Below, piece after piece: positions 1 to 64,000 of a DNA stretch of 64,000 nt. Origin of the DNA: Lanius collurio. Lineage: Eukaryota; Chordata; Aves; Passeriformes; Laniidae. The DNA is taken from the NCBI GenBank assembly GCA_020086605.1, contig JACBWW010000008.1, positions 12,432,119-12,496,118 on the forward strand, written 5' to 3'. The notes under the pieces are model-generated. The model worked only from the letters and a program-made list of their open reading frames with translations. It had not been told where the DNA came from and did no database searches. Numbering within the stretch: the first letter of the stretch is position 1; every line of letters starts with the position of its first letter. Both the position numbers and the translations under genes were made by a program.

Positions 1-1819
1 AAGCCACAATGCCCACACATGTGTTGCAGGTTCCTTTGTTTCGAGTAGAGACAGTTATTTGGGCTTTCAGTACAACCCTGCTGTTGCTTCACCCATCTGG
101 TTTCAGAAAAAGAACAAGTGTATTTGGTTATTCTTTAATGAAGGGAGGTTATTAGATCACTGTTCTGAGCACACATGTCTCAACCCACAGTGGGTTTTTC
201 CAGACATATTGGAATACCAAAAAGGAATTTCCTGTATTTACTTGGAATAAACTATTTTCTGCAACGAGTCTTAAGAATATGAACACTGTTTAGAGTGAGA
301 AGTTGAAGGCATATAGACACAACAAAGCTTGTGTTTATTTGTTCAAAGGGAAGTTAATGACTTCCAGTTGTTCAGTGTTTCACAATCAATTCCCTCAAAC
401 TCCAAGCTGGACCTTCAGCCTTTCTGATGCTAGGGATTAGATACCAACATCAGGGCACTTGTTCGGTCTACTAGAAAGATCAGTTAAAATTATCCTGGCA
501 TCCTGTAGGCCATGGGAATATGGATACTTCACTGGAAAGTAAAGTAAACCCTTTTGGCTCATGGGTTAGAGGACTGAGGGGCGTGTGGACAGATTTGTTG
601 GCTCGTTGTGGAGATGACACAGGCAGTGGTGAGGACTGTTATGTCATAGAAAGGAAGAGGGGAGGGTGGCAGCTTTCCCCGTTTCAGCAAACCCACTCAA
701 GTCCTCCTTTGGCAACATTGTCTTTTGCTATACAGGAAGATGAGGAAGACAGGTGGGCAGAAGGAAGTTAGTGCTATAGACGTTTGCTACAGCAGACTTT
801 GGCTGTAGCACATTTTGACATCCTTGAGAAGGCAAGACAGGCTACTGTTGCTTCCCTGGCTTCTTTGCCCCAGTCCCAAGACTGAGTCATGAGTCAGGAG
901 CTGTCATAATGCACAGGAAATTTTACTAACTGTGATCCACAATCTACATTTTCCAGTATATTTAAAGAGTTGATTTGTTTGGCTTTTTATATCTCCTGTC
1001 TTTAGAAGTGTTTGAGAAAGAACAATTATCACACACAATGAACCAAATTGTGATGATTTCATTCTGGAAAGCATGCAGTGAAATCAGTGAGAAATTTTCC
1101 TGACTTAAGACCCAGAAAAAGAGTTTGAATCCTGAAAGGCTATAACTTGAATCTTGCACTGGCTGCCTGTATTCAGGGCACTGAACTGAAACTTTTTGTA
1201 GATGGTATTATAGTAGTAATTACAGTGTGTAGTTTATCTACTGAGGTTAAGACTTTGATCAAAGTTTCTAGAACTTCACATAAAAGGCTTACTATTTGTA
1301 CAGAGTGAGGCTCCTTTGCCATTAGCTAAAAAAAATTCCAAAAAACCTCTCAGACCTAGAATGTTCTTGTCTCATAGAACAAGCATTTTCCACAATGAAA
1401 AAGAGATTTTCAGGTAAAAGCAAGTAACTTTTCAAATTTTACTTGTATTTCACTATATTGGGAGTGTAGTTCAGTGCAGACTTTAGCATGCTCAGAAAAG
1501 AAAAACAGAGATACAAAACCGAAGGTCTGCATGTAAGTTAATGTACATGCATTTGAATTTCATGAAGCTCCTACTCTCAACAAATGAATCACTACTATGT
1601 ACACAAAGTCCTAGGATAGGTTTATGTCAGGATGAGGTAGCTACACAGTGAAGCCATGTAGCTACATTTTTCTAGCACATGTATCCTTGAACCCTTCATA
1701 GAAGGGCTGGTTACATAGATTTCTGTTATGCAGAGGCCAGCATCAGGGTATTGAAATCTCATTTTGGGTGAAGCATCTCTCTGTCAGGCTCCACATGAGC
1801 AATGAATCAAGCACAGTCC
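1..1819. other. Unassigned AT-rich DNA, no gene seen
   Basis: I see no coding exon, RNA gene or recognisable repeat here. The open frames are under 85 codons and none resembles a known protein. The last 100 bases could hold the eroded upstream part of the Ty3/gypsy fossil that follows, but no catalytic YxDD motif can be made out. Confidence 0.5.
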
Positions 1820-2556
1820 CAGAAGCAGAGCACAACAGAAGACCATGATCACAGCCACTGGGCAGCTTTGGAAAGATTTGGTGCTGTGAGGGTAAAGCTA
1901 AATGAATGCAGATGATAAGAGCCTGTCGTGCAAAGAAGGATGGGAGGGAACATCACAAGGCTATGGGCATGACTGAGTAATTGCTTGAACAAAGAAAGAA
2001 GGGGTCCAATGATTTCTTGGAACTGTGCTTTACGTAGGGAAGTTTATGACTAAAGTGGTTGTCTGAACCGGCAGTCATAAGAGCATGACTGCTTGAAAAC
2101 ACTCTAAGAACAACAGCAGATGCAACCCTTAGGAGAGCGCTTGAAAAACTGAAGGATTTAATTAAAGAGGCCCTTGTCCTGAAATATTATGACAATAAGC
2201 ACAAAAGTAACTTGTTCATGGGTGCATCTCAGGGGAATATTGGCACAATACTCTTTCAATAACGTATTTGAAGCTGGAGACAAGTGGCTAACGCATCATG
2301 GCCACTAACAAAAGTTAAATGTATATATGCTGAAAGAATGAAGGCGACTTTGGCCTTAAGCCATGGCTGTAAAAAAATTCCTTTATTTATGGGACACCAC
2401 TGTTAGCTGAAACTGACCATAAACCACATACTGTTATTGCCAAGATAGGCCTGATAAATATTTCCTGCAGAGAACAGAGATTGTGTTTTCAGTTACAAAT
2501 GTATATTTTACAAATTCGGTAAGCCTGGGTGAGATTTGGTGGTTGCAGGCAAATTC
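1820..2556 (+). mobile_element. Ty3/gypsy retrotransposon fossil (RT C-terminus to RNase H)
   Basis: This is a decayed piece of the polymerase of a Ty3/gypsy-class LTR retrotransposon. Read on the plus strand, with frame changes, it shows in the correct order the blocks that follow the RT active site. First comes TTEDHD, then ALERFGAVRVKLNECR (canonical form: a LNxEKC helix), then KKEGVQ-stop-FLGTVLYVGKF near 1989-2030, the hallmark segment of the RT thumb. Next, from about 2119, come ALEKLKDLIKEALVLKYYD and the first RNase H strand, where the catalytic Asp of 'DAS' is now Gly (GAS). Then ASWPLTKVKCIYAE (canonical ASRALTxxExRYAQ), a degraded DHKPL block near 2420, and GKPG-stop-DLVVA, matching the PGKxLxxADxLSR end of the domain. 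Several stops and at least one frameshift show that it is dead. The wording is closest, from memory, to the vertebrate 'K02A2.6-like' (Mag-type) lineage. No LTRs or integrase could be identified. Confidence 0.75.
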
Positions 2557-5500
2557 ATAGTTAGTTTACAGAACTTCCAGACGTGGATCAGGGATATGCC
2601 AAGCCTCCTAAAAAAAGCCCCAAACAACCCTCTCCACTTGCAGGCAAAATGTAGACCAGGACTGCCTGTATCACTAACAAGTTTGAGATAATGGGAAAAG
2701 TCATGCAGGTTATGGCACAAAGCTGTTAGTGCTGTACTGTAGCCCCTTGTACCTTGGCAATGAAGCCTGAGCAGTTAATGTGGATTTTGAAAAGAGCCTG
2801 AATGGAAAATACTGAATATATTAAAAATAAGTATTTGAAAGCCATTTTAAAAACAAGACCAGACACTGTCAAGAAATCAGCAGTTATATTAAAACAAGTC
2901 AATATTATCTGAAAACTTGGTTTATGCTAGCAGTGCAGGACAACTCCCTCCAATAGAACCTGGGAAGATGGCAAAAGAAAACGAAGTCTGTGTAGATCTT
3001 TTTGTGATCTTTGTTACATTAATAATAAATGAAGCATGTATTATTGCTATTGTTTTTGTAGTTGCTTCTGTTTTTGCAATTACTTCCCCAACTTCCTAGA
3101 AGTTCCTGCAATCAAACCGCTAGCTCCATGATCTTTTTAACTAAATGTGACATACCACGCACAGTAATATCTGATGACAGCCCACAGTAGGTGTCATTGA
3201 GAGCAATTTGCACTGAAATACAAGTTTAGGTTTATCACCACTAATCCCTTGTACGTTCAGACTTTCAAGGCTAAAGGAAAAGTGTCAGAAGAGCACATCT
3301 GTAAAATAAAAAACTGGAGCAGTGAGACTGATCTCCACTTAGTGCCAGTGTAGACTCTGGGGGGAACAGGTCTCCTGCAAAGGCAAGCTGGATCACACTG
3401 TGTTGCAGAGAGGCTCTTGCTGCACTGGGCTGGTGGTTCACACTCAGGGCAATGACAGACAGAGATCCAAACTCTGTTTATCAGTGATCCCCAAATGCTT
3501 CCCATGTAGGAAATTTCTGGACTGTTGCAGACATGCACGGTACTGGTGACACTGCTGAACAACAAATACAAGCATCCTACAGAAAACTGGAAGAATATAT
3601 CATGACAGCTTTAGCTGCATCTACACAGGAGTATTTGCTGAGATGGAAAAAACATTTGAAAACTTAATGACAACTTCTACATCAGAAACCATGCCTGGTG
3701 AAGAAAGTCCTTAAGGGATACTTTCTGAAGAAGTCAGTTAATTCCAGGCTAGCAAACATAATGGTTTTTACCATTGTTGCTCCTAAAGTTCTGTCATTAC
3801 TGAAATATTTAAATGTTTTCACATTTAAAGTGGACTAGTAATTGTCACCAAAGAAAAAAAAATTAGAAAATACTAGGTCCGATGGCAAATGTAAGGAACA
3901 TGCACACCATCTTTTCAAACTCTTGGGCATGGCAGTGGATCTTGGTTCTTTTTTTCTTCTTTTTTTTTGTTTTTTTGTTTTTCCTTTTCCTTGAAATACA
4001 AACCTGGCATTTCAGGTTTCCAAATTTACAGAAATCAGATGAAAATTCCCTCTAAACATCAGTGGGAACATCACAGGGTTCATTTGAAGCCTGATTCCTT
4101 GCATCCTGTTTTGAGTGGGAAGCATGGAGCAACATCAGTGGTTGCATGGGAAGACCTTGCAGACTCGAGCTGGTTTGGCAGATGGCTGAGCACACCCTTC
4201 TTTCACCCAGTGGGTGTCCTGCCCTCTAACAGAGGCTATCAGCAGGTCACTACTCCTGATAAAGATGCCATCATGCACGGAGCTTGAAAAAAGCTGCCTC
4301 ATGAATAAACAATGGGTGGATATGACTTCAGAGAGAACTGGATTCTCTGCCTCTCTTGTTTTATTTTTGTGAGTGTGAAAGAAGTGTTTAAGATACAAAG
4401 TTACCTACTTGTTTTGTTATAATGAAGCTTAGATAAGAATTTTTTCAAACTGAAAGTTAAGCTTAAAGGATTTTTTTATTTTTGTAAGTGCCTATTTGAG
4501 CTTACAAAATAAAACAGACTCCATTTGTTGTATTTCCTTTCCCTGGAGTTTTATTATTTCCTCTGTATTTGTCAGGCTACCTCTTCTCTTGTAAAGATAT
4601 CTTTTTTCCTGAAGTGTTTTTTAGAGGTAATCAATTAAAAGCCCCACAATATGGATTCATTACATTAACTGATAAACATAGAATTGTGTTTTGTATAATG
4701 CAGCTGATCTGGTGAGATAATTTCTTAATTTTCTAGAAAGAGATGTAGAGAATCAATGTACTGTCCTTACCCTTCCTGCTGTTCTATACTTAGTTCACTC
4801 ACAGATAATGATTTTTGACCTAAAATAAGATTGGGTGTTGCTGTCATTCATTAACGCGTGAACTAACACACAAAACTGGTGGCAAAAGTGGAGCAAGCTT
4901 TGTTATAATCTTACAGGTCTCCTGCGTCTCATATTAATAGTTTAGGAAGATGGATTTCTGGCCATCCACAGGAAACAATGATAAAATGAAATTCAACAAC
5001 TTTTGCACGTGAGAGGTTAGCAGGAGGCTTGAGGCTGCTTCAGCCCTGAGCCGAGGGAGGGGAGTGCCACACGACACTGCAGCACCGTGGTAAGCAGGCA
5101 GTGTGTAAACTCTTGTGCCTCAAATCCTCCACATGGCTGTCACAAAGAAATGACAAAATATTTAAAGGACGTGCAACAATTTTTTTGTATTCAGTGTGGG
5201 CTGAAGTTGTCTTTGGTGCAACTTGAGAACACTGGAGAGTTTTCCTTCATTTGTACTGTAAACTCATAAAATTCAGAAAAGATTTTCGCTAGTATTTCCT
5301 TGGGAAGAATTTATTTTCTGGCAACAATTCCAAAGTTAAAACGTATTTATACACTAGAGTCCCATTTTGTATTCCTTGGGTAGAATCCCAAATTCCCTCC
5401 AATTTCACCTCCAAGGAGTCATTAGAATTTATCAGATAAATAATCTGTAAAAGGCAGATTATGCTCCTATAAATCCATTATAATTACACTGATTTCAAAA

Positions 5501-7660
5501 GTGTTACTGAAGATTTATGCTCAGGTAATTTAGCATAGCTGGTAAGCTTTCGAAGGGAGACTCTAAATAATTTCTCAAGAGAAAAGAGCCCTTACAATGT
5601 GCTATTTTTTTTCTCTTCTGTATGTCCTCACCTACCATCATAATGAAGTATTTTATAAAAATACAACATGAGGTAATGACAGTAACTGAGAAGGAAAGTA
5701 AATTCACACTAGAATATCAAGCTGAAGTCTTCCCATCTCAGTTTTTTTTTAACACAGACCACCATCTTAACATTATTAAGCATCATATTCTTACTTAGTT
5801 TAGCTTGTCTATTCCCTCTTTACCTTGACTATATGACAAAAACCTTTCTTCTTGGTGCACTTTAATAGCAGGAATATAAGTTTCAATTGTTATCTTCACA
5901 GACCCCCTCAGACTAAATTCTTTTAGAGAAAGGCCATTCATCAGCTGTTTTCTCATGCATATCCAGACACTAACGCAGGCTTCTGTGCCAATGAAATATT
6001 TTGAAGTGTCAGCTCAGCCTTCACTGAAGCTAGGCTGAAGCCTGGGACTTACCATGGATACTGCTTTGGAGACGTTCACAGGAGTCCCAGTTACAGACCC
6101 TGGAGCCCTTTATGTTGCTTACTCTATGGGCAACATCACATCCATTATTTCTTTCCAAAGCATGTACACTTAATGCAGTATAACAATATGAATAACCTAT
6201 CTTAAAGGAGATTGCAAAAGGCATTTACTCTTGCAGAAGTTCTAGTGGTTGTAAGATTCAACATAGTCTCAGAAATGTCGTAAATTATTACTCTTTCAAT
6301 TTCAAAGACTATGTTTGCAAAAAGGCAAAGAATTATCATTTGTATGTTTATTTGTGAGAATGAACTTAACTGTGATTTTTGTGGGAAGAATTGGAAACAT
6401 GTAGAATACAATTGTTTATAATTTAGGGGTTTTTTGACATAATAGACACATGCAGAGAAGCTGTACTCCAGATCAAGAGTCCAGAGATGTGGGAAGACCG
6501 CAATACCATAGAAAGCATGACTGGATGCTCTGTTGGAACTCAGTTACTGGGGATCATGCCATGAACCTCAAATTAGCAGCTTCATTTAAAGTGCCAAATT
6601 ATTTAACTGTGTAAGCAAAGAAAAAAAGGAAAACCACATCATGTTAGGAAAAAGTAAATGGCTGGAGAAGGAAGAAAACAGAAAGAAAAGCATATAATCA
6701 TGTTAATCAAACATTTGCACCATTAGATGACTGGAGATTGTGATCTGCTGTTTATTATACAAATATGCATATTTCTTGCTTTAGCTAGTGACTTTCTCAG
6801 GTATGTCACAATTCAGAAAAAAAAAATCTCCTTTTTATTTCAACAGAGGAGGTGGGGAAAAAATGTTTCCACCTTTGACAAGACCCTCCTCTTGTAGAGA
6901 CAGATCCCAAGATAGAGAGTGGAGTATTGCTTGTCCTCATCATCCTGATCAGTCAGGAAGAGGACTGGGAAGTCACCTGGGAGAATCAGGGTAGAATGTA
7001 GCCAGAGGATTAGGAGAAGTGGCATTATCAATAGTCTTAAGAAAATTACTGTTGCCCAAAGCAAATTTGAGATGGTGCATTCCCCCATCCTCCAGGCTGC
7101 ACCGTGATCTGAAAAATGCTGGTCCGGACTCAGCCTTGGGCCGAGCTCCTCTTGAGTTGATGAGAAGCACTGCCTGATTTCTGGAACTTGTGCTATCTAA
7201 TGAGCTTCTGTTTTGTTTCTTTTTAAACAAACACCCTTGGACACTTCTTTGTGTGAATAACAATGCAAGTGGAATATTTTTGTTCTCAAACTTTCAAGTA
7301 AGTTTCTGACCTGAAGTGCAAGCTAGGAGGAAACATTTTTATGACAAAAATCCACTCTCTTACAGCCCTACAAACAGCATGATCCCACCCTCTGTCCCTC
7401 TACCTACACATAGATAATTCTGCATTTAATTTTGGGTTTATTTTGGTTTGGATTGATTGACACTGTTTTGGGTTTTTTTGCTTTTCCTCAGTGTGCTTTA
7501 GCCACCTACTAAGTAGTAGAGTGAATCTTGCCAACGAGCTTTGTCGTGCTTTTGTATGAAACCTGTTTTTGCTGGTAATTTTGCCAGTGCTTCTTTCAGT
7601 GATCTTAAAACACTCATTCACAACAAAACTCCAGCCCTTCCTCTAATGAGACAGCAGGTT
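2557..7660. other. Unassigned DNA, no gene seen
   Basis: About 5 kb with no recognisable exon, RNA gene or young repeat. Open frames are 60-106 codons and unlike known proteins. A remnant of the Ty3/gypsy integrase could extend into the first few hundred bases, but I could not find its zinc-finger or DDE blocks. A T-rich run lies at about 3947-3990. Confidence 0.5.
3947..3990. repeat. T-rich low-complexity run
   Basis: A run of T with scattered C and G. On the minus strand it would be A-rich, so it could be the tail of a very old retroposed sequence, but no body is recognisable next to it. Confidence 0.6.
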
Positions 7661-8817
7661 TATAGAAACATGGAATATTTTAGGTGGAAAACATCCTTAG
7701 GTTTATTAAATCCAACCATTAACCCAGCACTGCCAAGCTCACTACTAAGCTATGTCCATAAGAGGCACATCTACTGGTTCTCTAAATCCTTCCAAGGATG
7801 GTGAATCAACCTCTACCCTGGGCAGCCTGTTCCAATGTTTAACAACCTTTTTAGTGAACAGATGTTTTTTAATATCAAAACTACCCCTCCCCTGGTGCAA
7901 CATGAGGCTATTTCCTCTCGTGCTGTCACTAATTACTCAGGAGCAGAGGCTTACCCCCACCTGGGTACAACCTCCTTTCAGGCAGCTGTAGAGACCAAGA
8001 AGGACACCCTGAGCCTTCTTTTCTCCAAGTTAAACACCTTCAGCTCATACTCATAGGACTTGTGATCCAGACCTTTCACCACTTCTGTTGCTCTTCTCTG
8101 GACACATTCCAGCACCTCCATGTCCTTCTTGGAGTGAGGGGCCCAAAACTGAACACAGCATTTGAGGTGTGGCCTCACCAGTGCCGAGTACAGGGGGACA
8201 GTCCCTGCCCTGGTCCTGCTGGCCACACTGTTGCTGGTACAGGCCAGGATGCCATTGGCCTTCTTGGCCACCTGGGCACACCCTGGCTCATGTTCAGCTG
8301 CTGTCACCAGCACCCCCAGGTCCTTTTCCTGTGGGCAGCTTTGCAGCCACTCTGCCCCAGCCTATGGCACTGCCTGGGGTTGTTGTGACCCAAGGGCAGG
8401 ACCCAGCACTGGGCCTTGTTGAACCTCACACCACTGGCCTTGGCCCATGGATCCAGCCTGTCCAGCCCCCTCTGCAGAACCTTCCTGCTCTCCAGCAGAT
8501 CAGCACTCCCACCGAGCTCCCATGGTTCCATCTGTGAACTGACTGAGGGTGCATTTGATGTCCTCATTCAGATTGCTGACAAAGACAATAAACAGGGCTG
8601 GCCTTTTTAGTGAGTTGCAGGGAACAGCACTTACGACTGATGGCTGCATGGAAGTAACTCCATTCACCACCACTCTGGACCCAGCCATCCATTTTTTGTC
8701 CAGAGAAGAGCACACCCATCCAAGCTGTGAGCCAGCAGTTTCTCCAGGAGAATGCTGTGAGAAATGCTGTCAATAAAAAGCTCCTTGAGGTTCTGCTCTG
8801 CACTGCAGGGGTGGGTT
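7661..8817 (-). mobile_element. CR1 LINE, 5'-truncated, with ORF2 (reverse transcriptase) remnant
   Basis: A CR1 non-LTR retrotransposon inserted with its sense strand on minus, so its 3' end lies at the left. The left edge is the reversed CR1 tail, degraded from the usual ATAGAATCATAGAATGG start, followed by the typical 'GGGCAGCCTGTTCCA' 3'-UTR block at about 7820. From about 8000 to 8800 the minus strand carries the C-terminal half of the CR1 reverse transcriptase. Visible pieces are LLEKLLAHSLDG, VVVNGVTSM, an eroded catalytic FADD box now FTDG near 8540, LGGSADLLESRKVLQRGLDR, the [23 protein letters not shown] stretch and FNLEKRRLR. The frame is broken into at least three pieces, so no enzyme is made. 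The 5' end is missing (a full CR1 is about 4.5 kb), as is usual for this family. It is the least diverged CR1 in the window and markedly richer in GC than its surroundings. Confidence 0.95.
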
Positions 8818-11800
8818 TGTGTAAATGTTCTTCTTAAATCATCCAACAGTCAACTCATAGTACACTCAGCCTCAATACATGTTTCTTTCCTCACCCATCC
8901 CACATAATAATTTTCCATCCTGTCTTGCAAACCTAAACACAATCTCTTATTTACTAGGAAGAAAAACAAATGCTGGGCTCCCAGTGCCTGTTAATGCATC
9001 CAGATGTTCTCCCATTTGCACTGCAGGGCAATGTGGCAAGAAGCCTATGTGTGACTGGTTGTGCTCCTCTTCTCATACAGACCTCATTTCTCAAATTCCA
9101 TCTTGGTTGCCACAGAAAACTCAAAGGAAAAAAAAAATCTTTCTGAAAGATTTTTCAGCTCCTTGCTAGCTCATCTTTGAAACTACTAAGTCTTTTTAAA
9201 AAAATTGGGTTCACTTTCCAGTTACTTCACTTTTTGACCTTGCAGATGTTAAGAAGTGGACCCAGGATGTCTTTATTGTCTTGGGGTTTTCTGCAAAATC
9301 TCTTTCTTGTCAAGGTGCCCCAGAGGACCACTTGAACTACGAGAAGCCAGGATGTTTGTGCTTTGGCTACCATTCCTACCTAGAAGGTCACACAAGTGAA
9401 ATTGTTATTCAAGGTTATTAACAGATATTCAGTTACAGGATCATAGTTTAGACGAAAAATAAGATCCATTTCAACAGTAAAATTTATGCTTATGAACCTG
9501 CATACACCTGCACAATAACAAGACATACTTGTTTTTGGCTGACTCCAGGTCTGGTTTGGGAATGCTAATAAATCTGTGCAATGCCATAATTTTTGTATTT
9601 GCTTCATAGCATTTCATAATTATCTACAGCCTGTTTTTCCCCAGTTGCCTATAATGCTTCTCTCTCTGACAGAGTGAGAGACAACCAGGCTTTGCACTGT
9701 ACTGGCTATACCCTATGTCTGCAGTTCTGATGCTACTGTGTGACAGTAACTACTAAAACACCTCAAGAGTTTATGAAGTTGCTGCAAGGGAATTTAACCA
9801 ACAGTAACACATCTGGGCATGTAACTCTTTGGTGCTGCTGCTGTTAGCAATAGCTGTTTCTATTTTTGTAGCCTGCCCTGCCTGGCCATAGTTCTCAAAG
9901 CTTGCCTAAAGTACAGATAGTAAGTGCCATGAAAATACAGATGTCTCCGCTCCACTGGGTAGTAACCAACCACGACAAAACAGGAGAGCGGGAAAACTCA
10001 TTTAAAATGCTTAGGACTATCAAAACTCAGACAGTCGGTTTTCACCAGGTCTATCTGAAGATGCCCTTACTTTGGTGGGCATGATGCTGGCTTGGGACAT
10101 CCTCTGACAAAGCAGCATTGTAAAATCTAGAAGGGTCTGATAGGAGTGTGGGGCAGGCAACACTATGCTGATGCAGCATCTCACAGCTCCAGCTTTCATC
10201 TCCAAGTCTGCAAGTCTGCAGTTATAACCCACCCTTTGTCTCCGATTGAAACCACGTTGTGTCATTCATGGGTTATTTTCTATTCTTTTCTGAGTGTTTA
10301 TTATTTTGTTTAAGTTATTCATGCTTTCTATGATAAAGCTGCACCAATGCTCTTAATAATCATGAAAATAATCCAAGCCAACAGATTTGCTCTATTTATC
10401 GATATAAGTTTGTTCTTGCTTTTATTCCTAGTACGTGTTAAAGCTTCCCGTAGGAGCTGAAGGCACTGATGGTACTTAATTTCAGTCTCTAATAATGAAA
10501 TGAAGTAAATAACAACCTTTTTGAAGTTTCACCCTCTGGCAAGGCTCACAGAGTCTGGTTTCGCCTTGTTCAAAAGGTTTAATGAGACATGGGTCTTGTG
10601 TGCGTGTGTTTATGGAAAGAAAAAGAAAGAAAAGCTGTCAACAGCTGGGAAGCATGAGACTGTGAGAAACAAAATAGGCTTTGTGGGCTGACCTTGGGTA
10701 TGCCTCACCTACCTAGGTCTCCACATGGAAAATAGGTGGTGCCAGAAGGAGGCAAATATGCAGAAAGGTTAATGTGCCTCCAAGTTTATCTGTTTTCTGC
10801 GACCAAAAAGCGCTACCTCTCATAACTAACTGCCTTGTTTATAAGTGTTTTATTATTTTGATCCAGCCCTGAAAGAATTTGTTTAGAGCAAATTGTAATC
10901 AGTTTTCAGCAATGCCTGGGGCACTTGCTTTACTCTTCCTGAGAGGCCAGATCTGTAAGTGCTTAAGGGATACATATCTTGAAGAAGCAGTCCATGGGAG
11001 CAGCAGGACTTCAAAATAGAGAGGGTTCGTTTTGGCAGAGAAATCCATGGGAAAAGAAACTGGCAGTTGGTAGAGCAACACCTAGCTCGGTTGCCCACAA
11101 AAAGACCTATATCCCAGAGAAATTAAATGAATTCAAGACATACAAGGTTTCAGTCTTTTGATTTAGAAGTCATCCATGTGTGGAATGAGTTTAAGGAGTT
11201 ATTTAAAATCCTAATTAATAATGCCTTGCCTTAGACTTTGCTCAGCCATCTATTCAGCTCCCCCTCTATCTCCACTTTTAGACACGTTTTTCAAAATTCT
11301 ATTACACTTCACAGTGAAATAACAGCAAGTACATCTAAAAGCAAAGAACAGTGACTCATCAAGTTGTGTGATATTCCAGATGACCATACACATAGCCAAT
11401 ACATAATGCTGCCTCTAACTCCTCTGGATTTGCAGAGATTTCTTCCATTTGAATAGCTTAGAGGAAACTTTTTTCTACCACTTCCAAGCAATCATGTTAA
11501 AAATTGTTTTTCTTCCAAGACCCTTATAGGTGGTTACCTTTGCTTTCAATTAGTAGTTCTGACAAAGTTTGTAGATCCTATAATGTGAGTACTAGGGACA
11601 TATTTCCAGATACCTGGAAAAGAGACTCATCTCAATATGCCAGCTCAGATTAGAAATTCATGATCCCAAGACAGAGGTAATGGAAGACTACAGATACTAT
11701 CTCTCTAAACTTGAGTGTTATAGAGCCAACCGAAACAACAAGGAACCTTATTCACTTTGCATAACTCATTATCAGGGATCTTGCTGTTTCCAGAGCTGGA

Positions 11801-13792
11801 CAAGTAAATAATAATATGATTTTAAAAATCTCTTTTAATTATGGACTTCTAGAATTTAGATGCTGCTTGAAAATACTTTCAGAACAATTCTGTAAGACAA
11901 ATCTCACCCTACAGGGTAAGCAAGCTGTAATACATGAACACTGAATGTATTAAGGACTCAGTTTCCTAAGCCACAATGTTTGTTTCTGTGCTCTGACTAG
12001 ATAAACAGAACTTTTCCGATGAGCTTTCTTCTGTAGATACTTATAATCTCAAACTGGATTTCTACTTCATATTTTAAGTTTACAATGCTTGCTTAAATTT
12101 TGTTCTATTGTAAAGTAGTTTTGAAGCTACTTCTATTAGTTACAAGAGGCATTGCAAATGGAAGCAAAAGAGACATAAGGACATTTTGAGCAACTCAAAG
12201 AGTGTGAAGAATCCGTTGCAGATAATCTTCACAGTGTGTTTTCATATTATTGTTTCAGGGAAAAGGAAGGAAAAGGAGGCTTGCAAAAAATAGGCCCATT
12301 CAGACATAAAAAATAGTTTGATTCTCTCTAAAAATTTCTTGCATGTTTTTGTATTACAGATCTTGTAAAATGACAATTATTCGCACAATGATTTCTAGTC
12401 TTTATTTTCTGTAAATCTACTGAGGTTTTCATCACTTGGCAAAACACTCATTAAAAAGGTGTAGCATTCTTCAAAAGAAACCCCCCAGTTATGCAGTATA
12501 ATACTAAAAATACAATAGAAGTTAAAAGAACAATGAGAATTTTCAGCTTTTCTTAAGAATGAGAGTTGCTAGTGCATGAATCATAGAAGATTTCTCTGAA
12601 AACATCCTCATATTCTTCTCCTGGTGCTTTGATCCCTACTGTTCAGCAAATATATTTTCTTTGTGACACCAAGGCCTGATACTTCCTTATGCCCTACTAG
12701 ATTCTCTTTTCTGTTGTCTTTATTACAAACATAGAGTAGAGCAGCCCTAGCCAGCTGCTGAAATTTCCAGCAAGTCTGTTTTATTTGTTAAGAGCATTGT
12801 TCTCTATTCAGGGGATTTCCTTTGTTTATTTTACTTCTGGCAACAACTGGTTTGTTCACAGTTTCCCCATAGCCAAGGAGCCCCAGGTCTCCCACACTTA
12901 CTTTAATCAACTGGAATCAAGCAGCAGAGTCTTCTGGTGAGACTATCCCTCCCCATTCAGTGTCTCATTTTGAAAATTATTATTTTGACTCCGAGGTAAG
13001 GAAAGGTTCCACATCCTCAGCACTCCAGAGAAGCTATCCCATCTCAATACCTGACCTGAAAATGTTTAACGTTACAGGTGTATCAGGAAGAAAACCAGTT
13101 ATAGAGGACAAGGTTTTTCCTCCACTGTACTGTAGTGAGAAATCTGTGTGCTACAAGAACCTGGTGACCTCACACCCACTATATTGCATATTTCTGTACT
13201 TGTGGGCAAAGCCTTCTATGTATTTGCCAATGCATATTTCTTGTTTCAACAACAATACGTTTTTCTCTATTAATTACAACACTTGAAACACTATCATAAT
13301 TATATCAATAGTTCATCCTAGAGATAAATAGTAAAAGTGACTGAGTGGTGTGGTGGTGGCAAGAAGGGAACCGCATGAGTGCCCAGCAGCAACACAGCCA
13401 ACAGCAGCAAGTGACAAGAGAACAACATGCTGTTTCCTGGCAAACTAAAGAATGTATTCCAGATACCTGGAGACAAAAATGCCACATTCTACAGACATTC
13501 CTACAGAGGCAGGTGTCTCACAGCTGAATACGCATGCTGTGAAATACTAGTTCAGACACACCAGTTTAAGTTCCTGCTCTCTTTTACCAGTTTTGCATCC
13601 TGCCAGGACAGAACTTCATAAATTTCCTTTCTCTTTCCCCAACAGTGTCCCATACACAATATATATTTTCCTGACATTTGTGCATAGCAACAGAAGCTAG
13701 CAGAAGGAAAGATTGATCAGTGGGTAGGCCTTCAAAAATCACATGGTCCTTTCCCCACAGTTGATTTCCTATGTCTGTACCTGGTAAAAAGC
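8818..13792. other. Unassigned DNA, no gene seen
   Basis: No exon, RNA gene or repeat family could be recognised over this 5-kb stretch. The open frames (60-108 codons) have no familiar motif and no flanking splice-site pattern that I could defend. Confidence 0.5.
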
Positions 13793-13900
13793 ATGTATAT
13801 GGAAAATATACACAGACATATGTATTCATATATATTTTTAGATATTTATATATACACACACATATATATGCATATTTACATATATCCATATTTATAATTT
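13793..13900. repeat. TA/CA-rich low-complexity tract
   Basis: An irregular run of TATA, CATA and ACAC steps, including several ATATAT blocks. It reads like an old (TA)n/(CA)n microsatellite that has lost its periodicity. The Tyr/Ile-rich open frame across it on the minus strand is a by-product of composition. Confidence 0.75.
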
Positions 13901-14940
13901 TTTCCCTATAAAATAGAAAAATTTCATTGAGCTAGATCACAGGCACATCCTTTACCTTTACCTAGTTAACTGAGATGACCCAAGGCCATAACAGGCAGCA
14001 GCAGATGTCTCTTTGAAGCATTTCGCAGACTCAGACATGATCAACAATTAAGTAACAAATACAATATAGCTACCATGAAAATTCTTGCCTCAAAACTTAG
14101 GTCACCTCTCAATTGATTGCTTCAGAACTAATCTAAGGGCATTTTTAATTTGTGGATTTTCTGCCCTGTTTATGCAGATGTATTATACAGTATTTAAAAA
14201 TAACTTGCACCATAGTCCGCAAATTTGAATCTGTCCCACAGGAGAACAGAACCCGGGTTACAAGCTTTGCCTCAAGCAAAATGATAATTGAGAGAAAGGC
14301 TGTATGAAGTGCTAGTGTCTCTTTCCAGTAAGTGGGCAAGTGGGAAAAAGCTGCAGGCAAAATGCCGTGCTAATTCCATAAGGTAAGCTAATAGAAAATG
14401 TCAGCAGTTTTCATGTTCAAGGGGGTGTGTTTTGTTTCAGTAAGTCTTTACTGAATCTGGCAGAATAGAAAATATTTGCCATCCAGCACAGTGGAATCTA
14501 GTGCTCACATTGGTGGATCTGTCAAATGGAAAGGGGAAAAAATGCCTTTATTATATTCCTTATCCATTTTCATAAATTTCGAGGATTTCAGGCCAGGAAA
14601 AGATAAAATCATCCTGCTTGGTCTGCTCATTGTAGTCCAAGAATGCTTCCTTTTCAAGAATAATTCCTCTGTCAAGTCCATATCTTGTGGCTGAAATACA
14701 ATGTAATTTCGGCAATGAAACACATTCTTCAGTTAACAGCTTTGAAGAAGCTCATGTTCCAGATAAACAGGACCAGCAGTCAACTGCTCTTGTGGGTATC
14801 TCTGTGAATTTGTCCAGCAGCAGCCACCTGCCGTCAGATTTTGTTATGTCATTGTCTACTAGATTAAAGACCTCTCTCTCTCCTATCTGAAATTTTTTTT
14901 TGTGTAGGTTTGCATCAACTGCAATATGTCACCCCTTAAT

Positions 14941-14967
14941 CTTCTCCCTCTTCTCCCTCTTCTCCCT
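14941..14967. repeat. Pyrimidine 9-mer tandem repeat (CTTCTCCCT)x3
   Basis: Three exact head-to-tail copies of CTTCTCCCT. One strand is all pyrimidine and the other all purine, a composition that can form triplex DNA. It is short and may be a chance microsatellite. Confidence 0.85.
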
Positions 14968-17900
14968 TCTACACTAAGTAGACCTTCCTACGTTTTTCTC
15001 TGCACAACAAGCCTGACAGACCTTAAGGCGTCTTTTCTTTTGTGATCCACTCCTAAATTTCCAGTGCTGTCCTGAAATGTTGCCACCGAATTTGACCCAG
15101 CCTTCTGTTCCATAGAAAGAGACTTCATCTCCACAATCCTGTTTAATAATCCCATGCTTGGATGTGCACTGTTCTTGAAGCAGAGCACCAGGGAGATACT
15201 ACTACTGACTCCAGTACAAGCCCAGGTAGGGAGTACAGCCCTCTTCCTGGCAGGCTGGGCTCCAGCCTCAGTGGCTCCATCTCCTTGCATCTCTGAATGC
15301 TCAATAGTACTGAACAAGCAGCAGTTTGTCACATGTTAAATTATACATTTACATCTATGTTACATTTACTAAATTTCTGGTCTGGACATTGGCATACTAA
15401 TGTTCATTAAAAAACCCTGAAACTATATTACAACAAGGCCCTACTCTGTAAACACAAGAGCACAAAAAAAATGCTCTTCTACATACTTGTCCCTAAAGGA
15501 AGACTCTCATCATTTGCCATAGCACATGTTAATACCCATGGAGCTCTGTCTGTGAAGAACATTTGTAGAAGGGCTTTACCTAGCAGTTGCACCACTAAAC
15601 TTTTGATCCAAGTGGAATTATTCACATGCAGAATTGTTTGCAGTATCAAAGTCCACACTGCTTGCCCTAGCTAAGTACAGAAAGTGTTGGAAAAGCCTTG
15701 AAAGTTTTCCTAGCATGCAAATCCCTTTTTTTCATCAGTAGAATTAGTGATGCAGAGGTCTGCCTGCACAAAGCTAATCATGGGATTGAAACAGAAGTTC
15801 AAAAAATGGAATCAGAATATAAAGAAAGGTAATCCTTCTTTGCCAGTGCAGGACCATATTTGTGACAGAAGATGGATTGATGCAAACTTCTACGAAGGCA
15901 AATTGACACTGAGACACATACAGAGCCACTATAAGGAGAAAATGGCATCTGAGTAGGAACAAAAAGCCTACTGAGGTTATAAGAAAGCAACAGTCTTTAC
16001 CTCAATGAACTTTAGACCAGACTCTGAATTACATTGATTTATTTCAACCTGAAAAAGTAAAAATTATACCATTCTTTGAAAGACTGATGCAATGCAGTGG
16101 GATATGAATTTCAAGACAGTGCTAGGATTGTTTTGCATATCATCTCAAGTGTCTTTCAACACTTGAAAAATGTTTTCTTCCATAGAGGAGCCATTGAAGT
16201 CCCATGTTGTGTCTTACCATGGGAGAGTGATCACAGTATGCTTCACTTGGAGGCCTACTGGGGCGTCAGAGGCCATCAATGCAGCTGAACACCAGTGTTT
16301 GCACTGCACAGCTGGGAAGGCTTTGGGAAGGACTCAGTAGAGGGTTTCTCTATGGAAAAAGCTGTCATTTCAAAAGCATATGTTTCTATTATAAAAAAAG
16401 ACATTTGTAAGGAGTCTCACAAAAGTCATGAAAGCCATTTTATATAGGACCAGCATGAAACCCCATACACAGCATCTTATGAATCACAGATTACTCTTCT
16501 CCTGCAAATATGCCTGGCTGAAGTACACAAAGCCTTTGGTCTGCCTATGCCCTGTGTGCTGCGAGGTGCCATTCAGCAGTGCACCAAGAGGCTCTCCCAG
16601 GCATTGGGGCTGTTTGGATTGGGATCTGAACAGAAGTCTTCTCATAAATACTATTCCCAAATCAACCTATCTGCATCCCACCACTACATATTTCACTCTA
16701 GGAAATTCCTGTGATAATGGAGTAACATACCATAGCTGCCACGGAACATATCTTTCTGACTTGTATCGATTGCTGGGAAGAAAATTATTCTTTGCTGGAA
16801 CAATTAGTGTCACCTAGCTCTATAAAATGGAAATTGCTGTCTATCCTGCTCAAATTTCACAGGCTGGGAATTTCCTTCTAGCACCAGAGATTTTGAAAGT
16901 TTTGCTGCTTTGATAACAAATTTCCTTTTACTATTCATACATTAGATCTTCAAGATATTGACATATGAAATTGTTCTTGTAACACTCAGGACATACAAAA
17001 ATGTTGATGCCTAACTAGAAAGCAGCATGCGTGATTTACAAATATCACCTTCCTCATATCTCCCAAACTCTTGCTTCTATGTTTGTTTGGCAGGCACACA
17101 CAGAGGTCTCAGATATGATTGGATTGTCTTTGGGCTGGCTACTTTATGGATAAATGTATGAGGACCCTATTCCTTACTGGGATACTCACAGAAAGGACAT
17201 AGCAAACAGGAAATCTTTCCACAGTACATATTTTTGATGCCTTCTGTAGGACTCTGCCATAACAAAACCCCAACCTCCTCATCATCTCAACTGTTCAATA
17301 CAGCTCAGGACCAAAACCCTTTCCAAAGTGAGAACTTTGATGTGACACAGCAAATGCTGACACCACTGATTACTAGCTCTGAGGCATCCCTATTTCCATG
17401 CATTAGTGTGGCAAGGCACATAGCAGGAAGGGATTTATCACCCCTAAAACCTCCTCAGCTGCCCAGGTTGCTGATCAAAATTGCAAGGAGAAGAGGAAAA
17501 ATGAGCATTATATTAGCTTCACTGCTATGACAACAGATTAGTAACTGCCTATCATTTCATTCCCCTTGCAGCCACCTCTGTCAGTGCCAAGACTCAGGCA
17601 TTTCCTCTAAAAAGATAAATCTCAGGAGGCCGATTTTGTAGGTTCACAGCCAACAAGGAGGCCAGTGCCTCTGCACCATTGCTAATGAATATGCTGTGTA
17701 GAAGTGAGTCATTCACCTAGTGCATGATCTGCCTGCCAGCATCTGTACCCTTGCCAGACAGGGCTCAGGACCTCACCCACTGTTCATGGAGATGCTGTAC
17801 AGCACACAGCAGATAGCTTTATTTCAAGGCAAGATCAGAATACCTCTTGTGGGTATTTCGCTGAGTGAGATTTCAGTCTCAAAGGTATACCTCACAGCCA

Positions 17901-18976
17901 TCTTCAAGTCACATAAGGCACTAATTAGTATTTTTCTAACTGTCCTGGGATATGCCTTGCTGCCCATGGCAATAGGAGATATTTAAAGTCATCATAGGAT
18001 AATGATAAAAGCATGAAAACTAACACCATCATTACTTACATTAGCTGTGCCACAAAAAAAAAAATAGGAACATAGGTAAAAACTGTAACAGTAGATTTCC
18101 CACAGCCCTGTCTCAGCACTAAGAAACCTGCCACGATGTGGAACAAACATTGTGGGTTATGTTTACCAGACCTTGGAGTGCAGCAGATAAGTAATACTTC
18201 CTAACAATGAAGTCTGAGGCCAGGTACAGGGTGTTAGTGATAAGACTGTTATTTATGCCTGTACAAATGCAGAGCACCACAAACTGAAAGCCACTCCATT
18301 AACCTGTGGAGGTTTAATGAGTTACAAACTTAACAGAACTTTTGAAATAGTTGCATACTGCATGGAGCATGATTGAATGTAAGAAAGGTCTCCCATCCAC
18401 AATGCTCAGCAAAGATCTTGGAAGAAATTGTCTGTGAGAAATGCCTGAGAATAAAAGGGAAGTCACATCTTTGTTCAGTTGGATTTGGACTGACAAAGTG
18501 ACATGATAAAATGCTTTTAATACAGTTTAACTTTCCTTGTGTGACAAGCACAAAGAGAAAGGTAAACTGGAGGCAGACTGAGAGAGCACTTGTGAGACTG
18601 ATCACAACTTCTAACAACTTCTGAGGTCCAAATTTATGAGTCTGTTCCTGAAGAAGATTTGTGGTGTGGAATTTTTTCTAATGAGAACATATCCCTTGAA
18701 AATACTAAGCACTTTAGCATCTGTTTAATTAAAATAGTCCTTTTACATGTAGCTAATAAATCAGCTGCGAGCTGGAGATAAATTTGCTCAGATTGAATTT
18801 GCAAAGTTTTGTTCCCCCTATTGAGAAAGAATTCGGTGTGCTGAGGAGGAAGTTCTTCAGCAGCTAGGAAGGTGTGTCCTGCTCACACATTGCCTCTGAG
18901 ATCCAGAAGAGAATTGGGCCAGTTGTGTTGCTGCTACCACTCTCAAGAGATGTATTAAAATTAATTGCTAATTTTC

Positions 18977-18998
18977 TGAGTCATTAAGGCATGAGTCA
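18977..18998. promoter_or_regulatory. Paired AP-1/MAF-like sites (TGAGTCA x2)
   Basis: Two exact TGAGTCA heptamers, each followed by TT or TTG, begin at 18977 and 18992, 15 bp apart, which is about one and a half helical turns. TAATTG and TAATTA-type homeodomain cores lie within 30 bp upstream. TGAGTCA is the established AP-1 core. The pairing and spacing are observed; function is inferred. Confidence 0.3.
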
Positions 18999-20325
18999 TT
19001 GTTGGATAAAGTCCTAATATCAACCAAGAGTGCTATCCAGCAAGCCTTGCCGGCCTGGGACAGACTAGCTCAGATTCATATTCCCAGACCCTCAGCACAT
19101 TGGAAAACCCTTCAGTTAGGTGCAATTTTTCTCTATTTTTGTTTTGCAAAACTTTTATAATCCCTAAACATCAGGAAATTCAAATGTTTATTATCAACAG
19201 TCAAAATTATACTTTAATTACTTTTAAATAAAATTTACTTTTCATTATTCATTCTTACTTTTCACTATTTTCAAATTTACTTCAAAGAGCAATAGAAGGA
19301 ATTATGCAAATATCCTATAGTTGGCCAGATCTCTTTTACTCTTTTACATATGTGACATTTTTAAAGCCTTAGTCTGATCTTGGATCTATTCACCTTGATC
19401 TTAGTTTGAACCCCATTAACATGTCAGGCTAAAGGATCATGGACTGAGACCTGGGACAGTTTCCTCTTTCAAAGGTGGTCACATATCACCTTGAAGCTTC
19501 TTGCATTAAATGGATTGAAAATTAATATCAATCCCTTTCAGAAATTAACCTAACTTTGCTGACACACCTGTGTTGGAGAACACATTAGATTTGGAAGCCC
19601 TCTGTGTCTGTTTTTTTCTTTTAAGATCATTTACCCTGTCATGCTACAGCAACCTAAACATTGTACCCCATATTCTTAAGATGGCATTTTGAAAGTTTCC
19701 CCTTTTTTTGGTGGCTACATATCTTGAACTTTGACATCTTCATGTGGAAGAGAACAATGAGTGAAGGACCAGTAATTTCTTAACTGCTTTAGGCAGAGGT
19801 CAGGCAGGGCAATAAGCCGAGAGTCAAGGTAACAATGCAGCTGATGATCCCATTGTGAGCGCTTTGTGTGTCAGTGAACTTGATTCATACTTAGTGTGAA
19901 TAGAGGAACTCAGCTATTTCAGGAATGCCAGCAATTTTGTCGTAAAGAAGCTTTGATCTTGCTCCAGTTTCCCAGGCTCATTCATTAGCTGAGAATGTGG
20001 AGGCTAAGATAGGCTCTCTCTTCTGGGAGACTGACTGCCTGATACTTAAATAAATCACCTGCTTTTTCTCCCTGTCCTCCTCGCAATAAAACAGTCCCTC
20101 ACAGGTCCCCTTGGCATAGGATGAAACTTTTGACTCCAAGGAAATCTCTCTCTGATGCATGGACTGAGAGGAATGCCTTTGATTTTTGAAACTGAAGGTC
20201 AGATTTTATAAACATACCACCCCAAAGCTGATCAGTCCCCATCTATCCCTCCCCAATAACTTGAGATATGCTGGTGACCTTTTGATACATCTGAAACTGT
20301 GGTAGTTGAACAAATTTCTAGCTTT

Positions 20326-20326
<1 letters not shown>

Positions 20327-20356
<30 letters not shown>
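20327..20356. repeat. Uninterrupted A30 homopolymer
   Basis: Thirty consecutive A residues with sharp edges (TTTC before, GCAC after). Such a clean tract is either a microsatellite or a recent poly(A) tail of a retrocopy. I could not recognise a gene or SINE body in the several hundred bases upstream. Confidence 0.9.
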
Positions 20357-20357
<1 letters not shown>

Positions 20358-23300
20358 CACTTGTCTTTGTCCAGCCAGCTCTGTGTGTTTTGAAGTGTGG
20401 AGCTCTCTGTTCTTTCTTCCTGCACAGGCTCTCTCTCAACAACCAGGGCTGTTGAAGTAGTCTCCAAGTCTCCCTGAGCACCAGCCGGGCTAAACTTTCA
20501 TGTGCTATTTGCTCTCTCACCCTCTCTGCAGAGACAGAGGCATATACAGAGGAATGTCTTTCTGGGCAGGGTTTGGGGCAAGAGGCTTTTTTCTCTCTTC
20601 TAATTTGGGATAAAAATTAATATTCTAAGCTATCTTTAATTTTCCCTGATATTATAATGATACTTTTCAAACAAAGACACTTTTCACCAAGGATCTGGTT
20701 TTGTTTCTTTCAAAAATAATTAAAGCTCATTTTCCGCTTCTTTTTCTCTCCTGTCCCTGCTGTGAAGCAGGAAGTCACCTTTTAAAATAAAATTAAGTGA
20801 AGTAGAGAGAAGCTAATTGATTCATCCAAAGGTCAGAGGGTGTCAGCCCGGAAGGAGAGAATGAAGCAGGGCACCCCCCTCTCCTGTGCTAGCCTTCAGA
20901 AAATGTGCTCTGCCTCAGACTTCCTCTACAGCACCACCTATTTTATCCCAGTTTTTCAGTCTTCCAAAATTTCTGGCTTTGCAAGCAGCATATTCGTATT
21001 TTCAAACAAACAACACCCAGAACTCACCAGCACAGATATTAAATCACCTGATCTTACCTTAGGAAAGGAAATCACAAGCACACATATTCAAACAGGTTTT
21101 TTTCCAACTTTTCCCACATTTGATCTTATTAAAATGTTTCCACTACACAAAGGGATTCGGAAACGTGTTTAAGAACATTTTCCAAACATTTTTTAAGATC
21201 ACACTTGAAACATTAAAGTTGCCAAGTGATGAGATTTTGAAAGCAGTGAAAGCAAGATTCTAGAGCTCCTCAAAGCCCACTCTCCTCATTTTCCCTCATT
21301 TCAGCAAAGATTTGGAGATGGAAGCTCTATGTGAAGCACAGTTGCTGAGTTTGCCAGTCATTTTAGGAGTGCCAGGGCTGACTGGATGCAGAACATATGT
21401 TGTGGTCCTCATAAAGCCAGTCTGTTACGATGTGGTGAAGGCTGGCTCTGTGATTATCCACCTACATACAATATGGGTCAGTACGAATGGGAGAGAAATC
21501 CATCTCTTCTGCTTGCCTCCTGGGGTAAAATCACCCCCATGGATGCCAGAGGCATTATCTTTTGTACCCACTTTTATAGCCCTGTGGTAAAACCATTATA
21601 TCTTTTACTTGCTTTCAAGTCCAAAATCTTATAGTATCAGCAGAAATTGTACTTTGTGGTCCTAAAAGCAGTCTCTCCCAGTGCTTTGTGTATGTAATGA
21701 GAGGTGCTGCAGGGAGGAACAAGATTCTCTTCTTATCTGCACTCTGCTTTTGAAATCACTTAGCATACAGCTTTCTTGGACAATGAATGTATTTTCCCCT
21801 GTTAGGGAGGGGGATCTGCTACAGTCTTGCTCTGATGCACAATAAATCAAATCATTCAAGTATGCTATAATAAAAATACTTGCTTTGAAGTACAACTTTA
21901 AATGTCTAATTTCCTAGTGGTAACAACGATGCCTTATCATAATTTTTTTTTCCTTCGGCCTGTTTTCTCTGTCCGGTTGTTTTGTTAACATGTGTGGCTG
22001 TCTAACAACTGCATTTTTGATTCCAGATGTTTTGGCAAGGGAAAGCATTAAACGGTCATATACATCCCAGAAACCTTATACCACCCAAGTAGTTGTTATG
22101 TCAACTGACTGGTGTAAGCCTACCAAGATAATTTCACCCCCCCTTTGTTCCCCTACTGCTAACCCTTTAGTCATCAATACAAAATGACAGAAATTCTTTT
22201 CCACAGCTACTCTTACAGAAACATCCAGCCAGGATGGGGAGTAAAAAGCCTCATGCAACTAAGATCCATGTGGTTTTGATGGAGAAAGAAAAAGGTATTT
22301 TAATTAAATAATGAGCTCCGGCTCTTTCATGGTAAACACAATGAAGAGCTCAATGATTAAAGGTATATTTGGACACAGAGACACGCATACATGCACACAT
22401 ATGCATGCAAAAGCACTTCTTTTGCAGGCCATTTATGACCAGTTTTAAACAAAGTTTTTTCCTGCAGGACAACAGAAGTAGCAAGAGGAGGCCATCACTA
22501 ATTTTGTGTATAAGTTTATGATAGCGAATTATTTTTTGAAGAGGATAAGCCTATGTTTTACCACTTATCACTTACTGCACAATACCATTACCACTTGGTA
22601 TGGACTTTTCCAAGGTGCTCCTTCACTCCTTGTACTCATGAGTGAAAAGAGCAATATATTGAGAGATTCTCGATTACACCCTAATAGAGATTAAACCCTG
22701 AAACCAGTCATTAAAAATAGAAGAAGGGAAGGTGCATAAGGAGTCAGAGAAGTAAAAAAATTACAGATTATTTTAAATAATTTCCTATGTCTCATATCTC
22801 ATGGGAAATATGGATGTGTAAATTACTGGCCTATTTCCATGCTTCCTCCTACAGTTTCTCCCACTCTGAAAACCTTATTTTGCTGTAATTTTCCTTTCTT
22901 TTTAGTAGAGTTGTGGTCCCATCATAGCCCCAGGGCTTTGAATTAAATTGGGTAAACTGTAGCCAGGTTTTCTGCTCTGTGTTTTTCAAAGAATCTATCA
23001 GTTTTACTCTGGATGGTAGCCACAAGGGAATGATCAAAGACATTAACTCCTGTAAAGAGTTGACCATAACAGCCTGTCAGTTCTGCCACTGCCTGTAAGG
23101 ACCAGTAGAAGCAGTTCTTTCTCTCACCTAGTCGAGTTATAGCTAACTCTTGGCAGATCAAAGGCCAGATCTTCAGATTCACTGAATGGCAGGGAAAACA
23201 TAGCTTCATAGCTTCTAATTACTGACAGGGTAGGACTTCATGGGGAAAGACATGACCAGAACTAGATAGGAACAGTCAGAACAGTGGAGTAGCAGAGAGA

Positions 23301-26300
23301 TGGATAATGAAACCTGGGACTGGGCAGAGACCTTGGAAGTGAGGAGTCTAACCTGAAACCTTATCTAGAAGATGCCTATTCAAAGAGTAATGACTAAGTG
23401 AAAGTCACAGGCAAAGAAAATCATTTTAGCCATTGCATTTTTAATGGAGTAAAACAAGAGCAAGACTGACATCATCTCCAGAAGAGGTAAATTCATTACA
23501 AGAGGGGAGAAGCAGCAGAAATTACAGCTAAACACTTGACCAGAGAGATGGAGGGAGAGAGACAGATATGTCAAGAGAGGGTCAGTGGTGGTGTAGGACA
23601 GACTAGCCTGGAGTTTGCCAGCCCAGTACTTGCACATGGCCCAGCACAGTGTCACAAGCCACGGCAGCTCCACCAGGCAAGGCTGCTTTTGGCTTTATAT
23701 GTCCCAGGACAGAACTAGCAGGACCTGGATTGACAGGGAAGGAATCAAGATCAAGAGCATGAAAATGTGGGAAAGATGAGGCTCAGAGACTCTTCCTACT
23801 CTCTCAGGAATTCTTGCCCTCTGTCTGTCTGAAACCAGGGACTTTCTTAGCCCAAATGCCGTGTCCCCGTAAGTTTCATACTGCTCAGCTATGGCATGGA
23901 GATGATAGAGCTTTCCAAGATTTTCCAAAATCATCTAAGAAAGCTACTAATTAGACAATGCTGGAAAAAAGAGGCATGTAAAGCATGTTAAGTGACATTA
24001 TTTAAACTACTGAGAAAACCACAGACACTGTTTTCACAGTCCTTTTCTTTACAAATATGACAATCAAAGATGGCCTTTGTAATAATAGATAGCATCCAGA
24101 CAATCTCTGAGCAACACATTGAAGGAAATTCATCCAGTTGCAATGGTGACTGGCTCACAAACAACCAAACTGTTTATTGTTAGACAATCCTTTTGGCTCC
24201 ACTCAAATAATATCTGAAGATAAAACATCGTGAATTACAGCTGCATATGTAAGGCACCAACAGGTACCATTCTTGGTAAATTACACAACATCTGGAATTC
24301 AGCCTCACTCTTGCAATTTTAAGCCTTATTCTGTATCTACAGATATGTGAATATGAATACGAATGTCTCTGGTCAAGGAGATCTGTGACCCTGGATATGA
24401 ATGGTGAGTAAAGTGATATTGTCAGTGCTGTAAGATGGACAGATACAGTCTTGTCTATGGCTAGAAAGATGTCTTTTCTGCCTGATGGAAAAATTGTACA
24501 GGGGTTTATTTTTAAGATCAGTTTTTCCTCAGAGTCTTTTTGACCATTTAGTGAACTCTTACCCTGGTAAGGAGTGCTGAAATAAATGTCTGCAACTTTA
24601 AGCTTTGCAGACCCTTGAACATAGCTCTAGGGCTAATGTGTAACAGTAATATTTCAAGGTCCTCCTTTTGTTCCCCAGTGCCAAATTCATCAATCTACTT
24701 TCATCAGAGTGTTTTTAAAAAATCTCCTTCAGTTTCATTCCTTTTTTTCTGGAAGATTCGTTGTAGTTCCAGCTCTGTAGTTGAAACTTTAGCCAGGGAG
24801 ACTGACAAGAGCAGAATGGGTATCTGAAGTTCATTAAAAGCAAGTCATGTGGATAAGAACCTCCAAAGAAAGCTATTAATAATGCCTGAGAAACCAACAA
24901 GGCTTCAGGATCTGGCCAACTTGTACAGCTTTTGCATTAAATCATAGAATACTGAGCCTACTGAATGAAAGCCAGTTCTAGGGAGACAAATGATGGCAAA
25001 GGATGTACTCCTGTTTCAGTTTGTACAGATGCCATCCCATTTGTCTCAAAATAATAGGGACTGCTCTAGAGTGATCACAAACAAAAGGGAAGACTGGTAC
25101 TTTATTTTAAGTAAAATAATACTATAATTTTTCTTGAAGAAACTATTGTGATACTGCAGGATAAATATTTTTTTTTCATGTCAATAATTACAGAAGTAAA
25201 GTAACTAGTGTTTTCTAACCAGTCAAACCTAGCTGCTACTGTACTGCAGGTCACACATCCATGATTCTCAAAAGCAAAAAGGATGATACTTCAATTAGGT
25301 TGAAATCTCAAACCCCAAAATAGGTCTTGTTCATTTTTACACTGCTCCTGAATATTAAAATATTAAAAATTCCAAACTAGAAGAGTACATTCTCTCTTTA
25401 CAGATATACATATGCATATATGCATACAAATATATTCAGATCCATTTATAATTTATATTCATTTATATCTTCATTTGTTCAAGAAGTCCACTCATGATAT
25501 TCAGCTTCAAAATGTTAGAAGAAATGACATGTCAAAAGTTGATTGGAAGGCTTAACACAGATATTTGTGCAAGTTTTAACTAGTTGTTTGTTCAATTTAT
25601 CAGTAACTATAATAAGTGATAATGACACAGTCCATGTGGAATATATTCTATTTTGTTTACCACACTAAAAAATCCAAGCTTGAACTTCCCCACATTTCCA
25701 TCATCAAATCATCTGCACAACTTAAAATGACAAGCAAACTGAGATTTCAACTGGCAAGACACCTGGGCAGAAGCTCAGACTCAAGGCTGTTTCCTCTCTT
25801 ACTCTGAAACAAAATAAAATACCCATTGGAACAAAGGGGGCCCCAAACTTTCCCCTCAAAGGAAGCAAACTCTGGACCAAAACACTGCAAACAGTCAATC
25901 AAATGCCTGTGGAGGCCAAGAACATTGAGAAAGAATCTGAGCCCCTGGCTGCTGGAAGCTGTAAGAATGCATCAGGGGACAGTTTTCCCTGTATGTGCCT
26001 TTTGCAGACACTGGGCATATACTGACCAGGAAGACAGGCCTTTGTTCAAGCCCAATATATCAACATTTACACTCCTATGCCAAGAAAAATGTAACTACTG
26101 TAAGGCAAAAAACCCAGCAAACCAAAAATAATTTATTTACTTCCACAAAGGCACCTGCTATTCTCTTCTTCAATATTTGCCTCCAAATCTGCCTGAAACG
26201 ATTCTGAAGAAAATTTTATGATGGCATCATATGTTGTTGGGTCCTCCACTGTAACAGTCAGTCAAGAACAAGACAGTTGGCTTGAGCTTTGCTCTGTAGT

Positions 26301-29300
26301 TAGACATGTTTTCCTCTCTGCCCACCACTGCAATGACAGTAACTGCCAGATCCTCTTCTCTTTTTTGATGGCTTCCTGTGTTCTCCTTCATTCTGCTACC
26401 TGCCTCACTAAAATTATTCACTGATGCTGTGAGATTGAAATTTGACCCTGTGAATAAAAGCTTAGGTGCTGAAATACAGAGATAGAAAGACGCCCCATGT
26501 ACGTACATACATATGTATAATGTATGTACCCTCCCTTTTCTACATCCATTCTCTGTTTCGGGTAAATATTGGTATTGAGTGTGGATAGACCACAGTGAGC
26601 CCAGACCTGAAACTTGGCAGGTGTCTACCTCTTTTTCAGGATCCTAAATTGAGAGTCACTAGGGATTTAGATACATAAATGCTAGTTTGGATATGGTAAT
26701 GCAGAAAACAAGACATTCAACTCATGTGCAGAAGCATTTGTCTTCGTTGGGAGGTACTAAAGATATCTTTAGTTCATGACGCTTGACCAGGAGATAGCCA
26801 TCACTTTAGGTCTCACATTAACTCTGCCTGTGCTGGAAGTTGAACTTCTCTAACTTTTGCCCTGAGTGTAGCATTTATTTTATTTTATATAAAATGAAAT
26901 TGTTGTCTTCTTTACCCTGATTTTTAAAATTTATTTTGCTTCACAAGAGCATTAAAAAACTCTAATTGCCATCAAGAATTTTAAACAACATGTTTTCAAC
27001 TCTATCTCCAACTTGTTGCCTATAAGTCAAAACATGTGAAGTGTCACTATTAGTTTTCCAGTCTTCTCCCAGCCTGCTATAACCAACATCATTAACTTGT
27101 TTTTCTAATAAGCTGGCTACATCTACTGCCAAAAGAAGACTGCTATCAGCTGTGTCCTCTTACATGTTGTGTTTATTACCAAATCTTATTTCAGCAAAAT
27201 AGAAGCAGCTAAGAGTTTGCCAGTTATTCCAGAGATGTCAGGTTATTTCTAGGATGATTACTGTGGTGTCCATATCACTAGCAAGTGCTAATCCAGGCAT
27301 GTGTGCCCTGACATTTATACCTATAGATAAAGGATGGCTTTATCTATTTAGATTACTAAGTTATATAGAAGCTATTTTGACACACTCACGGGACTTAAAT
27401 GCAGTTCCCTTTCAGAAAGAGAGCATCAGCAGAAGGCTCTTAATTTTTAAATGGATTATTAACATCAGTATGAGATATAAGCAGTAACTGCAGATCCTAA
27501 GTCCTATGGTAATCAGGAAAATAAGAAAGAAAAAAACAGAAACAGCTAGAAATCCCCTCATATTTGCCTCCCCTCCATCTCTTAGCCTGCCAATAAAGTA
27601 GTTAAAAAGATTGCGGAATTTCTCATGACTCTGACCAGAACTGTGGGAACCTCTGCTCTGGAAATATGTACAGTATATATTTCTTATTAAATTGTAGCCT
27701 GATTTTCTTATGCTTCTAGCATCATCCAGAGTATTCTAAGTTCTTAATGCCTGAATAACACAGCCTGATTTCCATTCCTACTCCTTCATATTTTTCTGTA
27801 GTGCTTCCTGACCTGCCCTTTCAACAGCTCTAAAATCTAACACTAATCTGCCTTCTATAATAAGACAAAGTGAAGCTGGAAATCTCTCCTGGATTTGCAG
27901 GACATGAACTGAACAGATTAAAGGCCAACAATAGCCAACAATATTAAAAAAATTCAGTCAAGTAAGGCTTTTACCAAGATATTAATCAGTATCAAACCAA
28001 AAATTAAAAAAATCCACACACATATAGAAAAGAAACACCCAGAAGGTGGTGATGAAAGCTTCCTGTAGAAAAAAAAAAGTTTAGGACAAATGCCAGCTAA
28101 TGTCAGAAATCCAGTAGAGTAATTTTACAAAGCACTGTGGAAAGATTTAGCTGCATGACTCCTGCTACAATCAAAGGAAGCTAAAAGGCTATAGAGCTTG
28201 CAAAGTATCTTAGAAGACAGTATCTCTACTGTTCTTTTTTCTCCTCCAGCCAAACTCATTAAACCTCCTATATTAAGTGTTCTTCCTATCACAGTTTAAA
28301 TAACAGTTAGTCTCTGGTTGAGTTGCCAGCATGTAAATCATAGTTTGGGTTTGGATTAGTTTGGGTTTTTTTCTGGAGCTTTCAAATGGTAGTGGGGATA
28401 ACACACAACAAATAGCAGGGTGGGTTAATCTCTGCTGCAAGTCTACTCATCTGAGAAGCCACAGAACCAGGGCAACCAGGGTTCAAGCACAGGCCACCTT
28501 AACAGTGAGTTTTATCCTGGGCACAGCCAGTCTCTTCCTCAATTTTCTGGCAAGCTTTAGAATAACTCATGAATTTTATGTGCTACTGGTTTGGTGCTCA
28601 GAGGGCTTCTTTGTTGGCAGCTGTGGATTGGGTAATAATGCAGGCCAGTAGCAGCACAAGCACAAAGGTGAGGTCAGCATCCTGTTGCATCTCAACGGCA
28701 GCCCACCTGACATGACTTTTTCATCCTTTTTCCCAACTTAAAGGTTCACAGTTCTGCTCAAACAGATGCATTTTTACTGGAGTGGAGGGACCTTCATCTC
28801 TACCTAACCAGCCGATTTCTTACAGTTTTTACAGTCCCTGTAATAAGAATGAAACACAGTCTTTGAAGACTAAAATGTAGTTATGTGCTCTGAATGCACT
28901 GGAAAACACTTTGTGTGACAAGTCAGTCCAGCTGGATGGATGGCTTCCGCTCCATTCGAGGACAAACGGAAACAGGAGGATAATGCAATGCCTTCTCCAG
29001 CCAGAACATGCCTTGTACAGAAGCCCCATTGTATTCAAGTGCATCTATAACTGTGGGCCATGACACAAAGTCACAAAAGAGGTACAAGCTGCTCCCTACA
29101 ATGGCCTGATGCCTCAGCCATACAGACAGAGAGCTATTGCCTGAGCAGCACTTGGAGCAGTCTATAATAGAATTCTTCTCAGCCTTGGCGTGAGTGATGT
29201 GCCTACTAATGATCTCACTGGCTGGTCTAAGCCAGGGGCAGTCTGTGTGTCATCAAACTCAAAATGGCTCAGAAGCTCAAGGGACATGTTATCTGATCAA

Positions 29301-30960
29301 GAGAGCTGGAAAGGGGCTGGGGGCCCTTCAGGGATGAATCACAGGCAGCAGATAACATTTCCCATTGCAGTGCAGGGTTAGGCTGGGTGAGCATCTAAGA
29401 CCTGAGGCTCACTTCCCAAGTCATCTAGGCTCAGGCAACCCTGGCCCAGCAAAAGGAAGGGCACCACAACAGCTCACAAGCAGTCATGGCTACCCCAGCA
29501 CAGTGCTCCTTCCACCAGGCTAAACACCACTTCCTCACTCTCCTAGCTCCTGAGCAAAGGACACTGTGCTCCATTTGATGAAGAGCTTGGCTACGTGAGA
29601 GCATTCACACAGTCCACTGCTGTTGTATAGCATAAGCTCTTGCTGAAAGATTTCCAGCACAATTTATGGATGTATGTATCCAGAAGGAAAACTGAAAGGA
29701 AATTAAAAAATGTTCCTATGGGACGCAGTGAGAAACTCCAACTCCTCAGAGGTCCAAATCAGAGAGCAGAAGCTTGTTATTTTGTCCCACGTCCTGCAGA
29801 GATCTCAAATCTCTCACTCCATAGATTAATAAATTCTGCTACATTAAACTTGTTTTCATTAACTGGAGATTAATTTCTGCTGGCTTGCCCTCTGACAAGC
29901 TACAGTAATGCCAACCAAAATGTTCTTGTATACCTTGATAGTAGGAAAGCTCAAACAGCAGACTGCCTGAGAGGAAAGGGATCTCATGAGGAGGGAAGGT
30001 CTGCATGAATGGTCACTGGCCTTAGATTGAGGTTCTGGACCTTCCAACATGTCACTAATGGTATCTGACTAGACATCACCACTGCAGAAGCCACTTATCT
30101 GGACTACCCAAGTGGGTGATGATTCTGGCTTACATGGACACCAAGACACCAGCAAAAATCCAGGAGTTCAGTGAGACCATTTCTGTCACAACTACACAGA
30201 GAATCTCTGAACAGAAGGAGCCATAAAAATACAGGCAGATTTGGCTACAGTAGAGAGAACTATTACTAAATCTGCAGAAAAGCATCCCAGAAAAAGGTCC
30301 ACCCCCTTATCCTCTGATCCTCACTCCATCTCATGCCAGCCCAATATGCTTTAATCTGGTCTGAGAAGTTTCATAGAAGAATTTCAACAGCCAACCTCCT
30401 TCTGTCACTATCCTACATGAGAATGGATAGAAAAAGCTCTGCCTTTCTGATCTGTTGTTGTAGGCTGTTATCCCTCAGGACGACTTCAAGTCATTTACAC
30501 AAAGGGTCTTCACACTTCTCCTCAAAATGGAAGGCCTATTGGTCCAAATGAAACGACCTGACATTTTGTCCTGGAAATGAAAATAATGTTGGATGTTACA
30601 CACTGAAATCTTACTGAAATAAAGATAGTTCAAATACTCAATATTCATATAATGCAGACAGGTGTTGCTTTTATATAAAGCAGGAGTGCCCGTATGTACA
30701 TTGTTGTAAACTCAAAATGGCATCTTATTATCAAAGTGGGATCAAGACTTGACACACTAAAAATACAGCTGGAAATAGCAATTTCAAGAAAAATAAATTC
30801 CTCTATCACAGCTACACCACCCCCAAATAAAACCTAAGTAAAACTCCAAATGACAACAAAACACTGAGTTTGCAGTGCTGTCTTTCACTATAACATTCAT
30901 ATCTGAGTATTTAAAGGTAAACTATCACTTTATATGCAAAAAGAATAAGGAAAAGAAGGG
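20357..30960. other. Unassigned DNA, no gene seen
   Basis: More than 10 kb without a recognisable exon, RNA gene or repeat family. Minor features are a TA-rich patch near 25,400-25,460 and a 10-bp TACATA-type palindrome near 26,503-26,529. The open frames are short and composition-driven. Confidence 0.45.
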
Positions 30961-31089
30961 GTTTGGGAGTTTTTTTGTTGTTTTGGGGTGTTTTTTTTTT
31001 GTCAGTTTGGCTTTTTTGGTTTTGTTTGTATGTTTGTTTTTTGGGAGGTTTTGGTTGGTTTTTTGTTTGGTTTGTTTTGTTTTTTCTTT
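30961..31089. repeat. G/T-rich low-complexity tract
   Basis: About 130 bp made almost only of T and G on the plus strand (TTTTG, TTTGG and TTGTT steps with runs of up to ten T). The Phe/Leu/Val-rich open frame across it is an artefact of this composition. Confidence 0.85.
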
Positions 31090-31688
31090 AATGTACTCTA
31101 AAAATATGCTCCAGGGCTTAAATAATGAGACATATTTTGAACTGTCTTTGTTCTTCTGCTAGAATCCAAAAGGGAAAATTTTGGTCTTTGAGACTGTAGG
31201 AAGAGTTGCTTTACGTTCTTGTGTGAAACTTATAATTAAATTATAAAAAGGCTCTGAGCTTCAGAACAATTCAAAGGTGAGAAATGAGACAGAAGTTGCA
31301 TTCCACTGAAATCCAGAGATATGACAGACTTTCCTAGGAAATCCAATTCACACAGCTGTGGCTTTATAAGAATTAGACACACCTAGTAGATCAAACCCAG
31401 ATGCCAAGAAAATGTTCCCAGGACTGAAATGATAAACAGGCTGACATCACAGTAATTGATTTGTTTTTAAAATGCAAAGGCCTGTGCAGAAAGATTATGC
31501 TCTGATAAAAGCCCCATCATCTGAAATGTGTAACTATTTTCTATAGATTACTTCCCAGAGCAGCTGGAAAAACATGGTTTACTAAAGATAAAATTGCTTC
31601 TACAAACACATTGAAAAGGACTACAGGGAATGAGTTACAAGACATGTGAATTTAGAAAAGGATGTAATGAGTTACAGTAGTAGACAAA

Positions 31689-32325
31689 TGTTGTTCCATC
31701 CCAGCCAAAGACAGTGTCCCCAGGTTCCAAGATAGATCTGTGTGCTGTTTTTTACTGAGTTTATTTTCTTCAGAATAGCTTGCGTGAGACTCTGCTTGGA
31801 TTTGTGTTGAAAGCAATGTTGAAACACAGGGATACTTTGGTTATTGCTCAACAGCACTTGGACCTCTTCTGCTCCTCGTCCCAACTCACCAATAAGGAGG
31901 CTGTGGATGCACAAGCAGTGGCAAGGGGACAAAGCTGGGACAGCTGACCCCAGCTGGCCACAGGAATATTTCATACTGTATGACACATTTCTCAGTATAC
32001 AATGCTGGACAAAGGGGAAGGAAAAATGGGATGCTCGAAGTGATAGCATTTGTCTTTCCCAGTTAATTGCTGCATGTGATGGGGCTCTGCTATCCTAGAG
32101 ATGGCTGAACACCTGCCTGCCCACAGGAAGTACTGAATGAATTCCTTGTTTTGCTTGGCTTGTGTGCATTCCCTATTCCCTATGGCTTTTGCTTTCACTA
32201 TTACACTGTCTTTATCTCAACCCACAAGTTTTTTCACTTTAACCCTTCCAGTTCTCTCCCCCATCCCACCAGTGAAGAGTGAGCAAATGGCTGTGTGGGG
32301 ATCAGCTAACAGCTGGGGTTAAACA
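31689..32325 (+). mobile_element. Solo LTR of a common avian endogenous retrovirus type (probably ERVL-like)
   Basis: I recognise this as a frequent bird LTR. Its marks, in order, are a TGTTGT start, CTGAGTTTATTTTCTTCAGA near 31757, CTGCTCCTCGTCCCAACTCACC near 31870, GGGACAGCTGACCCCAGCTGG near 31938, a TATA-box region (CAGTATACAATGCTGG) near 31993, GGCTGAACACCTGCCTGCCC near 32103, the block GTCTTTATCTCAACCCAC near 32208, and an end at GGGGTTAAACA. The start is partly the inverted form of the end, as in other members. The poly(A) signal and the TATA box are both mutated. Flanking ACAAA (before) and AAAAA (after) could be a worn 5-bp target duplication. No internal retroviral genes lie nearby, so it is a recombined solo LTR. 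Family naming is from memory. Confidence 0.8.
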
Positions 32326-34024
32326 AAAAAAATTGAAACAAATTCTGGATCTGAATTACCTTGAATAACTCTCTTTTAGAGACTCTCTCATATTCAGAAT
32401 CAGGTCTGACTTCAGATTTCACATATCACTTCTGGCTGAATAAAATATAGCAAATAATCATCCACACAGTGTGAAATTCATATCCACTGATTGACAGAAA
32501 TATTTTTTAATCAGGATCAGCTGTATGCTCTATAAATGTGAGGAAGCCAATATTCCAGGATGAAGTTTATACAAAAATTAATAAGATGTGAATTGTTCTG
32601 GGGAAAAAAACTTACTTAATGGAAACTTCCCATTCATGTCCTTCCACCTGCTAAGAGCTAGGTTAACACCAAGGCACTGGCACATGGAAGAGAACGAACT
32701 TAGATAAATCTTAGAACATGTTTTTGGAAAGCATGCTGAAATCCTTTAGCTGTTTTTATGAAATTAGTACATTTTTTCAGTCCCAAAGTGACTAACTATT
32801 CAAACTTCAAACACCATAATTATTCATCACAGGTTTTTGTGTAAATTTTAGGTACATCAAATCAATCAAAACGAAAAACAAAGCCCAACTGTAAGTGTAC
32901 TCTACTTTTTATTGATTGAATTATGGGTGATAAAAATATCTGCACCACAATATCTGGAATAAATAAATAAGGGCTAATGGTTACAGTATATTATAATAAT
33001 ATATGCTGAAGGATCAATTAAGAGTCACTATATTTATAGGGAGTATAAATATTTTATGTGAAGAAACAGGAAGAGAGTGGCTCGAGGTCATTGAATGAGC
33101 CTTCCTATTGCATTAGTACAAAAGTGGCAATAGAGAAGATATGACATTTTAGCTAAACAAGTACTTTATATCCACACAGTTGAATAAACTGTTTTGTAAA
33201 GGGTACTTCAATTGGATAATGCTCTGGTAGTAAAGAAGGGCAATAACTTTTTCACAATCTACAGGGCTCTATTATCTACTCTGCAAGTGCTTCTTCTCTC
33301 CCCCCTTTTCCCAGAGGGTAAGGGGTGTGGAGTAAATTCAGTCACTGTTCATTCTGAAGAAGAGGCTCTTAATTTAGAGACATTATTAGGCATTAATTCA
33401 TAGCAAAGAATTACAAACGACTGACAGACAACAGAAGGGAAAAAAACGAAGAAGCCATTTCCTGAACAATGCTTGACCTTACCATTGTTGGTCAAACAGC
33501 AGTCTTGCAATGAAAACCAAAGTTGTTTTACCATGGAAATTAACATAAAGAGAAGAAAGTTTGTCACCAGGATTACAAAATAAAGTGAGCATATTTGATA
33601 ATGTATTTATAAATTACCACAATTTATCTACACCAACAAAACTCATTCCAAACAACATTTGTCAAAATATTTAATCCCCAGTGGTCTCAACTTATACCTT
33701 TGAAGTCAAAAGGCAATTTGATATCTTCTCTAATACTCAAAAACAGAGCCTCAGACTCCCTGAGATATACTGTGTTGGGACCCTGGCCCATTTTGAAAAC
33801 AAAAGAAACTTGCCCTCCTCACCTCACATCCACAAACAACCAGTCTGGACCTGTTCTCATACCCACACAATTACTGACTTAAATAACCAGATGGATGTAA
33901 CTCAGAAGTCTGTCAATATGCTAATGTTTCATATACAGCATGACTCCAAGTTAGTAAAATAGCCCACCCAATCACATTCTCTCAGTCCACAGCCAGCTGT
34001 GAGATGTTTGGAAACCAGTGCTGA
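32326..34024. other. Unassigned AT-rich DNA, no gene seen
   Basis: I see no gene or recognisable repeat in this stretch between the solo LTR and the next CR1 piece. Confidence 0.5.
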
Positions 34025-34528
34025 ACCATAGAACAGTTTGGGTCAGAAGGGATCTTAAAAGGTCATCTAGTCCAACACTACTGCCAGGGACATCTTCAAC
34101 TATATCAGACTGATGGCTGAGCTTACAGTTCCATACAGACTGAACTACAGTGTTTCCAGGAATGGAGCATCTACTACCTCTCTGGGCTACCTGTTCCAGT
34201 GTTTCACCAGTCTCATAATAAAATATTTCTTCCTTGTATTTAGCCTGAATCTACCCAATTTTAGTTTAAAACTCTTACCTCTTTCCTTGTTGCAATAAGC
34301 CCTACTAAAAAGTCTGTCCCCATTTTTTTTATAAGCCTCCTTTAAGTACTGAAAGGCCTTAATAAGATCTCTCTGGAGCCTTCTCCAGACTGAACAACCC
34401 CAGCTCTCTCAGCCTTTCTTTATAGGACAAGTGCTTCAGCCCTTTCATCATCCCTTCTCTGGACATGCTCTATCAGATCTATGTTTTTCCTGTACTGAGG
34501 ACTCCAGAGCTGGATGCAATACTCCAGT
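34025..34528 (-). mobile_element. Old CR1 LINE 3' fragment
   Basis: A reversed CR1 3' end. It starts with CATAGAACAGTTTGGGTCAGAAGGG, the mutated form of the usual tail, then GTCATCTAGTCCAA, the 'GGGCTACCTGTTCCAGTGTTTCACCA' block at about 34180, TCTCTGGAGCCTTCTCCAGACTGAACAACCCCAGCTCTCTCAGCC near 34370, and TCCAGAGCTGGATGCA near 34505. These match CR1 3'-UTR and terminal ORF2 sequence. It is more diverged than the copy at 7.7 kb and breaks off at about 34,528. Confidence 0.93.
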
Positions 34529-37500
34529 CATTAATGAGCTGTGGGTCTCATTGCCACCAGAGACCAAAATTACAAATGGGTTCAAAAAATAATCAGACGT
34601 ATTTATGCAAAAAAATTGGAGAGAAGCTAGCATTCACCTACCATTTGGTGACCCTCTGACTCAGGAAGACCCTAAACCACAGATTGCAGTAAGTTTGGAC
34701 AAATGCAGAAAGGGCAGCATTCCTCAGTGCCTGGTCCATGCCTTATTTTTTTTCTAAGCATTGGATGTTTCCTGCTTCCAAGGGTGGGACAATTTTTTGG
34801 CTTTAGCTGGTATGACTTTGAAGGTAAGTAAGGAGACAGAGGTGAGGACCAGTAAAACCAAGGATTCAAGCCTGCATTTCTAGCAACACAAAGGTAGGAC
34901 AGAGCAGATGGCAGGTAAACAGTGTTGGAGCTTCAGGAAATACCGGGATTCACTTTTCTCGCTGTTATTCTGCCTTCCCTTACTCATCTGTTTTCTAGAT
35001 ACTTTAAGAGGAAGAACATTTAAAATTTCTGATCTTCATCATCCAACCGTTTTCTTATTTCAGTTACAAAAACAACTTTTGGACAACTTGTTCATACTCT
35101 TTGACAACTTGTTCATACTCTCTCTCAAATATAGGTAAATCAGGACCAGAGCCACTGCTGTCACTGAGCTAGAGGCACAAGCTGATCCTAATAACAGGTT
35201 TCAAAAGTTATTGTGACATTTTACAGCCTCAATACTGAGCCTTATAATGTATTCCTATTGAAATATTCATTAGCTGAAGACAATAATTTGCATACAGATA
35301 TCACAGACAAAATAAATAAGAAAATATGCAAATTTATTTTATCATTAAACCCAAGGCCTTTAAAATACTTCAACAACGCAAGTCAAAGCTACTGAGAAAA
35401 CTTAATTTATTTTTTAGAGAAATGGTCTTTATACTTCCTTCAGCAGCAAGGGTCTAGGACCTCACTCAGTGATGATCAGAAGTCATTAGTTCTATTTTGC
35501 AGTGGCTCTTCGTCTTTGAAATTTGATTTGTTTCATTCTAAGTGAAAAAAAAGCTTTCTGAGCATGATCCAACAATGGGATTGCCTAATGACTGTCATTT
35601 GACTAAAGGGTTACCTTTTAATTTCACCTCCTCTACAAATGAACAGTGAGACAGCCCTAGATCTCAAAAGTCTTCATATCAATATGGCAGCAGTTCTGAG
35701 AAACAGGGTGTTTCAGCAGAGTAGCATAGTTCCAAGAAATGTGTGTGTTCTGAAAGTGCCCAAGACAGCTCTGCCAAGTATTGTTTCTTACATAAACCAA
35801 GTGGAGAGCCTGCACCTGCCATCAGACTAATTTGCTTTGTCAATCATTCCTTGCAAATAGCTCTAATGAACATTATGAGAATTAACCCCGCTCTCCCCTT
35901 CCTGCCCACAGGCTTTGTTATACAAAATTATTTTTTTTCATTTTGGATGTGCTTAAGAAATATCTAAGTGCTATAAATAAACAGATAATGTGACACAAAA
36001 AAACGCTGAGCCTCCTAAGTCCCGACAAGTCAAGAAGATGACATAGTTTGTACATACTTGAAATTATGGAGCAGTGATTGCTATCTGAAGTGAACATGCT
36101 ATACCAGCACAAACAAAAATGTGTGCATCCACATTTCTGACATGCTTCCTTCACAAAGTTCTATACCCTGCCACCATGGAAATTTACTTGGCATGTGGTT
36201 TGGTTGCTTGGTCAAATGGTTGAAAATTAACACCATAAAGAGGCTTAGATGGGTGTGGGTTCAAGATCTTTTCTAGGTGGAGCCATCCTTTGTTGTTCTT
36301 CTTCAATTGCACCTTTGCATGTCTAATTGTGTAACATCATGGACACTTGGTGCACAGAGCATGACTCAGATGGTCACTGTGAACAGACACAACATAAACT
36401 CCCTGCGAGCCTCATTTCAAAACTCTTCAAGAGTTGTAGCCCTGACTTCAGTGTGTATGCATCACTACAGCAAAGTTGAATTTTGTCATCCTTCCACTTT
36501 CCTCAAAACCAGAGATCTGCTTGAAAACCCACATTGTTAATTTATGCATTGGAGAAAGGGATTCTCAGGGAAAAAACAGCAGTCAACCTCATGTAAAAGT
36601 TTTCCATTATTTTCTGATACCTTAGCAATGAAATATTATTATAGGTGCCTCAAGCTTTTATTGACATGTCAATTATGCAGTACTCTGCTGTCTCAAGGAA
36701 ATGCTAAATACCTAGTGATGAGACACTGCAGTAGATAATTCCCTATTTAATTCTTTGTCACCTTCTGTAGAAAGGATGAGACTTGTGGTTGAACTTACAG
36801 TCTTTTTCTCTAACATCCTTACTGCTTAATCTTTAACTGACTGGGTTCTGTAAAGTAAAACTGCTTCTGACACAAAGTGAATGAGAAAGCTTACTACATT
36901 AGCAGGAGCAAGGGAGTTCACAAGATGAACTCATGTGACAGCATGGGCCCCTGGAATTGCAAAATGCTGGTGCAAAGAAAATACCACTCTGGTTTCTAAA
37001 GCTGTTTTTACTATTTTGTGTGGCTTTTACAGATAGTTGAAAGTGAATTGGAGACATCACTTTGATATCATTCACATCCAGGTAGGATTTTTGATGATAC
37101 ACATTGCCTTATGTCTTACAATTATTTTCTAAGGGTATGTATTACCAAATACACAGTCACAGTTTTCAAAGTGCCGGATCAGCAGGTGGCTTTTTCAGCA
37201 CAAAGGTAAAACATTTATTTAAAGAATGAATGTTTAATTTTTGAAACTGTATTGTATAAAACCCCTGTGCAAGCTCAAATATATGTTTCTATTGAATAAA
37301 GTAATCAGAGAGACTTTTGAATCAAAACAGGAATAAAAAAAAAAAAAGGCAAGGCCTGGGTCTGCCTTTGAAGAAAGAAAAGAAAGATGTGTCCTAGAAA
37401 GCTCCTCGGGGCAGGTGGTGGACACAGCTCCCAAAATGAAGCTGAAGGTCAGCTCTGAGAGGAGGCATTCAGGAGGCCAGTGGTGTTTAGTCACTTCCCT

Positions 37501-40396
37501 GGCTTGCCAGCTCAGACATCCAGTGACATCAAGAAAACCAAATAAATAGAAATTCTGCTTTTGAAACACTCTTTTATTCTAAGCTGGTTTGCAATTGTAT
37601 CCTAACACTTTGGCGAGTCAAGGGGACACTGTTTTCTTTCATGTCAGGTCTTGACAAACTTGTGAACTCTAGGAATCTTATGATCACAGACTACATTACT
37701 TTCTCAAAGTGAATTTCTTGTAGTGAATGCCTATGAAATTTTCTGTGCCAGAAAAGAGCAGTGAGAGTCTCACCAGTAAGGACAAGGTCAGTCCAAAGAC
37801 TGGCATTATCAAGTGTCAAGCTTCAGAGGGAATGGACACAAGTACATCTCGTCCACGGACAGAACACTGTAGCAGCCCTCCTCACAGTGGGTAATGCCAA
37901 ATCAACAAAGTCAGTAACTACTAAAACTGGCGCTTTGACACAGCATTTGCTCAGTTCTAGCTGACAAGCTGCAGTCTGGAGGACTGCCAGGAAAACAGGA
38001 AAGGTGGCTATTGTTCCAGTACAGGATGCTATTACACATAATTTGAAGACATGAAAGTACTTTGTGTTTGTGCATACAGGGTGGCCATGGGATTCTTGAG
38101 TGGCCTCTTTCTTTTGACACTCCTAATTAATACTTGTAAGAAGTTCTGATGAGAAAAAGTCAGAACACACCTCCAGGGTTATATTTAGACACAATCTTTT
38201 CTTTGACATTGGAATCATATTTGGCCAATTTGAAAAAAAAAAATAATTAGAACAGGGTATAAACATGTTTCTGAGGTGACTAACCCTAAGGATAATATTG
38301 GGAAATTAGTTTAGGTATTAACAGCTCATCTGAATTGTCACAAATATCTGTTCTTTGATTAAAGTATTTGTATTATCTTTGAAAGGTAAAACCAGAACCT
38401 TTTCACTTTCACATTTATATTCCTTTGGTTATGATTTTGCTAACATATGGTGCTTTTCTTTCCAGTAAAGTAGCACCACAGGGACCCCCAAAGAAAGGAG
38501 AAACATGTATGACAAATGTGAGCCAGAATTTGTGATAAATAGCATTACCATCCAGGCCATGAAGCTAGACACTAAGTCCTGCATATCCTCCTGACCCGAC
38601 AAGATTACTCTCTCCAGGGACTGAAAACTGTTTCAACCTCAATACTTACTGAATAATCAGCTGCTATGTGGGACAGAGTGACACCAAAGTGACAGGTACA
38701 GTGTACAATCACAATCTGATTTGGATTCACTCTTATTTGGTGATTTTTAACTGTCTGAGGCTCAGATTCTAATTTCAGGCAAATCCAGCCATCCTGCTGA
38801 CATCCCTTTGTATTGCTACAGTTTTAAAACTCTGACCAAAACTTAAACCTGATGTTTGCTTGTCCAAATGAGAGATATCAAGAGGCTTTGTTCAAAGAAA
38901 AAAAAAATTGCAAATGAATCAGTTGAGAAAATAGCATTTAGGAATAAAGACAGTAGTCTTTTTAGTCCAAAGAGTATTTGGACAGCATAGGTCAATTGTA
39001 TGTAAATTAATCCCTTTATCTAATTGTAAGCTTTTAAAATGCCTATTGCTTGTCTCAACTGTGGTCCTAGCATAAGCAACAATTATCAAAGTCAGTAGGA
39101 AGGTTTCTTGAATCTGGTGAAGGCCAGAACAGCCCATTCTACACAGCACAGTTGTCCTTACTGTTGGAGCACTCACAGGGGAGCAAAGAATGTAGTGTTA
39201 CTTCCCAACACAAGAATGAAAAGAATATCGTCACTCACATATGTTCCAAGTTTGATTTCTCGTTTTGCTAAAAATACAACTCAAAGCTATTTGGGACGCA
39301 TATTTGTTGCTTCAAGAAGCTTTTCTCACTGAAAAACCTTAATTAGATTGTTTCCTTTATAGCATTAGTGACACAAACTCAACAGCTGGTCTAGTCTCAG
39401 CCAGTTTGGTCTTCTGTTCTCCACATCTCCATCAAGAGCTTTGTCTTTGCTATCACTGCTTATGTGACTTACCCTATCCTAGAAAGTTTTACTGAGTACA
39501 TACAATCTTGTTTCATGAGAGAAATGCCACTGTTGGACAGAAGTCAGCACAGATGACTATTCATAAATTCATAGAAGTCAGCATTGAATTGACTGGCAAA
39601 GGTCTCAGTAAATTAAGCACTAGACTTCTCTACTTGGATTTGGTAGTGGTCAGGCCTATGATTGTAACATCTATAGCCACACAGACAAGGTGTGGAACTC
39701 AGGCTTGAGAACAGACCTGCATGCACTGGAAGTCTTAACAAATGCCACAGTTTGAAATTGTTTACATGGTTTTGCAGAACTTGAAGGACTCAAGAATAAG
39801 TGAGATTATCTCTGTGTGATTTCCTGGAGGACAGGCAGAGAACATTTCTTTATTTGGAGGGATGGACTGAAAGCCAAATGATTCTTTCACAGCAGCTTTG
39901 CTGAACCCCTGGGAATCCCTTCAAGGGCAAAACCAGACAACGTCACAGGTAATTTCATTGGATTATCCAAGGTGCAGGAAGTGACATTACCTTTCACTGA
40001 ACTTTGCACAAGTGAAAACCCAGAACAGGGGACTGCCTGTCAGTAGATGAGCTCAGGAGAAGAAATGGCTGAAAGAATATCTACCTACTGGAGCAAAGCA
40101 ACCAAAGGACTTACCTGTCTCCTCCAGGCTCCACCACTGTAAGGGCAAGAGAAAAAAACGTCTCTTTTATTACGGGCATAATTACATTGGGGATTTGGGA
40201 CTGGAACACCTCAACATAGATAACATAGAGTTTCTAAACTCTCACACTTAAGCAATTTTAATGCACATGTGTCTTGCCAATAACCAAAACTGATCATTAT
40301 TATCACACAAGCATCTATCAGGATCCATAAGGATCTCTGTGCAGGATCCAGTAAGAGCCCATCTGCAAAGATATTCACAAATAAGTGAGTTGGTAA
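34529..40396. other. Unassigned DNA, no gene seen
   Basis: Nearly 6 kb without a recognisable exon, RNA gene or interspersed repeat. A two-copy 21-bp tandem duplication lies at 35,082. Open frames of 60-111 codons show no familiar motif. Confidence 0.5.
35082..35121. repeat. Two-copy 21-bp tandem duplication
   Basis: The 19-base string GACAACTTGTTCATACTCT occurs twice with a 21-bp period. It looks like a simple slippage duplication. Confidence 0.9.
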
Positions 40397-41310
40397 AATC
40401 ATAGCACAGCTTGGGTGGAAGAGGCCTGTAAAGGCCAACTAGTCCAAGCCCCTGCAATCAGCAGGAACATCTTCAGCTAGATCTGTTTTCTCAGAGTCCA
40501 GTCCAATCTGACCTTGAATGTTTCCAGGAATGGAGAACATACTACCTTTCTGGGCAACTTGTCCCAGTGTTTTACCACCATCAACAAAAAAATTTATTTT
40601 CTTGAACCTATTCTGAATCTACCCTCTTTACTTTAAAACCATTACCTTTGACTTATTACTGCAAGCAAAACAAGCCAAGATCTCTCAGTCTGTCCCCATA
40701 GAAGATGTGTTCAAATCTTTTGATCACTTTTGCAGCCCTTCTCTGAACCTGTTCAAATACACCTATGTCTCTTCCGTAGTGAGGAGTCCAGAGCTGGATG
40801 CAGCATTCCCTGTAGTCACACTAGTGCAGAGTACAGGGGCAGAATTAACTCCCTTGCCCTGCTGGCCACACTTCTTTTGATGCAGCCCTGGGTGCAGCTG
40901 GTTTCTGGGCTGAAAGGGCATATTGCTGAGTTGTGCCTATCTTTTAATCCACCAGTACCTCCAAGTACTTTTTGGCAGGGCTATTTTCTGTAGCCTTCAT
41001 CCCCCAGCCTGTGTTGATACTGGAGGTTGCGTCAACCCAGGCGAGGTTGGCATTTGGCCTTGCTGAATATCATGATATCCCAGTAAGTCCCCTCCTTGAG
41101 CTTGTCCAGGGCCTTTTATATGACAAGCTGCTCCTCAGGGGTGCCAACCCTATCACAGCTTGGTTTCTATCTGCAAACTTGATGGTAGTGCACTCAATCC
41201 CACTGTCTGTGTCACTGATGAAGGCATTAAAGACCAGTCCCAGCACAGACTCCTGAGGGACAACCACTTGTCATTGATCTGAAAATTGAGCCATTGACTA
41301 CTGCTAAGTT
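40397..41310 (-). mobile_element. Old CR1 LINE fragment with ORF2 remnant
   Basis: A CR1 copy on the minus strand, more worn than the one at 7.7 kb. Its left edge is AATCATAGCACAGCTTGGGTGGAAGAGGCC, a mutated CR1 tail. The 3'-UTR blocks follow (TTCCAGGAATGGAGAACATACTACC; GGGCAACTTGTCCCAGTGTT). Coding remnants start near 40,720 (CCCTTCTCTGAACCTGTTC; TCCAGAGCTGGATGCAGCA). At 41,070-41,267 the minus strand still reads the RT palm region VPQESVLG, FNAFISDTDSGIECT and KFAD, where the second catalytic Asp has become Arg (FADD to FADR). The right edge near 41,310 keeps 'GAGCCATTGACTACTGC', a CR1 ORF2 block. It is inactive. Confidence 0.93.
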
Positions 41311-42037
41311 AACTACAGCTGATTTTATATAGGAATTAACTAACAAAATAATTAAGAATTTGTTGATGGTATTTACTCATTCCTTGCAACCAGCTGTCTT
41401 GTTTGTATAGTTCTGGCCGAATATGTGATAAATGTGTCTGCACACAACTGACGAGCCAGGATCATTTTCTGTATGGGCCATTGATGAACAGGGCTTTGCC
41501 AATGACTTTCACAGAAGCAGATCAGAATCTTCCTGACACTCTGCTTTGTTGCTGAGGTTTTCTGACCTCTCACTCCATGGCAGGTTACACACTTTTCAAA
41601 GATGAAACTGTCACAAAATGAGACAGCTTCAGACAGTGAGAAGAACTGGAAGTCTCTTCCCCACGCTTCTGGCGAAATGTCTGGATGTGGAAATTCAAAG
41701 GCATATTGAATGACAAGTGCAGGGATAACAAGCCACTAAGAAAGCAGGGGATATTTCAGTTAGAAGTAATCACAAATACCACCAGAGCAAATTCCAAAAT
41801 CAGTATCTTCATTCATCAAAAGTCGTCTTTATTGCACATTTTGTCTCTTTGATTAGATTACTGACAGTTCAGGAGCATGGCTTTGATTTATAATTCAATC
41901 TACTTGTCATCAATAGTAAGTCTGAAAATAGATTTGCAAAAGGAAAGAGTCAATCAGATGCAGAGGGCAAGCTGCCAAAAGGCAGCCAGCTATTAATTCT
42001 GAGCAGAATTTGGTCTGATTTGATATTAAATAGCTGA
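41311..42037. other. Unassigned DNA, no gene seen
   Basis: Nothing recognisable lies between the CR1 piece and the solo LTR. The insertion site of the LTR is at its right edge. Confidence 0.5.
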
Positions 42038-42042
42038 CTTAC
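42038..42042. repeat. Target site duplication, left copy (CTTAC)
   Basis: CTTAC lies directly before the TG of the LTR and recurs directly after its CA. A 5-bp duplication is typical of class III (ERVL-like) integrases; class II copies usually make 6 bp. Confidence 0.85.
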
Positions 42043-42634
42043 TGTCCTGGGGTGATGTTATGAAGCCTCTTTATTCCTTACCCGCCCGCTCAGTGCCCAA
42101 GGACGCCGTTTCTTTAGGATGGACCCTGGCGGGGCCACGGGGCCGAGTGCGGGGCAGTTTAACGGCTGCGCCCACGGCTCAGGGCTCTGGGGGTCTGGGC
42201 AGGGCTGGGGAGGGAGTGTGCCGTGAATGCTGTGCTGCTCTTTGGGTTTCCTTTGTGCTCTGGATAGCTGGGAAAAGGTTCTATTGGTTTGTCTTGTACT
42301 TTTTCCCTTCCCTTCCCCTTGCCTCACTGCCTCCCTTCCCTCCTCACTGGTCCAAGGAGCCTGTGGGTGGCCCTGGTGGACCCATGGGGTGGGCCCAGCT
42401 GGTCCGAGCCCGTGTGTCTGCTCCCTCTCTGCGAATTTGTTGTATTTTGAGGTTTTTTTCTACTGTTCTACCCTAGTTTTGTCTGGTGTTAATAAACAGT
42501 TTGGTTTTTTTCACTTTCACTTGCTGTGACCCACTTGTCTTATTGGTGGAGAAAAAGGGAAGGCCCTTTTCCCTTTGGAGGAGACCCTCACTCTATAGTG
42601 TTACCTCCTAAAGTTTTGTCTCCAAAACGAGACA
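42043..42634 (+). mobile_element. GC-rich solo LTR of an endogenous retrovirus
   Basis: A 592-bp solo LTR bounded by TGTCCTGGGGTGATG at the left and CAAAACGAGACA at the right (TGTC...GACA ends). It is flanked by a perfect 5-bp duplication, CTTAC. The left and centre are unusually GC-rich for this window. A canonical AATAAA at 42,491-42,496 sets the orientation as plus, followed by a T-rich and GT-rich downstream element and about 130 bp to the end. No TATA box is obvious; an ATTGG (inverted CCAAT) lies near 42,280. The clean duplication argues that it integrated as a provirus and then lost its interior by LTR-LTR recombination. The 138-codon open frame across it is composition-driven. The 5-bp duplication favours an ERVL-like source. 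Confidence 0.88.
42491..42496 (+). promoter_or_regulatory. LTR polyadenylation signal AATAAA
   Basis: An exact AATAAA inside the solo LTR, followed by GT- and T-rich sequence. It marks the U3-R part and could still end transcripts that cross the locus. Confidence 0.7.
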
Positions 42635-42639
42635 CTTAC
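42635..42639. repeat. Target site duplication, right copy (CTTAC)
   Basis: The exact repeat of the five bases found on the other side of the solo LTR. It confirms both LTR edges. Confidence 0.85.
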
Positions 42640-43984
42640 TAGTTTCCTAGGACACAAAGAAGGTAGAAACTAATCATAGCTTAGAATGAGAATTATGGAA
42701 GTATTTTTGTACCCTAATTTTCTTTCATGGTATTTATCAAAGCTTCACCCAGCTTGGGAGAACTGCTATCTTATTTATCATGGGACTTAAAAAGCACTCG
42801 TAACATTGACTTGAGGATGGTTAGATATAGTTGTAACATCATCTTACTAGCCACTAGGTACTCACAAGGATGCATTTCCCTAAGACAGTCCATTTTAGGA
42901 CATCTACTCTAAGCAACAGAAAGGACAAGACAGGTTCTTGAACTAGCAGCAGTCTCTACCTGGAAAGCAGATGGGATAAAGTCTCTGGATGTTCCACACT
43001 GTTTTCATCTAGAAAAAATACAAGACTCCATCAGACATTTGGAACTAAAACATTTTAAGCACTCTCTTGAAATCACAAATGACTGATTTATTTGGGGCCT
43101 TTTCTCTGCAGAGTCACATTGGTTTGAATCACATTGAGTTCTACCCTGTGGGCTTTCTCAGCTGTGCTGTCTCCATAAGTATGTGTGGATTTACTACCAG
43201 GCGTAGTGGCACAATCGATAGCTCCACTTTGAACTCTACCACAGACTTGCGACTTTCATCTTAGAATTGAGCCTTTCTTGGGAAGATTGATTGGCACAAT
43301 CTGAACTTAAAAACTTGGCTAATTGTTGTCTGGAGCCCTGCTGAGTTTCAATTTTACTATTTGTCTTAAATTTAATTCCTTTTTTGTAAGAGTGTCAAAT
43401 TCCATCAGATTAGTCTTTTCCAGTATAAACTTGTCAGAAACCAATAAGTAGCTCCATTTCCACCTGGGCTTTTGTCAGTACAATGGAAAAATACATTTCA
43501 AGTGATATATTCATACAAGTAAATTACATTCCAACCACAACTTTTCTGTTTAAAGTGTCAGATTTAATCCCTGAACAAATTAGAAAGCTAATGTTTGTAT
43601 TGTTTCACTAAGTCACATGCAGATTTTATTGCCACCCATGAGTGGAGATAATACATTCAGCATTTCCTCCACACTAAGTAGTGCAATTAAAAAAAAATAC
43701 TAATGACTGCATTCTTCTTGAAAATATATTTAGATTTTTTAATTGAACATATTCCCCTATGATTTGAAAAATCTAGACTTCGTCTTCTAAAGAAAATTTA
43801 GAGATAAGCCCAGAAACAACCAGAGGCACAGTATGTTCTCATCCTAACAAACCAGAGAGAAACAGAAAACAGTGTTGAAAAAGACAGTTAAAGATTTAAA
43901 ATATATAAATCCAATTCTTGAGAGCTCTGCCTAAGCACAGACTACAAGGACAGTAGAAACGAGATAAAAGCTGATAAGCATTCT
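42640..43984. other. Unassigned AT-rich DNA, no gene seen
   Basis: No exon, RNA gene or repeat could be recognised here. Confidence 0.5.
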
Positions 43985-44120
43985 TATAACTGGTGGTTTT
44001 CTCTTCCCAGTTTATCTTCTCTCATCACTCTTTAATTCTATCTCTCATGCTCTTTTTTGCTATCCCTTCCCCTGTCATCCCTTTCTTCATTGCCTTCCTC
44101 CACAATGTTCTCTTAATCTC
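43985..44120. repeat. Pyrimidine-rich tract, left part
   Basis: A C/T-dominated stretch (TTCTCTTCCC, TCCCTTCCCC and similar). The same composition resumes after the LTR at about 44,735, so the LTR appears to have inserted into one longer pyrimidine-rich region. Confidence 0.55.
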
Positions 44121-44293
44121 TGTCTTAGGTTACAATGTAAGATGTAACAAAATGTATGTGTTCTATCACCATCTGTTAAAACCAGGTGGGGTACTAGCTT
44201 CTTTATGTCTTCCATGACACATCCCTGATAACTCCCTCAGAGGGATATCTTCTGTTAATGAGCCTATGAGTCACACAGTAAGACTGATGGCTC

Positions 44294-44387
44294 ATACCCA
44301 GGAATGCTTGGTTCCTCCCCCTGGGCAGAGCATCTCACAATGGGATGATGCTCTACCCTGGGGGAGGAACCAAGCATTCCTGGGTAT
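44294..44387. repeat. 41-bp-stem inverted repeat (hairpin/cruciform) within the LTR
   Basis: The left arm (44294-44334) and right arm (44347-44387) are reverse complements with only two mismatches over 41 bp, around a 12-base loop. The outer end of the right arm runs into the TATA box at 44385. The core CAGGAATGCTTGGTTCCTCC and its complement are exact. From memory, related LTR copies carry the same hairpin, so it belongs to the LTR and did not arise locally. Confidence 0.9.
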
Positions 44388-44389
44388 AA
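44385..44389 (+). promoter_or_regulatory. LTR TATA box (TATAA)
   Basis: GGGTATAATCTGGGG lies at the usual place between the U3 hairpin and the presumed transcript start. The first bases of the TATA box are part of the right hairpin arm. Confidence 0.6.
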
Positions 44390-44639
44390 TCTGGGGTTTG
44401 GAACACCACACTCAGCCCTTACCTATGGGGTTCCCAGAGGACAAGAGCTACGTAACCACCACTGGACCTTCAGAGGAAGACCAGACCCTTCTACACGATC
44501 GCTGCTTCAACAGAAACACATCTATCACTTCAGGAGGACTGAAACTGCCATTTAATCAGACTGCTACCACCACTCTGCCTGGCAGGTTACATTTTGACTC
44601 TGTCAGTGTTTCTGTACTACTGCATTTATTTTTTTTCCT

Positions 44640-44645
44640 ATTAAA
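44640..44645 (+). promoter_or_regulatory. LTR polyadenylation signal ATTAAA
   Basis: ATTAAA follows a T-rich run and lies 50 bases before the LTR end. It is the common variant of AATAAA and fits the plus orientation. Confidence 0.6.
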
Positions 44646-44695
44646 CTGTAGCTCTGATTTTGAGTCTCTCCCTGGTTTGTTTTCATACTGGTACA

Positions 44696-45190
44696 AGCAT
44701 TATTCTCACTATCTGAGTAATTTTTCATCCTCTCCAGAACCACAGTCTTGCATTTGTGCTGTGCCACCCCCTTCCTTTTCTTTCTTCCCTCAAATATCTC
44801 CAGCCACAAACCAAGTACAGACTTTGCTCTCCTACCAGTGCTCTTCTCTGCATCTTCCCATACTTTTCTGCTCCAACTATTTTCCCTCACTGTTTTCCAG
44901 TTGGCTTCCATTTTCTTTTCTCTTATTTTGACCTTGTTTCTCCTATTGTCTTCTTTCCATAGGTACCCCAGATTCTCCTTTCTCTCATTTCTATAATCGT
45001 GACCTATCTTATCCTTTCTCCTGCTTCTTTCAGGACTCAGTGTTCTCCAAGATTCATAAACTTCTTAATTTCAAATATCCTTTCTGTACCTTCTCCGATT
45101 TCTCCATCTTTTCAATTTCTTTCCAAACTCCTTTTCTCTCTTCTTTGTTTCTCTCTCTGCCACCTCACTCTGTTCAGGTTCTGTTTCAGT
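44696..45190. repeat. Pyrimidine-rich tract, right part
   Basis: About 500 bp dominated by C and T on the plus strand (TTCTCTTATTTTG, CCTTTCTCCTGC, TTTCTCTCTCTGCC and many similar runs). The several open frames here are rich in Ser, Phe and Leu because of this bias and do not represent genes. Confidence 0.6.
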
Positions 45191-45733
45191 ATTGATGTTG
45201 TAATGCTTCTACAGCCACCCTGGCAGACTACAGAATGTAAAAGGTAGCATGTCAGTCCATGGCAAGGAGCCCAGAGTAACTCTTCATGTCAAAACTCACC
45301 AGCTGAACAATTAAGTTAGTTGAAGGTGCCTTGAGAGCTTCCTCCACATCCTTAGACAGCACAGAGAGACCCAGATCCCCAGGGCCCTGCTGTGTGCACA
45401 ACCACTTGGACCGTGGCTTGTTTGAATAATCTGTGTAGCTCTTGGGACCATGCGCTCAGATGGCTTCCCGCACTTCTTTTTTTTTTCCTGACCCAATACT
45501 GAGGATTTACAGAGAACCAAGGAACACTGCAAAGGACTTTATGAACCACGGCTAGCCTTGATGTCTTATCAGGCTGCTTGATGACTCATTTGGATGTTCT
45601 TATTTCACAGTAATCCTGCTTCATGAGCACTGTACTATGCAGATAAACTTTCTGCCTTGCTATATCCCTACTTGTAGTGCTTTCACTCCTTCCATGAATA
45701 TTTGTCCCTCTGTTAGCAAGAGACATGTTTCAC
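45191..45733. other. Unassigned DNA, no gene seen
   Basis: I see no gene or repeat here. The last six bases (TTTCAC, 45,728-45,733) may be the left target duplication of the retroelement that follows. Confidence 0.45.
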
Positions 45734-46028
45734 TGTTGTAGAGAAGGGAATCCTTACAACATGTATAAGACAGCGATGAACTTGGAAGGAAAGATAAGTG
45801 ATATTTCTTTAGATGTTCAGGGATTATTTTATTTCTCCAGCCACATGACTGGAGTTCCCAGGCAGACACCAGTTATCTGACCCTGCTCTCTTTTTTGGGC
45901 CCCAGGCACACAAACCGAAACAATCGGGAACAGGTATGGGGCACAGGTGACATGGGAGCAGGGACAGGGACAGACCCGTACCCTGCAGGGTCCCTCGCCC
46001 TGGGATTTCAGGGGAAGGCACCTCCACA
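45734..46028 (-). repeat. 3' LTR of the Y-box retroelement
   Basis: In minus orientation it begins TGTGGAGGTGCC and ends CTCTACAACA. It is a direct repeat of 47,915-48,209 with the same ends. AATAAA (plus coordinates 45,828-45,833) divides a U3 of about 195 bp from a downstream part of about 95 bp. No clear TATA box is seen. Confidence 0.88.
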
Positions 46029-46042
46029 ATTCACCCTTTCTT
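46029..46042 (-). promoter_or_regulatory. Polypurine tract-like sequence before the 3' LTR
   Basis: Minus-strand AAGAAAGGGTGAAT directly abuts the TG of the 3' LTR. All but two bases are purines. Its position is where the plus-strand primer tract of a retroelement should be, which supports the LTR edge. Confidence 0.6.
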
Positions 46043-46178
46043 AAATAAAATAACATTGGAAACAGTTGGAGAAACAACAAAACATTTTCAAAGGAAAGGA
46101 AGCCACTATCTTGAGTCCCCAAATGTCCAAACAGATTTTCTTTGGAGCATCAGAAGGGAGACAGGACATGAGCACACT

Positions 46179-46748
46179 TCAGATGGAAATTGAGGAAGAG
46201 ATTTTCCTTTTTGAACCTGTAGGAATCTTAGAAAATGACAGTTCATTTCTTCCCTCCCTCCTTTTCATCCCCACCATCGGCATTGCAAAGGGATTAATGG
46301 CAAATGAAAAAGCCTGGTTTTGTGAGGGGAACCAGAAAGGGCAATTTGGGATGGGCATATATGGGGGATAAAGGGACATGGGATAAAATGGGAAGGTGGG
46401 ATAGGGGAAAGGACAGGGATTATGGGGATATTGTCCAGCATATCGACTGCCTTTGACAGGGACACCCCCAGGGCCTGTAACACATGCAGCCTGTGGGCCC
46501 TTTCTTCCTTGCACAATTTTAAATTCTACTCTTTCTCCTTCTTCTAAGCTTGGAACATCACTTTTGGGGTTATTTTTCACAACAGCAGATTTATGGACAA
46601 AAATACTTTCTCCAGTATCGTTTTTCAACAAGAAACCGTAAATTTTCTTTACATTACAGCATTTTACGTTTCCAAAAGCCCTAGCTGCGATAACTTTTTC
46701 ATTTTTCTGAGTTCCTTTGTTCTTGCTTTCACTTTCAGCTTTCCTCAT
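46179..46748 (-). CDS. Captured Y-box cold-shock-domain protein (part of a Gag fusion)
   Basis: A 189-codon intact frame encoding a Y-box-type cold-shock domain, a family of RNA- and DNA-binding proteins (YBX1, YBX2, YBX3) that package and silence mRNA. The domain covers residues 17-104: EKVIAARAFGNVK at 17-29, the RNP1-like KIYGFL at 35-40, the RNP2 motif IFVH at 49-52, KNNP at 58-61, EEGERVEF at 69-76, and the family signature TGPGGVPVKGSRYA at 91-104, which sets it apart from bacterial cold-shock proteins and LIN28. The conserved Trp-Phe before RNP1 is Cys-Cys here (30-31), so one stacking surface is lost; the other aromatic sites (F39, F50, H52) remain. The tail (105-160) is rich in Pro, Tyr and Phe, unlike the basic/acidic tail of host Y-box proteins, and contains YPMSL at 122-126. 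There are no introns, unlike the host genes. It lies in the same frame as the gag part upstream, so this ATG may be an internal Met. Which host paralogue it came from is unclear. Confidence 0.85.
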   Translation of the reverse strand: MRKAESESKNKGTQKNEKVIAARAFGNVKCCNVKKIYGFLLKNDTGESIFVHKSAVVKNNPKSDVPSLEEGERVEFKIVQGRKGPQAACVTGPGGVPVKGSRYAGQYPHNPCPFPYPTFPFYPMSLYPPYMPIPNCPFWFPSQNQAFSFAINPFAMPMVGMKRREGRNELSFSKIPTGSKRKISSSISI

Positions 46749-47105
46749 GTCAGAGCTGCCGCAGCTGTGGCCGCCAACGCGTTCCTGTCACGGGTTCTGG
46801 ACTCCTCGGGATCCCGTGTGGGGCCGTGTGGGTCCGGTTGGGCCATGCTGGTGCACGCTGACCCTGCCGGCTGCTCTGCCTTCGGCCACCTCTGCACCGC
46901 CGTTTGGCGCCGTGCTCGCTTCCCCTCTGGAGTTCCGTGTGACTGCTCCACGCTTTCTGTGCGTTGGAGCGGCTGCATGGCCAGGCCCTGTGAGGCGTTC
47001 ACGTGTGCGTGGCTTTGTATCACTGGCTCTGCTGCTGCTGCTGTCGACTGTGTGGCTGTCAGCTAATGTGGTTCCCTTCTCGCTGCCACACCCCTCTGGC
47101 TCTGC
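46749..47105 (-). pseudogene. In-frame GC-rich linker between gag and Y-box, with a TGA stop
   Basis: In the frame shared by gag and the Y-box domain, this segment reads through without a stop from just after the TGA at 47,106-47,108 to a second TGA at 46,788-46,790, then on into the Y-box frame. The product would be rich in Ala, Gly, Arg, Thr and Pro, with a short Ser run. Host Y-box proteins have a GC-rich first exon encoding an Ala/Pro/Gly-rich N-terminal domain. This segment may come from that exon or from gag; I cannot tell. A separate +1 frame at 46,745-47,023 overlaps the Y-box ATG in an ATGA, which I regard as incidental. Confidence 0.55.
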
Positions 47106-47813
47106 TCAGCGTGGTTCACTGTGGTCACCAGAGTGACTGCCACAATTGCCACTGCCTTCCTCTCCACAGGGCTCGGGCTTGGACCGTCGATCACCACGCG
47201 GCACAGGGTGGCCATTGCCGGGTCGTACTTTGGCCACCACCGCCCTCACCACTGCCTCAGGGCAAACACTGCCGGGCCCACACTGTCGTGTCGCTCCTGG
47301 CTCCACTCCCTCTGCCACCATTCTCACCACCACCCCAGCTCCCGCTGTGTCTGGCCTCACTGGCTCTCCCACGCGCAGGAGCTCCCTCGCCGCTGCCTGC
47401 AATGCACTCTGCGCCCGCGGCCAGGGCCACGCGGTCTCCAGGGTGGCGGAGGAGCCCCCTGCAACGCGCGCGCTGCTCGACCATGTGTTCACTGCTGAAA
47501 CAGCAGCGGGACAAAGCTGATATTGCTCAACAGTCTCTGAAATCAAGTAATATTCATGGAAATAGCCTTGCATCGGCACATTTTTTGATTCGGAAATTAA
47601 CTGTGTCCAAATATTCTTCCAAAAGTTCTTAGTAAGAATCAAATCCCAAGAAACATAGAAGTTTTTAAACAGCCATGCCAAAAAGTGTCTTAGTTCTCTC
47701 TGAGCTTGAATTAAGCTAAAATCTACATATTGCTGTTCAAGAATCATTTTAAGTTTAAGGTAAATGTCTCTTTGTGGTTCGGACAGCCATGAGTCCTTCC
47801 ATGAGTCCTCCAT
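47106..47813 (-). CDS. Gag-like frame: matrix-like N-terminus and GC-rich extension
   Basis: A 235-codon frame at the place of gag, starting about 100 bp after the 5' LTR. Residues 1-75 look like a retroviral matrix domain: a helical segment, then HFLAWLFKNF around residues 43-52 and a FW-x2-IWTQL segment around 64-71, a spacing seen in beta-/ERVK-type matrix proteins. There is no Gly at position 2, so N-terminal myristoylation is not expected. From about residue 100 the composition changes sharply to GC-rich codons (Ala, Val, Gly, Arg), with a loosely repeated VVR-x-V motif near 47,260-47,330. No capsid major homology region or zinc knuckle is visible. The frame ends in TGA at 47,106-47,108, and the same frame continues into the Y-box part. 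The start was chosen as the first ATG after the leader. Family placement is inferred from position and pattern. Confidence 0.6.
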   Translation of the reverse strand: MEDSWKDSWLSEPQRDIYLKLKMILEQQYVDFSLIQAQRELRHFLAWLFKNFYVSWDLILTKNFWKNIWTQLISESKNVPMQGYFHEYYLISETVEQYQLCPAAVSAVNTWSSSARVAGGSSATLETAWPWPRAQSALQAAARELLRVGEPVRPDTAGAGVVVRMVAEGVEPGATRQCGPGSVCPEAVVRAVVAKVRPGNGHPVPRGDRRSKPEPCGEEGSGNCGSHSGDHSEPR

Positions 47814-47863
47814 CGTTCAGAGATGGGACAGCAAAACGAAAGCAAGAAGAGATATCCAGAGTT

Positions 47864-47869
47864 ACTCAC
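47864..47869 (-). promoter_or_regulatory. Splice-donor-like GTGAGT in the leader
   Basis: Minus-strand ATTCGTGAGTAACT lies about 50 bases upstream of the gag ATG. GTGAGT is a strong match to the vertebrate 5' splice site. Retroviral leaders commonly have a donor here to make a subgenomic mRNA, and no matching acceptor is needed to see the motif. Use is unproven. Confidence 0.4.
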
Positions 47870-47894
47870 GAATTTTCTTCTCTAGGGATTGTTT

Positions 47895-47912
47895 GCCAGC
47901 ATTTCTCCACCA
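47895..47912 (-). other. Primer binding site-like sequence
   Basis: On the minus strand, two bases after the CA end of the 5' LTR, there is an 18-base stretch starting TGGTGGAG and ending GCTGGC. The leading TGG complements the CCA end of a tRNA, and the 2-base gap is standard for retroviruses. I could not assign the tRNA with confidence. Confidence 0.55.
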
Positions 47913-47914
47913 TT

Positions 47915-48209
47915 TGTTGTAGTGCGGGGAATCCTTACAACAAGTATAAGACAGTGATGAACTTGGAAGGAAAGATGAAGCGATATTTTTGAAGATGTTC
48001 AGGGATGATTTTATTCCTCCAGCTGCATGGCTGGAGTTCCCAGGCAGACCCCAGTCACGGGACCCTCTCTCTCTTCCCGGGCCCTGGTTACCCAAACCAC
48101 CCAATCAGGAACAGGTGTGGGGCACACGTGACATGGGAGCAGGGACAGGGACAGACCTATACCCTGCAGGGTCCCTCCCTCCAGGATTTCAGAGAGAGGC
48201 ACCTCCACA
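47915..48209 (-). repeat. 5' LTR of the Y-box retroelement
   Basis: In minus orientation it begins TGTGGAGGTGCC and ends CACTACAACA, directly repeated at 45,734-46,028. The AATAAA lies at plus coordinates 48,010-48,015, and a weak TATAGG near 48,157 may be a promoter. The terminal 35 bases are shared with the 80-bp LTR at 54,692. Confidence 0.88.
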
Positions 48210-50214
48210 CTTGACCTTATTATGGAGAAATAGGCTTTCTCCCCACATCTCAGCTCTGACAAGACTTGAAGGGTACAGGAAAGCCAAGTTCTGCCCAGTG
48301 CCAGCCCACAGGACACCCAGAGTTCATTGTCCTCCTAACACTGCTCCTGACCTGCATGATGTACTTCACAGGACAGCAGAATTATTCCCACTGCTCAACA
48401 GTACTAGTGTGAAACAAGTAGTTCCTGCTTATCCTGCTACATCTCTTGTAGCTACCACCCCACCTGAAGCTTTGCTGCTGCTAGGGTAACTGAAGCTCAG
48501 TACAGATGGTCTTCAAGCCTGTCCCTACTTCTTCCTTTACGGGACTAGGGAGATGGTGTATGAAACAGTCAGGATGTAAAGAGCATGATCATTTCTGTAG
48601 CTATGGTGGCAGCTGGCCCTGCTTAATTATTAGTGAAGCCAAAGGAAATCTAATCTTTATTGAAAAGGGGAATCTCTAACATACTTGTTATATAATTCTC
48701 TTCAGTTTAGCTCTTTTAATGATTTTCTTGCAGCTGCTGCTGTGTGATGATGTTTGTGGAAGATGAACACAAGCAGTGATGGACTGCAGATGCAGACGGC
48801 TAAATCAGTTTGCCTTTGATCATTCCCTGGATGGTGAGAGCAATACCCATGCATGATCAATTCTCTCTAGCTAGTCAAGGAGCAGTATTCTGAAATTTAA
48901 ACAAGGAACTTCTTGTCGCTCTTCCTAGCTGTAGGGTAAAGGGTAAGAAACAGTCAAATGTCAATGAGGAAAAAACCAAGGGATTTTAAACAACCATTTG
49001 TTTTTTGTAGGATGAATGACTCCTCTCCTTACTGTGATAGTGCTTCCCATGCATGGTAGCCTCCCCCTGGACTTCAAAGCTAAAGGGTTAAAATTGTGTT
49101 AAAAAATCTCAGTGTAGAATGGTGTCTGCTTCTGAATTCTCCCTCACCATCTGACTTTTCAAGTCAAGGGGAAAAGAAAAAGAGCTACGGATTGGCTGTT
49201 ACCTGTCTTCTTATCCAGGAGTACTGCATAATTACCATGATCCAAACTGTAATGTCTCTATAATTTGAAGCTTCCCCTTTCTGAGGCTCACTTTTGATTT
49301 GGACTGCAACCCAGTTCAAAGGGAGAGAAGCCGCCCGTGTGCACATGAAGCTGGATTGATGCTAATTTCCTCTGAGCAGAGCGTTTACAGAGTTTCAGCC
49401 TAAGACAGAGCAGCACAGATTCAGTTCCAGAGAGAAAATTAGGGCAAGAAGGGAACTGTATCTGTTTGAAACATCACTTCTTTTGCCCACTGCTTCCAGG
49501 AACCTGCTGTTCAACACCTTATTACCACCTACAGAACAAAGCAGACACTATGTGAGTCAGCAGTCTTAATGAAAAGTATAGGGTTTTTTTTTTGGTTTTG
49601 CCATTTTAGCAGTTCTCACACCTATCTGTAATGAACACTTCTCAGTGACAGAAAATCATAGGAAAGGACATTTGATTCTGAGCTAATATTTTCATGCAAA
49701 AAGATACTTACTTAAAACACATGATTTTGTAAAAGCTGCTAAAGAGGTGTGCAGGTGGCCCTTCCCTATGTATCCTTTAACAGGAAATTGCTGCCTGCTG
49801 TTTGACTGTTTTCTGAGTGGACAGTATGTGCCTTCAGCATGTGCACAAAGCCAGGTATCAAACCTTAGTCTTTGCCAGTTGAACAGGACAGAAAAACTAC
49901 AGCAAGCTATATTTGGGGAGGAAAGGCTGGAATCACAAAATGTGCTGAGACATCAAGAGGAAGATGTTCCTTCTTTGGACAAGAGAATCCTATGAACATC
50001 AAATCTTTCCTCAGCTGTTTTACTCTACAGAGGAGGACGATGGTAGCAGATCTGGGGATCCACACATTACAAGAAGGTATAAACAAAGCATGAAATATTT
50101 GGTATCTTTGCAAGAAATAATAGGATTGCTACCAGCATTTTCCATTCTCAGCAGATCTGACATAACTGTATGAAGAGCCAAAATGCAGGAGGAGCAGATC
50201 TACCATTCAAAATG
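48210..50214. other. Unassigned DNA, no gene seen
   Basis: The first six bases (CTTGAC) may be the right target duplication of the retroelement. Beyond that I recognise no gene or repeat. Confidence 0.5.
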
Positions 50215-50855
50215 GATGAATGGGCCAGAAGGGTTACTACAGACTTAGATCCAAGAAATGTGAAATGCTACCCATGGAAGTGAACTCCCTGTGTTGGCAC
50301 AGGCTGGAGGCTCTGCAGAAAAGGATCTTGTGGTCCTGGTAGGGAAGAAGTCAATTTGAATCAGTAGCAAGCTCTTGCAGCAATGCAAAAGTATCAAAAG
50401 TAGGTCAAAGGAAATGATGATTCACTTTTACTTGGCACTTGTGAGGCTGCATCTGGAGCAGTCTTCAGTTCTGGAAGTGAGTCCAGAGGGAAGTCACTAA
50501 GATGGTGAGGAGCTGGAGCATATGACCTTTGAGACAATAAGGGAAGTAGGGAGAAAATAAAAAAAAAAAAAATCTAATAACTCTCTTCAGCCATCTAGTC
50601 AAGGCTATAGGGAAGGGAGTTGTAGAGAACATGAATCTTGCCTATTCTGAGAGATGCACAGTCAAAGGACAATGGATAGTGATCAGAGCTGGCAGGAAAG
50701 GAAGTTCAAACTGGTCATTAGGAAAATGCTCTTCCCTAGGACAGTGATTAAGCACTGTGGCAGGCTGTCCACAGATATCATGGAATCCTCATTCTCCATC
50801 CCTGGACATTTTCAAGTTTTGACAGGAAAACATCATGAGTTTTAACATTGCAGTT
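50215..50855 (+). mobile_element. Old CR1 LINE fragment (sense orientation)
   Basis: The only CR1 here on the plus strand, strongly diverged. Recognisable blocks, in the right order, are CTCTGCAGAAAAGGATCTTGTGG near 50,310 (CR1: CTGCAGAGAAGGACTTGGGGG), GGCACTTGTGAGGCTGCATCTGGAGCA near 50,436 (the LVRPHLEYC region of ORF2), AAGATGGTGAGGAGCTGGAGCA near 50,500, and the 3'-UTR blocks GGCAGGCTGTCCACAGATATCATGGAATCC near 50,760 and ATCCCTGGACATTTTCAAG near 50,799. An A13 run at about 50,560 interrupts it. Both ends have decayed and no coding capacity is left. Confidence 0.85.
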
Positions 50856-53800
50856 CGCTCTGATTGCAGCAGGGAAGTTTAACGATATGTACAAAATGGT
50901 AGCATCTGGGGAACTACTGCAGAGCACCTAGCAGGTTTGGGGCATGGGGCTGTTAGGTACTCTAAAAGCTGAAAGAAGATGGATCCTGTTAATTTGGTAA
51001 AAAGAGCTAAACTTGGAATGGTATCCATGGCATCAGTTGTCCTGTTTAGGATCTTTAAAATGGATGACATATTATATTTATAAATGCAGGTTTGCAATGA
51101 CTCTGTAAGAGGATTATTCATAAAGCACTGCATTTTATAACTTCTTCCTCACCAGGTCTTTCCTCAAGAGTAAGACCTTTTTTAAGGTTCCTGAAGTGAT
51201 TTGGGAAGAAATTCAGGTTTTGTTTACAACAAAAAGTTGTGGAAAAGCAGTATCACAAATGTTACCATGAAAGACAACTGATTTCCTACAAGACAAGTAA
51301 AGACCTCAGAACATTTTAAAAACAAAATGGAATGTCAAGATTTTCAGGTGAGTCTCATGATTTTTCATAGGCGGACTTGTGATTGTTTGATACCTTCAAT
51401 CAGCAATACTCTACATAGAATACGATTGAAAAAAATTCATTTTGGAAATGTGTAGCCGGAGTTCTTCCATGTCAAGAGAACGAGGAAACAAACTCCCCAG
51501 GCTGTGAGAACCAAAGTCTAATGCAAGGTCCAGAAAGGAATCAATAAATGCAGGCTCACCTCCAATGTTTAGGAGCCATGTGTTTGCATAAAAGTTGCTG
51601 CTGTGACTCAGAAAGGTCACTTGAGATTTAATGAAGCTGGAAATAGAATTGTTGTCCTCTGCTTGTGAGAGCAAGGGCCCTTGTGGCAGTGTTCACTTGA
51701 GCAGTGCAGTCGGAAGATGCTGACCCAGAGTAATTTTGTTCCTAGCACAGAGTGCTTCAGCAGGTAGGTGAACAGGGTGAGATGAGAGCATGTAATAAAA
51801 ACACTGTGGAGAAAGTGAGCTGATGAAACACTTCCAGTTTCATTTTGTGGAGATAGAAGGACTATCTCTCACTGACTGATTTTTCACCCTCTGATATTAA
51901 AAAACCAGAAGAACTTCAGGAGCAGTCTTGAGATTAGTACAGTACTTAAACCCATTTAATTATTGTGATAAATTACATGCCTGCCACTGATCTCCTTATT
52001 TTCCCCAAAGTACTTATAGGATGTTCATTTTGCCTTTTCAAAGTACTAAGTTTGAAGTGAATTTCTGTTAGTAACTGGTCACGGGAATCAAAATGAGCAG
52101 TCCATGTCTAAACGACCAGTTTGCTTTACTGTCCTCCATGGCAATGCTGATAAGGTTTTCTGACACCATGCAAATCAAGCTGCTATCAGCAAAAGACATT
52201 CCCTGTATAAAAAGCAAAAGAAGCAGGCAAGCTGTGGTTATTACCTAGAAAAGATAGAAGCACCTTGGGGAAAAGGAGCTCCCTTTCAAAGGAAATGTCA
52301 GGTCAAGGAGGGGGATGGGATTTAATGAGATAAGAGAACAAGAGACCTGAGGCATAATTAAGTCCCAGAATATCTCACTGAGTGTTTAGCTGAACTCCCA
52401 CTCAGCAGTCCTTCCACCTTCAGTGGAATTAAACTTTAATTTGGTGTCTAAGGGGAGAGGAGAGGCCTGCATTATCAAGGGTACAAATCAATGAACCGTG
52501 TGAAGGAAAAGGTCACACCCCTGCTTGCAGCACAGAAGGTTGAGAAGGAAAAGGTGAAGATATATGACAGCTCAACACTTACTCTCAGTGTTGGGAGTGG
52601 GAGGGGTGGATGTCACCCCATAGATTTGCCACTACCTCTCTTCCCATAGAAGAATTTCCATTTCCATTGAAGAGGGCAATGAAGAGGTTTTTCTCTGTGC
52701 TTGTGGCCATTGTTGCTGTTTTTAAAGTCTAAGGAACTGTTGCAGAACTTTTTACCTGGTTTAATGCAGGTATCTAGCAGAGAGGTGCTTTTCTTTACAT
52801 GCATTTCTGTACACAGTGGACTTAAATATTTCAAGACATCTCAGCTCAATGTGTTCTCCTGGTGTCACTGGGCATTTTATCCTCCCTGCTACACCCATAA
52901 ATAGCTACTAACAGACACCCAGTTTCTATATGGAAAGAGAATAAGTTTCCATGCAGAATCTTTCCTGAGTAACAGCTAGCAATCCAAATCAATGCAAGTA
53001 ATGAGTAGCAGATAGGAGTAAGAACAGCAGACAGTATGAATGCACTTCCCCCTGTCAACTGAATGAAGATTGCCTGATACCCAGGCTTCCCCAAAAAGAG
53101 TGGAGCTCTCTCCCTGAGGAGACACTGCACTGAGAGCAGTGGAAACTCAACAAATCCATCTGCAAATTGGTCTCTTTGCTGGGTGACACTACCATTCTAG
53201 TGAAGCCACCTTTGCTCTTCTTGCGTCATTCCCCATCTGCAACCCCTCAGCTCTCATCCCATGTTGCATCTGCTGCAGATACCTTAGACACTGTTGTACT
53301 ACCTGATACTTTCCCAACAGCATGCCTGGGTGCACCATATATAGTAGTCTCATTATCACGTTGTTTGGAAGCTAAAAATCATTATCATTCATCTTCAGAA
53401 TGAACAGAACATCAACAGAAAGACAAACCTATTAAAACAGGTAAGCACACAAACTCTCCCCAATACCTGGCCCAATAGGAAGGTAGCTCTTAGGAAAAGA
53501 CATTGGCTTGATCCACATGGTGAACTTAGATATCATCTGTGTGGAGTCACTTCATGGATTACCTCACACAAGGGTCAGTGGCCAACACTCCTCTTTCCAT
53601 TCATGCAGAAGGTGGCCTTGAAATCAAATAAGCTATAGTCTCACTGCTTGTTTTGCTGGTAAAACAACAGGTATGGTTCATCCTGCAAAACATGTGTGTT
53701 TGCAGAGCGCAAAAGGTAGCTTGCCATTTAGCTCAAAAAATAACTTGTAATCATCTTGAAACAGAAAGGTTTCCTAAAGTATCTTGTCTTTATAGTTTCC

Positions 53801-54685
53801 AAGTACTTTGTCATGCCATGGGGAAAGTGATAAATAAATGAGGAAATCTTGCCTCTATGTGAAAGGATTTTTCTGAACTGAAATTTACAGCCACAGCAGA
53901 CCATAGTTTGCAAAATGCCTGCAGCTGGTCTGTCAACTTTGGTTGTATTTTCAGCTATTTACACTTGTACCTCATTTTCACTAGAAGGCCCATCCCTTCA
54001 CACTTGCTTCACAGCTTTCATCCTGGCAATTTTTTTTGAGTCACAATTGAGCTTACCTGGTGATCACTGAGCTTTAGTAGGCTTTCTGCTTCCCTCTGCC
54101 AGATCATATGCATCCTCCATTTAACAGACCTGCTACTACAGTTAATTTAGATGCCAATGAAACTTCTACATCAAATGTTCAAATTACAACATTTTCCTGC
54201 CCATCCCTCATAAAATACAGTGGATGCTGCAGTTATTTGTAAGACCAAGCTGCAGATCTCACCCAAGCAAGTTGGGCACATAATTCCACAGTAGAGAGCT
54301 GAAATAACTGCTATTGCACCCTGCCCAATCACCCCAGCTCAGGCATGGATGGTTCCCCCCAGTCTGTCCACTGTCTGATCAAACCAAGCTTTACTCTAGG
54401 ACTGCAGCTGAGCAGACCTACACCTCTTCAGCTGCAGTTAATCAGAGTTCATCAGCCAGCCCCTCTGAGAAACAGTGAAAATTCATCTGAATTGCTTTCA
54501 GAATTAAGGCATTAGTATTAATTTCCATCATCTTGACGATAAATTTGGAATTAAACCCAAAGAAAGCACCAATCCTGCTACAAATTTTACACGCTAAAAA
54601 AACCCCACCATCTTCAGAGCTCTTGATACATGGTTGTGATGGATTTCTTGGGTGTAGATAAGGTCTTCATTATCACCTCACTGTA
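50856..54685. other. Unassigned DNA, no gene seen
   Basis: Nearly 4 kb without a recognisable gene, RNA or repeat. The open frames (60-94 codons) carry no known motif. Confidence 0.5.
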
Positions 54686-54691
54686 GACAAC
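54686..54691. repeat. Target site duplication, left (GACAAC)
   Basis: It matches GACAAT directly after the mini-LTR (54,772-54,777) at five of six bases. A 6-bp length points to a class II (ERVK-like) integrase. Confidence 0.65.
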
Positions 54692-54771
54692 TGTGGAGGT
54701 CCCTCCCCCCGGGACCTCGAAGGGAGAGGTATGCTATTTTATACTCGTTGTAAGGATTCCCCATTACAACA
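54692..54771 (+). mobile_element. 80-bp LTR derivative of the Y-box element's LTR family
   Basis: A mini-LTR in plus orientation starting TGTGGAGGTCCCTCC and ending GTTGTAAGGATTCCCCATTACAACA. Both ends match the 295-bp LTR of the element at 45,734-48,209 (TGTGGAGGTGCC; TATACTTGTTGTAAGGATTCCCC...ACAACA), but most of the middle, including the AATAAA, is missing. It is flanked by GACAAC and GACAAT, a 6-bp target duplication with one mismatch. So it is an independent insertion of the same family that is now a solo LTR with an internal deletion, or that inserted in this short form. Confidence 0.8.
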
Positions 54772-57700
54772 GACAATGTTTATTTCAAGTGTTATTTTGA
54801 TGCTTCCATGATTATTCAGATTCATTCTTCCAATGACAAAAATGTAAAAACTGAAAGATCAGCATCCATTCTCGAATCTTTGTACAATACTTGTTTCACA
54901 ATGGGAGCCATCATCTTACCAAAAAAAAAAAAATCCCCAAAACCCCAAACCAAGTCCAGCTACTACTCTGACTTCCCTGCAAAATTTTCATTACCAATTT
55001 CACTGCACAAAATGAGATTTCAGTCTTGTATGATTTTTTTGTGAGACACAGATCAGTAACAAAAGCTACAGGTCAGTAACAAAAATACTCTCAAAACTCC
55101 AGAAATGTGTCTTCATTTTCTTACAACAGCTACAGAAAAATTGTAACTTTCCAGTGAAATACACAGCATGTGCCAGTAGGTTTCCATAATCATACAGAAT
55201 AAATTAATTTGGGTACACAAAGAATTTAGCCAACAGTAACAAACCATATGGCTAAGTGTCAAGTGTCTATTTAACTAAATAAAGGAAGTTTTAAAGATAC
55301 TTGTTTGACAGACCTGTATAACTACTCTTCTGTTGAATGCGGCTAAAGTGTGAATTAGAGCTAAAATTGTAAAAAAAGAGTCATTTTCATTAGCATGCAT
55401 CCAAACTGACTGTGCAACCACAAGACTGCTTTAATGGTTTTTATAATCTCTCTACTTGCTTTCTGTGCTGTTTGCGCTAGCAAGATCTAATTCACAAGAC
55501 TATATCCAGAAAGATTTATGAGTTATCTCATAAATGTTTGCAGAGTCACTTCTATTGCAGAGTGCTGGTTTCAGAGGCAGCCAGTTCATCATCAAAAGTG
55601 GTACCATGTTTCTTCAGTGCCCAGAATCCCACATGGAAAATTAACAACCAGTAATTCACCAAACAGGCTTGGCCAAGTGCCTATGGACAGCTAAAATGAA
55701 CCTGTAACAAACACTCACTGTGTATTCTGGAGTATTATATGTTTTTAAACTCTGTATAGTTATTTTGCAAGCAGAAAAATGGGTGAAATTCAAGTGAAAG
55801 GGACTAAAAACATTTTAGGACTCCAAGCGTGGACTAGAACATGTGGGTGGCCAGCTACAGAGACAGAGGGTGGTATGACAAATCTCAGTTACATCCTATT
55901 ATGTGCCCTTGCCCAGCCTATTTGCTGGAAATAATGCCTTCATTATCTATCCATTTAGTCTGTAGAAATTCAAGCCAGAGCTTCATTTACTTTTGAATTT
56001 TTCTACAGTGAAATTTGATCTTCTGGGGTGCTAAATTGCTTCTGCAATGTTGAATATCACAAAGCCCTCCAAGTCTCAAAAGACAGAAAACTCCTGTCTT
56101 GCTCCACTCCCAAGAGGGTCTTACAGTGGGGAAAACTGATTTAAATGACAATGTAAAACTTTGCTGGGGGCAGGAAAAAAAAGCATCTGCAACCAAGTAT
56201 TAATCTTAGCTTGATGCTAAAGGCAGAAGCACCACCAAAAGAGCTGCTGTCCTCAGAGAGGAAGAAAAATATTCTGTACCTTGCTTCAACTAGCACAGCC
56301 AGCACCTTCATGGGCCCTCTGGGGACCTTTCTTTGCCCCTGTGTCTTTTCACAAGGCACAGTATTTCTTATGAGAAAGTCTTAGATCAGTCCACAGAGAA
56401 AAGAAGCATTAATGGTGCAATACATTCCTCAGCAGAAAGCAGGACATAAGGACACCACAACCCTATTGGTGGACAATTCTTGCCTACTGAGTCTCCCCAT
56501 TAGCCTGACCAAGTGGTAAGAGTTAAGACAAGATGTAAGACCAAGCCTGTGGCACCAGAATTGCTGCCTGTGCTGGGTGATTTCCCAGGTGAAGAAAGCT
56601 GATGTCTGGCAGGAGGGAGCTGGAAGGTGGGCTGGAGCGGGAGTAGTAGATTTTACATCACAAATATGTTTCCTTGCTTTTTTCCTAACATAAAAATAGT
56701 TTTCATAGAAATTGTTGATGTCAAAGCTGATCAGAGCCAAGCAAATCCCTGTGTTTGGAGTGTAAACCTTGTGATGAATGAATGAAGTCTGCTGTTTGCA
56801 AGCATGTGGCTACACTACATGGTCACCTACATCAGTCCCACCGCTTAAGTCATGTATGAAAATGAGCACTGGTTAAGCTTTCTTCAGTTACCAGTGTTAT
56901 GCCAAGATAATTGGTCTATTGCAGATGATGAACCTTTGTGCTTCCTAGGGTGCATTTCTCCATTCTCAAACACATGTCAAACCACCAACAAGGAACAAGT
57001 AGTGCATTGCTAAGGATGCTAGACCAAAAAACAAATGGAAGAGGTGATGCCTTGAGAAACTTGTGACTGGAAAAGAAAACAAGCAAGAAATCTCAGGCCA
57101 CATCATGAAAAGAGAAACCTGGAGGAAACTGGAATGAACATTTTTAGTAATAAATTTCATAGACACACAAACCAAAACTTTGTTCCCCAGAGCTCCTTGC
57201 ACAGGCACTCTGTTAAAATACCTTCCACAAAGTGAAATTTACTCACTGGAGGAACTTGTAGCAACTGCAGCCTACTGTTCACCCAATACATCTAGTAAAA
57301 TTAGTAATGTGGAACCTGATACACCATCCAAACAAGGCAGTAAGAGCTTCAGCCTTCAGTGGATGAATCCCTCAATAGCATGTGTGAAGTAGATCCTGTC
57401 TCAAAGATGAAGGAAGGAGATAGTCAACTGCTTCCACCCAAGCAGGTGCTGTGAAAAGAAGCACACCAAGTATTACAGCAAGCACACTGTCACTCTGCTC
57501 ATTCCCTGCATGGGCAAGAAGGCTCTCTAGACTTGCCAAAGCTGTGTAGTGAAACACCAACACAAATCCTGCCGAGTCAAGCTGAATGTGGTTGCTGATT
57601 GAAAAATAACAGAATTCCAGATAACCTGAGATACATTTTGAGGCCTTACCACAGGGATGCACCATCAGTAAGAACTTCTGTTTATTCATGGACTCTGTTA

Positions 57701-60700
57701 CTCCATCTGCTGAATGCTATTTGAGACAAGTGTGCCACAAAGCAAGACAAACTAGTGCAGCAAGACCACTGGAAGCACTGCTGATGTCAGATACGTACAG
57801 TTTCTTGTAATTTCCAGGCATCAGATGTGGTGTGTGGCAAAGCTGGGGTGCGAGTTGGGAGGCAGCTCTATCTCTCTCCAGAGATAACTTCTGCCTTCCT
57901 CACATTGAGACATATGCATCTATGTGATGTTAATACTGAACTGGTCAATAGCCTAAGGAAAATTGGCTCCTAGGTGTAAAATAGTTTCAGCACAGGCCTT
58001 GAGGTATACACAGTTTCCAACAGAGCAGTTAGGATTAAGCACTGGCCTTAATAAATAAACCAGTTCCAACTTCAGCTATTTGTTCCAAGTTGCAAATATT
58101 TCCATTCCAAAAAAATGGCTTTGTGTCTTCAAAGAAAACTGTTTTCTAAATAAAAACATCTTTGTCATTAATTTTCACAGCCATTCCAAGAATTTCTTTG
58201 AATATTTAGTAATTAGTGTAACTGGGTAAAAGAGGATGAGACCTGTCCGTAACAGAACTGTTAATGCATAAAGGATAAGACCCAGTTTTGTCATCTGAAA
58301 ACCACATTACTTTCTCTGGTTGGAAGTAGGTCAAGTGCCCTCAGGAAATAGCTATTTGGTTCTCACTGGGAAGTAATCTGATACTCACACATCTCCAGCC
58401 TTATTAAAACCTCAGTATGAGGTAAAGTCAAGGATGTCAGCTTAGTTTCTTGTTGCATTGAAAGGACAAGGGTGATGTTTGAAAGGAAAATGTTTATTAT
58501 TTTTAATCAGACACTCAGGCAAATCGCACTGTCAGTGAATCACATGCAGAGCTGTTTAGTTTTCCAGCAGCCCACACAAGACCAATAATGTAAAGAAAAA
58601 CAGAGCAACTGGAGGATGGATCTTTCAAGGTAGTATGCACTGAAAAGCCATGCAACAGCTTATGTTCTTAATTTAAAGGCCATGAGCAGTCCTCACCACT
58701 ATTTTTTCAATAGAAGCACATGCTTCTATGGCTGGCTGAGAATGGGATGACACAGAGGATACAGGAAGAAACATCCTTGCATGCTAATAAAAATGGTCAT
58801 TACTATGAAGATAGCTACAAGGGGGGTTTATGTATGCTGTGTGTCAGGCCATCAAATTTTGGTTCTCCAGCTAGAAATGATGTAATGTACTAAGCTTGTT
58901 CTCTATCCTGAGCCATGTTTTTACTATTATTAGTCTTTACTTCTTCAATGCTTGCTTTTCTTTGAGAAGAGCCATTGAGGACCAAAGTCAGGTGAGGGGA
59001 GTTAGATGACTTATATAACTGTAATGTGTGTTTCATCAGAGAATTGAAAAGTAGGCCAAGCGAGCTCCCTGCCATAGGTTTTATATTTTGACTTGCCAAG
59101 AGGAATAAAAAGGTTTGGCCTCTATGCCTTCAATTTCAAAAGAAAGCAGAACCATTCCCTTTGCTTTCAGATTTCAAGCAAAATTCATGTGATGCTTGTG
59201 GGAAAACACAATCCTATGAGAGAAACAACATAAAGCATCTCCTAATGAAGATTTGTTCAAATTTTAATTCTTTCAGAACATAGATGTTATACTAAAACTT
59301 AGCGGGTGGCAGGTGGATAGTGTAAAATAGTCATTGCCTAAAAGGGCAATGGTCACAGCAATTCTCATTTCCCCTAACATTTTGCCAACCTACCTTGCCT
59401 CACTGGTCTTGTTCTGAATGTCTTCTCTGATCCATTTTGAGAAGTCCAGAGTCCTGTTCTTTGGCCGTGCAGGCTTCAATACACTAGCTGAAGGCTGCCA
59501 TGAGAAGGCCACAAGACATTGAGTTGAGGACTTGTATGTGATCTATTCAAACTGAGCCACCCACACCTTTCTTAGGAGGAAGTTCTTCCTGGATGGCAGA
59601 TAGAGTAAGCCAGTGGGGATCACAAGGGCTGTAAGCTCCAATATGGCACATCCTACACACAAACCAATCCATAGATTTTCTGCAAAGCCCCAGCAATCAA
59701 CTCGAACAAAAAGTGATGATCAGGAACCATTCCCCACAGCGCATGTTGAGGAGTTGCTACCTGCCCTGCCCTAGGCCTTTGCAAGTGCAGCCCTCCTCAT
59801 GGCCACACTCAGTCTGGTGACTGCCCCATGGCTCTGCAACAGGAAGACCATCTCCATTATCCAAGCTTATTTATTCCCATTTTGCAGCCCCATTGTAGAA
59901 GTTCCTCATGTTGAACCAGAGGGATGAGCCACCACCAGAGAGGGGATTAGTGCCAGAGTATGGGCAGAAAGTTCCTGGCTCTCACTATGCCCTCTGACTG
60001 CATCTCTTTATTGTACAAAGGCTGTTTTATGGCAAGCAATACCTGAGGGAGAAAAGAAAAACAAAAAAACACCAAGAGATTTCAAAATAACATGCACTGC
60101 TTGTCAAAGCCTTGTACATGTGCCCAGGTGCCAAGCCAAGAAACTCTCTTTAGCAGCTTTTGTTGGAAACAATTAAAACTGAAATTAACTTAACTTGATA
60201 AAGTTGAAATCAACATTTCAACTCTATCTTTTCTCTCTTTTCAGACAGCTATGAAAAGTTGTCAAAAATAACAATACCAGCATTCTCCGAGGCTGGCTCA
60301 GTCTGCTGAGTTTGAGTCCTGGCCAGCACATGCCTCTGCTAGGAGAGGGCAGCCTGAAAACTCGAGGAGTCTATTTCTCTTGAGTTGGATTTTCCTAATG
60401 TCAGCAGAAAAATCCACCAGTGAGATGAGAGCAGAGCAGGAGTGACGGAGCTGTGCAGACAATGTACAGAGGCTAAAAAACAACCTAACTGTTTCTTAAA
60501 TGGCACATTAAGCCTGATTTCCAGCAATAGTGCTTTTGTCCATCTTAATACAAGATGTTTTATGTAGGTGTCAGCCCATTTAACAGCTGGTATATGACAT
60601 TACTCCCAGGGAATCTGGTGAATCAGTGAGGCTGTTGCTCTTCAGCAGGGGTCAAGAAATATGAAGAGGGGGAAAACAAAACCAGGGTGCCTAATTCAGT

Positions 60701-63700
60701 GCTTGACCTCATGCAGATTCTGAAATATGTGAATAGAGTGATTTGCAGTTACTAGTAGAATTAATGCCTGTTTTGCCTGCTAAAGTAGAAGTCAAAGTTG
60801 GTTTGTATGCATGAAATACTGGCTGTCAAAGCCAGCCTTTGTTCTGCTTGGCTTAGCTATGGGGATGGGTGCCAGGCTCATCTTCACGTGACCAGGTACT
60901 CACCACTGTAATTTGCCAGGTACAGCATCGCTTTGTGCTTGTGACTCCACTATCATGTCCATTGCATTGTGATTGTCTGGTGTGAATCTGAACTTATTAT
61001 TTCAGGAGCCCACTTAACAACTGCAGCACCTGGCAATGAGAGACACTGCTCTTAGTGACTGTGTCTGGAAGCCATTCTTCTCCAAGTGTTTAATTGCTGT
61101 AGTTCCCATCATTCCAGTAGTTTGTCATGGTCTTGCAATGAGAATGAAATTGATACAAATCTGAGCTCTGGGACCCAATGACCTACCAAGTGAAACAAAT
61201 GGCAAAAATGGGTCTTTCCTCTAAGAATATCCTGCCATCAATTCACAAGAATTCAGATCTGGGGACAGACAAGGTGAAAATATCCAATATGAGGAAAAAG
61301 ATCCCTGTCTCTAGCAATAGGATCTCAATGATCTGAGCCTACAGTTATCACCCTACAGTTTAATCAAAGTTTAAATGGTGGTTACTATTGCAGGCACATT
61401 TTCTTCACAGATACAGAGATTTTGGTGTTTTTACCTGAAAAATAATCTTTTGACAAATGGGTTAAACCAGAAGTTCTAAAACATGTGGAATAAAAACAAA
61501 CACTTGCAACAGCAATGGCCACAAGAACAGCAGAAGCACCAATTTCATCAGTACTCACCTACGCCAGTCTGATCAAGAAGTTCCCTTGCAATACAACCAG
61601 ATGCTCTGGAAAGCAGTAAGTAAATCAATGCAGAAATCTGGATTAAGGAATGAGATGCACACAGTAGCCTGTGCCACTCAGGAGGCTGGCAGAGAGTTAG
61701 TTGTGCCAGAGCTACAGCTGCTCAGTGAACTTCCCTACAGGAGGCAGCAATAATACCGCTACTGTCAAAGTGAGGAGCCCATGAAAAAATACAGAAGTGT
61801 TGCTCTTCAGAGTAATGGTTGCAGCCTTTGGTCTGGGTGCATGCACTGAATGAAACCCTGGCAGCAGCTGTGGGTGCAGCAATATCCCATTCTGGCAACT
61901 GGCAACCAGCAGTGGAGTGAGAACTGCATCGTATAAAGACCTGTGAGAATACAGACTTATGGCTGCTTGGATTGAAGCAAATACATCAACTTCATCCCTT
62001 TGGGGGAAAAAAAAAGGAATGCAGCCAACGTGTAGCAGACAAAATCATTATCAAATAGATTTTGGTGCAGCAAAGACACGTACTGAAAACTATTAAATAA
62101 TGCTGTGTTATGCAGAGCTCCCTTTTACTTTACTGAACTAAAAGGACCCATTTGAAGTTCTGTCTACTATCTGAAACAGAATGAAAAGCTATACATGAAG
62201 AAAAATAAATGTTAAGCTTTATCAAAAAGTTACAATGGCAAATTTTTTGGGAAGTGATATTAGTAAAAAGCCTTGATGATGATATGGGTTATCATTTTAT
62301 ATTATCATAAAATAGGTATGAGTGAGTGAGTAAATAATACATGTCTCAGTTTCTTACAGGTATGAATAAATTGATGAGATTTTAAGCTGGTAGTTAAATC
62401 CAAAAGAAGTTTCAGATCAGTCCAGGTAGAATTTAAATATTTAAAGTTTAGTTTGATGAATAAAAAGTAGAACAAAGCAGATCCTATTCCACACATTTAT
62501 CAAAAAGCAATAAAAATGAAGTGCTAGTCTTAGGCCCCATCTACTAAACCAATGAAGTAGAACAAGTTTCTCTAATTAATCAATAACCCCGAGGGCAGGG
62601 AGTTAACTTCTGCATATTCCCTGAATATTGTTTTATGTTATATTCAGAAGGGAAGGTGACATGATGTATATATAGAATTGCTCTGAATTCATCCTACTGG
62701 TGTTCCATTTTGCTGTGAAATACTTAAATACTTGGAAAACAAATGGAAATACGTTTACTATCATTTCATTATAAACTGGTTGCCCCTTGCAGAAGTAGGA
62801 TATGGACTATGGACTTCTATCTTAATTTCGAGGAACATGTTCTGCAGAGTGAAAAAGCATGCACAGAGGACACCGAGAGTGAAACAGAACAAGTCTGAAG
62901 ATCCCTACAGCTGCAGGATTGAGGGCATCATCTTAAATGTGAGGGAACATAGAGATTTCATACATAGAGAATTCCAGGTTTCTGTATCATAGACAAGCAT
63001 ACTGAAAAGAAAGGGAGATCAACATTTCCCCTACTTTTTGAGTGCAGAGAGCAGAGGGAAAAAACCCAACAAAAATTGTTCAGCCTGAAAAATTTAACTC
63101 AAATCCATAAATAGTTTCCCATGAAGCCAAGAGATTTGCACTGGCACAAAACTGATTAATTACACTGGAAAATGAGGCTTTCCATCTACTAAAGAGATTT
63201 TACAACTGAGATTGACATGCTCTTGGAGCCATGCTGTTTCTCCTTTCTCTCCCTATCGAATCTCCTGGGTTGTACAGTGGGAAGATTTGCCCTTCTTCTC
63301 TTCTGTCTAACATTCAGTGACCCTCTAGCTCAATGGAAAATACTTAATCACCTCTGAGGACCAGACTGTCAGACTGGAATTATAAATTTATACAGATTCG
63401 CTTATTTCTTTGTTGAGAATGTAACTATAGGATGTAACTTAGTGAATCTCATCTTGGGACAGTCTTCAGTGGAGAATTTACTAAATAAATGGTGACATGA
63501 TGGTATTTGTCAGAAGTGGCAGGTTAAAGGCTAACAAATGAGTTTATTAAACACATAATTTTTCTACACTTGACAAAAAAATGTTAGGAGGTATACAAAA
63601 ATTCCTTTCCACAGTACATACCTTGATTAGTCAAAGGATTAATACCTACTAACTCTGTTTTCACAGTGTGCACAGCCCTTGATAGCTAGATGCCTGCTGA

Positions 63701-64000
63701 ATTTCTTGAAAATTTGGGCCCTCATGATTTTGTATACCTTTTAGCATTGTGTTCAAACTCAGAGGAGGTTCAGACATTGGGCTAATATAACAAGATTTGG
63801 AATAAAATCTTCCTGAGTGTTGTGAAGTAGAAGGGATATTCCAGCCCGCATTTGAGGCAAGGCCTTACGAGAGAGCTCTTACTTCCTCTCTAAGCTACAG
63901 ATGCACTGATTGATTTGTGATCTTACTAAATCACATGTCTGGTTCTGTGACATCTTCCAAACACTTTGCATGATGTTTCTGGCAATAAGTTATCATTTCC
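54772..64000. other. Unassigned DNA, no gene seen
   Basis: More than 9 kb without a recognisable exon, RNA gene or interspersed repeat, apart from a 20-bp tandem duplication at 55,048. The open frames (up to 105 codons) have no known motif. Very old, unrecognisable repeats are likely. Confidence 0.45.
55048..55084. repeat. Two-copy 20-bp tandem duplication
   Basis: ACAGATCAGTAACAAAA and ACAGGTCAGTAACAAAA occur 20 bp apart with one mismatch. It looks like a local slippage duplication. Confidence 0.85.

What the first reader, a model, noticed from the sequence alone, without database searches (positions are those of the whole stretch)
45734..48209. A retroelement that captured a host Y-box (cold-shock domain) gene
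Seen: two 295-bp direct LTRs with TG...CA ends, a PBS-like site 2 nt from the 5' LTR, a polypurine tract at the 3' LTR and, between a Gag-like start and the 3' LTR, an intronless cold-shock domain with the Y-box signature TGPGGVPVKGS. Known: Y-box genes are host RNA-binding proteins with several introns, and retroviruses can capture host mRNAs as Gag fusions with loss of pol and env. Inferred: this is a helper-dependent, transducing-type element. I know of no described bird element carrying a Y-box gene. An RNA-packaging host protein fused to Gag is an appealing idea, since both bind RNA.
Basis: partly seen in the sequence, partly recalled or inferred. Interest (0 to 1): 0.92.

Follow-up and report, generated by a model that had tools for sequence, protein, structure and literature searches.

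The report
Retroelement carrying a captured Y-box gene
An old virus-derived jumping element, apparently in a bird genome, carries a host RNA-binding gene (a Y-box gene, most like YB-1) fused to a piece of retroviral coat protein, and relatives with the same fusion are recorded in a crow and a jay.

The parts
47915..48209 (-). 5' LTR (295 bp; may extend to 48214)
   Evidence: 48 differences in 294 aligned columns to the other LTR; AATAAA
47895..47912 (-). PBS-like site beginning TGG, 2 nt inside the 5' LTR; looks to me like a degenerate tRNA-Ala site (tRNA sequence recalled, not tested)
47508..47813 (-). Gag-like N-terminal domain, matrix-like predicted fold
   Evidence: relatives
46749..47507 (-). 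linker in the same frame, with in-frame stops at 47106-47108 and 46788-46790
46434..46703 (-). Y-box cold-shock domain (tryptophan of the KW motif replaced by C)
46182..46433 (-). P/F/Y-rich tail, shared with P0005-P0008 and P0010
46034..46042 (-). polypurine tract
45734..46028 (-). 3' LTR (295 bp; may extend to 46033)
   Evidence: AATAAA

Best explanation
An old, decayed copy of a non-autonomous endogenous-retrovirus family whose single gene is an in-frame fusion of a retroviral matrix domain, a linker, a cold-shock domain captured from a host Y-box (YBX1-like) mRNA, and a P/F/Y-rich tail. Shown: the anatomy, the single frame, the matrix-like predicted fold, the same fusion in relatives, and CSDs that group together. 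Inferred: the element is transcribed from its LTR, its RNA is packaged and reverse-transcribed with enzymes and particles of an autonomous relative, and the fusion protein assists by tying RNA (CSD) to assembly sites (matrix), the CSD standing where nucleocapsid would be.
Confidence: 0.85

Rival explanations
1. A Y-box processed pseudogene was inserted by LINE activity into an unrelated ERV, so that the two parts met by chance.
For: Both parts are intronless and old; processed copies of host mRNAs are common in genomes (general knowledge).
Against: The same order and frame recur in five relatives of two species; the frame is single in the window; no poly(A) tail is seen at the 3' end of the Y-box part.
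Confidence: 0.03
2. The captured domain is a passenger: as in gag-oncogene viruses, capture by template switching was an accident, and the copies spread because of their LTRs and packaging signal alone.
For: LTR elements can spread without coding; the window copy lost the CSD tryptophan; no dN/dS was possible.
Against: The CSD is more conserved than the linker in 14 of 15 pairs, and open CSD frames with W, F, F and H are kept in 7 of 7 relatives; but open frames were needed for these to be predicted as proteins.
Confidence: 0.3
3. The donor was not YBX1 itself but an unrecorded avian Y-box retrogene that already had the P/F/Y tail, of which P0010 may be a trace.
For: P0010 has CSD and tail without the Gag-like part, has the highest mean identity to YBX1 of the eight CSDs (73.1%) and sits nearest the YBX rows.
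Against: P0010 comes from a 1408-base contig of an unnamed source and may be a cut or diverged member of the same element family; it shares the family's derived CSD residues.
Confidence: 0.25
4. The fusion has become a host gene (exaptation) in corvids, and the window copy is a decayed paralogue.
For: Open frames of 369-440 aa are predicted as proteins; the window frame shows fewer frameshifts than a rough neutral model expects, P about 0.05.
Against: Many divergent copies (five crow entries, one a cluster of 24) and LTRs in the window point to a mobile family; the stop count is unremarkable, P 0.06-0.22.
Confidence: 0.1

Closest known systems
Gag-oncogene transducing avian retroviruses (CT10 p47 gag-crk, UR2)
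   Same: Gag N-terminus fused in frame to a host-derived domain, rest of the virus replaced; CT10 p47 is the first structural match of the matrix part among viral models; the details of these viruses are recalled.
   Different: Those are exogenous oncogenic viruses; this is a fixed genomic element with relatives in corvids, and the cargo is an RNA-binding domain, not a signalling protein.
Crocodilian ERVs with captured host mRNAs (CrocERV29 KIT-ligand, CrocERV31 nectin3; PMC4299795, passages and section 15)
   Same: Germline retrovirus lineages that carry a captured host mRNA and multiplied with it.
   Different: There the cargo is a separate ORF, added between pol and env or in place of env; here it is fused to matrix and no pol or env domain was found.
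Vertebrate Y-box proteins (YBX1, YBX2, YBX3)
   Same: Cold-shock domain with the TGPGG(V/I)PVKGS signature; solved YB-1 chains are the best PDB hits.
   Different: CSD identity to YBX1 is 51-73% on average and the Arg-rich C-terminal domain is replaced by a P/F/Y-rich tail.
Short ERVK elements of Corvus, such as the 2.25-kb corCorLTRK1b insertion near NDP (PMC7341801, passages and sections 11 and 24)
   Same: Similar total length (2.25 against 2.48 kb) and LTR length (296 against 295 bp), same bird family as the relatives found.
   Different: No shared sequence shown: two published primers match the window element no better than shuffled ones (little power); its internal sequence was not seen.

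Membership tests
LTR retroelement of retroviral origin | pair of LTRs with TG...CA ends | tested here: met
LTR retroelement of retroviral origin | primer binding site complementary to a tRNA 3' end | tested here: inconclusive
   TGG-initial 18-mer at the right place; tRNA identity recalled only
LTR retroelement of retroviral origin | polypurine tract next to the 3' LTR | tested here: met
   AAGAAAGGG, 0 or 5 nt from the LTR depending on where the LTR is taken to begin
LTR retroelement of retroviral origin | short target-site duplication | tested here: inconclusive
   4 of 6 bases agree
LTR retroelement of retroviral origin | further copies elsewhere | tested here: met
   seven related proteins; seen as proteins, their LTRs not seen
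Gag-host-gene transducing element | Gag N-terminus fused in frame to host-derived sequence | tested here: met
   uninterrupted in five relatives; two stops in the window copy
Gag-host-gene transducing element | captured from spliced mRNA (introns absent) | tested here: inconclusive
   the window CSD frame has no interruption; donor introns are recalled, not tested
Gag-host-gene transducing element | pol and env lost, helper needed | tested here: inconclusive
   no pol or env domain in 12 ORFs scanned; helper use not testable here
Retroviral Gag | matrix fold | tested here: met
Retroviral Gag | capsid and CCHC nucleocapsid domains | tested here: not met
   Pfam finds only the CSD at a meaningful score in the seven relatives and the window ORFs
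Y-box protein | cold-shock domain of Y-box type | tested here: met
Y-box protein | Arg-rich C-terminal domain | tested here: not met
   replaced by a P/F/Y-rich tail; 12 tail comparisons with YBX C-termini gave shuffle fractions of 0.045 or more
ERVK (class II) retrovirus | place in a reverse-transcriptase tree | not testable with these tools
   no pol found in the element

The most novel reading that the evidence does not exclude
The family runs on a new kind of minimal Gag: matrix plus a captured YB-1 cold-shock domain that replaces capsid and nucleocapsid, binds the element's RNA and delivers it to helper particles. Selection has kept it through a long spread in songbirds, including a recent expansion in crows if the 24 sequences of the P0006 cluster are separate loci; the short insertion near NDP that is linked to crow plumage might belong to it.
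Probability: 0.3. Interest if true: 0.88.

Novelty: new variant of a known kind. Interest (0 to 1): 0.76.

Why it matters
YB-1 is a host factor that interacts with the Gag of a betaretrovirus (MMTV), and its knockdown lowers particle production (review PMC6797609, passages). A retroelement family that fused this factor to its own matrix domain would be a natural experiment on how retroviral RNA is chosen and packaged. If the crow copies are as numerous as the protein records suggest, selection on the fusion can be measured from existing genomes. It would also show the gag-oncogene route of host gene capture giving rise to a lasting germline family.

Tried and rejected
Rejected: a separate LINE insertion of the Y-box part (recurring in-frame junction). 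Rejected: a chance open frame. Tried: YBX2 as donor, because the first three protein hits were YBX2. The 45 residues after the CSD of P0010 match YBX1 (scores 58 and 46, 0 of 500 shuffles each), not clearly YBX2 (shuffle fractions 0.24 and 0.044) or YBX3 (0.736 and 0.45); the same test with P0005-P0008 gave 0.016-0.292 for YBX1, so it is weak there. Over the CSD alone the three are nearly tied.

Rows dropped: the CSD tree and the residue comparison used 23 YBX rows picked by name out of the 120 listed rows (243 passed the threshold) and the three, plus seven relatives and the window; the window row is a long branch, and 15 of 22 inner branches were open.

Full report
What is there. The stretch 45734-48209 is a minus-sense LTR element. 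The two LTRs are 295 bp, with 48 differences in 294 aligned columns (K2P 0.188; 0.146 without CpG sites) and two single-base gaps. Both hold AATAAA. A TGG-initial 18-mer lies 2 nt inside the 5' LTR, and a purine tract AAGAAAGGG lies 5 nt before the 3' LTR, or directly beside it if the LTR is taken as 300 bp. Flanking bases TTTCAC and CTTGAC agree at 4 of 6, so a target duplication is possible but not shown. With the rate quoted in the crow paper (0.0158 per site per million years) the LTR divergence means about 5-6 million years; with slower bird rates that I recall (2-3e-9 per year) it means about 24-47 million years.

One frame. From the ATG at 47813 to the stop at 46179 the minus strand is a single frame of 545 codons with two internal stops (codons 236 and 342) and no frameshift; the other two sense frames have 20 and 29 stops, the antisense frames 13-17. 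A rough neutral model at the LTR divergence expects 4-6 stops, P(2 or fewer) 0.06-0.22, and gives about 0.05 for no frameshift. I treat this as a hint at most. The Gag-like and CSD ORFs that the ORF finder lists separately are thus pieces of one fused gene.

The Y-box part. PF00313 matches with E=1.3e-17; the best solved relatives are Y-box protein 1 chains (E 2.5e-28). The window copy has lost the CSD tryptophan.

Other copies. A search with the Gag-like ORF alone, which contains no CSD, returned two proteins of Corvus moneduloides, and both carry PF00313. A profile of these two returned 243 proteins, 120 listed. Among the listed rows I recognise seven family members: five entries of C. moneduloides (P0004-P0007, P0009), one of Aphelocoma coerulescens (P0008) and one of an unnamed 1408-base contig (P0010). 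Both species are corvids. P0006 represents a 90% cluster of 24 sequences whose other members I did not see. All seven have PF00313. Five have the Gag-like part, P0007 begins inside it, P0010 lacks it. P0005-P0008 and P0010 share the P/F/Y-rich tail with the window copy; P0004 ends soon after the CSD and P0009 diverges there.

Origin of the CSD. In a tree of 31 CSDs the eight family members lie on one side of a branch with support 98/96, so one capture explains them. Identity over the CSD does not separate YBX1, 2 and 3, but the 45 residues after the CSD of P0010 align with YBX1 (0 of 500 shuffles as good for each of two YBX1 rows) and not clearly with YBX2 or YBX3. The donor gene's introns are recalled, not tested; the captured frame shows none.

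History and constraint. The relatives form two subfamilies, A (P0004, P0006, P0007, nearest the window copy) and B (P0008, P0009). P0005 is A up to about residue 165 and B after it, as expected of recombination between co-packaged RNAs, unless a gene model joined two copies. The CSD is more conserved than the linker in 14 of 15 pairs of P0004-P0009, the exception being P0005-P0006; the pairs are not independent. A and B (P0005 left out) differ in matrix (31-38% identity) more than in CSD (59-65%), while within A matrix and CSD are about equally conserved. W, F, F and H at four CSD positions that I recall as RNA contacts are kept in 7 of 7 relatives.

Mechanism. MMTV Gag interacts with YB-1 in an RNA-dependent way, and YB-1 knockdown lowers particle production (passages of the review PMC6797609, which cites Bann et al. 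2014; the original was not held). The most economical functional reading is that the fusion hard-wires this host factor to matrix, so that the element's RNA is bound by the CSD and brought to assembling helper particles. This is inference; a passenger reading remains open at about one in three.

Known or new. Ten paper searches listed no paper that by title, abstract start or the passages I opened describes a Gag/Y-box element; several lists were capped (706 papers with 20 listed, 72 each with 15 listed), and the library holds open-licence papers only. The kind is known: gag-oncogene viruses, and crocodilian ERVs with KIT-ligand or nectin3. The captured domain, its fusion to matrix in place of the rest of Gag, and the multi-copy family are, as far as I could find, new. 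The crow literature reports a 2.25-kb ERVK insertion with 296-bp LTRs near NDP and a 2.4-kb peak of polymorphic insertions. The sizes fit this family, but I have no sequence evidence, and two published primers gave no match above chance.

Limits. The window's species is not known to me and its genome could not be searched (genome search did not complete). Relatives were seen as proteins only.

Noticed in passing
window 44294-44387: A 95-column inverted repeat, 90.5% self-complementary, a long hairpin just outside the element; origin not worked out.
   Followed up: no
window 7981-8361 (minus), 34024-34518, 40397-40895: Three mutually similar stretches, 68-71% identical in pieces; the 7981-8361 ORF reads to me like the end of a CR1 LINE reverse-transcriptase ORF (recalled; Pfam gave no hit).
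   Followed up: partly
window 20327-20356: A run of 30 A, not examined further.
   Followed up: no
P0010 (344 aa, unnamed 1408-base contig): CSD and tail of the family without the Gag-like part, and the CSD closest to YBX1: either a trace of the donor gene or an early or cut family member.
   Followed up: partly
P0005 (Corvus moneduloides): Mosaic of the two subfamilies with a switch near residue 165.
   Followed up: yes
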